Assembly (NCBI RefSeq): GCF_900102345.1
Contig: NZ_FNKB01000001.1
Coordinates: 372,001-436,000 of the forward strand
Source of the DNA: Leucobacter chromiiresistens
GTDB taxonomy: Bacteria; Actinomycetota; Actinomycetes; Actinomycetales; Microbacteriaceae
Length of the DNA stretch: 64,000 nt
Reading direction: 5' to 3'
The position numbers and the translations under genes are program-made. The notes under the pieces are model-generated. The model searched no databases. It saw nothing but the letters and a program-made list of their open reading frames with translations, and was not told the origin of the DNA. Within the stretch, counting starts at the first letter, position 1. The number at the start of each line of letters is the position of its first letter. Below, one piece after another: positions 1-64,000 of this stretch.

Positions 1-169
1 GCTGGCGCTCGGCGCGGTGTGGGAGATGATCGAGTGGGCGGGCTTCGTGTTCATCAGCGACGACATCTTCGTGGAGTACCACGACACGATCAGCGACATG
101 GCCGTCGGCGCGCTGGGCGCGCTCGCCGCGGGGGTGCTGCTCGCCGGGGTGCGCCTCGATCGCGCGTGA
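1..169 (+). CDS. C-terminal part of a YjdF/DUF2238-like integral membrane protein (5' end outside window)
   Basis: The frame is open from base 2 to the TGA at 167-169 and gives about 55 residues. It shows a WEMIEWAG segment, then a DTISDMAVGA segment that runs into a hydrophobic Ala/Gly/Leu helix and a short basic tail (RLDRA). A Trp/Glu helix followed by an Asp-x-x-x-Asp-Met helix near the C-terminus resembles the YjdF/DUF2238 family of small inner-membrane proteins, whose function is unknown. The assignment rests on this short tail only. It converges with clpB, with a hairpin between them. Confidence 0.5.
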   Translation, partial: LALGAVWEMIEWAGFVFISDDIFVEYHDTISDMAVGALGALAAGVLLAGVRLDRA

Positions 170-170
170 G

Positions 171-204
171 CCGGGGGCGCCTCGGTTACTGAGACGCCCC
201 CCGG
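171..204. terminator. Stem-loop between convergent genes
   Basis: A G-rich arm (171-183) pairs with a C-rich arm (191-204) across a short loop containing GGTTACT, with one bulge. There is no T-tract, which is common for terminators in very GC-rich actinobacteria. It lies right after the stop of the left gene and before the clpB stop, so it may serve both. Confidence 0.5.
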
Positions 205-261
205 CCCGGCGGACCGACCCGGCGGAAGGGCCCGGCTGAACCGCGCCGGCTGAACCGCGCC

Positions 262-2433
<2,172 letters not shown>

Positions 2434-2499
2434 CTGGGGTCCTCTCTGCGTCGATGCCGGTCGCGGGTGATGCGCGCCCTGATCAGGCGCTCCCGCAAA

Positions 2500-2520
2500 G
2501 TTGAGTGAATATGACTCAAG
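2500..2520 (-). promoter_or_regulatory. HAIR operator (HspR-associated inverted repeat) for clpB
   Basis: TTGAGT (2501-2506), seven bases, then ACTCAA (2514-2519), flanked by G on each side. This matches the HAIR consensus CTTGAGT-N7-ACTCAAG in all but one outer base. It lies 67 bp upstream of the clpB start, where HspR represses heat-shock genes in actinobacteria. HspR itself is not in the window. Confidence 0.85.
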
Positions 2521-2626
2521 TTTAGCGCCTTCGATGCGATTGCGCTAGAACCGCTGCGCGATCCGGCCCCGCTCGCGCCCGCTAGCCTGGGAGCGACCAT
2601 CATCAGACCGCGAAGGAACGCCTCAC

Positions 2627-3397
2627 ATGTCCAAGATCGCCCTCGTGCGCAAGCCCAGCCCCCGCCTCGACGACGGCATCGTCGACCACATCGAGAAGGT
2701 GACGGTCGACCTCGAGCGCGCACTCGAGGAGTGGCACGGCTACGTCGCCGCCCTCCGCGCGCACGGCTGGGAGACCATCGAGGTCGAAGCCGCCGACGAC
2801 TGCCCCGACTCCGTGTTCATCGAGGACACGGTCGTGATGTTCCGCAACGTCGCCGTGATCTCGCGCCCGGGCGCCGACAGCCGCAAGCCCGAGACCGCGG
2901 GCACCCGCAGGGCGCTCGAAGAGCTCGGCCTCCCCATCGCCGAGATCCGGGAGCCCGGCACGCTGGACGGCGGCGACGTGCTGAAGATCGGCGACACCGT
3001 CTACGTGGGCCGCGGCGGCCGCACGAACGCCGAGGGCATCGCCCAGCTGCGCCGCATCCTCGGCCCCCTCGGGGCCACGGTCGTCGGCGTTCCCGTCACG
3101 AAGGTGCTGCACCTCAAGACCGCCGTCACCGCGCTCCCCGACGGCACGGTCATCGGCTACCCCGAGTTCGTCGACAACGCCGACCTCTTCGACCGCTTCC
3201 TGCCGGTGCCCGAGCCGCACGGCACCGCCGTCGTCTGCCTGAGCGAATCCGAGCTCATCATCTCGGCGTCGGCCCCGAAGACCGCCGAGATGCTGCGCGA
3301 CCTCGGCTACACGGTGACGGAGGTCGCCCTCGCCGAGTACGAGAAGCTCGAGGGCTGCCCCACCTGCCTCTCCGTGCGGGTGCGCAACGCGCACTGA
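2627..3397 (+). CDS. ddaH: N(G),N(G)-dimethylarginine dimethylaminohydrolase (DDAH)
   Basis: Predicted cytoplasmic guanidine-modifying enzyme that hydrolyses methylated arginines to citrulline and methylamines; some relatives instead supply ornithine or citrulline. At 256 residues it matches bacterial DDAH and is far shorter than arginine deiminase (about 400). Visible family motifs are FIEDTVVMF (about 64-72), TLDGGDVLKIG (112-122) with an acidic residue at 114, LHLKTAV with His162, and the C-terminal GCPTCLSV, where Cys247 is the likely nucleophile. An AAGGAA-like Shine-Dalgarno precedes ATG 2627. It stands alone, divergent from clpB, so the two share a 193-bp promoter region; whether HspR also affects it is unknown. 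Confidence 0.88.
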   Translation: MSKIALVRKPSPRLDDGIVDHIEKVTVDLERALEEWHGYVAALRAHGWETIEVEAADDCPDSVFIEDTVVMFRNVAVISRPGADSRKPETAGTRRALEELGLPIAEIREPGTLDGGDVLKIGDTVYVGRGGRTNAEGIAQLRRILGPLGATVVGVPVTKVLHLKTAVTALPDGTVIGYPEFVDNADLFDRFLPVPEPHGTAVVCLSESELIISASAPKTAEMLRDLGYTVTEVALAEYEKLEGCPTCLSVRVRNAH

Positions 3398-3414
3398 CGC
3401 GCCGCCCGGCGCCG

Positions 3415-3490
3415 GCGACTTCCGGCGCCGGCGAGTGGCCCCCGGGGGCCGGGCGACTTCCGGCGCCGGCGGGTGGCCCCCGGGGGCCGG
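3415..3490. repeat. 38-bp unit in two tandem copies, each with two palindromes
   Basis: Copies at 3415-3452 and 3453-3490 differ at one base. Each holds the palindromes CCGGCGCCGG and GGCCCCCGGGGGCC, so the RNA would form strong hairpins downstream of ddaH. It may act as a terminator; the duplication looks recent. Confidence 0.75.
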
Positions 3491-3535
3491 GCGCGCGTAC
3501 CCTGGCGTCATCCGACACGCACCGGGAGGCCGCAT

Positions 3536-3976
3536 ATGAGCGCACTGATCACCGCCGATCCCCCGCGGGCCACGCCCCTGCAGCACGTCGCGCGCGTGCT
3601 GCTGGGCGCCGCCCTGCTCTTCGCGGGGATCGCGCACCTCACGTTCGCGCGCCGCGAGTTCCAGGCGCAGGTGCCCGACTGGGTTCCGGCCGACAAGGAC
3701 TTCGTCGTCATCGCCTCGGGGGTCGTCGAGATCACGCTCGGCGGCGCCGCGATCGTGCTCGGCAGGCTGCGCGTACCGGTGGGCTGGGTGATCGCCGCGT
3801 TCTTCGTCGCCGTCTTCCCCGGCAACATCTCCCAGTTCGTCACCCGCACCGACGCATTCGGACTCGAGAGCGACGCGGCGCGCGGCATCCGACTGGTCTT
3901 CCAGCCGCTCCTCGTGCTGTGGGCGCTGTGGTCGTGCGGCGCACTCCAGGCCGTGCGGCGCTCACGGCGCCGCTGA
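3536..3976 (+). CDS. DoxX-like small integral membrane protein
   Basis: Start ATG 3536 follows GGGAGG at a good distance, giving 146 residues. The hydrophobicity pattern suggests four membrane helices (about 18-36, 58-76, 80-98, 120-140). The conserved-looking segments ARREFQAQVPDWVP, the PGNISQFVTRTDAFGL loop and the FQPLLVLWALW helix are typical of actinobacterial DoxX-like or DUF417-like proteins of unknown function. A redox or quinone-related role is often suggested for DoxX, but nothing here tests it. It stands alone between ddaH and the IclR gene. Confidence 0.7.
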   Translation: MSALITADPPRATPLQHVARVLLGAALLFAGIAHLTFARREFQAQVPDWVPADKDFVVIASGVVEITLGGAAIVLGRLRVPVGWVIAAFFVAVFPGNISQFVTRTDAFGLESDAARGIRLVFQPLLVLWALWSCGALQAVRRSRRR

Positions 3977-4012
3977 GCATCGGCTCCGTGTGCGCTGCGG
4001 GGGCCGAGGCGG

Positions 4013-4804
4013 TCAGACGTGACGCAGATCCTCCGTGATCGCCGCAGCAGTCTCGAGGAGCCGCGGCAGATGCGCGTCGCGGAGGTGCGCGAGTGTGTCA
4101 CGGCTCGCGCTCGTCGAGACGTTCACCGCGGCGGCGACCGTGCCGTCGCGGCGGCGCACGGGGGCGGCGGCCGAGCGCAGCCCCGGCTCGAGTTCGCCGT
4201 CGACGATCGCCCAGCCCTGCTCGCGCACGCGCTGCAGCTCGGCGCGCAGCCGCCCGGCGTCGGTCGTCGTGCGGTCGGTGAGCGCCTCCATCGGCGCCCG
4301 CGCCAGCACCTCGTCGCGCTGCGCCTCCGGCAGTGGGGCGAGCAGCACCCGCCCCATGCTCGTCGCGTATGCGGGGAAGCGGGTGCCGATGGTGATGCCG
4401 ACCGTCATGATGCGCCGCGTCGGCACGCGGGCGACGTAGACGATCTCGTCGCCCGAGAGCACCGCCGCCGACACCGACTCGCCCGTCTCGCGCGAGAGAC
4501 GTTCGAGGTGGGGCTGCATCGTCTCGGGGAGCGACAGTGCGGAGAGGTAGCTGAAGCCGAGCTCCAGCACCCGCGGGGTGAGCGCGAACGCGCGGGCATC
4601 GGAGCGCACGTAGCCGAGGGTCTCGAGGGTGCGCAGGAAGCGGCGCGCGGCGGCCGCCGGGATTCCGGCGCGACGGGAGACCTCGCTGAGGCTCAGCTCA
4701 GGGTGCTCCGCGTCGAATGCTCGGATCACGGCGAGACCGCGTGCGAGCGACTGCACGAAGTCGCTGCTCGACGACTCGCCGGCGGGGTCTGCGTGCGCGT
4801 TCAC
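4013..4804 (-). CDS. IclR-family transcriptional regulator, probable PcaR-type
   Basis: 263 residues: an N-terminal winged HTH (about 18-80, with LSLSEVSRRAGIPAAAARRFLRTLETLGYV-like spacing) and a C-terminal IclR effector domain (about 95-255) with the GTRFPAYATSMGRVLLA and REQGWAIVDGELEPGLRS regions. PcaR/PcaU/CatR members of this family sense beta-ketoadipate-pathway intermediates. It lies 54 bp downstream of pcaF in the same direction, so it is probably co-transcribed with pcaIJF or has a weak promoter of its own. A palindrome in front of pcaI (7453-7467) is a candidate target. The regulatory link is inferred from gene order. Confidence 0.85.
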   Translation of the reverse strand: MNAHADPAGESSSSDFVQSLARGLAVIRAFDAEHPELSLSEVSRRAGIPAAAARRFLRTLETLGYVRSDARAFALTPRVLELGFSYLSALSLPETMQPHLERLSRETGESVSAAVLSGDEIVYVARVPTRRIMTVGITIGTRFPAYATSMGRVLLAPLPEAQRDEVLARAPMEALTDRTTTDAGRLRAELQRVREQGWAIVDGELEPGLRSAAAPVRRRDGTVAAAVNVSTSASRDTLAHLRDAHLPRLLETAAAITEDLRHV

Positions 4805-4858
4805 GCGCCCACACTACCGGCAGGCGGCGCGGCTCGGCGCTTCCGCTGCGGCACCCGA

Positions 4859-6028
4859 TCAGCGTTCGAGCACGACGGCGAGGCCCTGGCCCACCCCGAT
4901 GCAGATCGCCACGACGGCGACGCCCGAGCCGCGGCGCCGCAGTTCATGCGCGGCGCGCCCGATGATGCGGCCGCCCGAGGCGCCGAGCGGGTGCCCGATC
5001 GCCAGGGCTCCGCCGTGCACGTTGAGCCGCTCGGGGTCGAGTTCGGGCCACCCGGCGAGGCAGGCGAGCGATTGCGATGCGAAGGCCTCGTTCAGCTCGA
5101 CGACGTCGACGTCGGCCCAGGTGCGGCCTGCGCGTTCGAGGGCGCGGTTGGCGGCTTCGACCGGCGCGATGGGGAAGCGATCGGGGTCGACCCCGTGCGC
5201 CGCGCGGCCGGTGATGCGCGCGAGGGGCTCGGCGTCGAGCGCCCCCTCGCCGCCGACGAGCACCGCGGAGGCGCCGTCGTTGATCGATGAGGAGTTGCCG
5301 GCGGTGACCGTGCCCTCCGCCGCGAAGAGCGGCCGCAGGGCCGCGAGCTTCTCGACGGTCGACCCGTCGCGGATGCCCTCGTCGCGCGCGAGCTCGGCCC
5401 CCGGCACCTGCACGATCTCGTCGGCGAACACGCCCGCGGCCCATGCGGCCGCGGCCCGCTCGTGCGATCGCACGGCGAACGCATCCTGCGCGTCGCGGGT
5501 GATGCCCCACTCCCGCGCGATCTGCTCGGCCGACTCTCCGTTCGAGATGGTCCAGTGGGCGGGCAGCGCCGGATTGACCATGCGCCAGCCGATCGAGGTG
5601 TTCCACATGGTCGGGTTGCCGGCGGCCGGCCACGGCTTGGGCGACTTCTCGACCACGAAGGGGGCGCGGCTCATCGACTCCACTCCGCCGGCGAGCACGA
5701 TGCCGGCGTCGCCCGTCTCGACCGCCCGCGCAGCCTGCACCACCGCTTCGACCGACGACGCGCAGAGACGGTTGACGGTCGTGCCGGTCACGGTGGTGGG
5801 GAAGCCGGCGAGCAGGGCGCCGAAGCGCGCCACGTTGCGGTTGTCCTCGCCCGCCTGGTTCGCGTCGCCGAAGATCACGTCGCCGATGCGCGCCGGGTCG
5901 AAGTCGCCGCGCTCGACCGTCGCGCGCATGACGACGGCGGCGAGATCGTCGGGGCGCACGCCCGCGAGCGCTCCGCCCGCCCGACCGAACGGCGTGCGCA
6001 CCGCATCGTAGATGTAGGCTCCGGTCAT
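4859..6028 (-). CDS. pcaF: Beta-ketoadipyl-CoA thiolase
   Basis: 389-residue thiolase that would cleave beta-ketoadipyl-CoA with CoA to succinyl-CoA and acetyl-CoA, the last step of protocatechuate/catechol degradation. Cys89 in NRLCASSVEAV is the acyl-accepting nucleophile; His346 in GHPLGASG and Cys376 in CIGVGQG complete the active site. The CIGVGQG form is typical of PcaF/PaaJ/acetyl-CoA acyltransferases. Start ATG 6028 overlaps the pcaJ stop by ATGA, showing translational coupling. Specificity for ketoadipyl-CoA rests on the adjacent pcaIJ and IclR genes. Confidence 0.88.
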   Translation of the reverse strand: MTGAYIYDAVRTPFGRAGGALAGVRPDDLAAVVMRATVERGDFDPARIGDVIFGDANQAGEDNRNVARFGALLAGFPTTVTGTTVNRLCASSVEAVVQAARAVETGDAGIVLAGGVESMSRAPFVVEKSPKPWPAAGNPTMWNTSIGWRMVNPALPAHWTISNGESAEQIAREWGITRDAQDAFAVRSHERAAAAWAAGVFADEIVQVPGAELARDEGIRDGSTVEKLAALRPLFAAEGTVTAGNSSSINDGASAVLVGGEGALDAEPLARITGRAAHGVDPDRFPIAPVEAANRALERAGRTWADVDVVELNEAFASQSLACLAGWPELDPERLNVHGGALAIGHPLGASGGRIIGRAAHELRRRGSGVAVVAICIGVGQGLAVVLER

Positions 6029-6684
6029 GATCGCTCCTCCGCGGTCGCGTCGACGAGGCGCAGCCCGGTGGCCGCCTCGAGCGTGCTGATCGTGTGCTCG
6101 CCGAACGTCTCGCGCACGGCGAATCCGTTCGCGGTGACGTCGAAGACCGCGTGATCGGTGTACACCCGCGAGACGCAGCCGGCCCCGGTCAGCGGATAGG
6201 TGCAGGTTTCGACGAGCTTCGACTCCCCCTGCTTGGTCAGCAGGTCGGTCATCACGTACACGTGCTTCGCGCCGATCGCGAGATCCATCGCCCCGCCCAC
6301 CGCCGGGATCGCGCCCGGAGCTCCGGTCGACCAGTTGGCCAGGTCGCCGTTGGCCGCCACCTGGAAGGCACCCAGCACGCACACGTCGAGGTGGCCGCCC
6401 CGCATCATCGCGAAGGAGTCGGCGTGGTGGAAGTACGCGGCACCGGCGACGGCGGTGACCGCCTGCTTGCCCGCATTGATGAGATCGGGATCGACGAGGC
6501 CCGCGGCGGGGGCGGCCCCCATGCCGAGCATGCCGTTCTCGGTGTGCAGGATGATCTCCGCGCCCTCGGGCAGGTAGTCGGCGACGAGGGTGGGGGCGCC
6601 GATGCCGAGATTCACGATGGAGCCCTCGGGGATGTCGGCGGCGATGCGCGCGGCGAGCTGCCGGCGGCTGATGCGCGTGGTCAT
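6025..6684 (-). CDS. pcaJ: 3-oxoacid CoA-transferase subunit B
   Basis: 219-residue beta subunit of a succinyl-CoA:3-ketoacid CoA-transferase. The HTENGMLGMG motif holds the catalytic Glu49 that forms the enzyme-CoA thioester; the N-terminal VNLGIGAPTLV segment is also typical. With PcaI it would activate beta-ketoadipate to its CoA ester, using succinyl-CoA as donor. ATG 6684 overlaps the pcaI stop, and its own stop overlaps pcaF. The same folds act on acetoacetate (AtoDA, ScoAB), so substrate is inferred from the neighbouring thiolase and IclR gene. Confidence 0.88.
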   Translation of the reverse strand: MTTRISRRQLAARIAADIPEGSIVNLGIGAPTLVADYLPEGAEIILHTENGMLGMGAAPAAGLVDPDLINAGKQAVTAVAGAAYFHHADSFAMMRGGHLDVCVLGAFQVAANGDLANWSTGAPGAIPAVGGAMDLAIGAKHVYVMTDLLTKQGESKLVETCTYPLTGAGCVSRVYTDHAVFDVTANGFAVRETFGEHTISTLEAATGLRLVDATAEERS

Positions 6685-7442
6685 CGGACGGCCTCCTCGG
6701 CGGGTACGGCGGACGCGGGCACGGGGTCGCCGGCGAGATCGACGCCGCCGACGAAGGCGCCGTCGCGCAGCCAGGGGCGCTCCCCCACCGCCACCACGCG
6801 GTCGACGTAGATGCCGGGGGTCACCACGACCTCGGGATCGATGCCGCCGAGGGGCACCACGCCGTCGACCTGCACGACCGTCAGCTGGGCCGCCGCGGCC
6901 ATGATGGGCCCGAAGTTGCGCGCGGTCGCGCGGTACACGAGGTTGCCCCACCGGTCGGTGCTCAGCGCGCTGATGAGGGCGACGTCGGCGCTGATCGGGT
7001 ACTCGAGCGCGTAGGTGCGGCCGCCGATCTCGCGGGTCTCCTTGCCCGCGGCGAGCTCGGTGCCGACGCCCGTGGGCGTGTAGAACGCGCCGATCCCCGC
7101 GCCTGCCGCTCGGATGCGCTCCGCGAGGTTGCCCTGCGGCACCAGTTCGAGCTCGATGGCGCCCTCGCGGTACAGGGCGTCGAAGACCCACGAATCGCTC
7201 TGGCGGGGGAACGAGCAGATGATCTTCCGCACCCGCCGCTCGGCCAAGAGCGCAGCGAGGCCGACGTCGCCGTTGCCCGCGTTGTTGTTGACGATGGTGA
7301 GCTCGCGAGCTCCCTGCTCGATGAGCGCGTCGATCAGCTCGACCGGCTGGCCCGCACGGCCGAACCCCCCGATCATCACGGTGGCGCCGTCGGCGATTCC
7401 CGCGACGGCGGCAGCGGGATCCTGCACGATCTTGTCGATCAT
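6681..7442 (-). CDS. pcaI: 3-oxoacid CoA-transferase subunit A
   Basis: 253-residue alpha subunit, first gene of a pcaIJF operon. The IGGFGRAGQP loop near residues 28-37 binds CoA, and NNNAGNGDVGLA and FPRQSD follow as in the PcaI/ScoA family. Start ATG 7442 was chosen because the homologous region begins there (MIDKIVQDPAAAV) and because the frame further upstream runs into the promoter palindrome. The Shine-Dalgarno is weak, so the start could shift slightly. The divergent SDR gene shares the 112-bp intergenic region. Confidence 0.87.
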   Translation of the reverse strand: MIDKIVQDPAAAVAGIADGATVMIGGFGRAGQPVELIDALIEQGARELTIVNNNAGNGDVGLAALLAERRVRKIICSFPRQSDSWVFDALYREGAIELELVPQGNLAERIRAAGAGIGAFYTPTGVGTELAAGKETREIGGRTYALEYPISADVALISALSTDRWGNLVYRATARNFGPIMAAAAQLTVVQVDGVVPLGGIDPEVVVTPGIYVDRVVAVGERPWLRDGAFVGGVDLAGDPVPASAVPAEEAVR

Positions 7443-7452
7443 CCGCGCGGTT

Positions 7453-7467
7453 TTTCGCTCAGCGAAA
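7453..7467 (-). promoter_or_regulatory. Perfect 15-bp palindrome before pcaI, candidate IclR operator
   Basis: TTTCGCT-C-AGCGAAA, 7-bp arms around one base, 11 bp upstream of the pcaI start. IclR-family regulators bind short AT-flanked palindromes in such positions, and an IclR gene closes the operon. The binding itself is inference; the site could instead fold in the mRNA leader and affect translation. Confidence 0.5.
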
Positions 7468-7554
7468 TCTTCTTCATCATGCGAACATGCTACTTCGGTT
7501 CCCGTCATCGCGCATCCCCGGGTCGCACTCGGGCGCCGGTGCCAGACTGTCGCC

Positions 7555-8328
7555 ATGGCTCTCACCGCACTCATCACCGGCGCTTCCACGGGACTCGGGG
7601 CGGAGCTCGCCCGCCAGATCGCGGCGAAGGGGGTGCACCTCGTGCTCGTCGCGCGCGACGGCGATCGACTCGAGGGGCTCGCCGCCCAACTGCGGGGCCG
7701 GCACGGGATCGAGGCCGAAGCACTCCCCGCCGACCTCACGCGAGCTCCCGACCTCGAACGCGTGGCGGCGCGTCTCGCCGACCGCGCGCACCCGATCGAC
7801 ATCCTCGTCAACAATGCCGGATTCGGCGTCGCCGCCGGCTTCGAGACGAGCGAGCTCGACGACGAGCGCCGCCTGCACGAGCTGCTGTCATGGGTGCCGC
7901 TGCACCTCTCGCACGCCGCCGTACCCGGAATGCTCGAGCGGGGGTACGGCTGGATCCTGAACGTCGCGAGCGTCGCCGCATTCACCCCCACCGGCACGTA
8001 CGGCGCCGCGAAGGCCGCGACCGTGTCGCTCTCACGCTCGCTCAACGCCCGGTACCGGCGCCGCGGCCTGCACGTCACCGCCCTCTGCCCGGGCCTCCTC
8101 GACACCGAGTTCCACGCTCGCATGGGCGAGGATCACCTCCCGCGCCTGCCCCGCATCGCCTGGGCGAGCACCGCCCGGGTCGCGCACGAGGGCATCTCGG
8201 CGGTGCGCCGCGGGCGCAGCGTCGTCGTCTCCGACTGGAGGTACCGCTTGCTGGCTCCGCTCACCCACCTGCTGCCCGACCGGCTGCTCGAACGCGCCTC
8301 GACCACCAACGACGGCGCGCTCAACTGA
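7555..8328 (+). CDS. SDR-family short-chain dehydrogenase
   Basis: 257-residue NAD(P)-dependent oxidoreductase. The Rossmann motif TGASTGLG lies at 9-16, NNAG at 86-89, catalytic Ser139 precedes Tyr149-x-x-x-Lys153 (YGAAK). The C-terminal extension after residue 190 (RVAHEGISAVRRGRSVVV...) resembles the DltE/YqjQ-like classical SDR group, which often has unclear substrates. No clear Shine-Dalgarno precedes ATG 7555, so it may be leaderless. It is divergent from the pca operon, but a shared pathway is not evident. Confidence 0.85.
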   Translation: MALTALITGASTGLGAELARQIAAKGVHLVLVARDGDRLEGLAAQLRGRHGIEAEALPADLTRAPDLERVAARLADRAHPIDILVNNAGFGVAAGFETSELDDERRLHELLSWVPLHLSHAAVPGMLERGYGWILNVASVAAFTPTGTYGAAKAATVSLSRSLNARYRRRGLHVTALCPGLLDTEFHARMGEDHLPRLPRIAWASTARVAHEGISAVRRGRSVVVSDWRYRLLAPLTHLLPDRLLERASTTNDGALN

Positions 8329-8465
8329 CACCGGCGACGGCGCTCGACGCGCACTCGCCGGGCGCCGGCCGATGCCGAATCACCGACCCACACGGCCCGC
8401 CGGGCCGCCCGTCGCCCGATCCCGATTCACTGCCCGCACCCGAGCAGCGGGCATAGTCTGGGGCC

Positions 8466-9479
8466 ATGGTCAACTATCGGTATCTCGGAAACAGCGGCTT
8501 CAAGGTCTCAGAAATCACGTTCGGCAACTGGGTGACGCACGCCTCCCAGGTCGCCGACGACGCGGCGATCCAGACGGTGCACGCGGCGCTCGACGCCGGC
8601 ATCACGACGTTCGACACGGCCGACACCTACGCGAACACCGCGGCCGAGGCGGTCCTCGGCCGCGCGCTCGACGGCCAGCGCCGCGAGGGGCTCGAGATCT
8701 TCACGAAGGTCTACTTCCCGACCGGCCCCAAGGGACCGAACGACACCGGACTGAGCCGCAAGCACATCCTCGAGTCGATCAACGGCTCGCTGCGACGCCT
8801 CGGCACCGACTACGTCGACCTCTACCAGGCGCACCGCTTCGACTACGAGACGCCGCTCGAGGAGACGTTCCAGGCGTTCGCCGACGTCGTGCGGCAGGGC
8901 AAGGCGCTCTACATCGGCGTCTCGGAGTGGACGGCCGAGCAGCTGCGCGAGGGCCACCGGCTCGCCCGCGAGTTCGGGGTGCAGCTCGTCTCGAACCAGC
9001 CGCAGTACTCCATGCTGCACCGCGTCATCGAGGGCAAGGTCGTGCCCGCGTCCGAGGAGCTCGGCATCTCGCAGATCGTGTGGTCGCCGATGGCGCAGGG
9101 CGTGCTCTCGGGCAAGTACCTGCCCGGTCAGCCCGTCCCCTCCGGCTCGCGCGCCACCGACGGCAAGAGCGGCGCCGAGTTCATGCAGAAGTTCCTGGAC
9201 GACCGCATCCTCGAGGCCGTGCAGCGCCTGAAGCCGATCGCGGAGGAGGCGGGCCTCACCATGCCGCAGCTCGCCATCGCGTGGGTGCTGCAGAACCCGA
9301 ACGTCGCCGCCGCCCTCGTCGGCGCCTCGCGCCCCGAGCAGCTCGCCGACACGGTGAAGGCGTCGGGCGTCGTGCTCGAAGCCGACGCGCTGGAGGCGAT
9401 CGACGCGGCCCTCGGCGATATCCCGAACCGCGACGCGGAGGACACCTACTGCGTCTCGCCGAAGACCCGCCTGGTTTAG
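8466..9479 (+). CDS. Aldo/keto reductase (Kv-beta/YghZ-like)
   Basis: 337-residue NADPH-dependent carbonyl reductase with a TIM-barrel fold. The catalytic tetrad is visible as Asp50, Tyr55, Lys81 and His123 (FDTADTY, FTKVYF, QAHRFD). C-terminal cofactor-binding segments SPMAQGVLSGKY and ALVGASRPEQL agree with the AKR6/Kv-beta-like and YghZ group. The physiological aldehyde or ketone is unknown. It is a single-gene unit with a 137-bp upstream gap after the SDR gene and a low-complexity region downstream. Confidence 0.88.
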   Translation: MVNYRYLGNSGFKVSEITFGNWVTHASQVADDAAIQTVHAALDAGITTFDTADTYANTAAEAVLGRALDGQRREGLEIFTKVYFPTGPKGPNDTGLSRKHILESINGSLRRLGTDYVDLYQAHRFDYETPLEETFQAFADVVRQGKALYIGVSEWTAEQLREGHRLAREFGVQLVSNQPQYSMLHRVIEGKVVPASEELGISQIVWSPMAQGVLSGKYLPGQPVPSGSRATDGKSGAEFMQKFLDDRILEAVQRLKPIAEEAGLTMPQLAIAWVLQNPNVAAALVGASRPEQLADTVKASGVVLEADALEAIDAALGDIPNRDAEDTYCVSPKTRLV

Positions 9480-9773
9480 CCGGCGGCGGCGGGGGCGGGG
9501 GCGGCGGCCGCGCCGCCCCTCGCCCGCACCGCCCCTCGCCTGCACCGCCCCTCGCCTGCGCCCGCCCCGCCCCTCTCTCGCCGAGCACGAGGGATTGCGC
9601 CGAGCACGAGGGTTTCTGTGCGCGGGATTCCCTCCGTCTCGGCGAAACACTCGCACTCGCGCGGGGAGGGGCGGGGCGGCGCGGCGGGCGGGGAGGGGCG
9701 GCGGCGCGCCTCTGGGCGCTGCGCTCACGCGCCCCGCCCCGCCCCCGCCCTTGCGCCCCCGCACCCACCGTGT
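9480..9773. other. Non-coding, very GC-rich stretch with short repeats and a hairpin
   Basis: I see no credible gene here. At 9511-9556 a 16-bp unit (CACCGCCCCTCGCC core) repeats nearly three times. The 14-mer GCCGAGCACGAGGG occurs at 9580-9593 and 9599-9612. The second copy forms a hairpin: CGCCGAG (9598-9604) pairs with CTCGGCG (9638-9644), and AGGG (9609-9612) with CCCT (9630-9633), with a symmetrical 4-by-4 internal loop. A G-rich block follows at about 9660-9710. It may hold the terminator of the aldo/keto reductase. Confidence 0.6.
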
Positions 9774-9792
9774 TAGTTTTGCCGCAAAACTA
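9774..9792 (+). promoter_or_regulatory. Perfect palindrome TAGTTTTGCCGCAAAACTA, candidate MarR operator
   Basis: 8-bp arms around CCG, 42 bp upstream of the monooxygenase start, AT-rich inside a GC-rich gap. Symmetry and size fit MarR-family operators, and a MarR gene is the second gene of the operon it precedes, so autoregulation is likely. Binding is inferred. Confidence 0.65.
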
Positions 9793-9834
9793 TCGGGCGG
9801 GCCGGCACCGGCCGCCCGCGAACGGGAGTGATCA

Positions 9835-11076
9835 ATGAAGATCGTCATCATCGGCGCCGGCATCGGCGGCCTGCTCACCGCGCTGAGCCTGCACGACGCG
9901 GGCCTCACCGACATCGAGGTGTACGAGCGCTCCGCCGAGATCCGCGGCCTGGGCGTCGGCATCAACCTGCTGCCCCACGCGGTGCGCGAGCTCACCGAAC
10001 TCGGCGTCGTCGATGACATCGCCGCCCTCGGCGTCGAACCCTCGGCGCTCGCCTACTTCAACCGCCACGGCCAGTCGATCTGGGAGGAGCCGCGCGGGCT
10101 CGCCGCGGGCTACGCGTGGCCGCAGCTCTCCGTGCACCGCGGGCGCCTGCAGCTCACCCTCCGCGACCTCGTCGAGCGGCGCATCGGCGACGTGATCCGC
10201 ACCGGGCACCGGGTCGTGTCGGTCGAGGATCGCGCCGACAGCAGCACCGCGCACTTCGAGACGGCGCGCGGCCCGGTCTCGGTCGACGCCGACGTGGTGA
10301 TCGCCGCCGACGGCATCCACTCCGCCGTGCGGGCGGAGCGCTACCCCGACGAGGGGGCGCCCCCGTGGAGCGGGCTCACCCTCTGGCGGGGCGTCGCGAC
10401 CGCCGAGCCGTTCCTCGACGGTCGCACCATGGTGATGGTCGGCGACGGGGAGCAGAAGTTCGTCGCGTACCCGCTCGGGCCGGTCGGGCCCGACGGACGC
10501 ATGCCCATCAACTTCATCGCCGAGCGGCGCGGGGCGGGATCCGGCGAGGTCGACTGGAACCACCCCATCGACCCGCAGCCCATCGTCGACCTCTTCCGGG
10601 AGTGGTCGTTCGACTGGATCGACATCCCCGCACTCATCGCGAGCGCCGATGAGATCCTCGAGTACCCGATGGTCGACCGCGATGCGCTGCCCGGGTGGAC
10701 GTTCGGGCGCACGACCCTCGTCGGCGACGCCGCGCACGCGATGTACCCGAACGGGTCGAACGGCGGCTCGCAGGCGACGCTCGACGCGCGCACCCTCGCC
10801 TTCCACCTCGCGACCGCCGCCTCGCCCGAAGCGGGGCTGCGCGCCTACGAGGCGGATCGCCGCCCCGCGACCGCGGCCCTGCTCGAGCAGACGCGGCAGG
10901 CCGGCCCAGAGAAGGTGATGGTGCTCGCCGCAGAGCGCGCCCCCGAGGGCTTCGCCCACATCCACGACGTGATCGGCCCCGACGAGCTCGAGGAGGTCGC
11001 GACGGCCTACAAGCGGGCCGCCGGCTTCCACCCCACATCGCTGAACGATCGCGCGTCGCTCTCGGTGGTGCGCTGA
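9835..11076 (+). CDS. FAD-dependent monooxygenase (PhzS / salicylate hydroxylase type)
   Basis: 413-residue class A flavoprotein monooxygenase expected to hydroxylate an aromatic or heteroaromatic ring with NAD(P)H and oxygen. The FAD-binding GAGIGG is at 7-12, the DG motif AADGIHSAVR around 158-166, and the GD motif GDAAHAMYPNGSNGG at 297-311. The phrasing GLGVGINLLPHAVRELTELG and GSNGGSQA is typical of the PhzS-like branch, which handles phenazine-like rings. It is cytoplasmic, with no signal peptide. It leads an operon with a MarR gene 3 bp downstream and a DUF3237 gene, so its inducer is probably an aromatic sensed by that MarR protein. Confidence 0.88.
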   Translation: MKIVIIGAGIGGLLTALSLHDAGLTDIEVYERSAEIRGLGVGINLLPHAVRELTELGVVDDIAALGVEPSALAYFNRHGQSIWEEPRGLAAGYAWPQLSVHRGRLQLTLRDLVERRIGDVIRTGHRVVSVEDRADSSTAHFETARGPVSVDADVVIAADGIHSAVRAERYPDEGAPPWSGLTLWRGVATAEPFLDGRTMVMVGDGEQKFVAYPLGPVGPDGRMPINFIAERRGAGSGEVDWNHPIDPQPIVDLFREWSFDWIDIPALIASADEILEYPMVDRDALPGWTFGRTTLVGDAAHAMYPNGSNGGSQATLDARTLAFHLATAASPEAGLRAYEADRRPATAALLEQTRQAGPEKVMVLAAERAPEGFAHIHDVIGPDELEEVATAYKRAAGFHPTSLNDRASLSVVR

Positions 11077-11079
11077 ACG

Positions 11080-11664
11080 ATGGGCGCCGCCGTCGACCCC
11101 GCCCGCCTCGCCGGCGTCATCTCGCCCCTGCGCCGCGCCCTGCTCGCGGCCGCGCGGGCGGCCGGCGACCTGCCCGAGATCCCCGACTCGCAGATCCAGA
11201 TCATCCGCGCCCTGCCCGACGGGGTGGCGCTCGCGCCGAGCGACCTCGCCGACGCCCTGCGCCTCGACCGGTCCACCGTCAGCAACGTGCTCGCGGCGAT
11301 GCAGCGCGCCGGCCTGATCGAGCGCCGACCCGACGCCGCCGACGGCAGGCGCGTGCTGGTGTCGACCTCGGAAGAGGCCCGAATGCTCTTCGCCGCCTAC
11401 GACCGGGCAAGCACGCGCATCCTCGGCGCCTCCCTGGCGGCGCTGCCGGCCCGCGATGCGCACGCCATCGAGACCGCGCTTCCCGCACTCGAACGGCTGC
11501 TCGACGCCCTCCTCGCCGACCGCGGGGTCGAGCAGCCCGAGCAATCGGCCGAGTCCGAGCAGTCGGCCGAGCCCGAGCAGTCGGCCGATCCCGAGCAGCC
11601 GGCCGATCCCGCGCTGCCCGCACCACCCCACCCCGCGAACGACCGAGCATCGGAGCACTCATGA
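11080..11664 (+). CDS. MarR-family transcriptional regulator with acidic C-terminal repeat
   Basis: 194 residues. A winged HTH core lies at about 40-95 (LAPSDLADALRLDRSTVSNVLAAMQRAGLIERRP, then DGRRVLVSTSEEAR in the wing). The last 40 residues are a low-complexity run of EQSAEPEQSADPEQ-type repeats, from a 15-bp DNA repeat, and are unlikely to be structured. It starts 3 bp after the monooxygenase stop and overlaps the next gene by ATGA. It probably represses its own operon through the palindrome at 9774-9792 until an aromatic ligand binds. Confidence 0.87.
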   Translation: MGAAVDPARLAGVISPLRRALLAAARAAGDLPEIPDSQIQIIRALPDGVALAPSDLADALRLDRSTVSNVLAAMQRAGLIERRPDAADGRRVLVSTSEEARMLFAAYDRASTRILGASLAALPARDAHAIETALPALERLLDALLADRGVEQPEQSAESEQSAEPEQSADPEQPADPALPAPPHPANDRASEHS

Positions 11665-12149
11665 CCAGCCGCGCACCCGCACCCCACCCGGCACTGCCCA
11701 CTCCGGGCCTCGAGCACGTGTTCGACGTCTCGGTCGCGCTCGGCGCGATCGAGGATCACGGCGCCACCCGGGCCGGCCACCGCAGGATCATCCCCATTCT
11801 CGGCGGCAGCATCACCGGCGAGGTGAACGCCGAGATTCTCCCCGGCGGCGCCGACTGGCAGATCGTGCGCGCCGACGGGTCGATCGAGATCGACGGACGC
11901 TACTCGGCCCGCACCGACGCCGGCGAACTGCTCTACCTGCAGGCGACGGGCGTGCGCAGCGGCGAGCCGCACGTGCTCGAATCGCTGCTCGCCGGCGAGC
12001 CGGTCGACCCGTCGGAGTACTACTTCCGCACCCTCGTCACGATCGAGACGTCGGCGCCGGCGCTCGCCCACCTCGAGCGCTCGCTGCACCTCGCCGTCGC
12101 CGCGCGCACCGCCGACTCCGTGCGCTACGCCACCTACCGCTTCGTGTAA
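11661..12149 (+). CDS. DUF3237 family protein
   Basis: 162 residues. Typical DUF3237 features are the opening GLEHVFDVSVALG, a middle HRRIIPILGGSITGEVNAEILPG segment, GGADWQIVRADGSIEIDGRY and YFRTLVTIET, consistent with a small beta-barrel. The biochemical role of the family is unknown; members often sit beside ring hydroxylases. ATG 11661 lies within the MarR stop overlap, so it is coupled to the monooxygenase operon, where it may bind or process the oxidised product. No signal peptide or membrane segment. Confidence 0.8.
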   Translation: MTSRAPAPHPALPTPGLEHVFDVSVALGAIEDHGATRAGHRRIIPILGGSITGEVNAEILPGGADWQIVRADGSIEIDGRYSARTDAGELLYLQATGVRSGEPHVLESLLAGEPVDPSEYYFRTLVTIETSAPALAHLERSLHLAVAARTADSVRYATYRFV

Positions 12150-12174
12150 CCGGGCGGCGCAGCGGATCGCCGCA

Positions 12175-13281
12175 TCACTCGCGGCGATCCTGCGTCACCC
12201 GCCGGTGCAGCCGCGCCGTGGCCACCGCGATCGCCGAGCCGATGAGCGTGTCGAGCACCCGCTCCGCGGCGGCCCCCATGAGATCGCCCCCGCCGGCGGC
12301 GGCCCCGGTGAGCAGCAGCACGAGCGGCGTGATGAACACGAGCGCGAGCGCGTAGTTGCGCACCACGACGAGCTCGATGATGAACTGCAGCCCCGTGAGC
12401 AGCAGCACGAGCGCGAACGGGATCGCGCCGAGCGGGGCGATCGCGAGGTACACGCCCGCACCCACGAGGGTGCCCACCGTGCGGTGCAGACCGCGGGCGA
12501 GCGAGTGGCGCCGCACCGCGCTCAGACCGATCACCGCGACGCCCGCCGAGACCGTCCAGTAGGCGCGGTGCGGGTCGATCCAGAGCATCGTGACCGCCGT
12601 GCCCGCGACCGAGACGATGAGAATGCGCAGGATCAGCCGAAGCTCGCCCGACCCCAGCCACGGACCGGGCAGGAGCTCCCCGAGCGGGCGCACCGGCTTC
12701 GCCCGCTCCGACCCCCGCAGCAGGGGGGCGAGCGCGAGCAGATACGAGAACAGCGCACCGCCCGAGAGGGCCGCGATGAGCACCAGCGGCGAATTCACCC
12801 GCTGCCCGTCGACCACCGCCGTGATGTTGCCGGCGAGCCCGTAGCTCAGCACGAAGAACACCGGGCCCGGCGGCCCGAGCCGGAAGGCGAACGACAGCGC
12901 CGACGTCGCCCCCGCGACGACGACGAGTCCGACGCCCAGCAGCACCGGCCACGGCGAGAGCGCCGCCCCGAGCGCCGCTGACGCGATCAGGGCGAGCGCG
13001 ACGAACGGCAGCACCTTCGCGCGCTCCGCGGCGGCGAGGCCCGCGGCGAACAGCGCCACGAAGGCGCCCGCGGCGGTCTGCAGGCCGACCCCCTCGTAGC
13101 CGAGCGCCGTCAGCGCACCGAACGGCACCCCGATCGAGAGTGCGGCGCGCAGCGCGATCCAGAGCCGCGGGCCCGGGCCCGCCGGCATCTCGAAGAGGCT
13201 GCGCACCGCCTTGATCACCGCGGTCGGCGGCGTGCGCCGGTCGGGTCGGGCGGGATCGCCGTCGCCGACCGCTTCCGCCAT
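12175..13281 (-). CDS. FUSC-family integral membrane protein
   Basis: 368 residues with about ten hydrophobic helices in two blocks separated by a hydrophilic linker (about residues 175-210). The C-terminal block carries the FUSC-type segment LRILIVSVAGTAVTMLWIDPHRAYW followed by RRHSLARGLHRTVGTLVGAG, seen in aromatic acid exporter/FUSC-like proteins (AaeB, YccC). The role is probably efflux of aromatic or amphipathic acids; this is family-level inference. GTG/ATG choice: ATG 13281 has GGAGGG at a good distance; an in-frame ATG at 13311 is possible. It converges with the DUF3237 gene. Confidence 0.75.
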   Translation of the reverse strand: MAEAVGDGDPARPDRRTPPTAVIKAVRSLFEMPAGPGPRLWIALRAALSIGVPFGALTALGYEGVGLQTAAGAFVALFAAGLAAAERAKVLPFVALALIASAALGAALSPWPVLLGVGLVVVAGATSALSFAFRLGPPGPVFFVLSYGLAGNITAVVDGQRVNSPLVLIAALSGGALFSYLLALAPLLRGSERAKPVRPLGELLPGPWLGSGELRLILRILIVSVAGTAVTMLWIDPHRAYWTVSAGVAVIGLSAVRRHSLARGLHRTVGTLVGAGVYLAIAPLGAIPFALVLLLTGLQFIIELVVVRNYALALVFITPLVLLLTGAAAGGGDLMGAAAERVLDTLIGSAIAVATARLHRRVTQDRRE

Positions 13282-13355
13282 GCTCGCCCTCCGCCCTTCG
13301 TACCCACCCATTCTTCCAGGTGCGGCGGGTGCGCGTGACCGCGCGGGTGCGGATG

Positions 13356-13442
13356 GTGCGACGACGCTGGCGAGTGCGGCGACGCTGGCGCATGCGGCGA
13401 CGCTGGCGCATGGGCCGGCGCATGCGGCGAAGCGGCTGGCGC
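13356..13442. repeat. Degenerate 18-bp tandem repeat
   Basis: Units at 13356-13373, 13374-13391 and 13392-13409 share the core GCGACGCTGGCG; two shortened or expanded units follow to 13442. It lies upstream of the FUSC gene, between it and the ppgK stop. I see no coding signal, and the repeat would put spaced promoter elements at variable distance if copy number changes. Confidence 0.75.
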
Positions 13443-13469
13443 CGCCACGTCGGCGCGGGCGGAGGCCGC

Positions 13470-14282
13470 CTACGGTGCGGAGTTGGCCGATGCGGGGTCG
13501 AGCGCTTCGGCGGCGAGTCGCGCCGCGCCGATGATGCCCGCGTTGTTGCGCAACCGCGCCGGCACGACCGGCACCGTCACGCCCGGGAACGGGAGGTAGC
13601 TGTCGGAGGCCTTGCTGATGCTGCCGCCCAGCACGAACCGGTCGGGGTTCAGAATCTTCTCGAGATGGCCGATGTACCGGGCGACCCGCGACGCCCACTC
13701 CGCGAGCGTGATGCCCTCCCGCTCGATCACCTTCGCCGCGGTGTGCCGCTCGATCGAGGTGAAGCCGTCGAGCTCCAGGTGCCCGAGCTCGAAGTTCGGC
13801 ACCAGCACGCCGTCTGCGACGAGGGCCGAGCCGATCCCGGTGCCGAAGGTGAGCACCAGCGTCACCCCGGGCAGCCCGCTGACCTCGCCGAACGCGACCT
13901 CGGCGATGCCCGCCGCGTCGGCGTCGTTGACCACGGTGCACGGCGCCTCCACGGCGGCGGAGAGCAGCGCGTGGGCGTCGGTGCCGATCCAGCTGAGGTC
14001 GATGTTCGCCGCCGTGCGCATCACGCCGTCGCGCACCACCCCGGGCAGGGTGACGCCGACCGGCAGCGTCTCGGCGCCGGCGAACCCGCCTGCTGCGAGC
14101 TCGGCGCGGATCGCCGCCGCCATTCGGCCGACCGCCGCCGCGATGTCCGCCGGAGCCCCGCCCGCGGGGGTCGCCACCTTGTGCCGAGCGGTGATCTTGT
14201 CGCCGGTCGCCACGTCGATCGCGGCGCCCTTGATACCCGTGCCCCCGACGTCGATGCCGATGGCTGCGTGCTGCACTCCCAT
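13470..14282 (-). CDS. ppgK: Polyphosphate glucokinase
   Basis: 270 residues, matching actinobacterial PPGK, which phosphorylates glucose to glucose-6-phosphate using polyphosphate and usually ATP. The ROK/ASKHA phosphate loop is DVGGTGIKGA (11-20). The glucose/phosphate region shows TFGTGIGSAL, and NFELGHLELDG replaces the Zn-binding cysteine motif of other ROK proteins, as expected for PPGK. Start ATG 14282 begins the conserved N-terminus; upstream codons overlap the thiolase end. The thiolase stop lies 34 bp upstream, so they may be co-transcribed, although the functions are unrelated. Confidence 0.93.
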   Translation of the reverse strand: MGVQHAAIGIDVGGTGIKGAAIDVATGDKITARHKVATPAGGAPADIAAAVGRMAAAIRAELAAGGFAGAETLPVGVTLPGVVRDGVMRTAANIDLSWIGTDAHALLSAAVEAPCTVVNDADAAGIAEVAFGEVSGLPGVTLVLTFGTGIGSALVADGVLVPNFELGHLELDGFTSIERHTAAKVIEREGITLAEWASRVARYIGHLEKILNPDRFVLGGSISKASDSYLPFPGVTVPVVPARLRNNAGIIGAARLAAEALDPASANSAP

Positions 14283-14316
14283 AGCGGCGAGTGTATCGGC
14301 AGCGGCGTCGGCCCCG

Positions 14317-15489
14317 CTAGACGGCGCGGAGCACGAGCGCGCTGCCCTGCCCGCCGCCCCCGCAGATGCCGACGGCGCCGAGCGACCCGCTGCCGCGCTC
14401 GGCGAGCTGCCGCGCGAGCGTGCCCACGATGCGGGCGCCGGATGCACCGATCGGGTGGCCGAGCGCGATCGCCCCGCCGTGCGGGTTGACGACGGCGGGA
14501 TCGAGCCCAAGCTCCCGGCTCGACTGCACGCCGACCGCGGCGAACGCCTCGTTGATCTCGACGACGGCGAGGTCGGCGGCCGTGGCGCCGCCCGTCTTCG
14601 CGAGGGCGGCCTCGATGGCCCGAGCGGGCTGGGAGTGCAGGTGCGTGTCGGGGCCCGCGACGAACGCGGTCGCCTCCACCGCGGCGAGCGGCGAGAGGCC
14701 GAGGCGCTCGGCGGCCGCCGCGCTCACGATCACGAGCGCGGCGGCGCCGTCGGTGATCTGCGAGGCGTTGCCGGCTGTGATCGTGCCCTCCCGCGAGAAG
14801 GCCGGGCGCAGCCCGGCGAGCGTCTCCGCCGTGGTGTCGGCGCGCACGCCGTCGTCGCTCGCGACCACCGTGTCGCCCCGGCGGGAGGAGACGGTGAACG
14901 GCTCGATCTCGCCCGCGAGGAACTCCGCCGAGGCGGCCGCGCGCTGATGCGAGGCCGCCGCGAAGGCGTCCTGCTCGGCGCGGGTCAGGCCGAGCGGAGC
15001 GTTGCCGGTCTCGGTGAGCGCGCCCATCGCGACCTGATCGAAGGCATCCGACAGGCCGTCGCGGTCGACGGTGTCGACGAGCGTCGCGTCGCCGTACTTG
15101 GTGCCCGCGCGCAGCGGCAGCACGTGGGGCGCGAGCGACATCGACTCCTGCCCGGCGGCGACCACCACCTCGGCCTCGCCGCTCGCGATGAGCCGCACGG
15201 CCTGCGACACGGCCTCGGCGCCCGAGAGGCACACGGCGTTCAGCGTGATCGCGGGCACGCCGAGGGGAATGCCGGCGCCCACCGCGGTCTGGCGGGCGGG
15301 ATTCTGCCCGGCGCCCGCCTGCAGCACCTGGCCGACCACGACGGCGTCGACGTCGGATGAGGCCACCCCAGCCCGCGCGAGCGCGGCGCGCACGGCGTGA
15401 GCGCCCAGCACGGTGGCGGGCTGCGCGGCCAGCTGACCGGTGAAACGGGTGAACGGCGTGCGGGCGTAACCCGCGATGAGTGCGGTCAT
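14317..15489 (-). CDS. Acetyl-CoA acetyltransferase (thiolase)
   Basis: 390-residue thiolase with Cys87 (TLNAVCLSGAEAV), His346 region GHPIGASG, and Cys376 in CGGGGQG. The CGGGGQG form and LNAVCLSG nucleophile context favour the biosynthetic acetoacetyl-CoA thiolase type over PcaF. It could condense two acetyl-CoA to acetoacetyl-CoA, the substrate of the mevalonate-pathway HMG-CoA synthase encoded 41 kb away, or act in short-chain fatty acid turnover. ATG 15489 is preceded by GAGGAG at 8-13 bp. It lies upstream of ppgK in the same direction. Confidence 0.88.
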   Translation of the reverse strand: MTALIAGYARTPFTRFTGQLAAQPATVLGAHAVRAALARAGVASSDVDAVVVGQVLQAGAGQNPARQTAVGAGIPLGVPAITLNAVCLSGAEAVSQAVRLIASGEAEVVVAAGQESMSLAPHVLPLRAGTKYGDATLVDTVDRDGLSDAFDQVAMGALTETGNAPLGLTRAEQDAFAAASHQRAAASAEFLAGEIEPFTVSSRRGDTVVASDDGVRADTTAETLAGLRPAFSREGTITAGNASQITDGAAALVIVSAAAAERLGLSPLAAVEATAFVAGPDTHLHSQPARAIEAALAKTGGATAADLAVVEINEAFAAVGVQSSRELGLDPAVVNPHGGAIALGHPIGASGARIVGTLARQLAERGSGSLGAVGICGGGGQGSALVLRAV

Positions 15490-15551
15490 CGGCTGACTCC
15501 TCGGTGGTGCGGCGAACTGCACCCATCATCGCGCATGCGGCCGACGGGCGC

Positions 15552-15600
15552 GCCGCACACCTGCACGGGCGGTGCGGCCCGGAGTGTGCAGGTGTGCGGC
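15552..15600. repeat. Palindrome with 15-bp perfect arms
   Basis: Arm GCCGCACACCTGCAC (15552-15566) is repeated inverted at 15586-15600, with a 19-nt GC-rich loop. It sits between the divergent thiolase and carboxypeptidase genes. No T-tract follows. Function unknown; an RNA hairpin or a large operator are both possible. Confidence 0.8.
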
Positions 15601-15636
15601 ACGGCCGGGCGGTGCGCCGGCTCCCCCCCCCCTGCT

Positions 15637-15708
15637 TCGGTGAGAGATTCGGCGTCGGTGCGAGGCCCCGGGGGCGAATCGCCTCACGCGCGCCGAATCT
15701 CTCACCGA
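15637..15708. repeat. Palindrome with 18-bp perfect arms
   Basis: The 18-bp arm at 15637-15654 (core GGTGAGAGATTCGG) is exactly inverted at 15691-15708, with a 36-nt loop. It lies 37 bp after the 15552-15600 palindrome and 36 bp before the carboxypeptidase start. The arrangement of two unrelated perfect palindromes in one 255-bp divergent gap is unusual. Confidence 0.8.
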
Positions 15709-15744
15709 CGCGACGGGGTCCCGAAGCGCCCTAGGGTGGATCGG

Positions 15745-17115
15745 GTGAGCTCGACCTCGGCCCCGCATCGCGCCCCGCACCGCGCCCCGCGCCCGCGCAC
15801 GCGCCGCCTCGTCGGCCTCGGCGCCGCGGGCCTCGCGGCACTGCTCGCTCTCGCCTACGCCGTGCTGTGCGCCATCGCGCCACTGCCCGAGCCGGTGGTG
15901 CGCCTCGACGAGCCGGCGACGGCGCGCTTCTCGGCAGACGCCGCGGGGGTGCAGCGCGCCGTCGACGCCGAGCAGCATCCGACGGCGGTGGGCTGGCTGC
16001 ACGACGACGCGGTGTGGACGAACTCCGAGCGCGCGGCGCCCATCGCGAGCATCTCGAAGCTCGTCACGGCGCTCGTCGTGCTCGACGCGCAACCGGTGGA
16101 GGCCGGATCGGACGGCCCGACGCACATCTGGACCGCCGAGGACGCCGCGCGCCAGGCCGAGTACCTGGCCGAGGACGGGGTCGCGTTCCCGATCCCGGTG
16201 GGCACCGAGGTGACGGCCCGCCAGATGCTGCAGCTCGCGCTGGTGCCATCGGCCAACGACTTCGCCGCCGCGTACGCGTACTCGGTGTTCGGCGACGACG
16301 CCGGGTTCCTCGCCGCGGTGCGCGACTGGCAGCAGCGCGCGGGCCTCGCATCGCTCGAACTGCACGAGCCGACCGGCATGGACGAGCGGAACGCCGCGTC
16401 TGCCGCCGACGTGCTGCGCCTCGCGCGCCTTGCGCTCGAGAACGAGACGGTCGCCGAGATCGTGGCGCTGCCCCGCGTCGACCTGCCCTGGGGCATCGGC
16501 ACGGTCGAGAGCACGAATCCGCTGCACGGGGTGCTCGACGGGGTGGTCGGGGTGAAGACCGGGCGCACGAACGCGGCCGGGTACAACCTCGCGGCGGCGC
16601 GCACGAGCGACGCGCTGAGCCGCGAGGTGGTGCAGCTCTCGGTGGTGCTGGGGCGCGACTCCGACGAGGATCGCCTGCGCTCGAGCCTCGACCTGTTCTC
16701 GGCGCTCGACGCGGCGCCCCGGCGACTCGCGATCGTCGAGCCCGGCGAGCGCCTGGGCACCGCCACGACCGTCGACGGCGCCGAGATCCCGATCCTCGCC
16801 GACGGCGGTGCCGACGCCGTGCTGCTGCCCGGCGAGGAGGCGACGCGTACGGCGTCGCTCCGATCCGGCGGGTTCTCGGAGGCGGGCGAGCCCGATGCGG
16901 GGCTCACCGGCGCCGATGCCGCGGCCGGGCGGAGCGTGGGCGCGATCCGCGTCGCCGGTCCCGGGGAGCCGCGAGACCCCGCGGAGCGGGAAGACCCCGC
17001 AGAGCCGGACGCGCCGGCCGACCGCACGGTCGACCTCGTCACCGGAGCCGATGTGGTCGCGCCGAGCTACGGCTGGCGCCTCACCCACCCGCGCGAACTG
17101 TTCACCTGGAGCTGA
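15745..17115 (+). CDS. D-alanyl-D-alanine carboxypeptidase (DacC/PBP5-like serine hydrolase)
   Basis: 456 residues from GTG 15745. Basic N-terminus, then one membrane anchor or uncleaved signal at about 22-44. The penicillin-binding fold shows SxxK as SISK (102-105), SxN as SAN (169-171) and KTG (271-273), so it should trim the terminal D-Ala of peptidoglycan pentapeptides outside the membrane. After about residue 345 comes a beta-rich region and then a Pro/Glu/Ala-rich disordered part (EPRDPAEREDPAEPDAPADR). There is no C-terminal amphipathic anchor like PBP5. It is monocistronic and converges with the M20 gene. Confidence 0.85.
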   Translation: MSSTSAPHRAPHRAPRPRTRRLVGLGAAGLAALLALAYAVLCAIAPLPEPVVRLDEPATARFSADAAGVQRAVDAEQHPTAVGWLHDDAVWTNSERAAPIASISKLVTALVVLDAQPVEAGSDGPTHIWTAEDAARQAEYLAEDGVAFPIPVGTEVTARQMLQLALVPSANDFAAAYAYSVFGDDAGFLAAVRDWQQRAGLASLELHEPTGMDERNAASAADVLRLARLALENETVAEIVALPRVDLPWGIGTVESTNPLHGVLDGVVGVKTGRTNAAGYNLAAARTSDALSREVVQLSVVLGRDSDEDRLRSSLDLFSALDAAPRRLAIVEPGERLGTATTVDGAEIPILADGGADAVLLPGEEATRTASLRSGGFSEAGEPDAGLTGADAAAGRSVGAIRVAGPGEPRDPAEREDPAEPDAPADRTVDLVTGADVVAPSYGWRLTHPRELFTWS

Positions 17116-17172
17116 GGCTCCGGCGAGCGAAGGGGAGGGCCGCGCGTCTCTCGCCGCGCCGCCCGCGAAGCC

Positions 17173-18444
17173 TCAGTCGACGAGCGCGCCGGCGGCGAGC
17201 CGGCGCACGACGCCCGTGAGGTGGTTCGCGCCCGCGACGAGGTCGGCCTCCTCGGTGAACTCGTCGAGACTGTGCGAGATGCCCGCCACGCTCGGCACGA
17301 AGAGCATGACCGTGGGCACGACGTCCTTCATGTTCGTCGAATCGTGGCCGGCCACCGTCATCACCCGATCGTGCGGGAGCCCGAGCTCGGCGGCCACCTC
17401 GCGCGCCAGTTCGACGCCCGCCTCGGAGTAGGGGTTCTGATCCCAGCTGTGCTCGGCGGTGACCGTGATCTCCACCCGATCCTCGCGCTGCACCCGCTCG
17501 ATCGTGCGCTGCAGCGAGGCGTGCGCGGCGCGGATCACGTCGGCGCTCGGCGAGCGCAGGTCGAGCAGCAGCTCCACGTGGCTCGCCACGACGACGGGCG
17601 AGTTGGGGTAGACGTTGAGCTCGCCGCACGCGGTGTGGAGCGCGCCCGGCTCGAACTCGTCGACGAGTTCGCGCGCCGCCACCACGAGCCGGGCGGCTCC
17701 GAGCAGCGCGTCCCGGCGATCGGTCATGAGGGTCGAGCCGCTGTGCGCCTGCGCCCCGGTCACGGAGAACTCGAACTTGTGCGCCGCCCACGTCGCGTTC
17801 ACGAGGCCGATGGTCACTCCGTCCTCCTCCATGCTGCGCCCCTGCTGCACGTGGATCTCGGCGTACGACGCCACCTCGCGGCCCGAATCGCCGCCGAGCA
17901 CATCGCCCGTGCCGCGCTCGCCGATGGCGTCGAGCGCGTCAGCAACGGTCGTGCCGAGCGGGTCGGTAGTCGCGAGCGCCGCGTCGAGGGCCATCTTGCC
18001 GGTGAAGACGGAGCTGCCCATCATCGACGGCTTGAAGCGCGAGCCCTCTTCGTTGAACCAGTTGACGACGGCGAGGTTCAGCCGCGCCGCCGAGGGGTCG
18101 GCCCGCAGCTCGTCGGCGACCCGGAAGCAGGCGTGCGCCGAAGCCATCACGCCGTAGGCGCCGTCGAAGCGGCCCGCGGTCGGCTGCGAGTCGAGGTGCG
18201 ATCCGGTCACCACGTAGGGGGCGCCGGGCACGAGCTCGAGCAGGCCGAACTGGTTGCCGGCGGCGTCGCGCTCGACGGTGAACCCGTGCTGCTCGAGCAG
18301 CTGCGCGAACCACGCCCGCTGCTCCCCGTCGGCCGCGGTCGCGGCCTGGCGGTCGACGCCGTTGGTGCCGGGCACGGCGCCGAACTGCGAGTGCACGGCC
18401 CAGTCGGCGAGAAAGGCCTCATCGTGCTGCTGCGTCATGGTCAT
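17173..18444 (-). CDS. M20 Zn-dependent amidohydrolase (N-carbamoyl amino acid / allantoate amidohydrolase type)
   Basis: 423 residues. The AtzC/AllC-type signature SHLDSQPTAGRFDGAYGV (82-99) supplies His83 and Asp94 for the two metals, and NEEGSRF (131-137) gives the catalytic and ligand glutamates. Later AHSGSTLMTDRRDAL and PTVMLFVPSVAGISHS are typical of hydantoinase-pathway carbamoylases, allantoate amidohydrolases and beta-ureidopropionases. The exact ureide cannot be told. It is the last gene of a same-strand run MHS transporter, ThDP enzyme, amidohydrolase_3, M20 and has its own start 147 bp below the amidohydrolase. Confidence 0.85.
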   Translation of the reverse strand: MTMTQQHDEAFLADWAVHSQFGAVPGTNGVDRQAATAADGEQRAWFAQLLEQHGFTVERDAAGNQFGLLELVPGAPYVVTGSHLDSQPTAGRFDGAYGVMASAHACFRVADELRADPSAARLNLAVVNWFNEEGSRFKPSMMGSSVFTGKMALDAALATTDPLGTTVADALDAIGERGTGDVLGGDSGREVASYAEIHVQQGRSMEEDGVTIGLVNATWAAHKFEFSVTGAQAHSGSTLMTDRRDALLGAARLVVAARELVDEFEPGALHTACGELNVYPNSPVVVASHVELLLDLRSPSADVIRAAHASLQRTIERVQREDRVEITVTAEHSWDQNPYSEAGVELAREVAAELGLPHDRVMTVAGHDSTNMKDVVPTVMLFVPSVAGISHSLDEFTEEADLVAGANHLTGVVRRLAAGALVD

Positions 18445-18591
18445 CCTTACGTGGTGTGCTGTGCTGCGGAGCGGGGTGCCGGGGCTGCGGGGCGGGGTGC
18501 CGGCGCGGGTGCGGCTGCGGGACGGGTGCCGGGGCGGGGTGCCGAGGCCGGCGGGATCGGGGCGCTGCGGCTCGTGCCGATCCCGGGCGGC

Positions 18592-20241
18592 TCAGCGTCG
18601 CGAGTCGTAGCTCAGCGCGCCGCCGAGCACCGTGGCGACGACGTCGAGGTCGGCGACGCGGGGCGCCGTGAGCGGCGACGCGGAGAACACGGTGAAGTCG
18701 GCCAGCTTGCCGCGCTCGAGCGTGCCCTTGTCGGCGATCTGCCCGGTCGCCCGCGCCGCCCACTCGGTGTGCGTGCGCAGCGCCTCCTCCGGGGTGATCG
18801 CCTCGGCCGCGCCGAGCACGGTGTCGTTCTCGGTGCGCCGGTCGATGGCGGCCTGCATGCCGCGCCGCAGGTTGTTGTCGGCGACCGGCAGATCAGAGGA
18901 TCCGGCGAGCACGATGCCCGCGTCGATCACCGACCGCCCCCGGTACAGCCAGCCCTCGCGGTCGCGGCCCACCCGATCCGCCATCTGGTCGCCGAAGGCG
19001 CTGATGAACCCCGCCTGCGGCGTGACGGCGACCCGCAGGCGCCCCGCGCGCTCCACCTGGTCGGGCCGGGCGATGCCGAAGTGCTCGATGCGGCACGGAA
19101 CGTCGCGGCGCCCGTAGCGATCCTGCGCCTCCTCGATGAGGTCGAGCGCCAGATCGATGGCGGCGTCGCCGATCGCGTGCAGGGCGAGCGGCCAGCCCGC
19201 GCGGTAGGCGCCGAGCGCCCGCTCGCGGTACACCTCGGGCTCGTCGAGCAGGTAGCCGGTGTTGTGGTCGTGCCCGCAGTAGTCCTCGGTGACCGCGGCG
19301 GTGGCGCCGAGCAGCGACCCGTCGAGGAACACCTTCACGTGCCCGAAGCGCACCGCGTCGTCGCCGAACCCGGCGCGGATGCCGAGGTCGAGCCCGGCGC
19401 CCTCGCCCTCGCGGCAGAAGTCGGCGGCGTGCCCGGTGAGGGGCCTGAGGGCGTCGATCGCCGGCATCAGCTGTGCCCGGGAGTGCAGGCGGCCGCGCTC
19501 GGCCGCCGCCTGGTACGCCGCGACCTCGATCGGGCTGTGGCCGATCCACCCGCCGCCGACGCCCGCCTCCGTGAAGCTCGTGATGCCCTGCTCGGCGTAT
19601 CGGCTCGTCGCCGCCTCCAGGGCCTCGACGAGGCGCTCGGTCGCGTAGGGCAGCAGGAGCGCCTGCACGAGCCCCTGCGCCGCCTCCTCGAGCAGGCCGG
19701 TCGGCGCGCCCTGCGCGTCGCGCACCACCACGCCCCCGGTCGGGTTCTCGAACTCCGCGTCGAGCGCCCCGACGAGCCGAAGGGTGGCGGTGTTCGTGAT
19801 GGAGGCGTGGCCCGAGGTGTGGCGCAGGTAGAGCGGACGCTCCCCGGTGATCTCGTCGAGACGGGCGATGTCGGGGAAGGCGCCGCCGTGATGCGCCTGG
19901 TTGAACCCCGTGCCGTGCACCCACGCCTCGGGATCGCCGAGCGCGTCGAGGCGCTCCACCTCGGCGGCGATCTGCGCGTAGAGCGCGTCGAGGCCGCGCG
20001 TCGCGCTGAGATCGATCGAGGTGAGCCCGAGCCCCCACCAGGCGGTGTGGCAGTGCGCGTCGATGAGGCCGGGCGTGATGCAGGCGTCGCCGAAATCGTG
20101 GGTCTCGGCGGCGTCGAGCCCCGCGATCTCCTCGTCGAAGCCGACGATGCGCCCGTTGATGACGCCGACCGAAGTGGCCGTGGGGCGCTCGGGGTGCATG
20201 GTGAGGATCTCACGTGCGGTGAGGATCAGGTCGAGTTGCAT
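18592..20241 (-). CDS. Amidohydrolase_3 (YtcJ-like) metal-dependent hydrolase
   Basis: 549 residues with the YtcJ layout: N-terminal beta-sandwich, DAHCHT (61-66) metal motif, a long insertion, LHAIGDAAID with a second ligand His, IEHFGIARP, SSDLPV and a final strand GKLADFTVFSASPL. Members hydrolyse exocyclic C-N bonds in amides or N-acyl compounds; the substrate is unknown. It starts 10 bp after the ThDP gene stop with GAGGAG ahead of ATG 20241, so the two are co-transcribed. A second, divergent paralogue lies at 27301-28974. Confidence 0.85.
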   Translation of the reverse strand: MQLDLILTAREILTMHPERPTATSVGVINGRIVGFDEEIAGLDAAETHDFGDACITPGLIDAHCHTAWWGLGLTSIDLSATRGLDALYAQIAAEVERLDALGDPEAWVHGTGFNQAHHGGAFPDIARLDEITGERPLYLRHTSGHASITNTATLRLVGALDAEFENPTGGVVVRDAQGAPTGLLEEAAQGLVQALLLPYATERLVEALEAATSRYAEQGITSFTEAGVGGGWIGHSPIEVAAYQAAAERGRLHSRAQLMPAIDALRPLTGHAADFCREGEGAGLDLGIRAGFGDDAVRFGHVKVFLDGSLLGATAAVTEDYCGHDHNTGYLLDEPEVYRERALGAYRAGWPLALHAIGDAAIDLALDLIEEAQDRYGRRDVPCRIEHFGIARPDQVERAGRLRVAVTPQAGFISAFGDQMADRVGRDREGWLYRGRSVIDAGIVLAGSSDLPVADNNLRRGMQAAIDRRTENDTVLGAAEAITPEEALRTHTEWAARATGQIADKGTLERGKLADFTVFSASPLTAPRVADLDVVATVLGGALSYDSRR

Positions 20242-20251
20242 GGGTGTCTCC

Positions 20252-21934
20252 TCAGGCTGCGATCTCGCCCGCGGCGGGCGGCATGACGCTCTCGTCGATG
20301 AGCAGGTGGATGAGTGCGGGGCCCTCGGCGGCGAGCGCGCGGTCGAGGGCCGCGGCGAACTCCTCGGTGCGCTCCACCCGCTCGCCGTGGCCGCCGAACG
20401 AGCGCATCCAGGCGGCGAAGTCGGGGTTCGCCATCCGCGTGCCCGATGGGCGGCCGGGGTAGTGCCGCTCCTGGTGCTGCACGATGGTGCCGTAGATGCC
20501 GTTGTCGACCACGATCACGAGCGGTGCCGCCCCGTGGGCGAAGGCCGTGGCGAGCTCCTGCCCGTTCATCATGAAGTCGCCGTCGCCGCACACCGCGACG
20601 ACGGGGCGTTCGGGGAAGGCGAGGGAGGCGGCCACGGCGGCGGGCACCGCGAGCCCCATGGCGCCGTTGCGGGCCCCGACGAGGCTCGCGGGCGTGCGGT
20701 GCTGCACGAAGCGGTGCGCCCAGATGGTCGCGTTGCCCGCCCCGAACGTCAGCACCGCTCGGCCGCCGAGCCGGTCGTCGAGCTCGCCGAACGCGATGCC
20801 GAGGTCGACGCCCGGCTGCTCGACGCCCGCGGGAATGCCCGAGACGCCGGCGACGCCCGGCACGGAGGCGTCGGGGCGGTGGGCCGCGAACCGCTGCTGC
20901 GCGGCTGCACGTGCGTCCATCCACTCCATGCCCCGCCCGCCGCGCGCCGATGCGCGATCGATGGCGCCGAGCGCCTCGACGAACGCCGCCGGAGTCGCGA
21001 GCACCTGCTGGTCGATGCGCCCCGCGTGCATCGCGGCCTCCGGGTCCATCGACACGAGCACGGTCTCCGCCGCGAAGCCGAGACGGTAGCCGTCGCTCAT
21101 CACGTCGGATCGGCCGCACCCGACGAACACGAGGAGGTCGGCCGCGGCGTACCCCGCGGCGACCGCGTCGGCGCGGCCGTACCCGAGCCAGCCGGCCCAC
21201 GCCGGGCCCTCGTGGGGAACGGCGTCGTAGGCGCGCCAGTCGGCGAACACCGGAACGCCGGCGTCGGCCGCGAAGTCGAGCAGCGCCCGGCCCGCTCCCG
21301 TGTGCCAGCCGTCTCCGCCCGCGATGATCGCGGGGCGCTCGGCGCGGGCGAGGCGATCCGCGATCGCGGCGATCTCCCCCGCCGAGGGCTGCGGATCCGG
21401 CACCGGGATCGGGGTGCTCGGGGCCGCGTCGGTGAGCTCCACCAGCACGTCCTCGGGGAGCCCGACGACCACCGGGCCGGGGCGGCCGGCGGCGGCGACG
21501 CGCAACGCCTCCGCGACGAGCTCGCCCGCCCGGTCGGCGTCGTCGATCGTCACGACCCGCTTCGCGGTCGAGCCGAACCAGCCGGTCAGGCTGAACTCCT
21601 GGAACGAGTCGCGTTCCCGATCGGCGACCGGGATCAGGCCGACGAAGAGCACCAGCGGCGTCGCATCCTGCCACGCCGTGTGGATCGCGATCATCGCGTT
21701 CGCGGCGCCCGGCCCGCGGGTCACCATCGCGACGCCCGGCAGCCCCGTGAGCCGGCCCTCGGCGAGCGCCATGAAGCCCGCCCCGCCCTCCTGACGGCAG
21801 ACGACCGTCTCGATCGTCGAATCGTGCAGCCCGTCGAGCACGTCGAGGTAGCTCTCGCCGGGAACGGCGTAGACGCGCGGCACGCCGTGCGCCTCCAGGG
21901 TGCGGACGATGAGGTGGCCGGCCGACTGTGACAT
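20252..21934 (-). CDS. Thiamine-diphosphate-dependent enzyme (acetolactate synthase-like)
   Basis: 560 residues in the usual three domains: PYR (1-175, with catalytic Glu49 in RQEGGAGFMA), a central Rossmann-like domain (190-325) and PP (about 365-545). The ThDP/Mg motif is GDGDFMMNGQELATAFAHG ending in VDNGIYG. It resembles ALS-like catabolic enzymes (benzaldehyde lyase, 2-oxoacid decarboxylase, glyoxylate carboligase relatives) rather than IlvB, as no ilvN regulatory subunit is adjacent. Its cluster (transporter, amidohydrolase, M20 ureide hydrolase, PucR regulator) suggests it handles a 2-oxoacid or glyoxylate released from a nitrogenous substrate; that is inference. Confidence 0.82.
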   Translation of the reverse strand: MSQSAGHLIVRTLEAHGVPRVYAVPGESYLDVLDGLHDSTIETVVCRQEGGAGFMALAEGRLTGLPGVAMVTRGPGAANAMIAIHTAWQDATPLVLFVGLIPVADRERDSFQEFSLTGWFGSTAKRVVTIDDADRAGELVAEALRVAAAGRPGPVVVGLPEDVLVELTDAAPSTPIPVPDPQPSAGEIAAIADRLARAERPAIIAGGDGWHTGAGRALLDFAADAGVPVFADWRAYDAVPHEGPAWAGWLGYGRADAVAAGYAAADLLVFVGCGRSDVMSDGYRLGFAAETVLVSMDPEAAMHAGRIDQQVLATPAAFVEALGAIDRASARGGRGMEWMDARAAAQQRFAAHRPDASVPGVAGVSGIPAGVEQPGVDLGIAFGELDDRLGGRAVLTFGAGNATIWAHRFVQHRTPASLVGARNGAMGLAVPAAVAASLAFPERPVVAVCGDGDFMMNGQELATAFAHGAAPLVIVVDNGIYGTIVQHQERHYPGRPSGTRMANPDFAAWMRSFGGHGERVERTEEFAAALDRALAAEGPALIHLLIDESVMPPAAGEIAA

Positions 21935-21976
21935 GTGGTGCGATCCTTCCGAGAACGAGGGGGCGGGAACGGGAGA

Positions 21977-22015
21977 GGCCGGTGCGGGCCCTCGACACGA
22001 GGGTCCGCACCGGCC
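21977..22015 (-). terminator. Strong hairpin after the MHS transporter
   Basis: 18-bp arms (21977-21994 and 21998-22015) with one mismatch and a 3-nt loop, immediately downstream of the transporter stop at 22023. It lacks a T-tract. It may terminate or reduce read-through into the ThDP gene, giving the transporter higher expression than the enzymes. Confidence 0.6.
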
Positions 22016-22022
22016 CCGTCGA

Positions 22023-23354
22023 TCAGTGCTTGAAGCCGGGCAGCTTCACGCTGAGGCGCGGCGCGACGGCGCCCGCGAATGCCGAGAAGAGGCTCAGGAA
22101 GATGAGCATCGCAGCGGCGGGCCACCAGTGATCTGCCGCGGCGGCGACGAAGCCGGTCGCGAGCAGCGGGATGAAGCCCGAGAGCATGCCGGCGGTGTTC
22201 TGCGCCAGGCCCACGCCGGTGTAGCGCGTCTTCGCCGGGAAGAGCCCGGTGAGCACCGTGCCCGAGGCCGCGTAGGGCAGCGAGAGCGCGGCCACGGCGA
22301 GCGTCATCGCGAGCACCACGAGCACCGGGTTGCCCGACGCGAGCATCAGGAAGGCCGGGATCGCGACGATCGCCGAAGCCACGCCGCCCCACAGGATCAC
22401 GCGGCTCGCGCCGTACTTCGACCCCAGCATGCCGCCCCACAGCAGCATGAAGATCTCGACGAACGCGGCCACCATGCTGCCGAGCAGCATCAGCGACGAG
22501 TCGTAGCCGAGCACGTTCACGCCGTAGTACACGCAGAACGCGGTGACGAGGTAGAACCCGCCCACACCGAGCAGGGCCGCCGCCATGCCCACGATGATCT
22601 GCTTCCAGCTGTGCTTGAAGGTGCTGGCGACGGGGGTCTTGTCGACCTCGCCCGACTCCTCGAGCTGGCGGAAGACGGGCGACTCCTCGAGCTTCGAGCG
22701 GATGTACACGGCCACGAGCAGCAGCGGGAACGCGATGAGGAACGGGATGCGCCAGCCCCACGAGTCGAAGCTCTGCTGCGACAGGATGAGCGTCATCACG
22801 AAGAAGCCGCCCGACGAGAAGATGGTGCCGATGGGCGAGCCGATCTGCGGGATCGCCGCGTACCGGGCGCGGAGGTGCAGCGGGGCGTTCTCTACGACGA
22901 TGGTCATGGCGCCCGACCACTCGCCGCCCACGAAGAGGCCCTGCAGCACGCGCATCAGCACGAGCAGCACCGGGGCCGCGATGCCGATGGCCGCGTAGGT
23001 GGGGAGCAGGCCGATGAGGCCGGTGACGACGCCGATGCCGACGATCGTGATCATCAGCACCTTGCGGCGGCCGATGCTGTCGCCCATGCGGCCGAAGATG
23101 ATGCCGCCGATCGGGCGCGCCGCGAGGCCGACGCCGAAGGTGGCGAACGAGGCGAGCGCCGCCGCCGTCGCGTTCTCGCTCGTGAAGTACTGGACGTTGA
23201 AGACCAGAGCGGCGGCAGCGCTGAACAGGAAGAAGTCGTACCATTCGAGAGCGGTGCCGATGAGGGCTCCGATCGCGACCTTGTTCGCGTCCTTGACGCT
23301 CAGTTCTTGCGTGGCACCGTATTCGATCGATGCCGTGTGGGTTGTCTCGCTCAT
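22023..23354 (-). CDS. MFS transporter, metabolite:H+ symporter (MHS) family
   Basis: 443 residues, 12 predicted membrane helices. MHS marks are ALEWYDFFLF in helix 1, ARPIGGIIFGRMGDSIGRRK in the 2-3 loop, RVLQGLFVGGEWSGA in helix 4-5, and a long N-terminal cytoplasmic segment. Relatives carry small carboxylates, betaines, shikimate or aromatic acids into the cell with protons. ATG 23354 follows GGAGAG. It is first in the operon with the ThDP enzyme and hydrolases and is divergent from PucR, so it probably imports the substrate of that pathway. Confidence 0.88.
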   Translation of the reverse strand: MSETTHTASIEYGATQELSVKDANKVAIGALIGTALEWYDFFLFSAAAALVFNVQYFTSENATAAALASFATFGVGLAARPIGGIIFGRMGDSIGRRKVLMITIVGIGVVTGLIGLLPTYAAIGIAAPVLLVLMRVLQGLFVGGEWSGAMTIVVENAPLHLRARYAAIPQIGSPIGTIFSSGGFFVMTLILSQQSFDSWGWRIPFLIAFPLLLVAVYIRSKLEESPVFRQLEESGEVDKTPVASTFKHSWKQIIVGMAAALLGVGGFYLVTAFCVYYGVNVLGYDSSLMLLGSMVAAFVEIFMLLWGGMLGSKYGASRVILWGGVASAIVAIPAFLMLASGNPVLVVLAMTLAVAALSLPYAASGTVLTGLFPAKTRYTGVGLAQNTAGMLSGFIPLLATGFVAAAADHWWPAAAMLIFLSLFSAFAGAVAPRLSVKLPGFKH

Positions 23355-23485
23355 GCGTTCTCTCCGTCGAGGATGCGGGATCCGGGCGTGCGGCACGCGC
23401 ACGATTGCGCGGGCGTCGGTACTCGATTTTCGCAGGGAATCCGCACATCCGGAGTGCCATATCGCCCCCGAACACGCGCAGATTT

Positions 23486-23507
23486 CAGTGCATGTGCACA
23501 TACACTG
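23486..23507 (+). promoter_or_regulatory. 22-bp near-perfect palindrome in front of the PucR gene
   Basis: CAGTG (23486-23490) and CACTG (23503-23507) flank the self-complementary core ATGTGCACAT (23492-23501); only the pair at 23491/23502 does not match. It reaches the Shine-Dalgarno TGGAGG and lies between divergent pucR and transporter genes, a likely site for autoregulation. PucR binding is inferred. Confidence 0.6.
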
Positions 23508-23512
23508 GAGGC

Positions 23513-24685
23513 ATGGACGCCCGCTCCGCCGCCGCGCTCAGCGACACCCCCACCCCCGACGACCGCGGCCGGTGGCTGGAGCTGCTCGCACAGCTCGACC
23601 CCGAAGCGCTCACCGACCGCTTCCTCTCGCAGGTCGGCGCGGTGCCCGGCTACGACCCGGCTCCGATCCCCGTCTCCGAGCTGCGCCGCACGGGCACGCT
23701 CTCGTTCATCTCCCTGATCGAAGGGCTGCGGGCGGGCGGATTCGCCGCCCCCGTACCCGTCGCCACCGACGTCGGCGTCTCGCGGGCGCGCGCCGGGATC
23801 CCCCTCACCTCGCTCATGACCGCCATCCGCCACGACTTCACCGTGCTGTGGGAGGCGCTCACCCGGGCGGCCTCGGCCGCCGACGCCGAGCTCATCGTGC
23901 GGCACACGAACATCGTGCTGCGCACCGTCGACGACTACGTGCACCAGACCGAGGCCGCCTACCTCGACGAGCTGCAGCGCATGAACGAGGAGCGGGCGTC
24001 GGTGCGGCAGGGGCTCATCGCGGCGCTCTTCCAGGACGCGCAGCCCGGCCCCGAGCGCCTTCAAACGATCGCCGCCGACCTCGGGCTCGCCGAGACCGCC
24101 CCGCTGCACGTCGTCGCCGCCGTCGGCGACGACATCGCTGCGCTGCGCGTGCACATCTCCGAACTCGAACGCGCGGGCGGGCGCGTCTACACCCACCACC
24201 TCGGCGAGACCCTCATCGCCTTCATGCGGCAGACGCCGCTCCCCGGAACCCGGCTCGCGGAGGTCGCGGCGCGCGCGCTCGACCTGCGCGTCGGCGTGGC
24301 GCGAGCGCTCGCCGGGGTCGCCGACCTGCGACAGGCCGCCGCCACCGCGCGGGCGCTGGCGCTGGCGTTCACCGCCGACGAGACCGGGGCGATGACGTGG
24401 AGCCGCGGCTGGGCGCGGCTCGCGGCCCGCAGCCTGCTCGACGCCGGCAGCCCGATCCTCGCCGACGTGCACGACGCGCTCGCGCGCTGCACCCCCGCCG
24501 AGCGCGTACGGCTCGAGGAGGCGGTGCGCCGATACCTCGACACCGGCAGCATCGGCGCCGCCGCCGAGGCGCTCTACTGCCACCGCAACACCCTCGCGAA
24601 CCGGCTGCGCCGCTTCGCCGACCTCACGGGCGTCGACCCGCTCGTGCCCGCGGACGCGGCGCGCCTCGTCGTCGGCTGGGCCTGA
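23513..24685 (+). CDS. PucR-family transcriptional regulator
   Basis: 390 residues from ATG 23513, which follows TGGAGG by 5 bp. The C-terminus has the PucR HTH_30 (YLDTGSIGAAAEALYCHRNTLANRLRRF, about 345-375), preceded by a GGDEF-like sensor fold (CdaR-type, about 160-320) and a helical N-terminal region. PucR/CdaR-type proteins usually activate purine, allantoin, sugar-acid or amino acid catabolic genes. Divergence from the MHS/ThDP/hydrolase operon makes that its probable target. The gene converges with the second M20 gene. Confidence 0.87.
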   Translation: MDARSAAALSDTPTPDDRGRWLELLAQLDPEALTDRFLSQVGAVPGYDPAPIPVSELRRTGTLSFISLIEGLRAGGFAAPVPVATDVGVSRARAGIPLTSLMTAIRHDFTVLWEALTRAASAADAELIVRHTNIVLRTVDDYVHQTEAAYLDELQRMNEERASVRQGLIAALFQDAQPGPERLQTIAADLGLAETAPLHVVAAVGDDIAALRVHISELERAGGRVYTHHLGETLIAFMRQTPLPGTRLAEVAARALDLRVGVARALAGVADLRQAAATARALALAFTADETGAMTWSRGWARLAARSLLDAGSPILADVHDALARCTPAERVRLEEAVRRYLDTGSIGAAAEALYCHRNTLANRLRRFADLTGVDPLVPADAARLVVGWA

Positions 24686-24766
24686 TCAGGCGGGGGCCGG
24701 GTCGGGCGGCGACCGGCGGGCGCCCAGTCGGGCGGGGGTGACCGGCGCCGGGTGATCGGGGTCGGA

Positions 24767-26167
24767 TCAGGCGAGGCGATCCGCGACGATGCGCTGCAGC
24801 GCGGCGAGCGAGAGCGTCACCGACTCCACGTCGATGCGCTCGTCGTTGCCGTGCACGCCCTCGCGGTACCGCTCGTAGCTCCAGTCGGGGCCGAGCAGCC
24901 CGAAGCCGTACGCCGGGATGCCGAGCTCGCGCAGCACGCGCGCATCCGATCCGCCGGCCGCCATGATCGGCACGACCGGGGCGTCGGCGACCGCGGCGAC
25001 CGCGCGCTCGATCGCGGCGAAGAGCGGGGTGTCGGAGGGCGACGTCGTGGCCGCCCAGCCCCGCAGGTGCTCGATCTCGATGTCATCGGCGAGCGGCCCG
25101 AGCACGACGCGCAGCAGGTGGTCGACCTCCGCGTCCGTGGTGCCGGGGAGGGTGCGGATGTCGAGGTCGATCGTGCCCATCGCGGGGATCACGTTGTGCG
25201 TCATGCCGGCGCGCAGCACCGTCGGAGACATCGTGATGCGCGACACCGCATGCGCGTACCCGGCGATGCCGCCGAGGTGCGGCAGCGCGGCGTCGAGCCG
25301 CACCGGGTCGCGCAGCCGCTCGGCGAGCGCCGGATCCTCAATGCGCGCGCTGACGAACGCGTTCCAGAGCGGCCCGAGCTGGGCGGCCGGCATCACCTCG
25401 CCGAGGCGCTGCAGCACCTCGCCCACGCGGTACGACGCGCTCTTCGCCCCGTACGGGATCGACGCGTGGCCGGGCTTGCCGTGGATCACGAGGCGCCGCC
25501 CGGCGGATCCCTTCTCGGCCACCTCGATGGCCACGTGGCGGCCCATGCGCATGCCGCCCGACTCCGAGAGCGCCTCGGTCACCCGCACGACCTCGGGGTG
25601 CTGGCGCACCAGCCAGTGGATGCCGTACTCGCCGCCGCCCTCCTCGTCGGCGACCGCGATCAGCACGAGGTCGCCGCGGGGCGGCTCGGGGGCGAGCGCG
25701 GCGTCGCGCAGCACGCAGGCGAACGCGGCGGTGAGGTACAGCATGTCGACGGCGCCGCGCCCCCAGATCTCGCCGTCGATGAGATCGCCGCCGAAGGGGT
25801 TGCGGGTCCAGCCGTCGGGGTCCACCGGCACGACGTCGAGGTGGCCGAGCAGACCGAGCGACGGGGCGTCGGGGTCGGTGCCGGTGCCGCGGAGGCGCGC
25901 GACGAGCGAGGCGCGGCCGGGCGCAGATTCGAGCACGTGCGTCTCCACGCGGCCGGTGGCCACGGCGTCGGCGAGGAAGCGCTGCAGCACGCGCACGCTG
26001 CGGATCTCCTGCCCCGACCCCACGCTGCCGTCGTTGACGCACGCCTCGCGGATCAGTGCGCGCAGCAGCGCGATCGTGTCTGCGGCCGAGCCGGTCGCAG
26101 ACGGCTGCAGGGCCGATTCCGGTGCAGCCGGGGTCGATGCCGTCGATTCCTCGCCGCGTTCAGACAC
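24767..26167 (-). CDS. M20/M25/M40 metallopeptidase (dipeptidase or acyl-amino acid hydrolase type)
   Basis: 466 residues from GTG 26167, chosen because GAGGAGG lies 9 bp upstream; an in-frame GTG at 26206 is an alternative. GHLDVVPVDPDGW, GRGAVDMLY and ADEEGGGEYG carry the two-metal ligands and catalytic Glu, and AAGGSDARVLRELGIPAYGFG carries the last ligand. The HGKPGHASIPYGAKSA dimerisation domain is typical of carboxypeptidase/dipeptidase-like M20 enzymes. It differs from the AtzC-like M20 at 17173. The product is probably cytoplasmic and frees amino acids from N-acyl or dipeptide substrates, perhaps delivered by the nearby ABC importer. Confidence 0.83.
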   Translation of the reverse strand: MSERGEESTASTPAAPESALQPSATGSAADTIALLRALIREACVNDGSVGSGQEIRSVRVLQRFLADAVATGRVETHVLESAPGRASLVARLRGTGTDPDAPSLGLLGHLDVVPVDPDGWTRNPFGGDLIDGEIWGRGAVDMLYLTAAFACVLRDAALAPEPPRGDLVLIAVADEEGGGEYGIHWLVRQHPEVVRVTEALSESGGMRMGRHVAIEVAEKGSAGRRLVIHGKPGHASIPYGAKSASYRVGEVLQRLGEVMPAAQLGPLWNAFVSARIEDPALAERLRDPVRLDAALPHLGGIAGYAHAVSRITMSPTVLRAGMTHNVIPAMGTIDLDIRTLPGTTDAEVDHLLRVVLGPLADDIEIEHLRGWAATTSPSDTPLFAAIERAVAAVADAPVVPIMAAGGSDARVLRELGIPAYGFGLLGPDWSYERYREGVHGNDERIDVESVTLSLAALQRIVADRLA

Positions 26168-26297
26168 CGGCTGCCACCTCCTCTTCTCGGGCCGCGCCCG
26201 GGTCACCCGTCCAGCCTACTCGGGTGCCGCGGCGCGGGGTCGAGCGGGGTGACGCCGCGCACCGCTCCGCGCTCCCCCGCCGCTGCGGCCCGTGCGC

Positions 26298-26461
26298 GCC
26301 CGCCGGCGCACACCGCGTTCGCCGATCCACCCGTGTTTCGCATGTGCGTCGGCGAGAAACGTGTGCACCGGCGGGCGCGGCGCGGCGAGAAACGTGTGCA
26401 CCGGCGGGCGCGGCGCGGGGGGAAGGGCGGTGCACCGGCGAGAAACGTGTGCACCGGCGGG
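26298..26461. repeat. Amplified palindrome: one inverted and three direct copies of a GTGTGCACCGGCGGGC arm
   Basis: A 33-bp unit (core GAGAAACGTGTGCACCGGCG) occurs at 26351-26383 and 26384-26416, with a 25-bp partial copy at 26437-26461. An inverted version of its 16-bp end lies at 26298-26313 (15 of 16 match), so the RNA could fold into alternative long hairpins. It directly follows the TetR stop and precedes the M20 start. Confidence 0.75.
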
Positions 26462-26462
26462 T

Positions 26463-27131
26463 TCAGGCCGACACGGCGCGCTCGACGGAGTCGAGGATCG
26501 CCGAGACGCCCGCGCGGAACACCGTCATGCCGTCGACGGCGAGCAGCGCGTCGCGATGCGCGTCGACGAGGGGGTACTCCGAGAGGGCGATGGGCCCGAA
26601 CGTGCTGATCCAGGGGATCGAGCCGTCGCGGGCGAGGGGCCCGCGCTGGAAGGTCTCGTTGGCCATCGCCGAGGAGTGGGCGAGCATGAAGCCCGAGATC
26701 GCCGCGTAGAAGCGGATGAGGTCGTCGCCCGAGAGCCCCGCCTCGACGAGCATCTCGAGGAGGAACTCGACGGCGGACGCGTCGCCGGGGCCCGCCGGGT
26801 CGGTGACGGCGCCCTCCTTGCCGATCGCGGGGTATTCGAGGCTGAGCTCGGCGGTGCGCGTCACGACGACCTCGACCCGCTCGCGCCACGTGCCGCTCGC
26901 CGCCCGGCCCGCTTCGGCCGCCCAACCGCTGAGGCGGTCGAGGGAGGCGCGCACCAGTTCGTCCTTGTTGCGGAAGTGCCGATACATCGCCGACGCGTCG
27001 ACGCCGAGGTGCTCGCCGAGGCGCTTGAAGGTGACGCGGGAGGTGGGTTCGGTGCGCGCGAGTTCGAGCACCCCGTCGATGATCGTGCGCTGATCCAGTC
27101 GCACGCGTCTCACCCCGGCACCACTCGCCAC
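26463..27131 (-). CDS. TetR-family transcriptional repressor
   Basis: 222 residues from GTG 27131 with GGAGG upstream. N-terminal TetR HTH at about 14-62 (VTFKRLGEHLGVDASAMYRHFRNKDELVRA), then a helical ligand/dimer domain with ISGFMLAHSSAMANE. It is divergent from the amidohydrolase/ABC operon with a perfect palindrome between them, so it most likely represses that operon and perhaps itself. The ligand is probably a substrate or product of the operon. Its end abuts the repeat cluster at 26298-26461. Confidence 0.88.
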   Translation of the reverse strand: MASGAGVRRVRLDQRTIIDGVLELARTEPTSRVTFKRLGEHLGVDASAMYRHFRNKDELVRASLDRLSGWAAEAGRAASGTWRERVEVVVTRTAELSLEYPAIGKEGAVTDPAGPGDASAVEFLLEMLVEAGLSGDDLIRFYAAISGFMLAHSSAMANETFQRGPLARDGSIPWISTFGPIALSEYPLVDAHRDALLAVDGMTVFRAGVSAILDSVERAVSA

Positions 27132-27206
27132 CCTCGGCCTCCGTCGTCAGCTGCGTCTCTCCCGCGTCTCGCGGTGGTCTCAGTGTAGCCAGCGCGGATC
27201 ACGAAT

Positions 27207-27235
27207 AGTCAACGTCCATGTCATCGACGTTGACT
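27207..27235 (+). promoter_or_regulatory. TetR operator candidate with 10-bp perfect arms
   Basis: AGTCAACGTC (27207-27216) and GACGTTGACT (27226-27235) form a perfect inverted repeat with a 9-bp spacer, between divergent tetR and amidohydrolase genes. The right arm includes the TTGACT -35 hexamer, so bound repressor would block polymerase. Confidence 0.8.
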
Positions 27236-27258
27236 CGGCGGCGGATCTCGCCTACCGT
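27230..27258 (+). promoter_or_regulatory. Sigma-70-type promoter of the amidohydrolase/ABC operon
   Basis: -35 TTGACT (27230-27235), 17-bp spacer, -10 TACCGT (27253-27258). The start codon GTG 27301 follows GAAGGAGG. The -35 box overlaps the TetR operator arm. Confidence 0.6.
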
Positions 27259-27300
27259 GAACTCCTACGCATCGAAGAAGATACGCCGAAGGAGGCTGCG

Positions 27301-28974
27301 GTGACGCACACCCCGACCGCTGACACCGTGTTCGAGCACGGCTGGATCTACACCGGAACCGAGGGCTCCCCCGTCTTCGGCGGCATCGCCGTCGCAGACG
27401 GGCGCATCCTCTCCACCGACGCCGAGGAGGTGGCCCGCCTCGCCGAGACGGCGGCCACCCGCGTCGACCTCGCCGGCCGGCTGCTCATCGCCGGTTTCCA
27501 AGACGCGCACGCGCACCCGGTGATGGCCGGCGTCGAACTGCTGAGCTGCGACCTGTCGGGCTGCGACACCGCCGAGGAGACGCTCGCCGCGGTCGCAGCC
27601 TACGCCGCGGCGCACCCCGACCTCGCCTGGATCCAGGGCGCCGGCTGGTCGATGGACGCGTTCCCCGGCGGCACGCCCACGCGGCAGATGCTCGACGAGA
27701 TCGTGCCCGACCGGCCGGTGCTGCTCGAGAACCGCGACCACCACGGCGCGTGGGCCAACACGCGCGCGTTCGCGCTGGCCGGCATCACCGCGGAGACGCC
27801 CGACCCGGCCGACGGCCGCTTCGAGCGCGAGGCCGACGGCACCCCGGCGGGCACGGCCCACGAGGGCGCGATGAGCCTCTTCGGCGAGGTGCGGCCGCGC
27901 CCCACGCTCGACCAGGCGTACGCGGGGCTGCTCGCCGCCCAGCAGCACCTCGTCTCGTTCGGCATCACGGCCTGGCAGGACGCGGCCGTCGGCGAGTTCA
28001 TGGGAAGCCCCGACACGGTGCCCGTCTACCTGCGCGCCGCCCGAGACGGCGCCCTCAAGGTGCGGGTGCGGGGGGCGCAGTGGTGGAACCGGGAGGACGG
28101 CGACGCGCAGCTCGGCCCGATCCTCGCCCGCCGCGACGAGGTGGCGCGCGAGTGCCACCCCGACCGGCTCTCGCTGGCGTCGGTGAAGGTGATGGTCGAC
28201 GGGGTCGCCGAGAACTTCACGGCGGCGATGCACGAGTGCTACCGCGACCACCACGGCGACGCGACCGAGAACCGCGGCATCTCGTTCTTCGATCCGCGAG
28301 ACATGGCGCGCTTCGTCGCCGCGCTCGACGCCGCGGGCATGCAGGTGCACTTCCACGCGCTCGGCGACCGCGCGGTGACCGACGCGCTCGACGCCGTCGA
28401 GTACGCGCGGGAGCAGAACGGCGCGAGCGGCAACCGCCACCACCTCGCGCACCTGCAGGTGGTGCGCTCGGAGGACGTGGCGCGGTTCGCGCCGCTCGAG
28501 GCGACCGCGAACATCCAGGCGCTGTGGGCCTGCCACGAGGATCAGCTCGACACCCTCACCCTCCCCTTCCTCGCAGACGACGCCGAGGACCACCACTACC
28601 CCTTCGGCGAGCTCGTCGCGTCGGGCTCCCGGCTCGCCGCAGGCAGCGACTGGCCGGTGTCGAGCCCCGACCCGGTGCAGGCGATCCACATCGCCGTGAA
28701 CCGCCGCTCGCCCGGCAGCGACCTGCCGCCCCTCGGCCCCGAGTCGCAGAAGCTCACCCTGGCGCAGGCGCTCGACGCGTACACCCAGGGCACGGCCCGG
28801 GTGAACCACCTCGACCACGCGACCGGCCGCATCGAGCCGGGGTACTACGCCGACCTCGCCATTCTCGACCGCAACCTCTTCGAACTCGCTCGCGAGGATC
28901 TGCACACCGCGCGCGTCGACGAGACGTGGATCGGCGGCGAGCGCGTGTACGCGCGGGCGGAGGGCGCAGCGTGA
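27301..28974 (+). CDS. Amidohydrolase_3 (YtcJ-like) hydrolase
   Basis: 557 residues from GTG 27301. Metal-binding DAHAH (68-72), an insertion domain with WIQGAGWSMDAFPGG, HFHALGDRAVTDALDAVEYA and HHLAHLQVV with further His ligands, AAGSDWPVSSPDP with the catalytic Asp, and a closing GYYADLAILDRN strand. It is a distant paralogue of the 18592 enzyme. First gene of a five-gene operon with an oligopeptide-type importer, overlapping the lipoprotein gene by GTGA. It probably hydrolyses an amide carried in by that importer; the substrate is unknown. Confidence 0.87.
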   Translation: MTHTPTADTVFEHGWIYTGTEGSPVFGGIAVADGRILSTDAEEVARLAETAATRVDLAGRLLIAGFQDAHAHPVMAGVELLSCDLSGCDTAEETLAAVAAYAAAHPDLAWIQGAGWSMDAFPGGTPTRQMLDEIVPDRPVLLENRDHHGAWANTRAFALAGITAETPDPADGRFEREADGTPAGTAHEGAMSLFGEVRPRPTLDQAYAGLLAAQQHLVSFGITAWQDAAVGEFMGSPDTVPVYLRAARDGALKVRVRGAQWWNREDGDAQLGPILARRDEVARECHPDRLSLASVKVMVDGVAENFTAAMHECYRDHHGDATENRGISFFDPRDMARFVAALDAAGMQVHFHALGDRAVTDALDAVEYAREQNGASGNRHHLAHLQVVRSEDVARFAPLEATANIQALWACHEDQLDTLTLPFLADDAEDHHYPFGELVASGSRLAAGSDWPVSSPDPVQAIHIAVNRRSPGSDLPPLGPESQKLTLAQALDAYTQGTARVNHLDHATGRIEPGYYADLAILDRNLFELAREDLHTARVDETWIGGERVYARAEGAA

Positions 28975-30605
28975 CCGGGCGCCGCATGCGCCGAGCGGCC
29001 ACGGCGGGCACCGCGATCCTGCTCGCCGCGGGTCTCGTCGGGTGCGGGCAGAGCGCCGTCGGGAAGGATGCGGGCACGTTCGAGCTCGAGGCGACCACCC
29101 CGGCGCCGGTGGGCGACATCGACTCGTTCACGTGGGCGCTCGGCACCGAGCCCTACTCCCTCGACCCCGCCTACGCGTTCGACTACAACGACAACACGGT
29201 GCTCTCGAACGTCTGCGACTCGCTGCTGCGGTGGAACTCCGACCTGTCGGTCTCGCCGGGGCTCGCGACCGCGTTCGACCATCCCGACCCGCTCACCTGG
29301 GTGTACACGATCCGCGAGGGCGTCTCGTTCCACGACGGCACCGAGATGACGCCGAACGACGTCGTCGTGTCGCTGCAGCGGCATCTCGACCCCGAGGTGG
29401 CCTCGTTCTGGTACGACACGTTCAAGAACGTCGACACCATCGAGCAGACCGGCGAGCACGAGGTCACCGTGCGCACCGTCGTGCCCGACTCGCAGTTCAA
29501 CCAGCTGATGTCGGCCGCCCCCGGCGTCATCCAGTCGGCCGCCAGCACCGAGGCGGCAGGCGCCGACTACGGCAACCAGTCGACGGGCGTGAACTGCACC
29601 GGGCCGTTCTCGTTCGGCGAGTGGCGCTCGGGGGAGTCGATCACCCTGAACCGCTTCGACGACTACTGGGATCCGGAGCTGCGGGCGAAGGCCGAGCAGC
29701 TGACGTTCGTGATCCTCACCGACGCCAATGCGCGCGTCAACGCGCTGCAGACGGGCGAGATCGACGGCGCGTGGACGATCCCGAGCAACGCCATCGACGT
29801 GCTGCGCGCCAGCGACACGGGCAGCGTGCACTTCGGCCTGAACGCGACCGTGCAGAGCCTCATCGTCTCAGACATGGACGGGCCGCTCGGCGACGTGCGG
29901 GTGCGCCAGGCGCTGACGATGGCGCTCGACCGCGAGGCGCTGGTGCGCGCCGCGGTGCAGGGCTACGCGACGCCGACCGACGCCCTCACGCCCGAGTCGG
30001 TGTGGATCAACGGCGACCCCGAGGCGACCGACGCCGCGTTCGAGGATCTGCCGAACCACGACTACGACCTCGACGAGGCGCGCCGGCTCGTGCGCGAGGC
30101 GGGCGCGGAGGGCGCGAAGATCACCTACGCCACCGCGTCGCTCGATGCCTCGTTCGACGTGATCTCGCAGGCGGTCGCCTCGGCGGGCGCCGAGATCGGG
30201 CTCGACATCGAGATCGACACGCGCACGCCGAACGCCTACACGCTCCTCTTCTCCGACCCGACGGCGCTCGAGGGCGTCGATCTGCTGACGACGCGCTGGT
30301 ACCTCTCGAGCACCGACCCGCTCGAGATGTACGCGGTGCTGCGCACCGGCGAGTTCTCGAACTACGGCCAGTGGTCGAACCCGGAGTTCGACGCGATCGT
30401 GAACAAGGCGCTGCAGACCGACGACCCGTACGCGCGCTCGCACCTCGCGGCGCAGGCGCAGCGGCTCACGAGCGAGGAGCTCCCCTGGATTCCGCTGTTC
30501 GACGTGCCGACCACGCTGTGGCTCGGCGAGCGGATCACAGGCGTCGACCCGTCGATCTACTACATGTACTACCCCTGGGCAGCGACGATCGGGAGGGCCG
30601 AGTGA
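28971..30605 (+). CDS. ABC importer substrate-binding lipoprotein (SBP family 5)
   Basis: 544 residues from GTG 28971, inside the amidohydrolase stop. A type II signal peptide ends in LVGC with the lipidated Cys25, so the mature protein is tethered outside the membrane. SBP_bac_5 features are EPYSLDPAYAFDYND, YTIREGVSFHDGTEMTPNDVVVSLQRHLDP and the QRLTSEELPWIPLFD tail. The family binds di- and oligopeptides, nickel, opines, glutathione or sugars. With two permeases and a fused ATPase it forms a complete importer whose ligand is likely an amide related to the leading hydrolase. Confidence 0.9.
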   Translation: MTGRRMRRAATAGTAILLAAGLVGCGQSAVGKDAGTFELEATTPAPVGDIDSFTWALGTEPYSLDPAYAFDYNDNTVLSNVCDSLLRWNSDLSVSPGLATAFDHPDPLTWVYTIREGVSFHDGTEMTPNDVVVSLQRHLDPEVASFWYDTFKNVDTIEQTGEHEVTVRTVVPDSQFNQLMSAAPGVIQSAASTEAAGADYGNQSTGVNCTGPFSFGEWRSGESITLNRFDDYWDPELRAKAEQLTFVILTDANARVNALQTGEIDGAWTIPSNAIDVLRASDTGSVHFGLNATVQSLIVSDMDGPLGDVRVRQALTMALDREALVRAAVQGYATPTDALTPESVWINGDPEATDAAFEDLPNHDYDLDEARRLVREAGAEGAKITYATASLDASFDVISQAVASAGAEIGLDIEIDTRTPNAYTLLFSDPTALEGVDLLTTRWYLSSTDPLEMYAVLRTGEFSNYGQWSNPEFDAIVNKALQTDDPYARSHLAAQAQRLTSEELPWIPLFDVPTTLWLGERITGVDPSIYYMYYPWAATIGRAE

Positions 30606-31651
30606 TGCGCGCACCGTCAGGAGCGAACGAGACGCGGGCCGTGCGCCTGCGCGAGGACGGACCGGAGGCGCGCCGCACCCGCGCGGGCCGCGGCGGGGCG
30701 ACGGCGCGCTTCGTGCTCGGGCGTGTGGTCGGCCTCGTGGCGACCCTGTTCGCCGCCTCCCTCGTCGTGTTCTTCTCACGCTTCGTCGTACCCGGCGACC
30801 CGGCCCGGTTCCTGCTGCGCGGCCGCAGCCCGAGCCCCGAGGCGATCGCCGAGGTCACGAAGCAGTACGGCCTCGACAAGCCGCCCATCGAGCAGTACCT
30901 CTCGTGGATCGGCGGCGTGGTGCGCGGCGACTTCGGCCGCTCGCTGCAGTACCGCGACGACGTGTCGAACGTGCTGCTCGCCCGCCTGCCGGTCACACTC
31001 GAGCTGGTGGCGCTCGCCGCCGTCATCATCGTGCTCCTCGGGCTCGCGGCCGGCATCTTCGCCAGCCTGCGGCGCGGCAGGGCGGCGGATCGCGTGATCC
31101 TGATGACGTCGACGGCGCTCGGGGCGGTGCCGGCCTTCGTCATCGCGATCCTGCTCATCGCCGTCTTCGCCGTGCAGCTCGGGTGGTTCCCGTCGTTCGG
31201 CAGCGGCGACGAGGGGTGGGATCGCTTCGTGCACCTCATCCTCCCCGCATTCGCGCTGGGCCTCGCGTTCGTCGCGCTGATCGCCCGCGTCACCCGCTCG
31301 TCGATGAACGAGCAGTTCGTGCGCGAGCACGTCGAGGTGGCGACGAGCCGCGGCCTCACCCGCTCGTCGGTGGTGCTGCGGCACGTGCTGCGCAACGCGA
31401 TCGGGCCGATCCTGCTCGTCAGCGGCGTGCTCGTCGCCGGCCTGCTCGTGTCGAGCGCGATCGTCGAGCAGACGTTCGGCCTCGCCGGCATGGGCTCGCT
31501 GCTCGTGCAGTCGGTCGACCGCCTCGACTTCCCGGTGGTGCAGGCGATCGTGCTCGTCGTGGTCGTCGCCTTCGTCACCATCAACACCATCGTCGATCTC
31601 CTTCAGCCCCTGATCGACCCCCGCATCGCCGCAGGATCGGAGACCCGATGA
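30605..31651 (+). CDS. ABC importer permease, DppB/OppB type
   Basis: 348 residues; six predicted membrane helices after a basic N-terminal extension of about 30 residues. The first helix is followed by VVPGDPARFLLRGRSPS and the QYGLDKPPIEQYLSWIGGVVRGDFGRSLQ periplasmic start typical of OppB. The EAA loop includes HVEVATSRGLTRSSVVLRHVLRNA. ATG 30605 overlaps the binding-protein stop by one base (TGATG), and the stop overlaps the next gene, so the importer subunits are translated together. Confidence 0.92.
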   Translation: MRAPSGANETRAVRLREDGPEARRTRAGRGGATARFVLGRVVGLVATLFAASLVVFFSRFVVPGDPARFLLRGRSPSPEAIAEVTKQYGLDKPPIEQYLSWIGGVVRGDFGRSLQYRDDVSNVLLARLPVTLELVALAAVIIVLLGLAAGIFASLRRGRAADRVILMTSTALGAVPAFVIAILLIAVFAVQLGWFPSFGSGDEGWDRFVHLILPAFALGLAFVALIARVTRSSMNEQFVREHVEVATSRGLTRSSVVLRHVLRNAIGPILLVSGVLVAGLLVSSAIVEQTFGLAGMGSLLVQSVDRLDFPVVQAIVLVVVVAFVTINTIVDLLQPLIDPRIAAGSETR

Positions 31652-32622
31652 GCACCTCTGCCTCTCAGGCCGCGCCCCGGCCGTCCGCATCCGGCGCGTC
31701 CAGCGCGTCCGGCGCCCCCGGGGCAGCCGGAGCGTCCCGCGCTTCCGCGCCCGCCCCCGGCGGGCCGCCGAACGCCACCCGAGCCCTCGCCGTACCGAAA
31801 TCGCTGCGGCGCCGGCGCTTCTCCGTGCAGGCGACGGTGTCGCTCGTCTTCGTGGCGGTCGTGGTGCTCGCGGCCGCGCTCGCCACGCTGATCGCCCCGT
31901 ACGACCCCGATCACGTCGACCTGCAGAACGTGCTCTCGGGCCCGAGCTGGGCGCACTGGCTCGGCACCGACGCGCTCGGCCGCGACCTGCTCACCCGCCT
32001 CATGTACGGGGCGCGCACCTCGCTCATCGGCCCCCTCATCGTCGTCATCGGCTCGACCGTGCTGGGCCTCCTGCTCGGTCTCGTCGCGGCGTGGCGCGGC
32101 GGCTGGATCGACGCCGTGCTGTCGCGCGTCTTCGACTTCCTGTTCTCATTCCCGGCGATGCTGCTCGCGATCCTCGCGGTCGCCCTCTTCGGCAAGGGGC
32201 TCTTCGCCCCCGTGCTCGCGATGACGATCGCCTACATCCCCTACGTCGCGCGGCTCACGCGCGGTCTCGTCGTCGCCGAGCGCACGCGGCCCTACGTGCA
32301 GGCGTACCGCGTGCTCGGCTTCCGGGGATCGTGGATCGCGATGCGCCGCGTGCTCCCCAACGTGGTGCCGACGGTCGGCGCCCAGTCGACGCTGAACTTC
32401 GGCTACGTGCTCGCCGACCTCGCCGCGCTGTCGTTCATCGGCCTGGGCGTGCAGGCGCCGACCGCCGACTGGGGCTCCATGATCAACGAGAGCCGCGGAG
32501 CGCTCATGAGCGGGGCGCTGCTGCCCACGTTCGTGCCGGCCGCCGTCGTCGTGCTCGTGGTGGTCGCCATCAACATCATCGGCGAAGAACTGTCCGACCG
32601 CATCGGAGGCAACTTCTCATGA
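31648..32622 (+). CDS. ABC importer permease, DppC/OppC type
   Basis: 324 residues. The first about 45 residues are a Ser/Ala/Pro/Gly-rich low-complexity tail, then APYDPDHVDLQNVL and HWLGTDALGRDLLTRLMYGARTSL, the hallmark of OppC/DppC N-terminal domains. The EAA motif is RPYVQAYRVLGFRGSWIAMRRVLPN. Six helices are predicted. It overlaps the previous and next genes by ATGA. It pairs with the upstream OppB-like permease. Confidence 0.92.
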   Translation: MSTSASQAAPRPSASGASSASGAPGAAGASRASAPAPGGPPNATRALAVPKSLRRRRFSVQATVSLVFVAVVVLAAALATLIAPYDPDHVDLQNVLSGPSWAHWLGTDALGRDLLTRLMYGARTSLIGPLIVVIGSTVLGLLLGLVAAWRGGWIDAVLSRVFDFLFSFPAMLLAILAVALFGKGLFAPVLAMTIAYIPYVARLTRGLVVAERTRPYVQAYRVLGFRGSWIAMRRVLPNVVPTVGAQSTLNFGYVLADLAALSFIGLGVQAPTADWGSMINESRGALMSGALLPTFVPAAVVVLVVVAINIIGEELSDRIGGNFS

Positions 32623-34301
32623 CCCAGCTCCTCGACATCGCAGACCTCTCGCTGCGGGTTCCGGGCCGTGGCCCGCTGCTGAACGGGGTCTCGATCTCCG
32701 TCGCCTCCGGCGAATCGGTGGCGCTCGTCGGCGAATCCGGATCGGGCAAGTCGCTCACCACCCGGGCCGCCCTCGGCCTCTTCCCCGACCACGCCTCGCT
32801 CGACGGATCGGTGCGGGTCGGAGACATCGACACCGTCACCGCGACGGAGGCGCAGCTGCGCACCATCCGCCGCACCCGCGCGTCGATGATCTTCCAGGAT
32901 CCGCGAGCCGGCATCAACCCCGTGCGCACCCTCGGCGACTTCCTCACCGAGACGCTCGTGCGCTGGCACGGGCTCAGCCGCGCCGACGCCGCCGCCCGCG
33001 CCGTCGCGCAGCTCGAGCAGGTCGGTCTGCCCCGCGCCGCGGCGCTGCTCGACCAGTACCCGCACCAGCTCTCGGGGGGCATGCTGCAGCGCGTCATGAT
33101 CGCCGCTGCGCTGCTCGACTCCCCCGATCTGCTGCTCTGCGACGAGCCGACCACCGCCCTCGACGTCACCACGCAGGCGGGCATCGTCGAGCTGCTGCGC
33201 GAACAGCAGGCGGCGCGCGGCATGGGCATGCTGTTCATCACGCACGATCTCGGGTTGGCCGCCTCGCTGTGCGAGCGCGTCGTCGTGCTGCGGGGCGGGC
33301 GCGTGGTCGAGGAGGGGGCGACCGAGGCCGTGTTCCGCGCCCCGCAGGAGGCGTACACGCAGGAGCTGCTGGCCGCGACGCCGCGCATCGAGGTGCGGGA
33401 TGCGGGTGCTGGTGCTGGTGCCGACGCTCTCGGCGATCCGGATCCCGCCGCCGGCGCGTCCGGTGCCGACGGTGCCGTAGGTGCCGACGGTGCCGGCGCG
33501 TCCGCCGCCGAGCCTCCGCTCATCGCGGCGTCCGGGCTCACCAAGCGCTACCGGGTGCCGGGCCGCGACGACGTGACGGCGCTCTCGGGCGTCGGCTTCG
33601 CGCTCGCACGCGGCGGATCGCTCGGCATCGTCGGCGAATCGGGGTCGGGCAAGTCGACGCTCGCCCGCATCCTCGTCGGGCTCGAACAGGCAGACGCCGG
33701 CGAGCTGTCGTTCGGCGGCGTCGCGCGCCCCGATCGGGCTATGTCGGGCGCCGAGCGCCGCGAGCTGGCGGCGACCACGCAGATGGTGTTCCAGGATCCG
33801 TACCTGTCGCTCGATCCGCGCATCCCGATCGGGCGGGCCGTCGCCGACGTGGTGCGTCTGCATCGCGGCGGAGCGCGGCGCGAGGCCGAGACGGTGGCCG
33901 CGTCGCTGCTCGAACGCGTCGGCCTCCGCCCCGACCAGCTCGCGGCGCGGCCGAAGGCGCTCTCGGGCGGCCAGCGGCAGCGCGTCGCGCTCGCGAAGGC
34001 TCTCGCCGCCGGGCCGAAGCTGCTCGTGCTCGACGAGGCGACGAGCGCGCTCGATGTCTCGGTGCAGGCGCAGGTGCTCGAACTCATCGAGGAGGTGCGC
34101 GACCAGTTCGGCCTCTCCATCGTCTTCGTGACGCACGACCTCGCGGTCGTCTCCCGCATCTGCACCGAGACCCTCGTGATGCAGCGCGGCGAGGTGGTCG
34201 AGTACGGCAGCACCGCGCAGATCCTCACCGACCCCCAGGAGGAGTACACGCAGCGCCTCATCACCTCGCGGCCCGCGCCGCTCTGGCAGCAGGCCGCGTA
34301 G
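32619..34301 (+). CDS. Fused dual-ATPase subunit of the ABC importer (DppD-DppF type)
   Basis: 560 residues made of two complete ABC domains. The first has Walker A GESGSGKS (38-45), LSGGMLQR signature and LLLCDEPTTALDV Walker B; the second has GESGSGKST near 343, LSGGQRQR and LLVLDEATSALDV. A Gly/Ala/Asp-rich linker (about 265-302, from repetitive DNA) joins them. Such DppD-DppF fusions occur in actinobacteria and proteobacteria (YejF, GsiA-like). It ends the operon with the stop entering a 20-bp-arm hairpin. Confidence 0.92.
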   Translation: MTQLLDIADLSLRVPGRGPLLNGVSISVASGESVALVGESGSGKSLTTRAALGLFPDHASLDGSVRVGDIDTVTATEAQLRTIRRTRASMIFQDPRAGINPVRTLGDFLTETLVRWHGLSRADAAARAVAQLEQVGLPRAAALLDQYPHQLSGGMLQRVMIAAALLDSPDLLLCDEPTTALDVTTQAGIVELLREQQAARGMGMLFITHDLGLAASLCERVVVLRGGRVVEEGATEAVFRAPQEAYTQELLAATPRIEVRDAGAGAGADALGDPDPAAGASGADGAVGADGAGASAAEPPLIAASGLTKRYRVPGRDDVTALSGVGFALARGGSLGIVGESGSGKSTLARILVGLEQADAGELSFGGVARPDRAMSGAERRELAATTQMVFQDPYLSLDPRIPIGRAVADVVRLHRGGARREAETVAASLLERVGLRPDQLAARPKALSGGQRQRVALAKALAAGPKLLVLDEATSALDVSVQAQVLELIEEVRDQFGLSIVFVTHDLAVVSRICTETLVMQRGEVVEYGSTAQILTDPQEEYTQRLITSRPAPLWQQAA

Positions 34302-34345
34302 GGGCCCGGGCTGGGCCGGGCCGGGCCCGGCCCAGCCCGGGCCCC
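34301..34345 (+). terminator. Perfect 20-bp-arm hairpin at the end of the ABC operon
   Basis: Arms at 34301-34320 and 34326-34345 are exact inverted copies, GC-only but for one A/T pair, with a 5-nt loop (CCGGG). The first base is the last base of the ATPase stop codon. No T-tract follows; it probably acts as an intrinsic-like terminator or protects the 3' end of the mRNA. Confidence 0.75.
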
Positions 34346-34410
34346 GCCCGGCTGTCGCCCTTCCGCCGCGCTCAGGCCAATCCCCCCGCCCGCCCGGCCC
34401 CGCCGTCGCA

Positions 34411-34474
34411 CAGGAGATCCGGCGTCCAACGGGCGTACAGCGCGAAAGTGCACTGCATTTCGCCGGATCCCCTG
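34411..34474. repeat. Nested palindrome downstream of the ABC operon
   Basis: Outer arms (34411-34424 and 34461-34474, core GATCCGGCG) match in 13 of 14 bases. An inner hairpin GCGAAA...TTTCGC (34442-34463) contains TGCA-C-TGCA and competes with the outer one. A GC-rich GCCGGCG-type stretch follows to the hydrolase stop. Its function is unknown. Confidence 0.65.
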
Positions 34475-34557
34475 CACGAAGCCGGGGCGAGCAGGGCCGA
34501 CGGCGCCGGTTCCGGCACCGGCGCCAGTGCCGATGCCGGCGCCGGCAGCGCCGAGCG

Positions 34558-35355
34558 TTATTCCCCCGCGTCGCGCAGGAAGTCGATGCCGATCCGCTTG
34601 AAGTCGCGCGCACCGGGGGCGTTGAAGTGGTGGCGCCCCTCGATCTCGGCGAATGCGCCGTGCGGCAGCTGCGCGGCGAGCTGCTTCGAGTCGTCGAAGA
34701 TGAGATCCTCGGTGCCGGTGGCGACGAGCACGGGCTGCTGCGGGGGGCGCCCCAGGTCGGGGTTCTCGTCGCCGAACCGCATGCCGCCGGCGAGCGCGAT
34801 GAGCGCGGCGAGATCGTTCTCGGGCACTCGCTCGGCGAGTTTCACGTAGTTCTGGGTGGCGCGATCCGTCACCGGGGTGCCGTTGGCGAGATAGTCGTTC
34901 GCCTGCGCGAGGTCGAGGCGCCCGAGCGGGCGGCCGTCGGGGATGCCGCCGAGCACGGCGCGCTCGACGCGATCGGCGAGGTCGACCGCCACATGCCAGC
35001 CGACGCGGGCGCCGAGCGAATAGCCGAGGTACCGCACCGGGTCGATCATGTAGGTGTCGAGGATCACCTCGACGTCAGACACCAGCAGCGGCATCTGGTA
35101 GTTGCGGGGCTCGACCGGCTTCTCGCTCATGCCGTGACCGCGCTGGTCGATGCCGAGCACCCGGAAGCCCTCGCGCAGCAGCCCGCCCACCCAGCCGGTG
35201 CTCACCCAGTTGTCGCGGCAGCTCGACGCGAAGCCGTGCACCGCCAGCACCACGGGCGCGTCCTCGTCGCCCCACGTGTAGGTCGCGAGACGGAATCCCT
35301 CCTCCGACATCACGTAGACGGGTTCGGGCATCTCGGGGATCAGCGGAGTCGACAT
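34558..35355 (-). CDS. Alpha/beta-fold hydrolase
   Basis: 265 residues. Oxyanion region VHGFASSCRDNW, IDQRGHGMSEKP loop, nucleophile elbow GYSLGAR, an acid in the ATGTEDLIF strand, and catalytic His in EGRHHFNAPGARDF. It resembles epoxide hydrolase, haloperoxidase and 3-oxoadipate enol-lactonase relatives, so a role in hydrolysis of an ester or lactone is possible, but its substrate is unknown. ATG 35355 begins the conserved part; GGAGGG lies very close to it, so the start is a little uncertain. It is single and converges with the ABC operon. Confidence 0.85.
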   Translation of the reverse strand: MSTPLIPEMPEPVYVMSEEGFRLATYTWGDEDAPVVLAVHGFASSCRDNWVSTGWVGGLLREGFRVLGIDQRGHGMSEKPVEPRNYQMPLLVSDVEVILDTYMIDPVRYLGYSLGARVGWHVAVDLADRVERAVLGGIPDGRPLGRLDLAQANDYLANGTPVTDRATQNYVKLAERVPENDLAALIALAGGMRFGDENPDLGRPPQQPVLVATGTEDLIFDDSKQLAAQLPHGAFAEIEGRHHFNAPGARDFKRIGIDFLRDAGE

Positions 35356-35478
35356 CCCTCCATTGTGGCCCGCTGAGCGCGGCGGCGTGCGCGCTGTCGT
35401 TCGGTGAGGCGAGCCGCGTGAAGGCTGAGGGTCGGGACGGGAACGGCCACCCTCCCAGCTCTCCCCGACCGAAAGCGG

Positions 35479-35536
35479 GCGCAGTAAAAAGCCCCTCGGG
35501 AATCTACGAACGGACTTCAGAGGGGGCTTTCTGCGC
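35479..35536 (-). terminator. Hairpin with poly-T on the minus strand
   Basis: Nested arms GCGCAG...CTGCGC and AAAGCCCCTC...GAGGGGGCTTT (one bulge) with a 22-nt loop. Read on the minus strand, the inner stem ends in TTTTT. No minus-strand gene now ends here, so it may be left from a lost gene of the mobile patch next to it. Confidence 0.55.
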
Positions 35537-35634
35537 ACTTCCACGGCTTCTCGCTGCAGGCGAGCTGTTCCTTAGAATCTCCATACGAGCGTCCGCAGAT
35601 CAACGGCTTCCCGTATCTGAGAGGGGAGCTTTCA

Positions 35635-35823
35635 ATGATGGATCGGAACGCCTATACAGACGGAGTGTGGGTCGTCCAGGAGGACTCCACTCCGGACCTC
35701 AAGATTCTTGCAATCTGTGCCACGCAGGAAGAAGCACTGGAGTTCGCGAATGTAGCGCAGCACCGCTACATCGATGGGGTGATTCACGGCTTCTATCCAT
35801 TCGGCTTCAGGCACGGTGAATAG
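35635..35823 (+). CDS. Small orphan protein in a low-G+C patch
   Basis: 62 residues (or 61 if the second ATG at 35638 is used) with AGGGGAG at 7-13 bp upstream. Sequence is acidic, with DGVWVV near the N-terminus, a QEEALEFANVAQHRY helix and GVIHGFYPFGF at the end; no Cys pair and no membrane segment. I do not recognise a family. Codon use is clearly less G/C-rich in third positions than in neighbours, and an integrase remnant lies just downstream, so it was probably brought in by a phage or integrative element. Confidence 0.5.
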   Translation: MMDRNAYTDGVWVVQEDSTPDLKILAICATQEEALEFANVAQHRYIDGVIHGFYPFGFRHGE

Positions 35824-35902
35824 CAGGACCAAATGGCTTTGCAGCTCACGAGCATGCCCGGACGGTGCGGTCGGCCCCTAGGTAATGGGCCGTCTCTGAT
35901 GA

Positions 35903-36034
35903 CGTGACCTGGCCGTGCAGAGGATGCTTGGTCACGCTTCCGCAGCGATGACTCTTGACGTGTACGCCGACCTAAGAAAGGCCCGGGCTGGAGCTTCGCT
36001 CATGCGAAACTACCAACCCGAGCCTCTTCTGTAA
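35903..36034 (+). pseudogene. C-terminal remnant of a tyrosine recombinase (phage-type integrase)
   Basis: The frame from 35903 to the TAA at 36032-36034 reads QRMLGHASAAMTLDVYADL near its start, which is the end of the catalytic domain: the GH of the R..H-x-x-R..H/W..Y set and the nucleophile Tyr. A stop at 35900-35902 and non-matching sequence upstream show that only about 43 codons survive. It lies in a stretch of lower G+C (about 35.56-36.05 kb) next to nrdF. It cannot encode an active enzyme. Confidence 0.8.
35972..36025 (-). terminator. Terminator of the nrdHIEF operon, inside the integrase remnant
   Basis: On the minus strand, 36025-36013 pairs with 35991-35979 over 13 bp, all Watson-Crick or G-U, and the stem is followed by TTTCTT. 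It lies 32 bp after the nrdF stop. It overlaps the last codons of the integrase remnant, so the element probably supplied, or was anchored at, this terminator. Confidence 0.7.
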
Positions 36035-36056
36035 ATAGCGCCTCTTATCTGGGCTT

Positions 36057-37058
<1,002 letters not shown>

Positions 37059-37078
37059 TTATGCCGTGATCGCGAGGA

Positions 37079-39220
37079 TCACAGCATGCAGCTGACGCAC
37101 TCCGACATGTCGGTGCCCTCGAGTGCGAGCTGACGCAGGCGGATGTAGTAGATCGTCTTGATGCCCTTGCGCCATGCGTAGATCTGCGCCTTGTTGATGT
37201 CGCGCGTCGTCGCGGTGTCCTTGAAGAACAGGGTGAGCGACAGGCCCTGGTCGACGTGCTGCGTGGCCGCGGCGTAGGTGTCGATGATCTTCTCGGGGCC
37301 GATCTCGTAGGCGTCGGTGTAGTACTCGAGGTTCTCGTTCGTCATGAACGGCGCCGGGTAGTACACGCGGCCCAGCTTGCCCTCCTTGCGGATCTCGATC
37401 TTCGACGCGATCGGGTGGATCGAGCTCGTCGAGTTGTTGATGTACGAGATCGAGCCGGTCGGGGGCACGGCCTGCAGGTTCTGGTTGTAGATGCCGTGCT
37501 CCATGACGCTCGCCTTGAGCTCGCGCCAGTCGGCCTGGTTCGGGATCGCGATTCCGGCCTGCGCGAAGAGCTCGGCGACCCGCGGCGTGGCCGGCGCCCA
37601 CTCCTGCTCGGTGTACTTGTCGAAGAACTCGCCCGTTGCGTACTGCGAGTCCTCGAAGCCGCCGAACACGGTCTGGCGCTCGATCGCGATGCGGTTGGAG
37701 GCCTGCAGGGCGTGGAACAGCACCGTGTAGAAGTAGATGTTCGTGAAGTCGATGCCCTCTTCGGAGCCGTAGTGCACGTGCTCGCGGGCCAGGTAGCCGT
37801 GGAGGTTCATCTGGCCGAGGCCGATGGCGTGCGACTGGTCGTTGCCGTCCTCGATCGACCGCACCGACGAGATGTGGCTCTGGTCGCTGACGGAGGTGAG
37901 GGCGCGGATCGCGAGCTCGACGGTGCCGCCGAGGTTGCCGCCGTCCATCGCGGCCGCGATGTTCATGGAGCCGAGGTTGCACGAGATGTCCTTGCCGATC
38001 TCGGCGTAGCTCAGGTCCTCGTTGTACGTGGTCGGGGTGTTGACCTGGAGGATCTCGGAGCACAGGTTCGACATGTTGATGCGGCCCTTAATCGGGTTCG
38101 CCCGGTTCACCGTGTCTTCGAACACGATGTAGGGGTAGCCCGACTCGAACTGCAGCTCGGCGATGGTCTGGAAGAAGTGGCGCGCGTTGATCTTCGTCTT
38201 CTTGATGCGCGCGTCGTCGACCATCTCGGCGTACTTCTCGGAGATCGAGATGTCGCCGAAGGGCACCCCGTAGACGCGCTCGACGTCGTACGGCGAGAAG
38301 AGGTACATGTCCTCGCCCTTCTTGGCGAGTTCGAACGTGATGTCGGGGATCACGACGCCGAGCGACAGCGTCTTGATGCGGATCTTCTCGTCCGCGTTCT
38401 CGCGCTTGGTGTCGAGGAAGCGCATGATGTCGGGGTGGTGCGCCGACAGGTAGACGGCGCCGGCGCCCTGTCGCGCGCCGAGCTGGTTCGCGTAGCTGAA
38501 GCTGTCTTCGAGCAGCTTCATCACGGGGATGATGCCCGACGACTGGTTCTCGATCTTCTTGATCGGGGCCGCGGTCTCGCGGATGTTCGACAGCAGCAGG
38601 GCGACGCCGCCGCCGCGCTTCGAGAGCTGCAGCGACGAGTTGATGCCGCGCGAGATCGACTCCATATTGTCTTCGATGCGCAGCAGGAAGCAGGAGACGA
38701 GTTCGCCGCGCTGCGCCTTGCCGAGGTTCAGGAAGGTGGGGGTCGCCGGCTGGAATCGGCCCGACACGATCTCGCGCACGAGGCCGCGGGCGAGTTCGCG
38801 GTCGCCCTCGGCGAGGCCGAGGGCCGACATGACGACGCGATCCTCGAAGCGCTCGAGGTAGCGCTTGCCGTCGAACGTCTTGAGGGCGTACGAGGTGAAG
38901 AACTTGAAGGCGCCGAGGAACGTCGGGAAGCGGAACTTCATCGCGTACGCCTCGTTGGTGAGCTCTTCGATGAAGGGCACGCCGTACTGCTCGATGAGCT
39001 CGCGCTCGTAGTAGTCGTTGTCGATGAGGTACCGCATGCGCTCTTCGAAGTTGTGGAAGAACACCATGTTCTGGTTGACGTGCTGCAGGAAGTACTGGCG
39101 CGCCGCCTCGCGATCGCGGTCGAACTGGATGTTCCCGTCGGCGTCGTAGAGATTGAGCATCGCGTTCAGCGCGTGGTAGTCCATCTCGCTGATCTTCGAC
39201 GATTCGAGTCCGGGCTCCAT
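37079..39220 (-). CDS. nrdE: Ribonucleoside-diphosphate reductase subunit alpha, class Ib
   Basis: 713 residues from ATG 39220, which overlaps the nrdI stop as TGATG; a longer TTG start at 39262 inside nrdI is less likely. It reduces NDPs to dNDPs. Visible active-site parts are [22 protein letters not shown] with the first catalytic Cys, the NLCSEI region with the thiyl-radical Cys, and the C-terminal CVSCML pair that NrdH re-reduces. No N-terminal ATP-cone is present, as expected for class Ib, so overall activity is not controlled by dATP in the class Ia manner. Confidence 0.97.
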
Positions 39221-39648
39221 CACTGCGCTCGAGGTGTCGGCGGCTGTTGCTGTCGGGACCAAAACTGTTCCAATCCATCTTGGACGGCGGTGACGTCGTC
39301 CGGTGTTCCAAAGAGTTCAAATCGGTAGAGGAAGGGCACTCGGCACTTCCTGGCGATGATGTCGCCGGCGATCGCGTAGGCCTCACCGAAGTTGGTGTTG
39401 CCCGCGGCGATCACCCCGCGCAGGTGCATGCGGTTCTCCTCGTCGTTGAGGAACTTGATGACCTGTTTCGGCACGGCCCGCGTCTCGGGGCCTCCCCCGT
39501 AGGTGGGCAGCAGCAGCACGTACGGCTCGGTGACCCGGAGCGGCTCGTCGCCGGTCCGGATCGGGATCCGCTCGGCCGGCCGGCCGAGCTTCTCGACGAA
39601 TCGGTGCGTGTTGCCGGAGACGCTGGAGAAGTAGACGAGATCCGCCAT
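39220..39648 (-). CDS. nrdI: NrdI flavoprotein, class Ib RNR activase
   Basis: 142 residues, flavodoxin-like. The FMN phosphate loop is [14 protein letters not shown] (8-21) and the second FMN segment is [32 protein letters not shown] follows as in NrdI. It delivers superoxide or peroxide to NrdF to assemble the Mn(III)2-tyrosyl cofactor. ATG 39648 has GAGGAGAG ahead. It is coupled to nrdE by a TGATG overlap and is separated from nrdH by 115 bp carrying a hairpin. The last about 10 residues ([11 protein letters not shown]) are disordered. Confidence 0.95.
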
Positions 39649-39722
39649 ACTCTCCTCTTCCTCTCAGCCCGCTCGTTCGCCGCTCCACCGGCGGGGCCCG
39701 CCGGAGCCCCGGGGTACTGCGC

Positions 39723-39751
39723 GGGGCGGGAACCGCATGTGCTCCCGCCCC
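39723..39751 (-). repeat. Hairpin between nrdH and nrdI
   Basis: GGGGCGGGA (39723-39731) and TCCCGCCCC (39743-39751) form perfect 9-bp arms around an 11-nt loop, 12 bp after the nrdH stop. It may act as a partial terminator or mRNA end, letting nrdH accumulate above nrdIEF. Confidence 0.65.
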
Positions 39752-39763
39752 GTCACCGCACTG

Positions 39764-39997
39764 CTACGCGAGACGACCCGCGAGCTCCGAGATCTTGTCG
39801 GGGCGGAAGCCCGACCAGTGCTCGTCGTCGGTCACCACCACGGGAGCCTGCAGGTAGCCGAGCTCCTTCACCGCTTCGAGCGCCGTCTCGTCCTGCGAGA
39901 GGTCGAGCACGTCGTACTCGATGCCCTTGCTGTCGAGCGCCCGGTAGGTCGCGGTGCACTGCACGCACGACGGCTTGGTGTATACGGTGATCGCCAT
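39764..39997 (-). CDS. nrdH: NrdH glutaredoxin-like protein
   Basis: 77 residues; thioredoxin fold with redox site CVQC (11-14), the NrdH-type form. It reduces the C-terminal cysteine pair of NrdE, itself being reduced by thioredoxin reductase. The end SGFRPDKISELA is the characteristic NrdH C-terminal motif. ATG 39997 is preceded by GAAGGG at 7-12 bp. First gene of nrdHIEF; two NrdR-like boxes lie 39-86 bp upstream. Confidence 0.96.
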   Translation of the reverse strand: MAITVYTKPSCVQCTATYRALDSKGIEYDVLDLSQDETALEAVKELGYLQAPVVVTDDEHWSGFRPDKISELAGRLA

Positions 39998-40035
39998 TTC
40001 ACGCCCTTCGATAAAACTGTGCCGCCTCGTCCGAG

Positions 40036-40083
40036 GCACTACATCTAGTGAACCACACCGGGACCGACCACAACATGCAGTAG
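40036..40083 (-). promoter_or_regulatory. Tandem NrdR boxes upstream of nrdH
   Basis: Box 1 at 40036-40051 (CACTACATCTAGTG core, perfect 5-bp outer arms) and box 2 at 40068-40083 (CCACAACATGCAGTAG) both fit the NrdR pattern ACAC(A/T)ATATAT(A/T)GTGT loosely. Centres are 32 bp apart, three helix turns, the usual NrdR spacing. NrdR would repress RNR genes when dATP is high. A third, weaker half-match lies at 40084-40099. nrdR is not in the window. Confidence 0.7.
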
Positions 40084-40245
40084 TTACACCAATGTAGTTT
40101 TGCACCGACTTTTCCCGCATCCGGGGGCCGGACTGGGGAGAACTTTCGGCGCGTTCCCGCACTTCTCGCCCACTTATCCACAACGCCGCAGGGCGCGAAA
40201 AATTCCTCCCTCCACACCCTGCTCGGCGTGTCGGGGGAGGGCGTC

Positions 40246-40671
40246 TCACGTGAGCGAAACCGGCCACAGCAGCTCCCTCCCGTCGGCCGCGAACCAGCGC
40301 AGCACGAGCAGCGAATCGGGCGCCTCGGCGGCCGCCTCCGCCCGCGTGCCGCGCACCGCCACGCGCAGGCGCTCGCCCGGCAGCACCGTACGCGGCAGCG
40401 ACAGCCCGAGGAGGCCGTCGCCCGCCAACGAGAACCGCACCGCGTGCAGTGCGAAGGCACCCGTGTTCTCCACCTCGATGACCCCGCTGCCCGAACGCTG
40501 CGCGATGCGCCACGGCACCACGATCGCGCCACCGGCATCGCGGTCGCGGGCGTCGCCGGCGGTGCCCGCGCCGCGCCCACCGGCGTCGCGCGGGGCGCGG
40601 CCGACCGGAGCGACAGGAGCTCCGGAGCGCGACCGCGGTTGCAGCCGCGCTGAGAGGCGGAACGGGATCAT
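40246..40671 (-). CDS. Small protein of unknown function with a beta-sandwich-like C-terminus
   Basis: 141 residues from ATG 40671 (ATG 40704 is possible). The first about 55 residues are Arg/Ala/Gly/Pro-rich. The rest, from IVVPWRIAQRSGSGVIEVENTGAFALHAVRFSLAG-like strands through TVLPGERLRVAVRG to SLLVLRWFAADGRELLWPV, looks like alternating beta strands of an Ig- or CARDB-like fold. No signal peptide, membrane segment or catalytic motif is visible. It follows the ribokinase gene by 39 bp in the same direction, so they may be co-transcribed. I do not recognise the family. Confidence 0.6.
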   Translation of the reverse strand: MIPFRLSARLQPRSRSGAPVAPVGRAPRDAGGRGAGTAGDARDRDAGGAIVVPWRIAQRSGSGVIEVENTGAFALHAVRFSLAGDGLLGLSLPRTVLPGERLRVAVRGTRAEAAAEAPDSLLVLRWFAADGRELLWPVSLT

Positions 40672-40710
40672 GCCTCGATCGTCGCGCCGACCGCCGACAT
40701 TCACGGACCG

Positions 40711-41652
40711 CTACGGCAGATACGCCTCCAGCGGCTGCAGCGCGGGCTGCGAGCGCTCGTCGGCGACCGCTGCCGCGCCCACGGCGCAGGCCGCGGCCAG
40801 CGCGTCGGCCTCGGCGACGCCCGAGATCAGCGCCGCCACGAGCGCGGCGCAGAACGCGTCGCCCGCGCCCACGGTGCTCACCACGGCGGCTGCGGGCGAC
40901 GCCGCGCGCGCCACCTCCGCGCCGCCCCGCAGCAGCTTCGCCCCCTCCGCACCGAGGCTGACCGCCACGAGCGGGCCGGCGCCCTCGCCGTGCCCGACTC
41001 CCGCACCCGCACCCGCACCGGCATCGGCACCCGCATCGACCGCACCCGCACCCGCACCCGCATCGACCGCACCCGCACCGGCCCCGTGCAGCGCGGGCAG
41101 CGCCGCGAACTCGGTCTCGTTCACGATCACGAGATCCGCCCGCTGCAGCACCGCCTCCGGCAGCTCCGCCGCGGGCGCCGCATTCACCGCGAAGAACCCC
41201 GTGCACGCACGCGCCGCGGCGGCGACGGCGGTCATCGGCACCTCGAGCTGCACGAGCACCGCCTCGCCCGGCGCGAACGCGTCGCCCGGCACCGTCACGG
41301 CCGCGTTCGCCCCCGGGCACACGCTGATCTGGTTCTCCCCCGACGCGTCGATGCCGATGAGCGCCACCCCCGTCGGCTCGTCGACCGTGCGCACCGCCGA
41401 CACGTCGACGCCCGCCGCGACGAGGGTGTCGCGGGCGAGCGCCCCATCGGCGTCGTCGCCGACCGCCCCGATCATGCGCGTCGCGACGCCCAGCGCCGCC
41501 GCCGCGGCCGCCTGATTCGCGCCCTTGCCCCCGGGAAGCCGGGAGAACGAGCCACCGCCGACCGTCTCCCCCGGCCGGGGCAGGGCGGCCGTGCGGGCGA
41601 TGAGGTCGAGGTTGATGCTGCCGACGACGGCGAGACGGGGAGAACGCGTCAC
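40711..41652 (-). CDS. rbsK: Ribokinase-like PfkB-family sugar kinase with a Gly/Ala/Asp insertion
   Basis: 313 residues from GTG 41652 with GGAAGG upstream. GSINLDLIARTAALPRPGETV and FSRLPGGKGANQAAAAA (about 35-50) form the substrate site; NETEF and the late STVGAGDAFCAAL hold the anion hole and catalytic Asp. Between NETEFAALPALHG and LVAVSLGAEGAKLL lies a 37-residue run of AGAGAVDAGA-type repeats (about 194-230), absent from usual ribokinases; the DNA there is a CGCACC hexamer-like repeat. The insert falls in a surface loop before the ATP-binding strand, so activity may survive. It would phosphorylate ribose or another free sugar. Confidence 0.85.
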   Translation of the reverse strand: MTRSPRLAVVGSINLDLIARTAALPRPGETVGGGSFSRLPGGKGANQAAAAAALGVATRMIGAVGDDADGALARDTLVAAGVDVSAVRTVDEPTGVALIGIDASGENQISVCPGANAAVTVPGDAFAPGEAVLVQLEVPMTAVAAAARACTGFFAVNAAPAAELPEAVLQRADLVIVNETEFAALPALHGAGAGAVDAGAGAGAVDAGADAGAGAGAGVGHGEGAGPLVAVSLGAEGAKLLRGGAEVARAASPAAAVVSTVGAGDAFCAALVAALISGVAEADALAAACAVGAAAVADERSQPALQPLEAYLP

Positions 41653-41698
41653 TGCGGGCCTTCCTGGAGCGGGCGGACTGCGGGCGATCCGGATCGGA

Positions 41699-42157
41699 TC
41701 ACACGTGATGATACGAGCGGTTCGCCGATATCTCCTGCGAACGGTACAGCTGCTCGACGAGCACGAGACGCACGAGCTGGTGCGGGAAGACGAGCCGCGA
41801 GAGGCTCCACACGAAATCGGCGCGCGCCCGCACCCGGTCGTCCACGCCGTACGCCCCGCCGATGATCACCGTCACCGACCGGCCCCCGTCGAACGCCCGC
41901 TGCAGCGTGCGCGCCAACTCGGGCGAATCGACGCCCCGCCCGCGCTCGTCGAGCAGCACGACGAAGGCGTCGCGATCCAGCTTCGCGAGCAGCCGATCCG
42001 ACTCCTCGGCGCGCGCCGCCTCCCCCTCGCGCGAGGAGTGCGGCAGCAGCTGCCACGCCGTGTCGAAGGGCTTGCGCAGGCGCTTCTCGTACCGGCCGAT
42101 GCCCTCCGAGACCCAGCTCTCGTGCTTCTTGCCGACGGCGAGCACCCGGACGCTCAC
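41699..42157 (-). CDS. rlmH: 23S rRNA (pseudouridine-1915 N3)-methyltransferase RlmH
   Basis: 152 residues from GTG 42157, which overlaps the aminotransferase stop (GTGA). SPOUT-fold methyltransferase; the SAM-binding knot is seen as VVLLDERGRGVDSPELA, VTVIIGGAYGVDD and the C-terminal LSRLVFPHQLVRLVLVEQLYR with YRSQEISANRSYHH, which is nearly invariant in RlmH. It modifies Psi1915 in helix 69 of assembled 70S ribosomes. Coupling to an aminotransferase has no evident functional reason. Confidence 0.96.
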   Translation of the reverse strand: MSVRVLAVGKKHESWVSEGIGRYEKRLRKPFDTAWQLLPHSSREGEAARAEESDRLLAKLDRDAFVVLLDERGRGVDSPELARTLQRAFDGGRSVTVIIGGAYGVDDRVRARADFVWSLSRLVFPHQLVRLVLVEQLYRSQEISANRSYHHV

Positions 42158-43377
42158 GCCCGCCTCGTCTCGAGATACTCCGCGATGCGCCCGATGGCCT
42201 CGGTGAGCACGGGCACCGACGGCAGGGTGACGAACCGCAGATGATCGGGCGTCGGCAGGTTGAAGCCGCGGCCGTTGGTGACGAGCACGTGCGTGGCGCG
42301 CAGCACATCGATGACGAACCGCTGATCGTCGACGATCGGGTACACCTCGGGGTCGAGCCGCGGGAAGAGATACATCGCCCCGCCCGGCAGCTCGCAGCCG
42401 ACCCCCGGAATCTCGGTGAGCAGCCGGTGCGCCGCGTCCCGCTGCTCGCGCAGCCGCCCGCCCGGGGCGCACAGCTCGGCGATGCCCGACCAGTTCGACG
42501 CCGGCGACAGGGCGACGGGGATCGCGTGCTGCGCCGGCACGTTCGCGCACATGCGCATGTTCGCGAGCAGCTGCAACCCCTCCAAGAAGTCGCGGCCCCG
42601 GGCCCGGTCGCCCGAGATCGCGAGCCACCCCGCCCGGTAGCCCGCGACGCGCTGCGCCTTCGACAGGCCGCTGAAGGTGAGGCAGAGGGTGTCGCGCACG
42701 TGCAGCGCCGCATGCTCGTGCCGGGCGCCGTCGTACAGGATGCGCTCGTAGATCTCGTCGGCCATGAGCACGAGGCCGTGCCGCTCGGCGAGCGCGGCGA
42801 ACCCGCGCACCAGCTCCGCCGAGTACACGGCCCCCGTCGGATTGTTGGGGTTGATGAGCACGATGCCCTTCGTGGCGGGCGTCACCAGGCGCTCGATCGC
42901 GTCGAGATCGGGCATCCATCCGTTCGCCTCGTCGCACGGGTAGTGCACGGCGAGGCCGCCCGAGAGGGTGACCTGCGCCGTCCAGAGCGGGTAGTCGGGG
43001 GACGGCACGAGCACCTCGTCGCCCTCGTCGACGAGCGCCTGCACCACCAGCGAGATCATCTCGCTCACGCCGTTGCCGATGAAGACGTCGTCAGGGGTGA
43101 CGCCCGCGACCCCCTCCTCCGTGTAGTAGCGCGCGACCGCCTCGCGGGCGGGGAGGATGCCGCGCGAATCGCTGTACCCCTGCGCCTCGGCGAGCGCCTC
43201 CTGCAGCCGCTCCACGATCTCGGGCGGCGCCTCGAACCCGAACGGCGCCGGGTTGCCGATGTTCAGCTTGAGGATCCGATGGCCCTCGCGCTCGAGGCGC
43301 TCGGCCTCCTGCAGGATCGGGCCGCGCACGTCGTAGCGCACCCCCGCGAGCTTCCGTGACTGGGTAATAGTGCGCAC
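42154..43377 (-). CDS. PLP-dependent class I/II aminotransferase (AlaA-like)
   Basis: 407 residues from GTG 43377, which has AGGA 8 bp upstream; GTG 43383 is a close alternative. The fold-type I pattern is clear: NIGNPAPFGFEAP, QGYSDSRGILPAREA, INPNNPTGAVYS, DEIYERILYD, and PLP lysine in SGLSKAQRVAGYRAGW (Lys about 240). The last motif and the N-terminal RYDVRGPILQEAERLE match AlaA/AvtA-type alanine and valine-pyruvate transaminases rather than AspC. It would make alanine from pyruvate and glutamate. A 68-bp palindrome lies 124 bp upstream. Confidence 0.9.
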   Translation of the reverse strand: MRTITQSRKLAGVRYDVRGPILQEAERLEREGHRILKLNIGNPAPFGFEAPPEIVERLQEALAEAQGYSDSRGILPAREAVARYYTEEGVAGVTPDDVFIGNGVSEMISLVVQALVDEGDEVLVPSPDYPLWTAQVTLSGGLAVHYPCDEANGWMPDLDAIERLVTPATKGIVLINPNNPTGAVYSAELVRGFAALAERHGLVLMADEIYERILYDGARHEHAALHVRDTLCLTFSGLSKAQRVAGYRAGWLAISGDRARGRDFLEGLQLLANMRMCANVPAQHAIPVALSPASNWSGIAELCAPGGRLREQRDAAHRLLTEIPGVGCELPGGAMYLFPRLDPEVYPIVDDQRFVIDVLRATHVLVTNGRGFNLPTPDHLRFVTLPSVPVLTEAIGRIAEYLETRRA

Positions 43378-43500
43378 GGTCACGATCCTACGTCGCGCGG
43401 CCGCTCGGCCGCCGCCCCCGTTCCGCTGCGGCCGCGCCGCCGCCCGCCTCTCCTGCGGCCGCGCCGCCGCCTCTCCTCTCTTCTCCTCTCCCCTTTCGAG

Positions 43501-43568
43501 AGCGGGGTCACTTGCGGAGGGTGTTGCAGCGGTTGCGCACACCGACACACTCCGAAAGTGACCCCGCT
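43501..43568. repeat. 68-bp palindromic element, copy A
   Basis: 24-bp arms (43501-43524, 43545-43568; outer part AGCGGGGTCACTT/AAGTGACCCCGCT) with two mismatches and a 20-nt loop. It sits in the 314-bp gap between the APC permease stop and the aminotransferase start. It is flanked by a pyrimidine-rich tract upstream (about 43430-43497) and a GGAGCGGC-repeat tract downstream (about 43577-43670) that could extend the stem. No gene is visible in this gap. Confidence 0.9.
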
Positions 43569-43691
43569 CACGGATTCGGAGCGGCGGCGCGGCGGAGCGG
43601 CGGAGCGGCGGAGCAGCGGAGCGGCGGAGCAGCGGAGCGGCGGAGCAGCGGGGCGGCGGAGCAGTGGAGCGGCCGCGGGGCCGGATCGCGG

Positions 43692-45083
43692 TCAGCGCTC
43701 CGAGAGCACCGGAACGGGGCGCCGGAAGCCGCCCGTCGCGACCGCGAGCATCACGACGCCGAGCGCGAGCCACACGCCGCCCACCGCGTACGCCTCGGGG
43801 TGCAGCTGCGAGAACAGGTACAGGTCGACGGCGAAGCCCGCGATGGGGACGAGGCTCAGCAGCGCCCGCGCCGCGACCGGGCGCGACCGCTCGGCGCGCC
43901 GCCAGATCCACACGAGGAACGCGATGTTCACGAGCGCGAACGCCAGGAACGCGCCGAAGTTGATGTACGCGGTCGCCGTGCCGATGTCGAGCAGCATGCC
44001 GAACATGCCGATCGCGCCGATCAGCAGGATGTTGAGCCACGGCACCCGGAACGCGTTGCTGAGCCGCCCGAACACCGCCCGCGGCAGCACGCCGTCGCGC
44101 CCCATCACGAAGAGCAGCCGGCTCGACGTCGCCTGGATCGCGAGGCCCGACCCGAAGCCGGCGATCACGCTCACGAGATTGTTGATGTTCGTGAACGCGG
44201 CGCCGCCGGCGAAGATGGAGATCGTGTACCCGGCCGTGTCGGGATCGTCGAAGGCCCCTCCGGGGTGCACGAGCTGCATGAGCAGTGAGACGCCGACGAA
44301 GATGCATCCGCCGATGAGCACCGCCAGCACGATCCCCCGCGGAATGTCGCGCTTCGGCTCCTTCGTCTCCTCGCTGAGCGTGCTGATCGCATCGAACCCG
44401 AGGAACGAGTACGCCGCGACCGCCGCGGCGGAGCTGACGGCGACCACGCTTGTCTCCTCGTTCCAGAGCGCACTCGAGACGGGCGCGCCGCCCTCGCGGC
44501 CGAGGAACAGGAGCAGCACGACCACGAGCGCCGCGACCGAGGCCATCGCGGCGACGGTGAGCACGATGTTGACGCGATCCGCCAGCGCGATGCCCAGCAG
44601 GTTGATCGCGGTCGTCGCGCCCACGTTGACGACCAGCCACACCCACAGCGGAATGCCCGGGAACTGCGCGTGCAGGTACGTCGATTGGATCAGCCACGCC
44701 ACCATGGGCAGGAAGAGGTAGTCGAGCAGGATCACCCACCCGGCGAAGAACCCCGCGACGCGCCCCAGCGTCTTGCCGACGTAGGTGTAGGCGGATCCGG
44801 CGTTCGGGTACGCCCGAGCGAGCACCGCGTAGGCGATCGCCGTGAGGAGCATCGCCGCGGTGGCGATGAGGTACGCCGTCGGGGCGGCGCCGCGGCTCGC
44901 CCCCGATACGACTCCGAACGTCGAGGTGACGATGCCCGGCGCCATGTAGGCGAGCCCGAAGAAGACCACCCCGAGCAGCCCGAGTCGCGGCAGCAGCTTC
45001 GTCGGCTGCAGGCCCTGCAGGCCCTGCACGCCCTGCGCGCCCTGCGCGGCCTGCGCGCCCTGCGCGGAGGTCGGCGCGCTCAC
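43692..45083 (-). CDS. APC-family amino acid permease
   Basis: 463 residues from GTG 45083, coupled to the nitrilase stop by GTGA. Twelve helices; helix 1 has GLAYMAPGIVTSTFGVV, and SFLGFDAISTLSEETKEPKRDIPRGI is the APC/YfnA signature around helix 6-7. The first 26 residues contain AQG/LQG tripeptide repeats from a 9-bp DNA repeat and are likely disordered. The family takes up amino acids or amines by proton symport. Its pairing with a nitrilase and TetR suggests import of an amide or amine substrate. Confidence 0.9.
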   Translation of the reverse strand: MSAPTSAQGAQAAQGAQGVQGLQGLQPTKLLPRLGLLGVVFFGLAYMAPGIVTSTFGVVSGASRGAAPTAYLIATAAMLLTAIAYAVLARAYPNAGSAYTYVGKTLGRVAGFFAGWVILLDYLFLPMVAWLIQSTYLHAQFPGIPLWVWLVVNVGATTAINLLGIALADRVNIVLTVAAMASVAALVVVLLLFLGREGGAPVSSALWNEETSVVAVSSAAAVAAYSFLGFDAISTLSEETKEPKRDIPRGIVLAVLIGGCIFVGVSLLMQLVHPGGAFDDPDTAGYTISIFAGGAAFTNINNLVSVIAGFGSGLAIQATSSRLLFVMGRDGVLPRAVFGRLSNAFRVPWLNILLIGAIGMFGMLLDIGTATAYINFGAFLAFALVNIAFLVWIWRRAERSRPVAARALLSLVPIAGFAVDLYLFSQLHPEAYAVGGVWLALGVVMLAVATGGFRRPVPVLSER

Positions 45084-45937
45084 TCGCCCGCCTCCGCTCC
45101 GCGCGGCGCCCACGTCTCGGGCGAGATGCGCCCGGCGTACAGCGGCAGCTCGATCGGCGCGTCGTCGGGGCGGAGCTGCGCCCACGGCCGCGACACCCCC
45201 GCCGTGCCGAACCGGCGCACCGCGCTCACCTGGTCGAAGTCGACGACGCTCGTGAGGATCTGCTGCTCCGCGGTCGACGACTGCATGCGGATCGCGCCGT
45301 CGGGATCCACGACGAGCGACCGGCCGCGGCCGGTCGGTGCGGCGGCGTTCACCGATGCGATCCATACCTGGTTCATGATGGCGTTGCCGCGCACGATGGC
45401 GAGCTCCTGCTCGCGGTCGCTCGTGTTCGTCTGCACGAGGTTCAGGATCAGATCGGCGCCCGCCCACGCGAGGTGGCGGGCGTGCTCGGGGAACCAGATG
45501 TCGTAGCAGATCGAGATGCCGATCCGCCCGTATCCGGGCAGGTCGAAGACGGTGAACTCGGCGCCGGGAGCGCAGGTCTCGGCCGGGCGCCACGGGAAGA
45601 TCTTGCGGTACGTCGCGCGCACCTCCCCGTCGGGGCCGAACACCAGCGCGGTGTTGTGCACGCGACCGGAGTCGCTGCGCTCGAAGAAGGTGCCCGGCAC
45701 CAGCCAGATGCCGAGTTCGGCGGCGAGCGCGGCGAGCCGGGCGAAGCGCTCGTCGTCGAGCGGGCGGGCGATGCTCTCGATATCCGGGGTGCCGACCGGG
45801 GTGTCGAGGTGCAGCTCGGGGTAGACCCAGAGACGCATCTGCGGGTGGGCGGCGGCGCTCGCGCGGAGGTGCTCTGCGAACGCGGAGAGTGTTGTGGCGT
45901 GGTGCTGCACCAGTGCAACACCGAGTGATCGGCTCAT
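45080..45937 (-). CDS. Carbon-nitrogen hydrolase (nitrilase superfamily)
   Basis: 285 residues. The Glu-Lys-Cys triad is visible as YPELHLD (Glu about 46), YRKIFPW (Lys about 114) and ISICYDIWFPEHARHLA (Cys about 148). The family hydrolyses nitriles, amides or carbamoyl compounds to acids and ammonia; the WFPEHAR context is seen in aliphatic amidase/nitrilase-like proteins. Start ATG 45937 follows GGGAAGG; ATG 45952 has no Shine-Dalgarno. Operon with the APC permease, divergent from a TetR gene. Confidence 0.88.
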   Translation of the reverse strand: MSRSLGVALVQHHATTLSAFAEHLRASAAAHPQMRLWVYPELHLDTPVGTPDIESIARPLDDERFARLAALAAELGIWLVPGTFFERSDSGRVHNTALVFGPDGEVRATYRKIFPWRPAETCAPGAEFTVFDLPGYGRIGISICYDIWFPEHARHLAWAGADLILNLVQTNTSDREQELAIVRGNAIMNQVWIASVNAAAPTGRGRSLVVDPDGAIRMQSSTAEQQILTSVVDFDQVSAVRRFGTAGVSRPWAQLRPDDAPIELPLYAGRISPETWAPRGAEAGE

Positions 45938-45947
45938 GGGCCTTCCC

Positions 45948-45963
45948 TTCATTGGTTAATGAA
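45948..45963 (-). promoter_or_regulatory. AT-rich inverted repeat, candidate TetR operator of the nitrilase operon
   Basis: TTCATT-GGTT-AATGAA, perfect 6-bp arms, in the AT-rich core (45945-45985) of the divergent gap between the nitrilase and TetR genes. A second imperfect repeat (GGTTA...TAACT) overlaps it. It lies at the nitrilase Shine-Dalgarno/upstream edge, where a repressor could block transcription. Inferred. Confidence 0.5.
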
Positions 45964-46037
45964 ACTTTAAATAACTATTGCTGGACGTGTCAACCGGGCT
46001 GCGCGCGGCGCCCCCTCCGCTCTGAAAGAATGAGCGC

Positions 46038-46652
46038 ATGGCCCGCCCCCGCAACCAGGAAGCCCGCAAGCGCGAACTCATCGCGGTCACGTCGCGGCTG
46101 CTCATCGAACGCGGGCAGGGCGGCGCGCGTCTCGTCGACATCGCTGAGGCCGCCTCGCTCACGCCGGCGGCGGTCAGCTACTACTACCCCGATCTCGCCG
46201 ACCTCTACGCCGACACGTACGAGACGGCGATCGCCGAATACTCGACGCGGCGTCGGGAGCATGTCGCGCACGTCGCTTCGCCCGTCGAGCGCCTCACCGA
46301 GTGCATCGCGCTCGGCGTACCCCGCACCGGCACGAGCTCGCACGCCGCCACCGTGCTGCTCATGGAGCTCTCGGCGCTCGCGCTCCGGCAGGAGCGCATC
46401 CTCGCCTCGGGCGTGGAGTTCGAGGCCGAGCAGCTCGACCTGTTCAGCGAGATCCTCGAATCGGGTGCCCGCGCGGGCGCGATGCGGCTGCAGTACGACG
46501 TTCTCGAGACCGCCCGGGCGATCCTCGCCGTCGAGGACGGGATCGCGATTCCGGTCACCGCGGGCCGCCTCCCGGCGGATGATGCGCTGCGCGTCTCCCT
46601 GTCGGTCGCGTCGTCGCTGACGGGCGCGAATCTGCTCGCGGGCCGCCCGTAG
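46038..46652 (+). CDS. TetR-family transcriptional regulator
   Basis: 204 residues. N-terminal HTH (about 8-55): RKRELIAVTSRLLIERGQGGARLVDIAEAASLTPAAVSYYYPDLADLY-like spacing, with the recognition helix TPAAVSYYY. C-terminal helical domain (about 75-195) resembles TetR_C with no known ligand. It is divergent from the nitrilase/APC permease operon across 100 bp and probably represses it. The gene converges with the zinc metallopeptidase gene across copy B of the 68-bp palindrome. Confidence 0.88.
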   Translation: MARPRNQEARKRELIAVTSRLLIERGQGGARLVDIAEAASLTPAAVSYYYPDLADLYADTYETAIAEYSTRRREHVAHVASPVERLTECIALGVPRTGTSSHAATVLLMELSALALRQERILASGVEFEAEQLDLFSEILESGARAGAMRLQYDVLETARAILAVEDGIAIPVTAGRLPADDALRVSLSVASSLTGANLLAGRP

Positions 46653-46795
46653 GGATCGCGGCTGCCCCGAGCCGCTCCGCCGCCGCGCCTCCGCTCCCCC
46701 TCTCCGCCGCTGCCCCGCTCTGCCGCTCCGCTCCCCCTCTCCGCCGCTGCCCCGCCCCGCCGCCCCGCTCCCCTCACCTTCCTCGCGTCCTCGCG

Positions 46796-46863
46796 AGCGG
46801 GGTCACTTTCGGAGGGAGTTGCAGCGGTCGCACACACCGACACACTCCGAAAGTGACCCCGCT
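46796..46863. repeat. 68-bp palindromic element, copy B
   Basis: Arms 46796-46819 and 46840-46863, two mismatches, 20-nt loop. The right arm is identical to copy A's. It occupies the 296-bp convergent gap between tetR and the metallopeptidase. A pyrimidine-rich tract upstream (about 46675-46785) and a GGAGCGGC-repeat tract downstream (about 46872-46925) mirror those of copy A. Confidence 0.9.
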
Positions 46864-46948
46864 CGCAGATTTGGAGCGGCGGAGCGGCAGAGCGGCGGAG
46901 CGGCGGGGCGGGGCGGGGCGGGGGCCGTTCAGCCCGCGAGCACGCCGC

Positions 46949-48493
46949 CTAGGAGCACTGACCGTCGTGCAGGGCTCGCGCGATCCGGTCGGTCTCCTCG
47001 GTCATCGTGTACTCGGGAGCCGTCTCCGATCGGCTCTGCAGCTCATCGAAATCGGCCCCGAAGAACAGCACCGCGTACGAGCTCGTGACGCCCTCCGTGA
47101 GCGTTCCGGTGATGGGCGGCCGCGGCGTTCCGCACGTGTCGAAGGTGACCGCGTGAGCGAGCTCGTGCTTCATGACGTCGATGAATGCGGGGCTCGAGAG
47201 ATTCTGCGGATACCCCGGCGCCGTGTCGTTGACGTAGATCACCGAGGGGTTGGCGGCGCAGAAACCGGCCTCCGCGATGCCGGTCGGATCCGACTCTATG
47301 CAGTACTGCCGCACCGCCGAGTAGTCGAAGCTCACCTCGCGCCCGAACTGGGCGGCGAGCAGCTGCGCGGCGCTCGCGTAACTGCCATCGGCGTCGGGCT
47401 GAGCCGCGAACCCCCGCGCGTACGTCTCGGGATCGCTGGCGAGCGGCGCGCCGTCGGGCCCCTCCGCCGGTGCGCGATCGCCGCTGTACTCGCGCACCTC
47501 GCCGTTCTCGTCGGTGATCTGCACCGTGACGTCGAGATCCTCACCCGCGGCGAATCTGCGCTCGATCTCCTCGACCTCCGTGACGTACGCCTGGATGCGG
47601 TCGTCGAGCTCGGCGGCGTCGGTGCTCATCGTCGATCCGGCGAATCGCAGTGCCGAGCGCAGGTCGGTCAGCTGGTACAGCAGCGCCGCGTAGTAGTCGG
47701 ATGAGACGCTCCGCCCGTTGGGCGTCATGTCGAAGATCGTGCCGTCCTCGGCGGCCTGCGAGTACGTGTCGAGGGTGCCGACGACGTACGTCTCCATCGC
47801 GTCCCAGCCCGGCCGCTCGTTCATCACGTACACGGTCGCGGCGGTGGACTGCCCGCTGATCGCGCCGTCGACCACCGAGCTGCCCCACTTCCCGAGCGCA
47901 TTGACGGCGGCGAACAGCAGTCCGACGACGATCCCCACGACCAGCAGGACCCCGAGCGCTACGAACAGCAGCGTCTTGCCGACGTTGATCTTGCGCGGCG
48001 CCGGCGGTGCGGCCGGGGGCGGGGACGGCAGGTGCGGGTGCTGCGGGTGCTGGTGCTGGTGCTGCGGGTGCTGCGGATGGGGAGCACCGGGAGCGTACTG
48101 CTGCAGGCCCTGATGCGTCGGCGGAAAGCCCGGCGGCTGGTTCGGGGAGCCGACGTGCTGGATTGAGGCGCCGCTGTGCTGGATCGGGTAACCCGGCTGC
48201 TGGTTCGGGACGCCGGGCGGCTGGACGGGGTGGCCGGGGTACCGATTCGGGACGCCGGGCGGCTGGGCGGGGTGGCCGAATGGCTGCTGGATCGGCTGGC
48301 CGGGCGGCTGCTGCGGGTACCCCTGCTGATGCGCGTGACCCGGCTGCTGCGGCCAGCCCTCCGGCTGCTGCGGGCTTCCGGGCCCCTGCGGGTACCCGGC
48401 TTGCTGCTGAGGTGGCTGCTGCTGCGGGGAACCGGGCTGCTGCTGCGCCTCCGGTTGCTGCGCAGGCGGCTCGGGCTGGCGCGACTCGGTCAT
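46949..48493 (-). CDS. Membrane-anchored zinc metallopeptidase with a Gln/Pro-rich N-terminus
   Basis: 514 residues from ATG 48493. Residues 1-166 are an extended Gln/Pro/Gly/His-rich cytoplasmic tail with PQQ- and QPPGVPN-type repeats; 174-197 form one membrane helix; the rest is extracellular. HELAH (443-447) is the HExxH zinc site and Glu467 in TLTEGVTSSY the likely third ligand, as in neutral zinc metallopeptidase-like (YpfJ-type) proteins. Cys449-454-region and terminal Cys could form a disulfide. The substrate is unknown; such proteins occur in actinobacterial envelopes. It converges with tetR. Confidence 0.82.
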   Translation of the reverse strand: MTESRQPEPPAQQPEAQQQPGSPQQQPPQQQAGYPQGPGSPQQPEGWPQQPGHAHQQGYPQQPPGQPIQQPFGHPAQPPGVPNRYPGHPVQPPGVPNQQPGYPIQHSGASIQHVGSPNQPPGFPPTHQGLQQYAPGAPHPQHPQHQHQHPQHPHLPSPPPAAPPAPRKINVGKTLLFVALGVLLVVGIVVGLLFAAVNALGKWGSSVVDGAISGQSTAATVYVMNERPGWDAMETYVVGTLDTYSQAAEDGTIFDMTPNGRSVSSDYYAALLYQLTDLRSALRFAGSTMSTDAAELDDRIQAYVTEVEEIERRFAAGEDLDVTVQITDENGEVREYSGDRAPAEGPDGAPLASDPETYARGFAAQPDADGSYASAAQLLAAQFGREVSFDYSAVRQYCIESDPTGIAEAGFCAANPSVIYVNDTAPGYPQNLSSPAFIDVMKHELAHAVTFDTCGTPRPPITGTLTEGVTSSYAVLFFGADFDELQSRSETAPEYTMTEETDRIARALHDGQCS

Positions 48494-48579
48494 GCATTCA
48501 CCATACTGAGTCGAACGTCCCGGTCGAGAGCGCGGTCCCACCCACGCACCTCCACACCCCGCACCCTCCCACTTTTGCG

Positions 48580-48647
48580 AGCCGGGTCACTTTCGGAGCG
48601 TGTCGCACCGAAAACCACCGCCGACACCCTCCCGAAGTGACCCCGCT
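48580..48647. repeat. 68-bp palindromic element, copy C
   Basis: Arms 48580-48603 and 48624-48647, four mismatches (the most diverged left arm), 20-nt loop. Located in the 450-bp gap between the metallopeptidase start and the ABC exporter stop, 87 bp upstream of the metallopeptidase start. No gene is visible in this gap, apart from copies C and D and a hexamer repeat. Confidence 0.88.
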
Positions 48648-48763
48648 GGTCGTGCGAGCGGAGAGAGGGGCGGTGTCGGTCAGGCAACGACGCGGATGGG
48701 CGAACGCCGATGGTCGCGGACACCGACTGACGCATCGCCGACGCACCCTGCCTCCGCCATCGG

Positions 48764-48831
48764 AGCGGGGTCACTTTGGGAGGGTGTCGCGCCTGAAACG
48801 GTCGCCCACACCCTCCCGAAGTGACCCCGCT
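48764..48831. repeat. 68-bp palindromic element, copy D
   Basis: Arms 48764-48787 and 48808-48831, with a single position not Watson-Crick (T opposite G, a wobble in RNA), 20-nt loop. Starts exactly 184 bp after copy C. Its right arm is identical to that of copy C. It lies 113 bp downstream of the ABC exporter stop. Confidence 0.92.
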
Positions 48832-48854
48832 CGCACAGGGGCTTCGGCACGGCC

Positions 48855-48897
48855 GCCGACGCGGACGCCGACGCAGACGCCGACGCGGACGCAGACA
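48855..48897. repeat. GACGCN hexamer repeat
   Basis: About seven consecutive GACGC-plus-one units, followed by GCC repeats to 48927, between copy D and the ABC exporter stop. It is low-complexity DNA prone to slippage; no function is evident. Confidence 0.7.
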
Positions 48898-48943
48898 CCG
48901 GCGCGGCGCGGCCGCCGCCGCCGCCGCACCCGCCGACTCCCCG

Positions 48944-50818
48944 CTACTGCTGCTGGGCGTAGAGCTCGGCGTAGGCGCCGCCCCGCTCGAGCAGCTGCTG
49001 GTGGGTGCCGTGCTCGAGGATGCGCCCCCCGCCGACCACGTAGATGCGGTCGGCGTCGACGATCGTCGAGAGGCGGTGGGCGATCGCGATGGTCGTGCGG
49101 CCGCTGCGGGCGTCTTCGAGGGCGTGCTGCACGATGCGCTCGTTGACGGTGTCGAGCGCGCTCGTCGCCTCGTCGAGCACGAGCACGCGGGGGTTCTTGA
49201 GCAGCACGCGCGCGATCGCGATCCGCTGCTTCTCGCCGCCCGAGAGGCGGTAGCCCCGCTCGCCCACGACGGTCTCGTAGCCGTCGGCGAAGCTCTCGAT
49301 GGTGTCGTGGATGTTCGCGAGGCGCGCCGCGGCCTGCACCTCGTGCAGCGAGGCGTCGGGCTTCGCGTACCGCAGGTTGGCGAGCACCGAGGCGTGGAAC
49401 AGGTAGGGCTCCTGCGTCACGACCCCGATGCGGTCCATGAGCGCCTCCTGTCGCAGCTCGCGCACATCGTCGTCGCCGTAGCGCACGGTGCCGGAGGAGG
49501 CGTCGTAGAGGCGGGGCACGAGCGAGCCGATGGTGGTCTTGCCCGATCCGGAGGCGCCGACGAAGGCCACGAACTCCCCCGGTTCCACGTGAAACGACAC
49601 GTCGTCGAGCGTCGGGCGATCGTCAGGGCCGGCGTCGGGGTAGCGGAACGAGACCGACTCGAACGCGATGCGACCGGCCCGGCCCGGGGCGTCGGACGGC
49701 TCGCGCGCATCGTCGGCGTCGACGATGGCGGGCCGCAGATCGAGGTACTCGAAGATGCGGGCGAACAGCGCCTGCGAGGTCTGCAGGTCGAGCGCGATGC
49801 GCATGAGGGCGACGAGCGGGAAGAGCAGGCGCGACTGCACCGTGGTGAAGGCCACGATCGTGCCCGCCGTGATGCCGGGGTCGAACCCCTCGCTCTGGCC
49901 TCGCGCGATGAGCCACCCCGAGACGAGGTAGACGATCGCGGGCACCGCCGAGAGGAACACCTGCACGAGCGCGAAGAACAGCTGCCCGCTCATCGTCTGC
50001 CGCACCTGCAGGTCGATCTGGTTGCGGTTCTCGGCCGAGTAGCGCTCGGTCTCGGCGCTCTGGCGCGAGTAGGTCTTCGCGAGCAGCACGCCCGAGATGG
50101 AGAGGGCCTCCTGCGTGATCGCGCTCATCTCGGACAGCGACTCCTGCGTGCGGCCGGCGATCTTCGCGCGGATCTGCCCGACGCGTCGCTGCGCGATCAC
50201 GAGCACGGGCATGACGACGACGGCGATGAGGGTGAGCTGCCAGCTGAGCAGCAGCATCGCCACGATGGCGGCGACGACCGTGACCGTGTTGCCGATGATG
50301 TTGGAGACGGTGTTCGTCAGCACGTTCGCGACGCCGCCGACGTCGTTCTGCAGGCGCGACTGGATCACGCCGGTCTTCGTGCGGGTGAAGAAGCCGAGTT
50401 CCATGGACTGCAGGTGGGAGAAGAGTCGCACTCTGAGGTCGCCCATCACGCGGTTGCCGACGCGCGCGGTGAAGAGGGTCTGCACGATCCCGAGCCCGGA
50501 GGAGATGACGAACACGGCGATCATCGCGCCGACGAGCCAGGCGAGCACGGTGAGGTGCGGCCCGCCGCCGTCGAGGGGGAACAGGCCGTCGTCGAAGATG
50601 CGCTGCGTGAGCAGCGGCGGCAGGATCGCGAGCGCGGCCGAGACCAGCACGAGCGCGACGATGACGACGAGCTGCGCGCGGTAGGGGCGGAACAGCGCGG
50701 CGATGCGGCGCCCGAGCCCCGGCACCGCGGGCGCGTCGCGGTTGAGCTTGCGCTGGAGTTCGGCGTCGCCGGCGGAGATGCGGGATCCCCGGCCGACCGG
50801 CCCGCCGCCCATGCTCAT
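48944..50818 (-). CDS. ABC exporter half-transporter (fused membrane and ATPase domains)
   Basis: 624 residues: six-helix ABC_membrane domain (about 40-330) with VGNRVMGDLRVRLFSHLQSMELGFFTRTKTG coupling segment, then an ATPase with Walker A GASGSGKT, Q-loop TQEPYLFHASVLANLRYA, signature LSGGEKQ and Walker B VLVLDEATSALD. It acts as a homodimer, or heterodimer with a partner not present here. MsbA/MdlB-like exporters move lipids, drugs or peptides outward; the substrate is unknown. ATG 50818 or 50812 begins it. It is divergent from the mevalonate operon. Confidence 0.92.
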   Translation of the reverse strand: MSMGGGPVGRGSRISAGDAELQRKLNRDAPAVPGLGRRIAALFRPYRAQLVVIVALVLVSAALAILPPLLTQRIFDDGLFPLDGGGPHLTVLAWLVGAMIAVFVISSGLGIVQTLFTARVGNRVMGDLRVRLFSHLQSMELGFFTRTKTGVIQSRLQNDVGGVANVLTNTVSNIIGNTVTVVAAIVAMLLLSWQLTLIAVVVMPVLVIAQRRVGQIRAKIAGRTQESLSEMSAITQEALSISGVLLAKTYSRQSAETERYSAENRNQIDLQVRQTMSGQLFFALVQVFLSAVPAIVYLVSGWLIARGQSEGFDPGITAGTIVAFTTVQSRLLFPLVALMRIALDLQTSQALFARIFEYLDLRPAIVDADDAREPSDAPGRAGRIAFESVSFRYPDAGPDDRPTLDDVSFHVEPGEFVAFVGASGSGKTTIGSLVPRLYDASSGTVRYGDDDVRELRQEALMDRIGVVTQEPYLFHASVLANLRYAKPDASLHEVQAAARLANIHDTIESFADGYETVVGERGYRLSGGEKQRIAIARVLLKNPRVLVLDEATSALDTVNERIVQHALEDARSGRTTIAIAHRLSTIVDADRIYVVGGGRILEHGTHQQLLERGGAYAELYAQQQ

Positions 50819-51275
50819 GCTTCACCCGCGCTCATGCTTCGGAGAATAGCGCGCCGCGGGGCGCTGCGGCGCCGTGTTCGCCGCAAGCGGTCGTCGGCGA
50901 CGCGCCGCACCGCTGTGCACCTCGACAGCCGCACCGCGCGCCTGCCCACTCGTGCGCACCCCCGGCACCGACCCGGCACCGCCCCCGCACCACGACCGCG
51001 CACCCCCCCTGCACCAGCCCCAGCGCAACACCCAGCGCACCCCCCTTGCGCAACCCCCACCGCGTCCGCCGACAGCGGATTTCGTCGCCGAACCTCCTTC
51101 TCATCGGGAGTTCCGCACTCCCCGCGGGCGCCGCCGGGAGGGTGCCCGGGTCGCATCTTCAGGCGGTTGCGAATACCCTAAGAGATCTGACGTGCAGGGG
51201 ACGGGGGTGTCCGGCCCCCTTCACGCGTGCCCGAGCGCGGATTTCGCTCCCGGGAGTCGACCGAAACGGATCCGA
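50819..51275. other. Long intergenic region upstream of the mevalonate operon
   Basis: 457 bp between divergent genes, no convincing protein. C-rich, CGCACC-like low-complexity DNA fills 50930-51060. Less skewed sequence at 51150-51260 is where the operon promoter should lie: TTGCGA at about 51165 and TAAGAG at about 51178 are weak candidates. I see no clear operator or riboswitch fold. Confidence 0.5.
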
Positions 51276-52367
51276 ATGTCCCAGACCCCCCGCGTGGAAC
51301 CGCACGATGTTCAGGCGTCCCCGGTTCCGGTTGCGGGCGGCCGCCGAGGGGCGGGGGCCGCGCACGCGAAGGCGATCCTCTTCGGCGAGCACGCCGTGGT
51401 CTACGGCGCCCCGGCGATCGCCATCCCCGTCGACAGCCTGACGGCGGAGGCGACGATCGAGCGCGGCGGCCCGGCGGGGCTCCGAATCGCCAGCTCCCTC
51501 TACACGGGGCCCGTCGACGGCGCGCCCGCGCGGCTCACCCCCGTGGTGACCGCGATCCGCGCGTCGCTGGAGCGCGCCGGCCTCGCCGATCTCGCGCGCA
51601 GCGAGGCGGGCGCGGCAGACGCAGGCGCAGGCGCGGTCGCCGACGGCGCGGCAGGCGCGAGCGCGGCAGACGCACCCGCGGTCGCCGACGGCGCGCTCGT
51701 CACCATCGCGAGCTCCATCCCGCACGAGCGCGGCCTCGGGTCGAGCGCGGCGGTCGCGGCGGCGATCGCGCGCGCGGCGTTCGACCTCGCCGGCGCGGAG
51801 CTCGACGGCGAGACGCTGTTCGACCTCATCCAGACGGCCGAGCGCGTCGCCCACGGCAAGCCGAGCGGCATCGACGCCCGCACGGTGGCGGCGACGGGCG
51901 CGATCCGGTTCACCCGCGGCGCGGTCGCGCCGATCCGCATCGGAGCGCCCCTGATTCTGGCGTTCGCAGACACCGGCCACCCCGGGTCGACGGCGCAGGC
52001 GGTGGGCTCGGTGCAGGCGCTCCGCGAGCGCGAGCCCGCATCCACCGACGCCCTGCTCTCCCGGCTGGCCGAGATCGCGGAGCACTCGATCGAGGATCTC
52101 GCGGCGGGCGACCGTGCCGCGGTCGGCGCCGCCATGAGCGAAGCTCACGCGATCCTGCACCGCGTGGGGGTCAGCTCGGATCACCTCGACGCCATCGTGG
52201 CCGCGGCCTGCGCTGCGGGCGCGAGCGGGGCGAAGCTCACCGGCGGGGGGCTCGGCGGCTGCGTCATCGCGGTCGCGAGCTCGACGGCGCACGCCGAGCA
52301 GATCGGCGCCGCCATGCGCGACGCCGGCGCCGAACGCACCTGGACAGTGGAGGTTCCCGCCGCATGA
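51276..52367 (+). CDS. mvk: Mevalonate kinase
   Basis: 363 residues; phosphorylates mevalonate to mevalonate-5-phosphate with ATP. GHMP motifs: AKAILFGEHAVVYGAPAIAIP (motif 1), SIPHERGLGSSAAVAAAIARA (ATP-binding motif 2, about 150) and GAKLTGGGLGGCVIAV (motif 3). An Ala/Gly/Asp-rich run of about 30 residues (110-140) precedes motif 2 and is longer than usual, from repetitive DNA. ATG 51276 has only GGA nearby, so translation may start weakly. First gene of the mevalonate operon; the next gene overlaps by ATGA. Confidence 0.94.
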   Translation: MSQTPRVEPHDVQASPVPVAGGRRGAGAAHAKAILFGEHAVVYGAPAIAIPVDSLTAEATIERGGPAGLRIASSLYTGPVDGAPARLTPVVTAIRASLERAGLADLARSEAGAADAGAGAVADGAAGASAADAPAVADGALVTIASSIPHERGLGSSAAVAAAIARAAFDLAGAELDGETLFDLIQTAERVAHGKPSGIDARTVAATGAIRFTRGAVAPIRIGAPLILAFADTGHPGSTAQAVGSVQALREREPASTDALLSRLAEIAEHSIEDLAAGDRAAVGAAMSEAHAILHRVGVSSDHLDAIVAAACAAGASGAKLTGGGLGGCVIAVASSTAHAEQIGAAMRDAGAERTWTVEVPAA

Positions 52368-53350
52368 CGACCGCAACCGCTCGGGCGTTCCCGAACATCG
52401 CCCTCGTGAAGTACTGGGGCAAGCAGGACGAGGATCTCATCCTGCCCGTCGCGGGCAGCCTGTCGCTGACGCTCGACGCGTTCGCGACGACCACCACCGT
52501 CGCGCTCGATGCGGGCGCCCGCTCCGACGCGTTCGCCCTGAACGGCGCCGAGGCGAGCGACGATGCGACGCGGCGCGTCACCCGGTTCCTCGACCGGGTG
52601 CGCGAGCTCGCGGGTTCGGAGGCGCGCGCCGTTGTCACCTCCACCAACGAGGCTCCGACGGGTGCGGGGCTCGCGTCGTCGGCGTCGGGGTTCGCGGCGC
52701 TCGCGACCGCGGCGGCCGCAGCGTACGGGCTCGACCTGGATCGCCGCGACCTCAGCCGTCTGGCGCGCCGCGGGTCGGGCTCGGCATCGCGCAGCCTCGT
52801 CGACGGCCTCGCCGTCTGGCACGCTGGCGACGACGCGCACTCGTACGCGGAGGGGGTCTCGGGCCCCGACATGCGGATGGTGATCGTCACCGTCGATACG
52901 GCGCAGAAGGCGGTGTCGAGTCGCGCCGCGATGCGCCGCTCCGCACTCACGTCCCCCTTCTTCCCCGCCTGGATCTCGTCGACCGAGGAGTCGCTCGCCG
53001 CGATGCTCGAGGCCTGCGCGGCCGACGACTTCACGCGGGTGGGCCGCATCACGGAGTCGCATGCGCTGCGCATGCACGCGGTGATCCAGTCGTGCGATCC
53101 GCCGATCAGGTATCTCGCCCCGACGAGCGTCGCCGTCTTCGACGCGGTCGTCGCGCTGCGCGATCAGGGTCTCGAGGCGTATGCGACGGCCGACGCGGGG
53201 CCGAACGTCGCCGTGATCGTGCGACCGGATCAGGCGGAGGATCTGCGTGATGCGCTGCAGGGCTTCGGCTCGGTGCGGCTCGTCGGCGCGGGCGCCGGCG
53301 CGCAGCTGGTCGCCCCCGACTCGGCGGCCCCGGCGGGGGCGACCGCATGA
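52364..53350 (+). CDS. mvaD: Diphosphomevalonate decarboxylase
   Basis: 328 residues; converts mevalonate-5-diphosphate to IPP with ATP, phosphate and CO2 release. NIALVKYWGK (11-20) is the hallmark N-terminal motif; TSTNEAPTGAGLASSASGFAALA is the GHMP P-loop with the Ser-rich catalytic part; RGSGSASRS follows. Start ATG 52364 overlaps the mvk stop, and its own stop overlaps mvaK2, giving tight coupling. The last about 15 residues are Ala/Pro-rich and not conserved. Confidence 0.95.
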   Translation: MTTATARAFPNIALVKYWGKQDEDLILPVAGSLSLTLDAFATTTTVALDAGARSDAFALNGAEASDDATRRVTRFLDRVRELAGSEARAVVTSTNEAPTGAGLASSASGFAALATAAAAAYGLDLDRRDLSRLARRGSGSASRSLVDGLAVWHAGDDAHSYAEGVSGPDMRMVIVTVDTAQKAVSSRAAMRRSALTSPFFPAWISSTEESLAAMLEACAADDFTRVGRITESHALRMHAVIQSCDPPIRYLAPTSVAVFDAVVALRDQGLEAYATADAGPNVAVIVRPDQAEDLRDALQGFGSVRLVGAGAGAQLVAPDSAAPAGATA

Positions 53351-54441
53351 TCGAGCAGCGCGCGCCGGGCAAGCTCTACATCGCCGGCGAGTACGCCGTC
53401 GTCGATCCGGGGCAGCCCGCCGTCATCGTCGCGGTCGACCGGTACATCACGGTGCAGCTGAGCGAGGGATCGCAGGTCGGCCGCGTGCGCTCGAGCGCGT
53501 ACGGCCGCTCGCCCCTCGTGTGGGTGCGCGACGACGCGAGCGACCGCATCGTGCTCGAGCACCAGCCCTACGACTACGTGTTCGCCGCGATCACCGCGGT
53601 CGAGCAGTTGCGCTCCGAGCGCAGCCTGCCCCCGCGCTACTACGATCTCGACATCAGCAGCGAGCTCGACGACGTGAGCGGGCGCAAGTTCGGCCTCGGC
53701 TCGTCGGCGGCGGTGACGGTCGCGGTCGTCGCCGCGCTCGACGAGTTCTACGGGCTCGGCCTCGGCGAGCTCGAGCGCTTCAAGCTCGCCCTGCTCGCCA
53801 CCATCGAGGTCGCCCCGACGGCGTCGGGCGGCGATCTGGCGGCGAGCACCTTCGGCGGGTGGATCCGCTACGCCTCCCCTGACCGCGGTGCGCTGCGCGC
53901 GCACCGGGCCGCGCACGGCGTGTCGGCGACGCTCGCCGCGCGGCAGGAGTGGGCGGGCAGCGGCGTCACGCGCCTCGCGCATCCCGATGCGCTGCAGCTG
54001 CTCGTGGGCTGGACGGGCTCCCCGGCATCGACCGAGCGCCTCGTGGAGCAGGTGCGCACCTCCGAGAGCCGCACCCCGCTGCAGCCGTATCCGACGTTCA
54101 TCGCCGACAGCCGCGCCTGCGTCGACGCGCTGGTCGACGCGTTCGCCCGCGGCGGCGCGGGGGCTCCGGAGGTGCTGGGGCGGGCGCGCCGGGTGCTGCA
54201 GCGCCTGGGCGCATCGTCGGGCATCACAATCGAGACGCCGCAGCTGCGGGATCTCTGCGACATCGCGGAGCGCCACGGTGCGGGCGGCAAGCCCTCGGGC
54301 GCGGGCGGCGGCGACTGCGGCATCGTGCTCGCGGATGCGGATCTCGCGACCGAACCGATTCTGCGCGAGTGGGAGGCCAACGACATCCGGCGCCTCAGCC
54401 TCGCCCCGCACCCCGCGTCGGGAGGCGTCGATGCATTCTGA
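53347..54441 (+). CDS. mvaK2: Phosphomevalonate kinase (GHMP type)
   Basis: 364 residues; adds the second phosphate to mevalonate-5-phosphate. GHMP motifs: APGKLYIAGEYAVVDPGQPAV (N-terminal), KFGLGSSAAVTVAVVAAL (ATP loop, about 115-132) and KPSGAGGGDCGIVL (C-terminal). Region TIEVAPTASGGDLAASTFGGWI is diagnostic for phosphomevalonate kinase versus other GHMP kinases. It overlaps mvaD by ATGA and fni by 11 bp. Confidence 0.95.
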   Translation: MIEQRAPGKLYIAGEYAVVDPGQPAVIVAVDRYITVQLSEGSQVGRVRSSAYGRSPLVWVRDDASDRIVLEHQPYDYVFAAITAVEQLRSERSLPPRYYDLDISSELDDVSGRKFGLGSSAAVTVAVVAALDEFYGLGLGELERFKLALLATIEVAPTASGGDLAASTFGGWIRYASPDRGALRAHRAAHGVSATLAARQEWAGSGVTRLAHPDALQLLVGWTGSPASTERLVEQVRTSESRTPLQPYPTFIADSRACVDALVDAFARGGAGAPEVLGRARRVLQRLGASSGITIETPQLRDLCDIAERHGAGGKPSGAGGGDCGIVLADADLATEPILREWEANDIRRLSLAPHPASGGVDAF

Positions 54442-55570
54442 GACCGCGCCGCAGGCGATCGACGGCAGCCGGGCCGCGCGCAAGGACGAGCACGTCGACC
54501 TCGCGCTCGGTCAGCAGGGCGACGCCGGGCGCAACGAGTTCGACGACCTCGATTTCGTGCACCAGGCGCTCGACGGCGTCGACGCCGAACGCGTCGATCT
54601 CGGCGTCGGCATCGCCTTCGGCGCCGGGCCGCAGCACGCCGCCGGACGGTGGCGCTGGGAGACGCCCTTCTACGTCAACGGCATGACGGGCGGCACCGAG
54701 CGCACGACCCGCATCAACCGCGAGCTCGCCATCGCGGCGCGCGAGACCGGGCTGCCGATGGCGTGCGGCTCGGTCTCGGTCGCGCTCGACGAGCCCGACG
54801 CCGCGCGCGGCTTCTCGGTGATCCGCGACGAGAACCCCGACGGCTTCGTCATGGCGAACCTCGGGGTGGGGCGCCCCGCCTCCGACGCGCCGCGGGCGGT
54901 CGAGCTGCTCGGGGCGAACGCCCTGCAGGTGCACGTGAACGCGGTGCAGGAGACGGCGATGCCCGAGGGCTCGCGCGACTTCTCGTCGTGGATCGCGTCG
55001 ATCGAGCAGCTCGCCGCCGCTTCGCCCGTTCCCGTGATCGTCAAGGAGGTCGGATTCGGCCTCAGCCGCAGCGCGCTGCGGCACCTCTCCGAGATCGGCG
55101 TCGGCATCGCCGACGTCGGCGGGCGCGGCGGCACCGACTTCCTGAAGATCGAGAACGCCCGGCGCCCGGCCGGCGAGTACGCGATGCTCGCCGGGTTCGG
55201 CCAGTCGGCCCTCGCGTGCCTCCTCGACGCCCCGCAGGGCGCCCCCGCGCTGCTCGCCTCCGGCGGGGTGCGCTCCCCGTTCGACGTGGTGAAGGCGCTG
55301 GCGGCCGGGGCCCAGGCCGTCGGCGTCGCGGGCGCGTTCCTCGCGGCGATCGGCCGCAACGGCGAGCCCGGCGGCGCCGAGCGCCTCATCGCCCTCGTGA
55401 ACGACTGGAAGCTGCGCACCCGCGCGGTCTACGCACTGCTCGGGGCGGCGACGCGAGACGATCTGCTCGCGACCGACCTCATCCTGCGCGGGCGGCTGCG
55501 GGAATTCTGCGCCGACCGCGGCGTTGACCTCAGTGCACTCGCTCTCCGATCGGAGGCGCCGCGCCCATGA
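54431..55570 (+). CDS. fni: Type 2 isopentenyl-diphosphate isomerase (FMN-dependent)
   Basis: 379 residues; interconverts IPP and DMAPP using reduced FMN. RKDEHVDLAL (17-26) is the conserved start, then PFYVNGMTGGTE, GSVSVALDEP, NALQVHVNAVQETAMPEG, KEVGFGLS and the phosphate-binding DVGGRGGTDFLKIEN, all as in Fni. GGAGG lies 5 bp before ATG 54431. Type 2 isomerase fits a mevalonate operon and differs from the Nudix type 1 enzyme common in other actinobacteria. Confidence 0.96.
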   Translation: MHSETAPQAIDGSRAARKDEHVDLALGQQGDAGRNEFDDLDFVHQALDGVDAERVDLGVGIAFGAGPQHAAGRWRWETPFYVNGMTGGTERTTRINRELAIAARETGLPMACGSVSVALDEPDAARGFSVIRDENPDGFVMANLGVGRPASDAPRAVELLGANALQVHVNAVQETAMPEGSRDFSSWIASIEQLAAASPVPVIVKEVGFGLSRSALRHLSEIGVGIADVGGRGGTDFLKIENARRPAGEYAMLAGFGQSALACLLDAPQGAPALLASGGVRSPFDVVKALAAGAQAVGVAGAFLAAIGRNGEPGGAERLIALVNDWKLRTRAVYALLGAATRDDLLATDLILRGRLREFCADRGVDLSALALRSEAPRP

Positions 55571-55689
55571 CCCGCCCGCGCACGCACCTCCAGCGCCAGC
55601 GCCTCCGCTGCATCGCGCCGCCCCGCATCTGCGGCGCCGCGCCGACCCCCACCCCGCACGCACGCACTCACTCACGAAGGAAGCCATGA
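55567..55689 (+). CDS. Possible 40-codon reading frame between fni and mvaA
   Basis: ATG 55567 overlaps the fni stop by ATGA, and its TGA at 55687-55689 overlaps the mvaA ATG by ATGA, as at other junctions of this operon. The predicted product has about ten Arg and several Pro, Cys at about 16 and 24, and no recognisable fold. No Shine-Dalgarno is needed if coupled. It may be a leader that couples fni and mvaA translation across a 115-bp gap, or a chance frame in GC-rich DNA. Confidence 0.3.
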   Translation: MTRPRTHLQRQRLRCIAPPRICGAAPTPTPHARTHSRRKP

Positions 55690-56753
55690 GCGTTCCCGAA
55701 CACGCCCACTGCGAGACCGTCACCGAGATCCCGACCAGCTGGGTCGGCCCCATCAGGATCACCGGCACCTCGGTCTCCGGTGAGATCTCGGTGCCCCTCG
55801 CCACGTACGAGACGCCGCTCTGGCCCTCGGTCGGGCGCGGTGCGCGCGTCTCCCGCGCCGTGGAGGGCGGCATCCGCACCGTCGTCACGGGCGAGCGCAT
55901 GACGCGCTCCGTGCTGTTCACCGCGCGCGGCGCCGTCGGCGCGCAGATCGCCGCGCAGACCATCGAGGCGCGCTTCGGCGAGCTGCAGGAGGTCGTGACG
56001 GGCGGCAGCCGCCACGCGAAGCTGCTCGAGGCGCACCCCGAGATCGTCGGCAATCTGCTCTTCGTGCGCTTCGCCTTCACCACCGGCGACGCGTCGGGCC
56101 ACAACATGGTCACGAACGCCGCCGACGCGCTGATGGAGCGCATCCTGTCGTGGGGGCTCGAGCTCGAGTACGGCTCCATCTCGGGCAACTACTGCTCCGA
56201 CAAGAAGGCGACCGCCGTCAACGGGATCCTGGGGCGCGGCCGCAGCGTGGTCGCTGAGATCCTGATCCCGCACGAGCTCGTGGCCAGCGGGCTGCGCACC
56301 GACGCCCAGCGGGTCACCGACATGGTGGTGCGCAAGAACCTCGTGGGCAGCACCATCGCCGGAGCCATCCGCTCGGCGAACGCGCACTACGCCAACATGC
56401 TGCTCGGCTTCTACCTCGCGACGGGGCAGGATGCGGCGAACATCGTCGAGGGATCGCAGGGGATCACCTACGCCGAGAACCGGGAGGAGGGCCTGTACTT
56501 CTCGTGCACCGTGCCCCACCTCATCGTCGGCACCGTCGGCAACGGCAAGCACCTGCCTCACATCGAGGAGGCGCTGACCCGGATCGGCTGCCGCGAGGAT
56601 CGCGAACCCGGCGAGAACGCGCGCCGGCTCGCCGAACTCATGGCGGCGACCGTGCTCTGCGGCGAGCTCTCGCTCATCGCGGCGCAGACGAACCCGGGCG
56701 AACTCATGGCCGCGCACCTGCGCATCGAGCGGAAGGAGACGCCGAACGCATGA
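55686..56753 (+). CDS. mvaA: 3-hydroxy-3-methylglutaryl-CoA reductase (class I)
   Basis: 355 residues; reduces HMG-CoA to mevalonate with NADPH, the committed step. TTGDASGHNMV (about 133-143), ISGNYCSDKKATAVNGILGRG (catalytic Lys), ANIVEGSQGITYAE and LIVGTVGNGKHLP agree with class I enzymes of Streptomyces mevalonate clusters. It is soluble, without the membrane domain of eukaryotic forms. GAAGGA precedes ATG 55686. Its stop overlaps mvaS by ATGA. Confidence 0.96.
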   Translation: MSVPEHAHCETVTEIPTSWVGPIRITGTSVSGEISVPLATYETPLWPSVGRGARVSRAVEGGIRTVVTGERMTRSVLFTARGAVGAQIAAQTIEARFGELQEVVTGGSRHAKLLEAHPEIVGNLLFVRFAFTTGDASGHNMVTNAADALMERILSWGLELEYGSISGNYCSDKKATAVNGILGRGRSVVAEILIPHELVASGLRTDAQRVTDMVVRKNLVGSTIAGAIRSANAHYANMLLGFYLATGQDAANIVEGSQGITYAENREEGLYFSCTVPHLIVGTVGNGKHLPHIEEALTRIGCREDREPGENARRLAELMAATVLCGELSLIAAQTNPGELMAAHLRIERKETPNA

Positions 56754-57895
56754 TCTCGATCGGCATTCACGACATCGAACTGGCGAGCACGCACCACCTG
56801 CTCGACCTCGGCACGCTGGCCGAGACCACGGGCGTCGACCCGGCGAAGTACCGGATCGGCCTCGGGCAGGACGAGTTCAGCGTTCCCGCGGCCGATGAGG
56901 ACATCGTCACCATGGGCGCCACCGCGGCCCTCGCGCTGCTCGACCGCAACGGACTCGACGGCGTGCGCACGCTGCTCTTCGCCACCGAGTCGGGTCTCGA
57001 CCACTCGAAGGCGGCCGGCGTGTTCGTGCACAAGCTGCTCGGCCTCCCGCCGCAGGTGCGCGTCGCCGAGATCAAGCAGGCCTGCTACGGCGGCACCGCC
57101 GCGATCCAGGCGGCGGTCGGCATCGTGCAGCGCAACCCGAATGAGCGCGTGCTCGTGATCGCGAGCGACATCGCCCGGTACGCGCTCGACTCGCCGGGAG
57201 AGCCGACGCAGGGCGCGGGCGCCGCCGCGATCCTCATCGCCGCCGACCCCGCGCTCGTCGAGATCGAACCCGCATCGGGGCTCTTCTCCGCCGACGTCGA
57301 CGACTTCTGGCGCCCCAACGACTCGTCGACAGCGATCGTCGACGGCGCCCTGTCGATCTCGGCGTACCTCGACGCCATGACGGGCGCCTGGGACGATCTG
57401 GCGGCGCACGGCGGGCCCGCGATCACCGACATCGACCGCCTCGTCTACCACCAGCCGTACACGAAGATGGCGCGCAAGGCGCAGGCCCGCCTCGGCGAGC
57501 ACACCGGCGTCGACCTCGGCGACGACGGGCTCGTGCCGGGCGCGATCTACAACCGCCGGCTCGGCAACGCGTACACGGCGTCGCTGTACGCCGGCGTCGC
57601 CTCGGTGCTCGACCACGAGCCCGACCTCGTCGGCAAGCGCCTCGGCATGTTCAGCTACGGCTCGGGCAGCGTGAGCGAGTTCTTGACCGGCATCGTGCAG
57701 CCCGCCGCGGCGTCGCGCGGCGACCGCTTCACGTCGGTGCTCGACGCGCGGGTGCCGCTGAGCGTGCCCGAGTACCGCGAGCTGCACGCCCGTGAACTGC
57801 CGAGCAGCACCGATGTCGAGACGCCGCGCGTCACGGAGGCCCCCTTCCGCTTCGCCGGCATCTCGGGCAGCGCCCGCCGGTACGAGCGCCGCTAG
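56750..57895 (+). CDS. mvaS: Hydroxymethylglutaryl-CoA synthase
   Basis: 381 residues; condenses acetyl-CoA with acetoacetyl-CoA to HMG-CoA. Catalytic Glu80 (FATESGLDHSK), nucleophile Cys112 (EIKQACYGGTAA) and His in LVYHQPYTKMARKA form the thiolase-like site. It lacks the thiolase second Cys, which separates it from KAS or thiolases. Last gene of the operon, followed by a hairpin at 57984-58025. The operon has no thiolase; the one at 14317-15489 could feed it. Confidence 0.96.
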   Translation: MISIGIHDIELASTHHLLDLGTLAETTGVDPAKYRIGLGQDEFSVPAADEDIVTMGATAALALLDRNGLDGVRTLLFATESGLDHSKAAGVFVHKLLGLPPQVRVAEIKQACYGGTAAIQAAVGIVQRNPNERVLVIASDIARYALDSPGEPTQGAGAAAILIAADPALVEIEPASGLFSADVDDFWRPNDSSTAIVDGALSISAYLDAMTGAWDDLAAHGGPAITDIDRLVYHQPYTKMARKAQARLGEHTGVDLGDDGLVPGAIYNRRLGNAYTASLYAGVASVLDHEPDLVGKRLGMFSYGSGSVSEFLTGIVQPAAASRGDRFTSVLDARVPLSVPEYRELHARELPSSTDVETPRVTEAPFRFAGISGSARRYERR

Positions 57896-57983
57896 GCGGG
57901 CGCCGCGCCCCCGCCCCGCCCCGCCTCGGCCCGCCGCGCGCCCCGCCCCGCCCCGCCCGGAACGCCGAGCCCCCGCCGAGACG

Positions 57984-58025
57984 CCGAGCCCCCGCCGAGA
58001 ACACGTTCTCTCGGCAGGGGCTCGG
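57984..58025. terminator. Hairpin between mvaS and ohr
   Basis: Arms 57984-58002 and 58005-58025 (core GCCGAG/CTCGGC and GAAC/GTTC) with one mismatch and a 2-nt bulge. Upstream at 57964-57981 the same GCCGAGCCCCCGCCGAG sequence is duplicated, so a second fold is possible. It can terminate both convergent units; no T-tract. Confidence 0.7.
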
Positions 58026-58057
58026 TGCGTCGGCGGGCGTTCGACGCCCGAAGAGAC

Positions 58058-58477
58058 TCAGTCGTCCGAGGCGGTGACCTTCACGTCGATGTTGCCGCGC
58101 GTCGCCTTCGAGTACGGGCACACCTGGTGGGCGGCGTCGGCAAGCTGCTGCGCCTGCTCGTGGTCGAGGTGCGGCAGCACGACCTCGAGCTCCACGGAGA
58201 GCTCGAACCCGCCGTCGACGTTGGCCAGATTGACGCGGGATCCCACGCTCGAATCCGAGATGTCGACCTTCTGCTCGCGCGCGACCGCCTGCAGCGCACC
58301 GTGGAAGCACGCCGCGTAGCCGGCGGCGAACAGCACCTCGGGGTTGGGGGCGCCGCCGGGGCCGCCCATCTCCTTCGGAGCGCGCAGATCGGTGTCGACG
58401 AGGCCGTCGACGCTTCTGACGTGGCCGTTGCGCCCGTCGCCGGTCGCGAGTGCCTCAGCGGTGTACATGATGCTCAT
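58058..58477 (-). CDS. ohr: Organic hydroperoxide resistance protein (Ohr)
   Basis: 139 residues, Ohr/OsmC fold. It reduces fatty-acid and other organic hydroperoxides with lipoyl dithiols. Cys57 in AAGYAACFHGAL is the peroxidatic residue and Cys120 in HQVCPYSKATRGN the resolving one; DTDLRAPKEMGGPGGAPNPE holds the conserved Arg and Glu. This arrangement marks Ohr rather than OsmC. No OhrR regulator is adjacent. Start ATG 58477 follows AAAGGGGAA. Confidence 0.95.
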   Translation of the reverse strand: MSIMYTAEALATGDGRNGHVRSVDGLVDTDLRAPKEMGGPGGAPNPEVLFAAGYAACFHGALQAVAREQKVDISDSSVGSRVNLANVDGGFELSVELEVVLPHLDHEQAQQLADAAHQVCPYSKATRGNIDVKVTASDD

Positions 58478-58565
58478 GAGTTCCCCTTTCAGTGGCGGGC
58501 GCTCGTGCCTGCCACGTTCGCAGGCTACGCCGATCGGCTGACGCCGTGCCGATACTCGCCCGAAG

Positions 58566-60029
58566 TCAGCTCAGAGCGGACACCGAGCCCGCGGCTGCCA
58601 CGCGATCCGGCGACGGCATCGCGACCTGCTCGACGTCGCGCCCGCCCCGCGCGCGACGGACGGCCTCGGCGACCACGAGCACGGCGAGATTCGGCGCGAG
58701 CGCGATCAGCCCCGAGTCCCAGCTGCCGATCGGTATCTCCGCGAACGTGATCACGGCGACCGTGAGCGAGCCCGTCACGATGCTGAGCCCGATCGGCCAC
58801 GCGCCGACGCGCACGCGATCGGCGAGTGCGATGGCGATGGCGGGTGCGAACTGCGTGGAGCAGCCGTAGGTGAGCAGCAGCAGCGCGCCGATGTCGGAGC
58901 GCACGAGCCCGAAGGCGAGCGCGAGCCCCGTCGCGGCGACGATGACGGCGTAGTTGCCGGTCATCTGGCGCCCGGCCGGCATGCTGCCGATCACGTTGCG
59001 GGTGATGAGCGTCGAGATGCCCATGACGATCGCCGAGGCGGGCACCATGGCCGCCGAGGCTCCCGCGATGGCCACGACGCCGACGAGCCAGTCGGGCAGG
59101 ATCGCCCCCGACATCGTGAGCAGCACCGTGTTGCCGGTCGTGTCGGCGGGCAGCACGAGTACGGCGGCGAGCCCGACGGTGATGGGCAGGAACAGCACCA
59201 GCTGGTAGATCGGCAGCCACTTCGCGTTGCTGCGGAGCACCTCGCCGCTCTTCGCGGCGAGCACGGGCGGCCAGAGATGCGGCAGCGTGTTGAAGCTGGA
59301 GCCGATGACGGTGACGAGGGTGGCGGTGATGAAGAACACCGGGTCGTATCCGTCGACCTGCATGGTGAGGAGCACGGGTGCCTCGCGCGCGATCTGCGCG
59401 AAGATCTCGGGAATGCCGCCGAAGGAGATGATGAGGCCCGCGGCGATGACGATCATCGCGACCACCATCATGACGTCTTTGAGGATCGCCACGCGGGCGA
59501 TGCCCCGCAGCCCCGACCAGGCGACGAACAGCGCGACGAGGATGCTCGCGACGACCATGCTCAGGCCGCGCGCCCCCTCGCTGCCCGTGGCGAGCTCGAC
59601 GATCAGCCCGAGGCCCGTGATCTGCAGTTGCAGGTACGGGATCAGCGCGAGGGCGCCGATCACCGACACGACGCGGCCGAGCCACCTGCTGCGGAAGCGA
59701 TCCTCGAAGAAGTCGCCCATGGTGAGGTAGCCGCGGCGCTGCCCGAACTCGCGGATGCGGGGCGCCACGAAGTAGAGGCCGAGCCACGAGATGGTGAGGT
59801 ACGCGACGGCGAAGGTGGCGCTGACGCCGCCGCCGAACGCGATGCCGGCGAGACCCAGGAAGCTGAACGTGGTCAGCGATTCGCCGGCCTGGAGGAACCA
59901 CGAGGTCCACTTCGGGTTGCTGCGCTCGCCGACGGTCCAGGTGCTCATGCTCTTCTGGCGCCGACGGCTGGCCATGCCGAGCGCGCCGATCAGCACGATG
60001 CCGGCCACGATCATGATGGAGAGCGTCAT
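58566..60029 (-). CDS. Sodium:solute symporter (SSF family)
   Basis: 487 residues, about 13 hydrophobic helices. SSF features are SMSTWTVGERSNPKW at the start, LQAGESLTTFSFLGLAGIAFGGG, WLGLYFVAPRIREFGQRRGYLTMGDFFEDRF and GLRGIARVAILKDVMMV. It would import an organic solute with Na+. ATG 60029 overlaps the small upstream gene by ATGA, and that gene overlaps the amidase, so this is a coupled operon. An amide or acid product linked to the amidase is the likely cargo. Confidence 0.9.
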   Translation of the reverse strand: MTLSIMIVAGIVLIGALGMASRRRQKSMSTWTVGERSNPKWTSWFLQAGESLTTFSFLGLAGIAFGGGVSATFAVAYLTISWLGLYFVAPRIREFGQRRGYLTMGDFFEDRFRSRWLGRVVSVIGALALIPYLQLQITGLGLIVELATGSEGARGLSMVVASILVALFVAWSGLRGIARVAILKDVMMVVAMIVIAAGLIISFGGIPEIFAQIAREAPVLLTMQVDGYDPVFFITATLVTVIGSSFNTLPHLWPPVLAAKSGEVLRSNAKWLPIYQLVLFLPITVGLAAVLVLPADTTGNTVLLTMSGAILPDWLVGVVAIAGASAAMVPASAIVMGISTLITRNVIGSMPAGRQMTGNYAVIVAATGLALAFGLVRSDIGALLLLTYGCSTQFAPAIAIALADRVRVGAWPIGLSIVTGSLTVAVITFAEIPIGSWDSGLIALAPNLAVLVVAEAVRRARGGRDVEQVAMPSPDRVAAAGSVSALS

Positions 60030-60334
60030 CGCACGCCCTCGCTGTCCTCTGCGGCGATGCGCGCGGCGCGGATCTGCTCGATCTGCCGGGTCGCGAAGCG
60101 CTCCGCCTCCTGCTGGTCGGCCTCACGGCCGCCCGCCCGGAGGTAGAGCGTCTCGACGATCTGCAGGGCGGCGACGGAGAGCAGCACCATCAGCGCACTC
60201 CACACGAGCACTGCGGGGAGGCCGAGCCAGAGGGTCGGCTCCTGCGCGAACGGCAGGAAGGGCATCGCGAAGAATCCGAGGGCGGGAACGCTCACGATCG
60301 CGAGCCTTCCGGGGGTGAACAGTCGTGGTTTCAT
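60026..60334 (-). CDS. Small two-helix membrane protein, probable SSF partner
   Basis: 102 residues. Two hydrophobic segments (about 12-28 and 36-60) followed by a charged Glu/Arg/Gln tail (EADQQEAERFATRQIEQIRAARIAAEDSE). Small proteins of the DUF3311/DUF997 type occupy this position ahead of SSF symporters such as PanF, and may be needed for their stability. ATG 60334 overlaps the amidase stop. Family assignment is tentative. Confidence 0.65.
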   Translation of the reverse strand: MKPRLFTPGRLAIVSVPALGFFAMPFLPFAQEPTLWLGLPAVLVWSALMVLLSVAALQIVETLYLRAGGREADQQEAERFATRQIEQIRAARIAAEDSEGVR

Positions 60335-61767
60335 CGTGCTTCGTTGCTCCAATGGCGTGATTCGGCGGGGAGGTGGGGGGTGCGACGGGCGAACCCGGTG
60401 AGGGTCTCGAAGGCCTTGGCGATCCCGAGCAGCCGGAGGTCGCTGCCGAAGGGGCCGACCATCTGCAGGCCGACGGGCAGCGCCTCGGCGGTGAACCCGG
60501 CGGGTACGGAGAGCGCGGGGGTGCCGAGCATCGTGATCGTCGTCGCCGCGCGCATCCAGTCGAGGTAGTGGGCCTGCGCTTCTCCCGCGACGGTGCGCGG
60601 GTAGTCCCACTCGACGGGGAACGGCGCGACCGTGGCCGCCGGTGCGAGCAGCACGTCGAAGCGCTCGAAGAACCGCGCGGCCTCGCGCATCAGCGTCGTC
60701 TGGCGCTCCTGCGCGCGCATGACGTCGCGGCCGGTCAGTGTGCGCCCCTGCTCGATGTTCCAGGTGAGGCGATCGTTGAAGTCATCGGGGTGGACGTCGA
60801 GCTGATCGCCCCAGGCGATCTCGAACTCCGCGGCCCGCAGCGTGAGGAAGGCGTCGGCGGCACCGGCGAGGTCGGGGCACGCGATCTCGACGTTCGCCCC
60901 CTGCTCGGCGAATCGGGAGACGGCCTCCTCCAGCACCGCCGCGACGTCGGCCGCGAGCGGCGCCTGGCCGCCGAGGGTCGGCGCCCAGGCCACGCGCAGC
61001 CCGCGGAGATCGGCGACCGCGGGTGCGGCGCCGAGCGCCGGCGCCGCGACGGGCGTGCCCGGGTCGGGCACGCCGATGACGGAGAGCAGCAGGGCGACGT
61101 CGTCGACGGTGCGCCCCATCGGGCCGGCCGTCGTGAGCGGCGTGAGCAGGTTCGTCGCCTCCGCCTCGGGCACGACGCCCGGCGAGGGCCGCAGGCCGAC
61201 GACGTTGCAGAACGATGCGGGGTTGCGCAGCGATCCGCCCATGTCGCTCCCATCGGCGAGCGCGACCTGCCGCGCCGCCAGCGCTGCTGCGGCGCCGCCG
61301 CTGCTGCCTCCGGCCGAGCGGTCGAGCGCGTAGGGGTTGCGGGTCGCGCCGAAGACGCGGTTGACCGAGTGCGACCCCGCGGCGTACTCGGGCACGTTCG
61401 TCTTCCCGAGCACGATCGCGCCCGCGTCGCGCATCCGCCGCACGTGCGCGGCATCGCGCTCGGGAACGTGCTCGGCGTGCCGGATCGAGCCGTACGTCGT
61501 GCGCAGGCCCGCCGTGTCGTGCGTGTCTTTGACGCCGACCGGGATGCCGAAGAGCGGCAGGCGCGGATCGGGCCCCTCCGCGTCGAGGCGGGCGGCGCGG
61601 CGCAGCGCACCGTCGGCGTCGACCGTGACCATCGCGTTGACGGCGGAGCCGCGCTCGATGCGGTCGAGGTGGGCGGTCACCGCCTCGACGGCGCTGATCT
61701 CGCGTGCGCCGAGCGCCGCTCGCAGTTCGGTCGCGGAGAGCTCGGTGAGTTCGGCCGGATCGGCCAT
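60331..61767 (-). CDS. Amidase (amidase signature family)
   Basis: 478 residues. Ser-cisSer-Lys triad: Lys80 in GIPVGVKDTHDTAG, Ser155 in SAGGSSGGAAAAL, and nucleophile Ser179 in DGSDMGGSLRNPASF. C-terminal TMLGTPALSVPAGF and LPVGLQMVGPFGSD are typical. It hydrolyses a carboxamide to acid and ammonia; aryl or alkyl choice is unknown. It is not GatA, since no gatC/gatB are near. First gene of the amidase/small protein/SSF operon, downstream of the AsnC regulator on the same strand. Confidence 0.9.
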   Translation of the reverse strand: MADPAELTELSATELRAALGAREISAVEAVTAHLDRIERGSAVNAMVTVDADGALRRAARLDAEGPDPRLPLFGIPVGVKDTHDTAGLRTTYGSIRHAEHVPERDAAHVRRMRDAGAIVLGKTNVPEYAAGSHSVNRVFGATRNPYALDRSAGGSSGGAAAALAARQVALADGSDMGGSLRNPASFCNVVGLRPSPGVVPEAEATNLLTPLTTAGPMGRTVDDVALLLSVIGVPDPGTPVAAPALGAAPAVADLRGLRVAWAPTLGGQAPLAADVAAVLEEAVSRFAEQGANVEIACPDLAGAADAFLTLRAAEFEIAWGDQLDVHPDDFNDRLTWNIEQGRTLTGRDVMRAQERQTTLMREAARFFERFDVLLAPAATVAPFPVEWDYPRTVAGEAQAHYLDWMRAATTITMLGTPALSVPAGFTAEALPVGLQMVGPFGSDLRLLGIAKAFETLTGFARRTPHLPAESRHWSNEAR

Positions 61768-61788
61768 ACGTGATTCCCATCGTCATTG

Positions 61789-61811
61789 ACTTACGACTAC
61801 GGTCAGTAAGT
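61789..61811 (-). promoter_or_regulatory. Inverted repeat upstream of the amidase operon, candidate AsnC/Lrp site
   Basis: ACTTAC (61789-61794) and GTAAGT (61806-61811), 11-bp spacer, in the AT-rich 92-bp gap before the amidase start. Lrp/AsnC proteins bind such degenerate repeats, and a regulator of that family lies upstream. Inferred. Confidence 0.5.
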
Positions 61812-61859
61812 AAATCACGACTTGCGAGTTATGCCAAGAACCTGCGTAGGATTTTTGGT

Positions 61860-62834
61860 TTACGCCTCCACCGTGTCGACGAGGCGCCCGCTCCGCTTCA
61901 CCACGCGCGTGATGAGCGCCGGATGCAGGCGGCCCGCCAGCCTCGTCCACTCGTCGTGCAGCAGACGGCGCACGTGCGGAAGGTCATCGGCGGCGAAGTG
62001 CGCGATCAGCGAGCGCTCCCCCAGCAGCTCCGCCACGTAACGGCTCTCGGGCAGCGCGGCGATCGCCTCGCCCACCTCGCGCACCTGCGCGGGCGCGCAG
62101 TCGATTCGCACGCACGTCTCGATGCGGAAGCCGAGCAGCCGCGGATCGACGAGCACGCGCGTGGCGAGCGCACCCCGCTGCTGCAGATCGCCGAGCCGCT
62201 TCCGCGCCGTGGGCTCCGTCACCCCCGCAACCTCCGCGAGCTCGGCCGCACTCGCCCGGCCGTCGCGCTCCAGCGCCTGCACGATCGCGCTGTCGGCCGC
62301 GTCGAGCTGCTCGGGAAGCGCCGTCGACTCCTCTACCCGCGGCCCCGCCCCCAGGAGCGCCGTCTCGGCCGCGGAGAGCAGCCCCGGCTGCCAATCGGCG
62401 TTCGTCTTGAAGTAGTGCAGCACCGGCGTGGCCGAGACCTCCAGCACCCCCGCATAGGCGGGGATCACCGACAGCGTCATCGTGCCGAGATCGAACAACT
62501 GCTCGTGCACCTCGACCAGCACGCTCGACGGGTTCGCGAGCACGAAGACGTAGACGACACCCGGGTGCTCGGCCAGCTCCCGCGCCAGCGATTCGAGGCG
62601 CGACGGCTTGCACGTCACCTCGATCACGCAGGTCGGGCCGAGGTTGCGCAGCCCCACCACCGACACCATCCCCGATTCGAGCAGCACCCTGCCCCGCCGG
62701 GCCACGGTGCGCAGCGGTTCGTCGAGCGCCCGCGCGACCGCGCTCCACGACGCCCTGCCGTCGACCTGCAGCGCGCCGACGATGCGGCGATCCAGCTCGG
62801 AAAGCACGTCAAGCACCCCTGGGCCCTCCCTCAT
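61860..62834 (-). CDS. Lrp/AsnC-family regulator with two AsnC modules
   Basis: 324 residues, twice the usual size: HTH at about 8-55 (LDRRIVGALQVDGRASWSAVARALDEPLRTVARR), RAM-like domain about 65-140, then a second HTH at about 177-225 (LDAADSAIVQALERDGRASAAELAEVAGVTEPTARKRL) and a second RAM domain about 230-305. Fused AsnC proteins are common in actinobacteria and sense amino acids. It ends 92 bp before the amidase on the same strand, so it may regulate that operon or be co-transcribed with it. Confidence 0.9.
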   Translation of the reverse strand: MREGPGVLDVLSELDRRIVGALQVDGRASWSAVARALDEPLRTVARRGRVLLESGMVSVVGLRNLGPTCVIEVTCKPSRLESLARELAEHPGVVYVFVLANPSSVLVEVHEQLFDLGTMTLSVIPAYAGVLEVSATPVLHYFKTNADWQPGLLSAAETALLGAGPRVEESTALPEQLDAADSAIVQALERDGRASAAELAEVAGVTEPTARKRLGDLQQRGALATRVLVDPRLLGFRIETCVRIDCAPAQVREVGEAIAALPESRYVAELLGERSLIAHFAADDLPHVRRLLHDEWTRLAGRLHPALITRVVKRSGRLVDTVEA

Positions 62835-62872
62835 TGCGTCCGTTCACTCGATCGTAGCCACCGCAGCCGGCT

Positions 62873-62917
62873 CCGCGCGCCGGGCAGCCGCGCGCCGGGC
62901 AGCCGCGCGCCGGGCCG
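62873..62917. repeat. 15-bp tandem repeat, three copies
   Basis: CCGCGCGCCGGGCAG at 62873-62887 and 62888-62902, third copy with two changes to 62917. It lies between the AsnC start and the small gene at 62992, in a divergent gap. Confidence 0.8.
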
Positions 62918-62991
62918 GCGCATCCCACCACATCGCGCACGCGCCTGCAATCCCCTGGCCCGCCGCCCGACCGCGCGCGGTCGTGGGTGGC

Positions 62992-63207
62992 ATGACGAAT
63001 CACGACGACATCAAGCAGCCCCTCGACCATCTGCCGCCGCAGGAGGAGCGCGACGAGGTGGGCGAGGCGTCCGAAGCCGACAAGCCGAGCTACCCGACCT
63101 CAGACGCGACGCCCTCGGGCCCCGCCCAGGCGTCGCCCGCCACCGCGGCCGAGCCGACCGAGCCGAACCGGCACGGCATCGACAAGCTCCCCCCGTCGGG
63201 GCGGTGA
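62992..63207 (+). CDS. Small hydrophilic protein of unknown function
   Basis: 71 residues from ATG 62992, with GGGTGG just upstream. Highly charged and Pro/Ala/Thr/Ser-rich (QPLDHLPPQEERDEVGEA... NRHGIDKLPPSGR), with no Cys and no hydrophobic segment, so likely disordered. The repeated LPP motifs near both ends are notable. I do not recognise a family. Codon use fits the neighbourhood. Confidence 0.6.
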   Translation: MTNHDDIKQPLDHLPPQEERDEVGEASEADKPSYPTSDATPSGPAQASPATAAEPTEPNRHGIDKLPPSGR

Positions 63208-63309
63208 GGCGCGAGCCGCATGGCGGAGTCCCCCTCATACAACCCCGACGCGCCGGAGGATCGGCCCGATTCGAACTCGCGTCGCCCCCGCGGTACGGTG
63301 GAGGTGTGC

Positions 63310-63383
63310 CGCGGGGTGGAGCAGTTCGGTAGCTCGCCGGGCTCATAACCCGGAGGTCGTGGGTTCAAATCCCGCCCCCGCAA
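63310..63383 (+). tRNA. Initiator tRNA-Met (anticodon CAT at 63344-63346)
   Basis: 74-nt cloverleaf. The first base C opposite A72 is unpaired, and the anticodon stem holds three consecutive G:C pairs next to the loop, both marks of initiator tRNA. D-arm AGCAG...TAGCTC and T-loop GGTTCAAATCC are complete. CCA is not encoded. It is followed by a terminator at 63388. Confidence 0.95.
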
Positions 63384-63387
63384 CGAA

Positions 63388-63435
63388 CAGAGGCTCCTGG
63401 CCCGGTGAGAACCGGACCAGGAGCCTCTGGGTTTT
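63388..63435 (+). terminator. Terminator of the tRNA-fMet gene
   Basis: 19-bp arms (63388-63406 and 63411-63429) with one mismatch, a GAGA tetraloop and a following GGTTTT. This is the clearest intrinsic terminator in the window. Confidence 0.9.
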
Positions 63436-63509
63436 CCGGCCCCGTCTCCGCACTCGGGGCCGCGGGATCGCCGCCGGCGGCGCAGGAGTCGTCGCCCGCC
63501 CATCTCGCG

Positions 63510-64000
63510 TCAACGCGCGACGTCGTAGATCGCTTTCACCACTCCGTTGCCGTAGGCCTCGGACTCCCGCAGCACGAGGCGCTGCTCGCCGGGCTGATCG
63601 CTCGCGAACACCCGCTTGCCGCTGCCGAGCAGCACCGGGAACACCAGCAGGTGGTACCGATCGATGAGCCCCGCCGCGGCCAGCCGCCGAGCGAGCTCGC
63701 CGCTTCCATGGATGAAGATCGCGCCGCCCGCGCTCTCCCGCAGCGCGGCGACGTCGGCGCTCGAGCGCAGCAGCGTCGTCGGACCCCACCCCTCGACGAG
63801 GGCATCGGGGTCGAGCGTCGACGACACGACGTACTTCGGCAGATCCCGGTACGCGGCGTGATCCTCGGAATCCCGCCAGACCGGCGCGAAGGCCTCGTAG
63901 CTGCGCCGCCCGAACAGCAGCGCCGTGGTCTCGCCCAGCTCCTCGCCCTTCAGCGCGAACGCGGCCTCGTCGAACGGGGTGCGCATCACCCACCCGCCGT
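63510..64000 (-). CDS. DHFR/RibD-C-like reductase, 5' end beyond window
   Basis: At least 163 residues are open to the window edge, with no stop before it. The visible part shows LGETTALLFGRRSYEAFAPVW, DLPKYVVSSTLD, GGAIFIHGSGELARRLAAAGLIDRYHLLVFPVLLGSGKRVF, all typical of the dihydrofolate-reductase-family (RibD C-terminal, YyaP-like) proteins. The N-terminal segment with the family's VSLDG start is missing, so the start is outside. These are NADPH-binding proteins of mostly unknown substrate. Confidence 0.82.
   Translation of the reverse strand, partial: GGWVMRTPFDEAAFALKGEELGETTALLFGRRSYEAFAPVWRDSEDHAAYRDLPKYVVSSTLDPDALVEGWGPTTLLRSSADVAALRESAGGAIFIHGSGELARRLAAAGLIDRYHLLVFPVLLGSGKRVFASDQPGEQRLVLRESEAYGNGVVKAIYDVAR

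Follow-up and report, generated by a model that had tools for sequence, protein, structure and literature searches.

Dispersed palindromes in bacterial genomes are usually explained by RAYTs or by RNA hairpins, whereas the family described here has no RAYT. Four of its members lie within 5.3 kb of the window, i.e., the whole stretch of 64,000 nucleotides of Leucobacter chromiiresistens DNA that was analysed, and the original prediction proposed that they might be RNA 3′-end structures, sites for a nucleoid protein or a non-autonomous mobile repeat. What kind of element are these palindromes, and which of these proposals suits them best?

Four palindromes between genes

The four palindromes are real, and each is an unstranded element of 68 bp belonging to the long class defined below. 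Copy 1 (43501..43568), with outer boxes GGGGTC at 43504-43509 and GACCCC at 43560-43565, lies in a gap flanked by two minus-strand genes in our own codon-usage gene calls, one aminotransferase-like (~42154-43383, -) and one permease-like (~43692-45113, -), both named by eye. Copy 2 (46796..46863; boxes at 46799-46804 and 46855-46860) is located between a TetR-like gene (46038-46652, +) and a convergent protease-like gene with a HELAH motif recognized by eye (46949-48493, -). Copy 3 (48580..48647) and copy 4 (48764..48831) share one gap, in which copy 3 is upstream of the protease-like gene (-) and downstream of an ABC-transporter-like gene (48944-50818, -; named by eye). The boxes of copy 4 are GGGGTC at 48767-48772 and GACCCC at 48823-48828. 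The outer arms were described as near-identical; the left box of copy 3, CGGGTC at 48583-48588, has a single changed base (AGCCGGGTC), and its right box is GACCCC at 48639-48644.

A search of the 64-kb window with the half-site pattern, allowing at most 3 mismatches, returned 8 matches, which are both half-sites of every copy, compared to 0.38 on average and no more than 3 in any of 100 shuffles. The predicted RNA folds of the copies were better than those of all 200 shuffles per copy (z -6.4 to -10.9), and the only Rfam match in the window at gathering score was a tRNA at 63310-63383, with none on the palindromes. The previously described 24-bp arms around a 20-nt loop represent the same structure cut in a different place, since the conserved arm is 26 bp long; the spacer between these arms is 16 bp in the long class (15 in two copies) and 5-6 bp in the short class. 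The loops were thought to differ, but those of copies 1 and 2 are identical at 18 of 20 positions by eye, and copy 2 is therefore probably a recent copy of copy 1. As for the claim that the copies are intergenic and carry no ORF, mechanical ORFs do cross them, although no copy lies within a gene called from codon usage.

Two length classes, many arm dialects

Further copies, whose presence was the main test proposed for the family, were found both in this genome and in its relatives. At least 40 palindromes are present in this genome (G000), including 29 in a 67/68-bp class and 11 in a 57/58-bp class, and the supposedly fixed length of 68 bp thus applies to the window copies but not genome-wide (11 of 40 being 57/58 bp). 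The conserved core is an inverted pair of GGGGTC boxes at set distances. When spans of 30-110 bp were allowed, 155 of the 161 distinct GGGGTC..GACCCC matches in the DNA examined fell at 49-52 or 61-62 bp and none at 53-60 bp, the other 6 lying elsewhere outside both classes. The two length classes are approximately one helical turn apart. In one relative (G029), each of the 19 pattern matches measures exactly 51 bp despite differing inner arms and loops, with arm pairs of 21/21, 21/23 or 23/21, and 23/23 leaving loops of 9, 7 and 5; because the total stays constant as arms and loops vary, it is the overall spacing and not the hairpin geometry that is held.

Every species has its own arm dialect, and elements are alike inside each genome, of which the richer ones contain ~10-40 copies apiece. 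The bases preceding the shared outer GGGGTC motif vary (by eye). The original prediction required that pairing be kept as the arms vary, which is the case for 91.9% of arm cells but not for column 24, unpaired in 23 of 37 copies. The arm covariation score of these 37 copies was reached by none of 500 shuffles, and arms covary inside elements in several genomes; the signal is unclear in G032 (201 of 3000 shuffles reach the score) and no signal emerged for G016 family b (2492 of 3000). In the per-genome analysis of arms and loops, G029 (19 matches), G032 (18) and G063 (10) were used whole, G016 was split into 12 + 5, and chance-like or off-class matches were set aside in G060 (15 of 18 used, without two of 62 bp and a chance-like one of 52 bp) and G034 (13 of 14, without a chance-like one of 67 bp).

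By pattern, relatives of the family are carried by 16 of 54 Leucobacter genomes; 35 lack any match, and of the 19 that match, 3 appear to do so by chance. G004, which is not among the 16, has model hits only. Among 299 Microbacteriaceae genomes (7 of them Leucobacter), 22 match, most via a single match that is non-palindromic by eye, and the pattern used there spans only 52-70 bp, so that it would overlook any 50-51-bp dialect in other genera. Palindromes sharing the GGGGTC outer box also form a family in another genus (G188), represented by 4 copies of 58 bp that fall outside the two classes. A plasmid or phage origin was considered and rejected, copy 1 having no match in either collection; a loose pattern search matched 10 viral contigs. 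In the element-free genomes G003 and G005, no dispersed fixed-length family under other boxes was found in 400 kb each (~11-13% of the genome). These segments contain 7 and 29 inverted repeats, respectively, with one similar pair in G005, a related species whose hairpins have mostly unique stems and small loops.

Shared sites and their chromosomal setting

Comparison of orthologous gaps indicates that the sites are largely common to different species. All 22 elements of another genome, G022, with a comparable gap in G000 have an element there, 7 of which are in the other length class, and all 9 comparable gaps are shared between Leucobacter sp. L43 and G000, again with 7 class differences; under stricter counting, these become 20 pairs, 6 of them switched in class, and 7 pairs, 5 of them switched, respectively, all of these shared-site counts being biased upward by the sampling of G000 DNA mainly around G000 elements. 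No switch was seen among 9 G001-G013 pairs. Over the 20 G022-G000 pairs, class switches included, the GGGGTC boxes differ at 3 of 240 positions and arm positions 7-20 at 91 of 560, box conservation being partly built into a detection that tolerates no more than one mismatched box position per element. Of 26 G000 elements, three were scored as missing from G022: two, at L050, map by eye to an element-bearing gap in L157, and the third (L039:3488) is a chance match. One absence is clear (G001, L226:2860), with no clean empty site.

The window itself contains two in-place swaps of arms and length class. The site orthologous to copy 1 in G022 (L101:3026) has an element of the same class with a similar loop. 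At the site of copy 2, G022 has a 58-bp element, and copy 2 resembles copy 1, 3.3 kb away; judged from these sequences, the element at this site is one that was replaced in place. The site of copy 3 is also occupied by a 58-bp element in G022, and the neighbouring L101:8144 carries nearly the loop of copy 3.

According to our gene calls, copies avoid genes. Thirteen of 37 copies lie between convergent genes, compared to 36 of 258 neighbouring gene pairs at the same loci, an excess that is modest considering that convergent gaps make up ~26% of the summed gap length. Element flanks are C-rich, then G-rich across the family: strands entering the element have a C content of 0.52-0.59 and a G content of 0.18-0.26 over the first 20 nt in G000, G013 and G001, and the composition for G022 was taken from the family-wide skew computation. 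For copy 1, the flank running into the element (43441..43500, +) is C-rich and G-poor and the other flank (43569-43680) is G-rich, both by eye, and on either strand the element is thus preceded by a C-rich run. Four copies out of 37 are flanked by divergent genes, where the skew has the same sign but is weak (-0.16, +0.13; standard error ~0.09 before correcting for double counting, the true sample sizes being 13 convergent and 4 divergent).

The elements are thinned around the terminus. In the single-contig genomes G032, G034 and G016 (family a), none of 36 thinned sites is located in the terminus quarter, and an empty arc surrounds the antipode of dnaA (37%, P 0.0027; 37%, P 0.020; and 31%, P 0.077, respectively). 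The corresponding numbers are 2 of 22 in G000 and 1 of 4 in G016 family b, whose 5 copies are partly near the terminus. Gene cassettes bounded by elements were also considered and rejected, the enclosed genes inspected by eye being ordinary and unrelated. None of the 25 most frequent of 138 Pfam families in 98 neighbour genes is a transposase or recombinase, a tally that leaves out neighbours from G001 and other genomes.

Competing explanations and known systems

Among the three proposals of the original prediction, sites for a nucleoid protein are the best reading and a non-autonomous mobile repeat is the second. We consider, with a probability of roughly 0.46, that the palindromes are duplex-DNA sites of a putative dimeric or tetrameric binding protein, homogenised by exchange between sites. 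Each element would be a two-fold symmetric site whose inverted, GGGGTC-headed half-sites stand at a fixed helical spacing and are both read by this protein. That the lengths follow the helical turn points to elements being recognised as duplex DNA, and the one-turn difference together with rewriting in place suggests a protein that grips both ends. Where orthologous gaps were compared, elements mostly keep their gaps while their arms and, between some species, their length class are replaced in situ, most likely through sequence exchange among the sites by gene conversion or template switching; species would thereby drift to their own dialects, the outer boxes and spacing staying. Such sites may serve chromosome organisation or regulation, and as same-gap sites with exchanged sequence they offer a natural experiment on intragenomic homogenisation of short repeats. 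Several observations weaken the duplex-site reading: the arms covary within elements, which a plain binding site does not need, although repair of imperfect palindromes could be the cause; the family is patchy within Leucobacter, given the 35 genomes without a match; and the 58-bp family of G188 does not follow the length classes. In addition, inheritance through copying might explain some of the length constancy.

A less probable yet serious alternative is a REPIN-like selfish population, in which a non-autonomous palindrome is copied and homogenised by a non-RAYT enzyme and keeps a fixed length because synapsis requires correctly phased ends. The species dialects and the likeness within each genome suit this idea, as does the match to the anatomy described for REPINs, i.e., inverted conserved ends, a less conserved spacer, fixed length, compensatory changes and an extragenic location (PMC3116915), and palindromes that do without a transposase of their own have a precedent in the CGTC REPs (PMC3733652). 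However, RAYT mobilisation, an idea that the original prediction raised from size and symmetry, is not supported and was rejected, PF01797 having no match in this genome or any of the 54 Leucobacter genomes searched, whereas the control search gave matches in 5 of 14 reference genomes. Moreover, no direct target duplication is seen by eye in the printed flanks, which tend to extend as inverted rather than direct repeats, and nearly all elements are common to the orthologous gaps compared, one clear absence having no clean empty site. This genome has no free half-site adjoining a transposase: half-sites within 2 mismatches all belong to palindromes but one (C1:1513008), which was rejected as the trace of a parent transposon and sits in a relaxase-like gene.

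It is improbable, in our view, that the palindromes are RNA elements, namely bidirectional terminators or 3′-end protectors, perhaps Rho-dependent given that both strands are C-rich ahead of the hairpin. The strong folds of the window copies, the arm covariation, the modest convergent-gene excess and the C-rich entering strands would all fit such elements. Nevertheless, there is no obvious RNA reason for conserving total length while loop and arm vary, or for the empty 53-60 bp range; the copies between divergent genes have a flank skew of the same sign, though weak; and G005, without the family, has hairpins whose stems are mostly unique and whose loops are small. No run of four or more T directly follows any of the four window copies (by eye), and the arrangement of an intrinsic terminator, a GC-rich hairpin and then a U-tract downstream of genes, was not observed. 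Duplex-type length rules, the divergent copies and the lack of a T run together disfavour the proposed 3′-end structures. Least likely are neutral relics, remnants of an old repeat that routine gene conversion has kept similar and that are now neither functional nor mobile: recombination alone could produce both the exchange between neighbouring window copies and local duplications, e.g., the pair in L050, but flanks and loops change across many dialects without the total length leaving its two classes, and class-switched sites have little starting homology for conversion (~13 bp per side), less than RecA needs.

Compared to known systems, the Leucobacter family resembles MITEs and Tn3-derived miniature elements in being short with terminal inverted repeats, and Tn3 ends likewise begin with GGGG. 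Those elements are much longer, whereas the Leucobacter palindromes show no target duplication by eye, and no parent transposon was found in this genome. In anatomy, they resemble REPINs and REP-RAYT systems, which form within-genome populations of extragenic elements with conserved inverted ends, a constant-length variable spacer and compensatory arms (PMC3116915, PMC8049555). Conserved inverted ends, constant spacing and hairpins with compensatory changes are found here too, with two lengths instead of one. Unlike REP-RAYT systems, the Leucobacter family has no RAYT in the genus, an outer GGGGTC box, two helical-turn-spaced length classes kept across dialects, and sites that are common to species with their sequence swapped in place. 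The GTAG/CGTC REP superfamilies are also dispersed extragenic palindromes, often in inverted pairs, and are described as flanked mainly by genes in the same or in convergent orientation; the CGTC class seems to lack a dedicated transposase (PMC3733652). They differ in their tags, neither GTAG nor CGTC being found by eye at the ends of our elements, and in their units of 20-40 bp; the word "actinobacteria" does not occur in that paper (PMC3733652).

Finally, Noc and SlmA sites are likewise palindromic, number in the tens per chromosome (~70 NBS and 24-52 SBS) and are underrepresented around the terminus (PMC4726725), a combination that the Leucobacter family shares. Noc sites are described as 14 bp long, with no long fixed spacing given in that account (PMC4726725). 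According to a C. glutamicum paper, Actinobacteria lack both the Min and the nucleoid occlusion systems known from E. coli and B. subtilis (PMC7118173). The more specific idea that our elements are sites of a putative actinobacterial chromosome-organising or nucleoid-occlusion protein, with which the dialect co-evolves and variants are replaced by homing-like exchange, is unlikely to about the same degree as the RNA alternative; if the elements do organise the chromosome, they would be relevant to the question of how Actinobacteria prevent division across the nucleoid.

A family of boxed palindromes in Leucobacter chromiiresistens

The original prediction of four 68-bp palindromes (copies 1-4; 43501-43568, 46796-46863, 48580-48647 and 48764-48831) was borne out on re-inspection of the window, where a half-site pattern allowing up to three mismatches matched only their eight half-sites, compared with 0.38 expected. 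The genome (3.21 Mb in two contigs; the window is C1:372001-436000) contains at least 40 such palindromes, a lower bound because scoring covered 150 of the 6751 candidates from the first look. Thirty-seven copies were used to build a covariance model, which returned 80 rows; these represent 40 palindromes each on two strands, comprising the 37 and three additions at 838231, 1768206 and 1953341. These elements carry inverted outer boxes (GGGGTC..GACCCC) and are 67/68 bp (29 palindromes) or 57/58 bp (11 palindromes) long, with a spacer of 15-16 or 5-6 bp whose sequence is unlike between most copies. The consensus of 74 half-sites is AGCGGGGTCRCTTNSGGAGNGTGTYG; these pattern-selected copies show no variation in the GGTC part of the outer box or at several of the inner positions. 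Outside this family, the window has two adjacent long palindromes (15634-15711 and 15545-15607) of unrelated sequence, with arms cggtgagagattcggcg and gcgccgcacacctgcac, as well as a near-perfect, GC-rich palindrome of 45 bp (34301-34345), likely an ordinary hairpin.

Genes were called by us from codon usage. Across 135 rows, part of them from overlapping loci, none of the copies falls within such a gene, and 2 of the 37 L. chromiiresistens copies overlap the edge of one (by 61 bp and by 11 bp). Their neighbouring genes are convergent in 13 cases, tandem in 20 and divergent in 4. The strand entering the element is C-rich in the flank from either side, with a GC skew of -0.27 on the left (n=37) and +0.22 on the right (n=35), versus -0.05 in both halves of 62 control gaps. 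The sign of this skew is constant across gene arrangements (weakest at the four divergent sites), and it decays over about 60-100 nt in this genome and in L. chromiireducens L-1 and LYC-2.

Arm pairing and the length rule

In L. chromiiresistens, 91.9% of arm cells are paired and the covariation score was matched by 0 of 500 shuffles; column 24 is without pairing in 23 of 37 copies, and columns 14, 15, 24 and 29 show no significant covariation. Likeness of arms within and across elements was compared in each genome using 3000 shuffles. Arms were more alike within elements in Leucobacter genomes G029 and G016 (family a), where no shuffle reached the observed value, and in Leucobacter sp. L43 (5 shuffles); the excess was less clear in G034 (60) and G063 (86), not clear in G032 (201) and absent from family b of G016 (2492). 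Such matching could be due to selection, to descent or to repair mediated by hairpins.

Among 161 distinct outer-box matches in sampled DNA, with 30-110 bp allowed, lengths were 49 (1), 50 (4), 51 (14), 52 (38), 61 (60) and 62 bp (38), and more rarely 63 (1), 64 (1), 67 (1), 76 (1) and 80 bp (2). None measured 53-60 bp, a range inside the 50-64 bp pattern by which part of this DNA was chosen. In G029, every one of the 19 pattern matches measures 51 bp, and differences in arm length are offset by the loop: arms of 21/21 leave 9 bp (4 elements), 21/23 or 23/21 leave 7 (9) and 23/23 leave 5 (6). Thus, the quantity kept constant is total spacing rather than stem or loop length. A separation of 10-11 bp between two length classes is commonly a sign of helical phasing in double-stranded DNA. 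Roughly, 14 lineages would all fall within 6 of 14 possible lengths by chance with a probability of 7e-6, where the count of independent lineages is our own estimate; a 58-bp family in another Microbacteriaceae genus (G188) speaks against the rule. The constancy of length points to a putative protein that would recognise double-stranded DNA and hold both outer boxes of an element.

Dialects and shared sites among relatives

Scanning GTDB with one genome for each species yielded 92 stretches, and all of the 80 listed were from Leucobacter. A pattern of the outer boxes only, with 25-50 free bases between them, matched in 19 of 54 Leucobacter genomes; lone matches in G009, G065 and G068 showed no palindrome by eye, leaving 16 positive genomes, and G004 had hits from the model only. 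Arm sequences differ species by species, such as TTSGGCAGGGTGTCG in both L. chromiireducens genomes, CTCTTCGTGCGTGTCG in sp. L43, TTTTGGCCGTGTCG in G029 and AGTTTCTGGTACTAAA in G034. The inner arms of G063 elements appear asymmetric by eye (mostly GTGTYG on one side and GTGCG on the other), and these copies may have an orientation. The four 58-bp palindromes of G188 (loci L275-L278), starting GGGGTCAATGCGG or GGGGTCAGTGCGG, have the Leucobacter outer box but a different interior and length; they may be distant relatives or may form an unrelated family.

A second L. chromiiresistens strain, NS354, is about 86-97% identical to our genome in the main aligned blocks. All 22 comparable NS354 elements have an element in the orthologous gap, 7 of them in the other length class; conversely, 23 of 26 were matched, and of the three misses, two prove to be present on inspection by eye and one is a chance palindrome. 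All nine comparable sp. L43 elements were matched in our L. chromiiresistens genome (7 in the other class), as were 14/14 comparable elements of L. chromiireducens L-1 in LYC-2 and 14/15 in reverse. Stricter counting, with at most one box mismatch permitted per element during detection, gave 20 NS354 pairs (6 class-switched, 3/240 box differences), 7 sp. L43 pairs (5 and 1/84) and 9 L. chromiireducens pairs (0 and 1/108). Shared-site counts are biased upward because L. chromiiresistens DNA was sampled mainly around its own elements; a less biased observation is that the match lies in the same gap and not elsewhere within each sampled stretch of about 10 kb. Copy 2 is 68 bp and copy 1-like, and its orthologous NS354 site holds an unrelated 58-bp element; the loop of copy 3 is found in NS354 at a neighbouring site. 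Some sites are also shared across dialects, with matching neighbours on both sides (e.g., loci L032/L137, L043/L250 and L134/L077). The sharing of sites and the replacement of their sequence in place speak for exchange among sites already present rather than for insertion at new ones. One short gene between two elements (L036:4060-4386, and L104 in NS354) resembles a Vsr/DUF559-like nuclease by eye and is strongly divergent between the two strains.

Chromosomal position and relation to known systems

With dnaA as origin and no more than one site kept per 20 kb, the terminus quarter held 0 of 36 sites in G032, G034 and G016 family a together, and 2 of 22 in L. chromiiresistens (contig order assumed, the C2 copy left out). 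Empty arcs cover 37, 37 and 31% of the three chromosomes (P = 0.0027, 0.020 and 0.077), statistics whose independence is lowered by shared ancestral sites; G016 family b (five copies) is an exception. The same picture could arise from gene dosage close to the origin while exchange takes place. The DnaA C-terminal domain match of G034 (C1:2119910-2120112) is in two pieces, which may reflect a frameshift or an assembly error.

No description of the GGGGTC-palindrome family was found in open-licence literature on Leucobacter/Microbacteriaceae palindromic repeats, helically spaced intergenic palindromes, actinobacterial REP/RAYT or concerted evolution of palindromes, and a word search of a 2025 REP survey (PMC12306157) gave 0 matches for both Leucobacter and GGGGTC. 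The anatomy of the elements is REPIN-like (PMC3116915); however, RAYTs (REP transposases, PF01797) are absent from the 54 Leucobacter genomes searched, and we therefore consider the elements to work like REPINs rather than to be members of that group. In Actinobacteria, the E. coli and B. subtilis systems for nucleoid occlusion, and their Min systems, are said to be missing (PMC7118173). Noc and SlmA sites are palindromes present in tens and underrepresented around the terminus (PMC4726725); the Leucobacter elements are likewise palindromic, can number tens per chromosome and are scarce near the terminus, a resemblance to nucleoid-occlusion sites that is no more than a lead.
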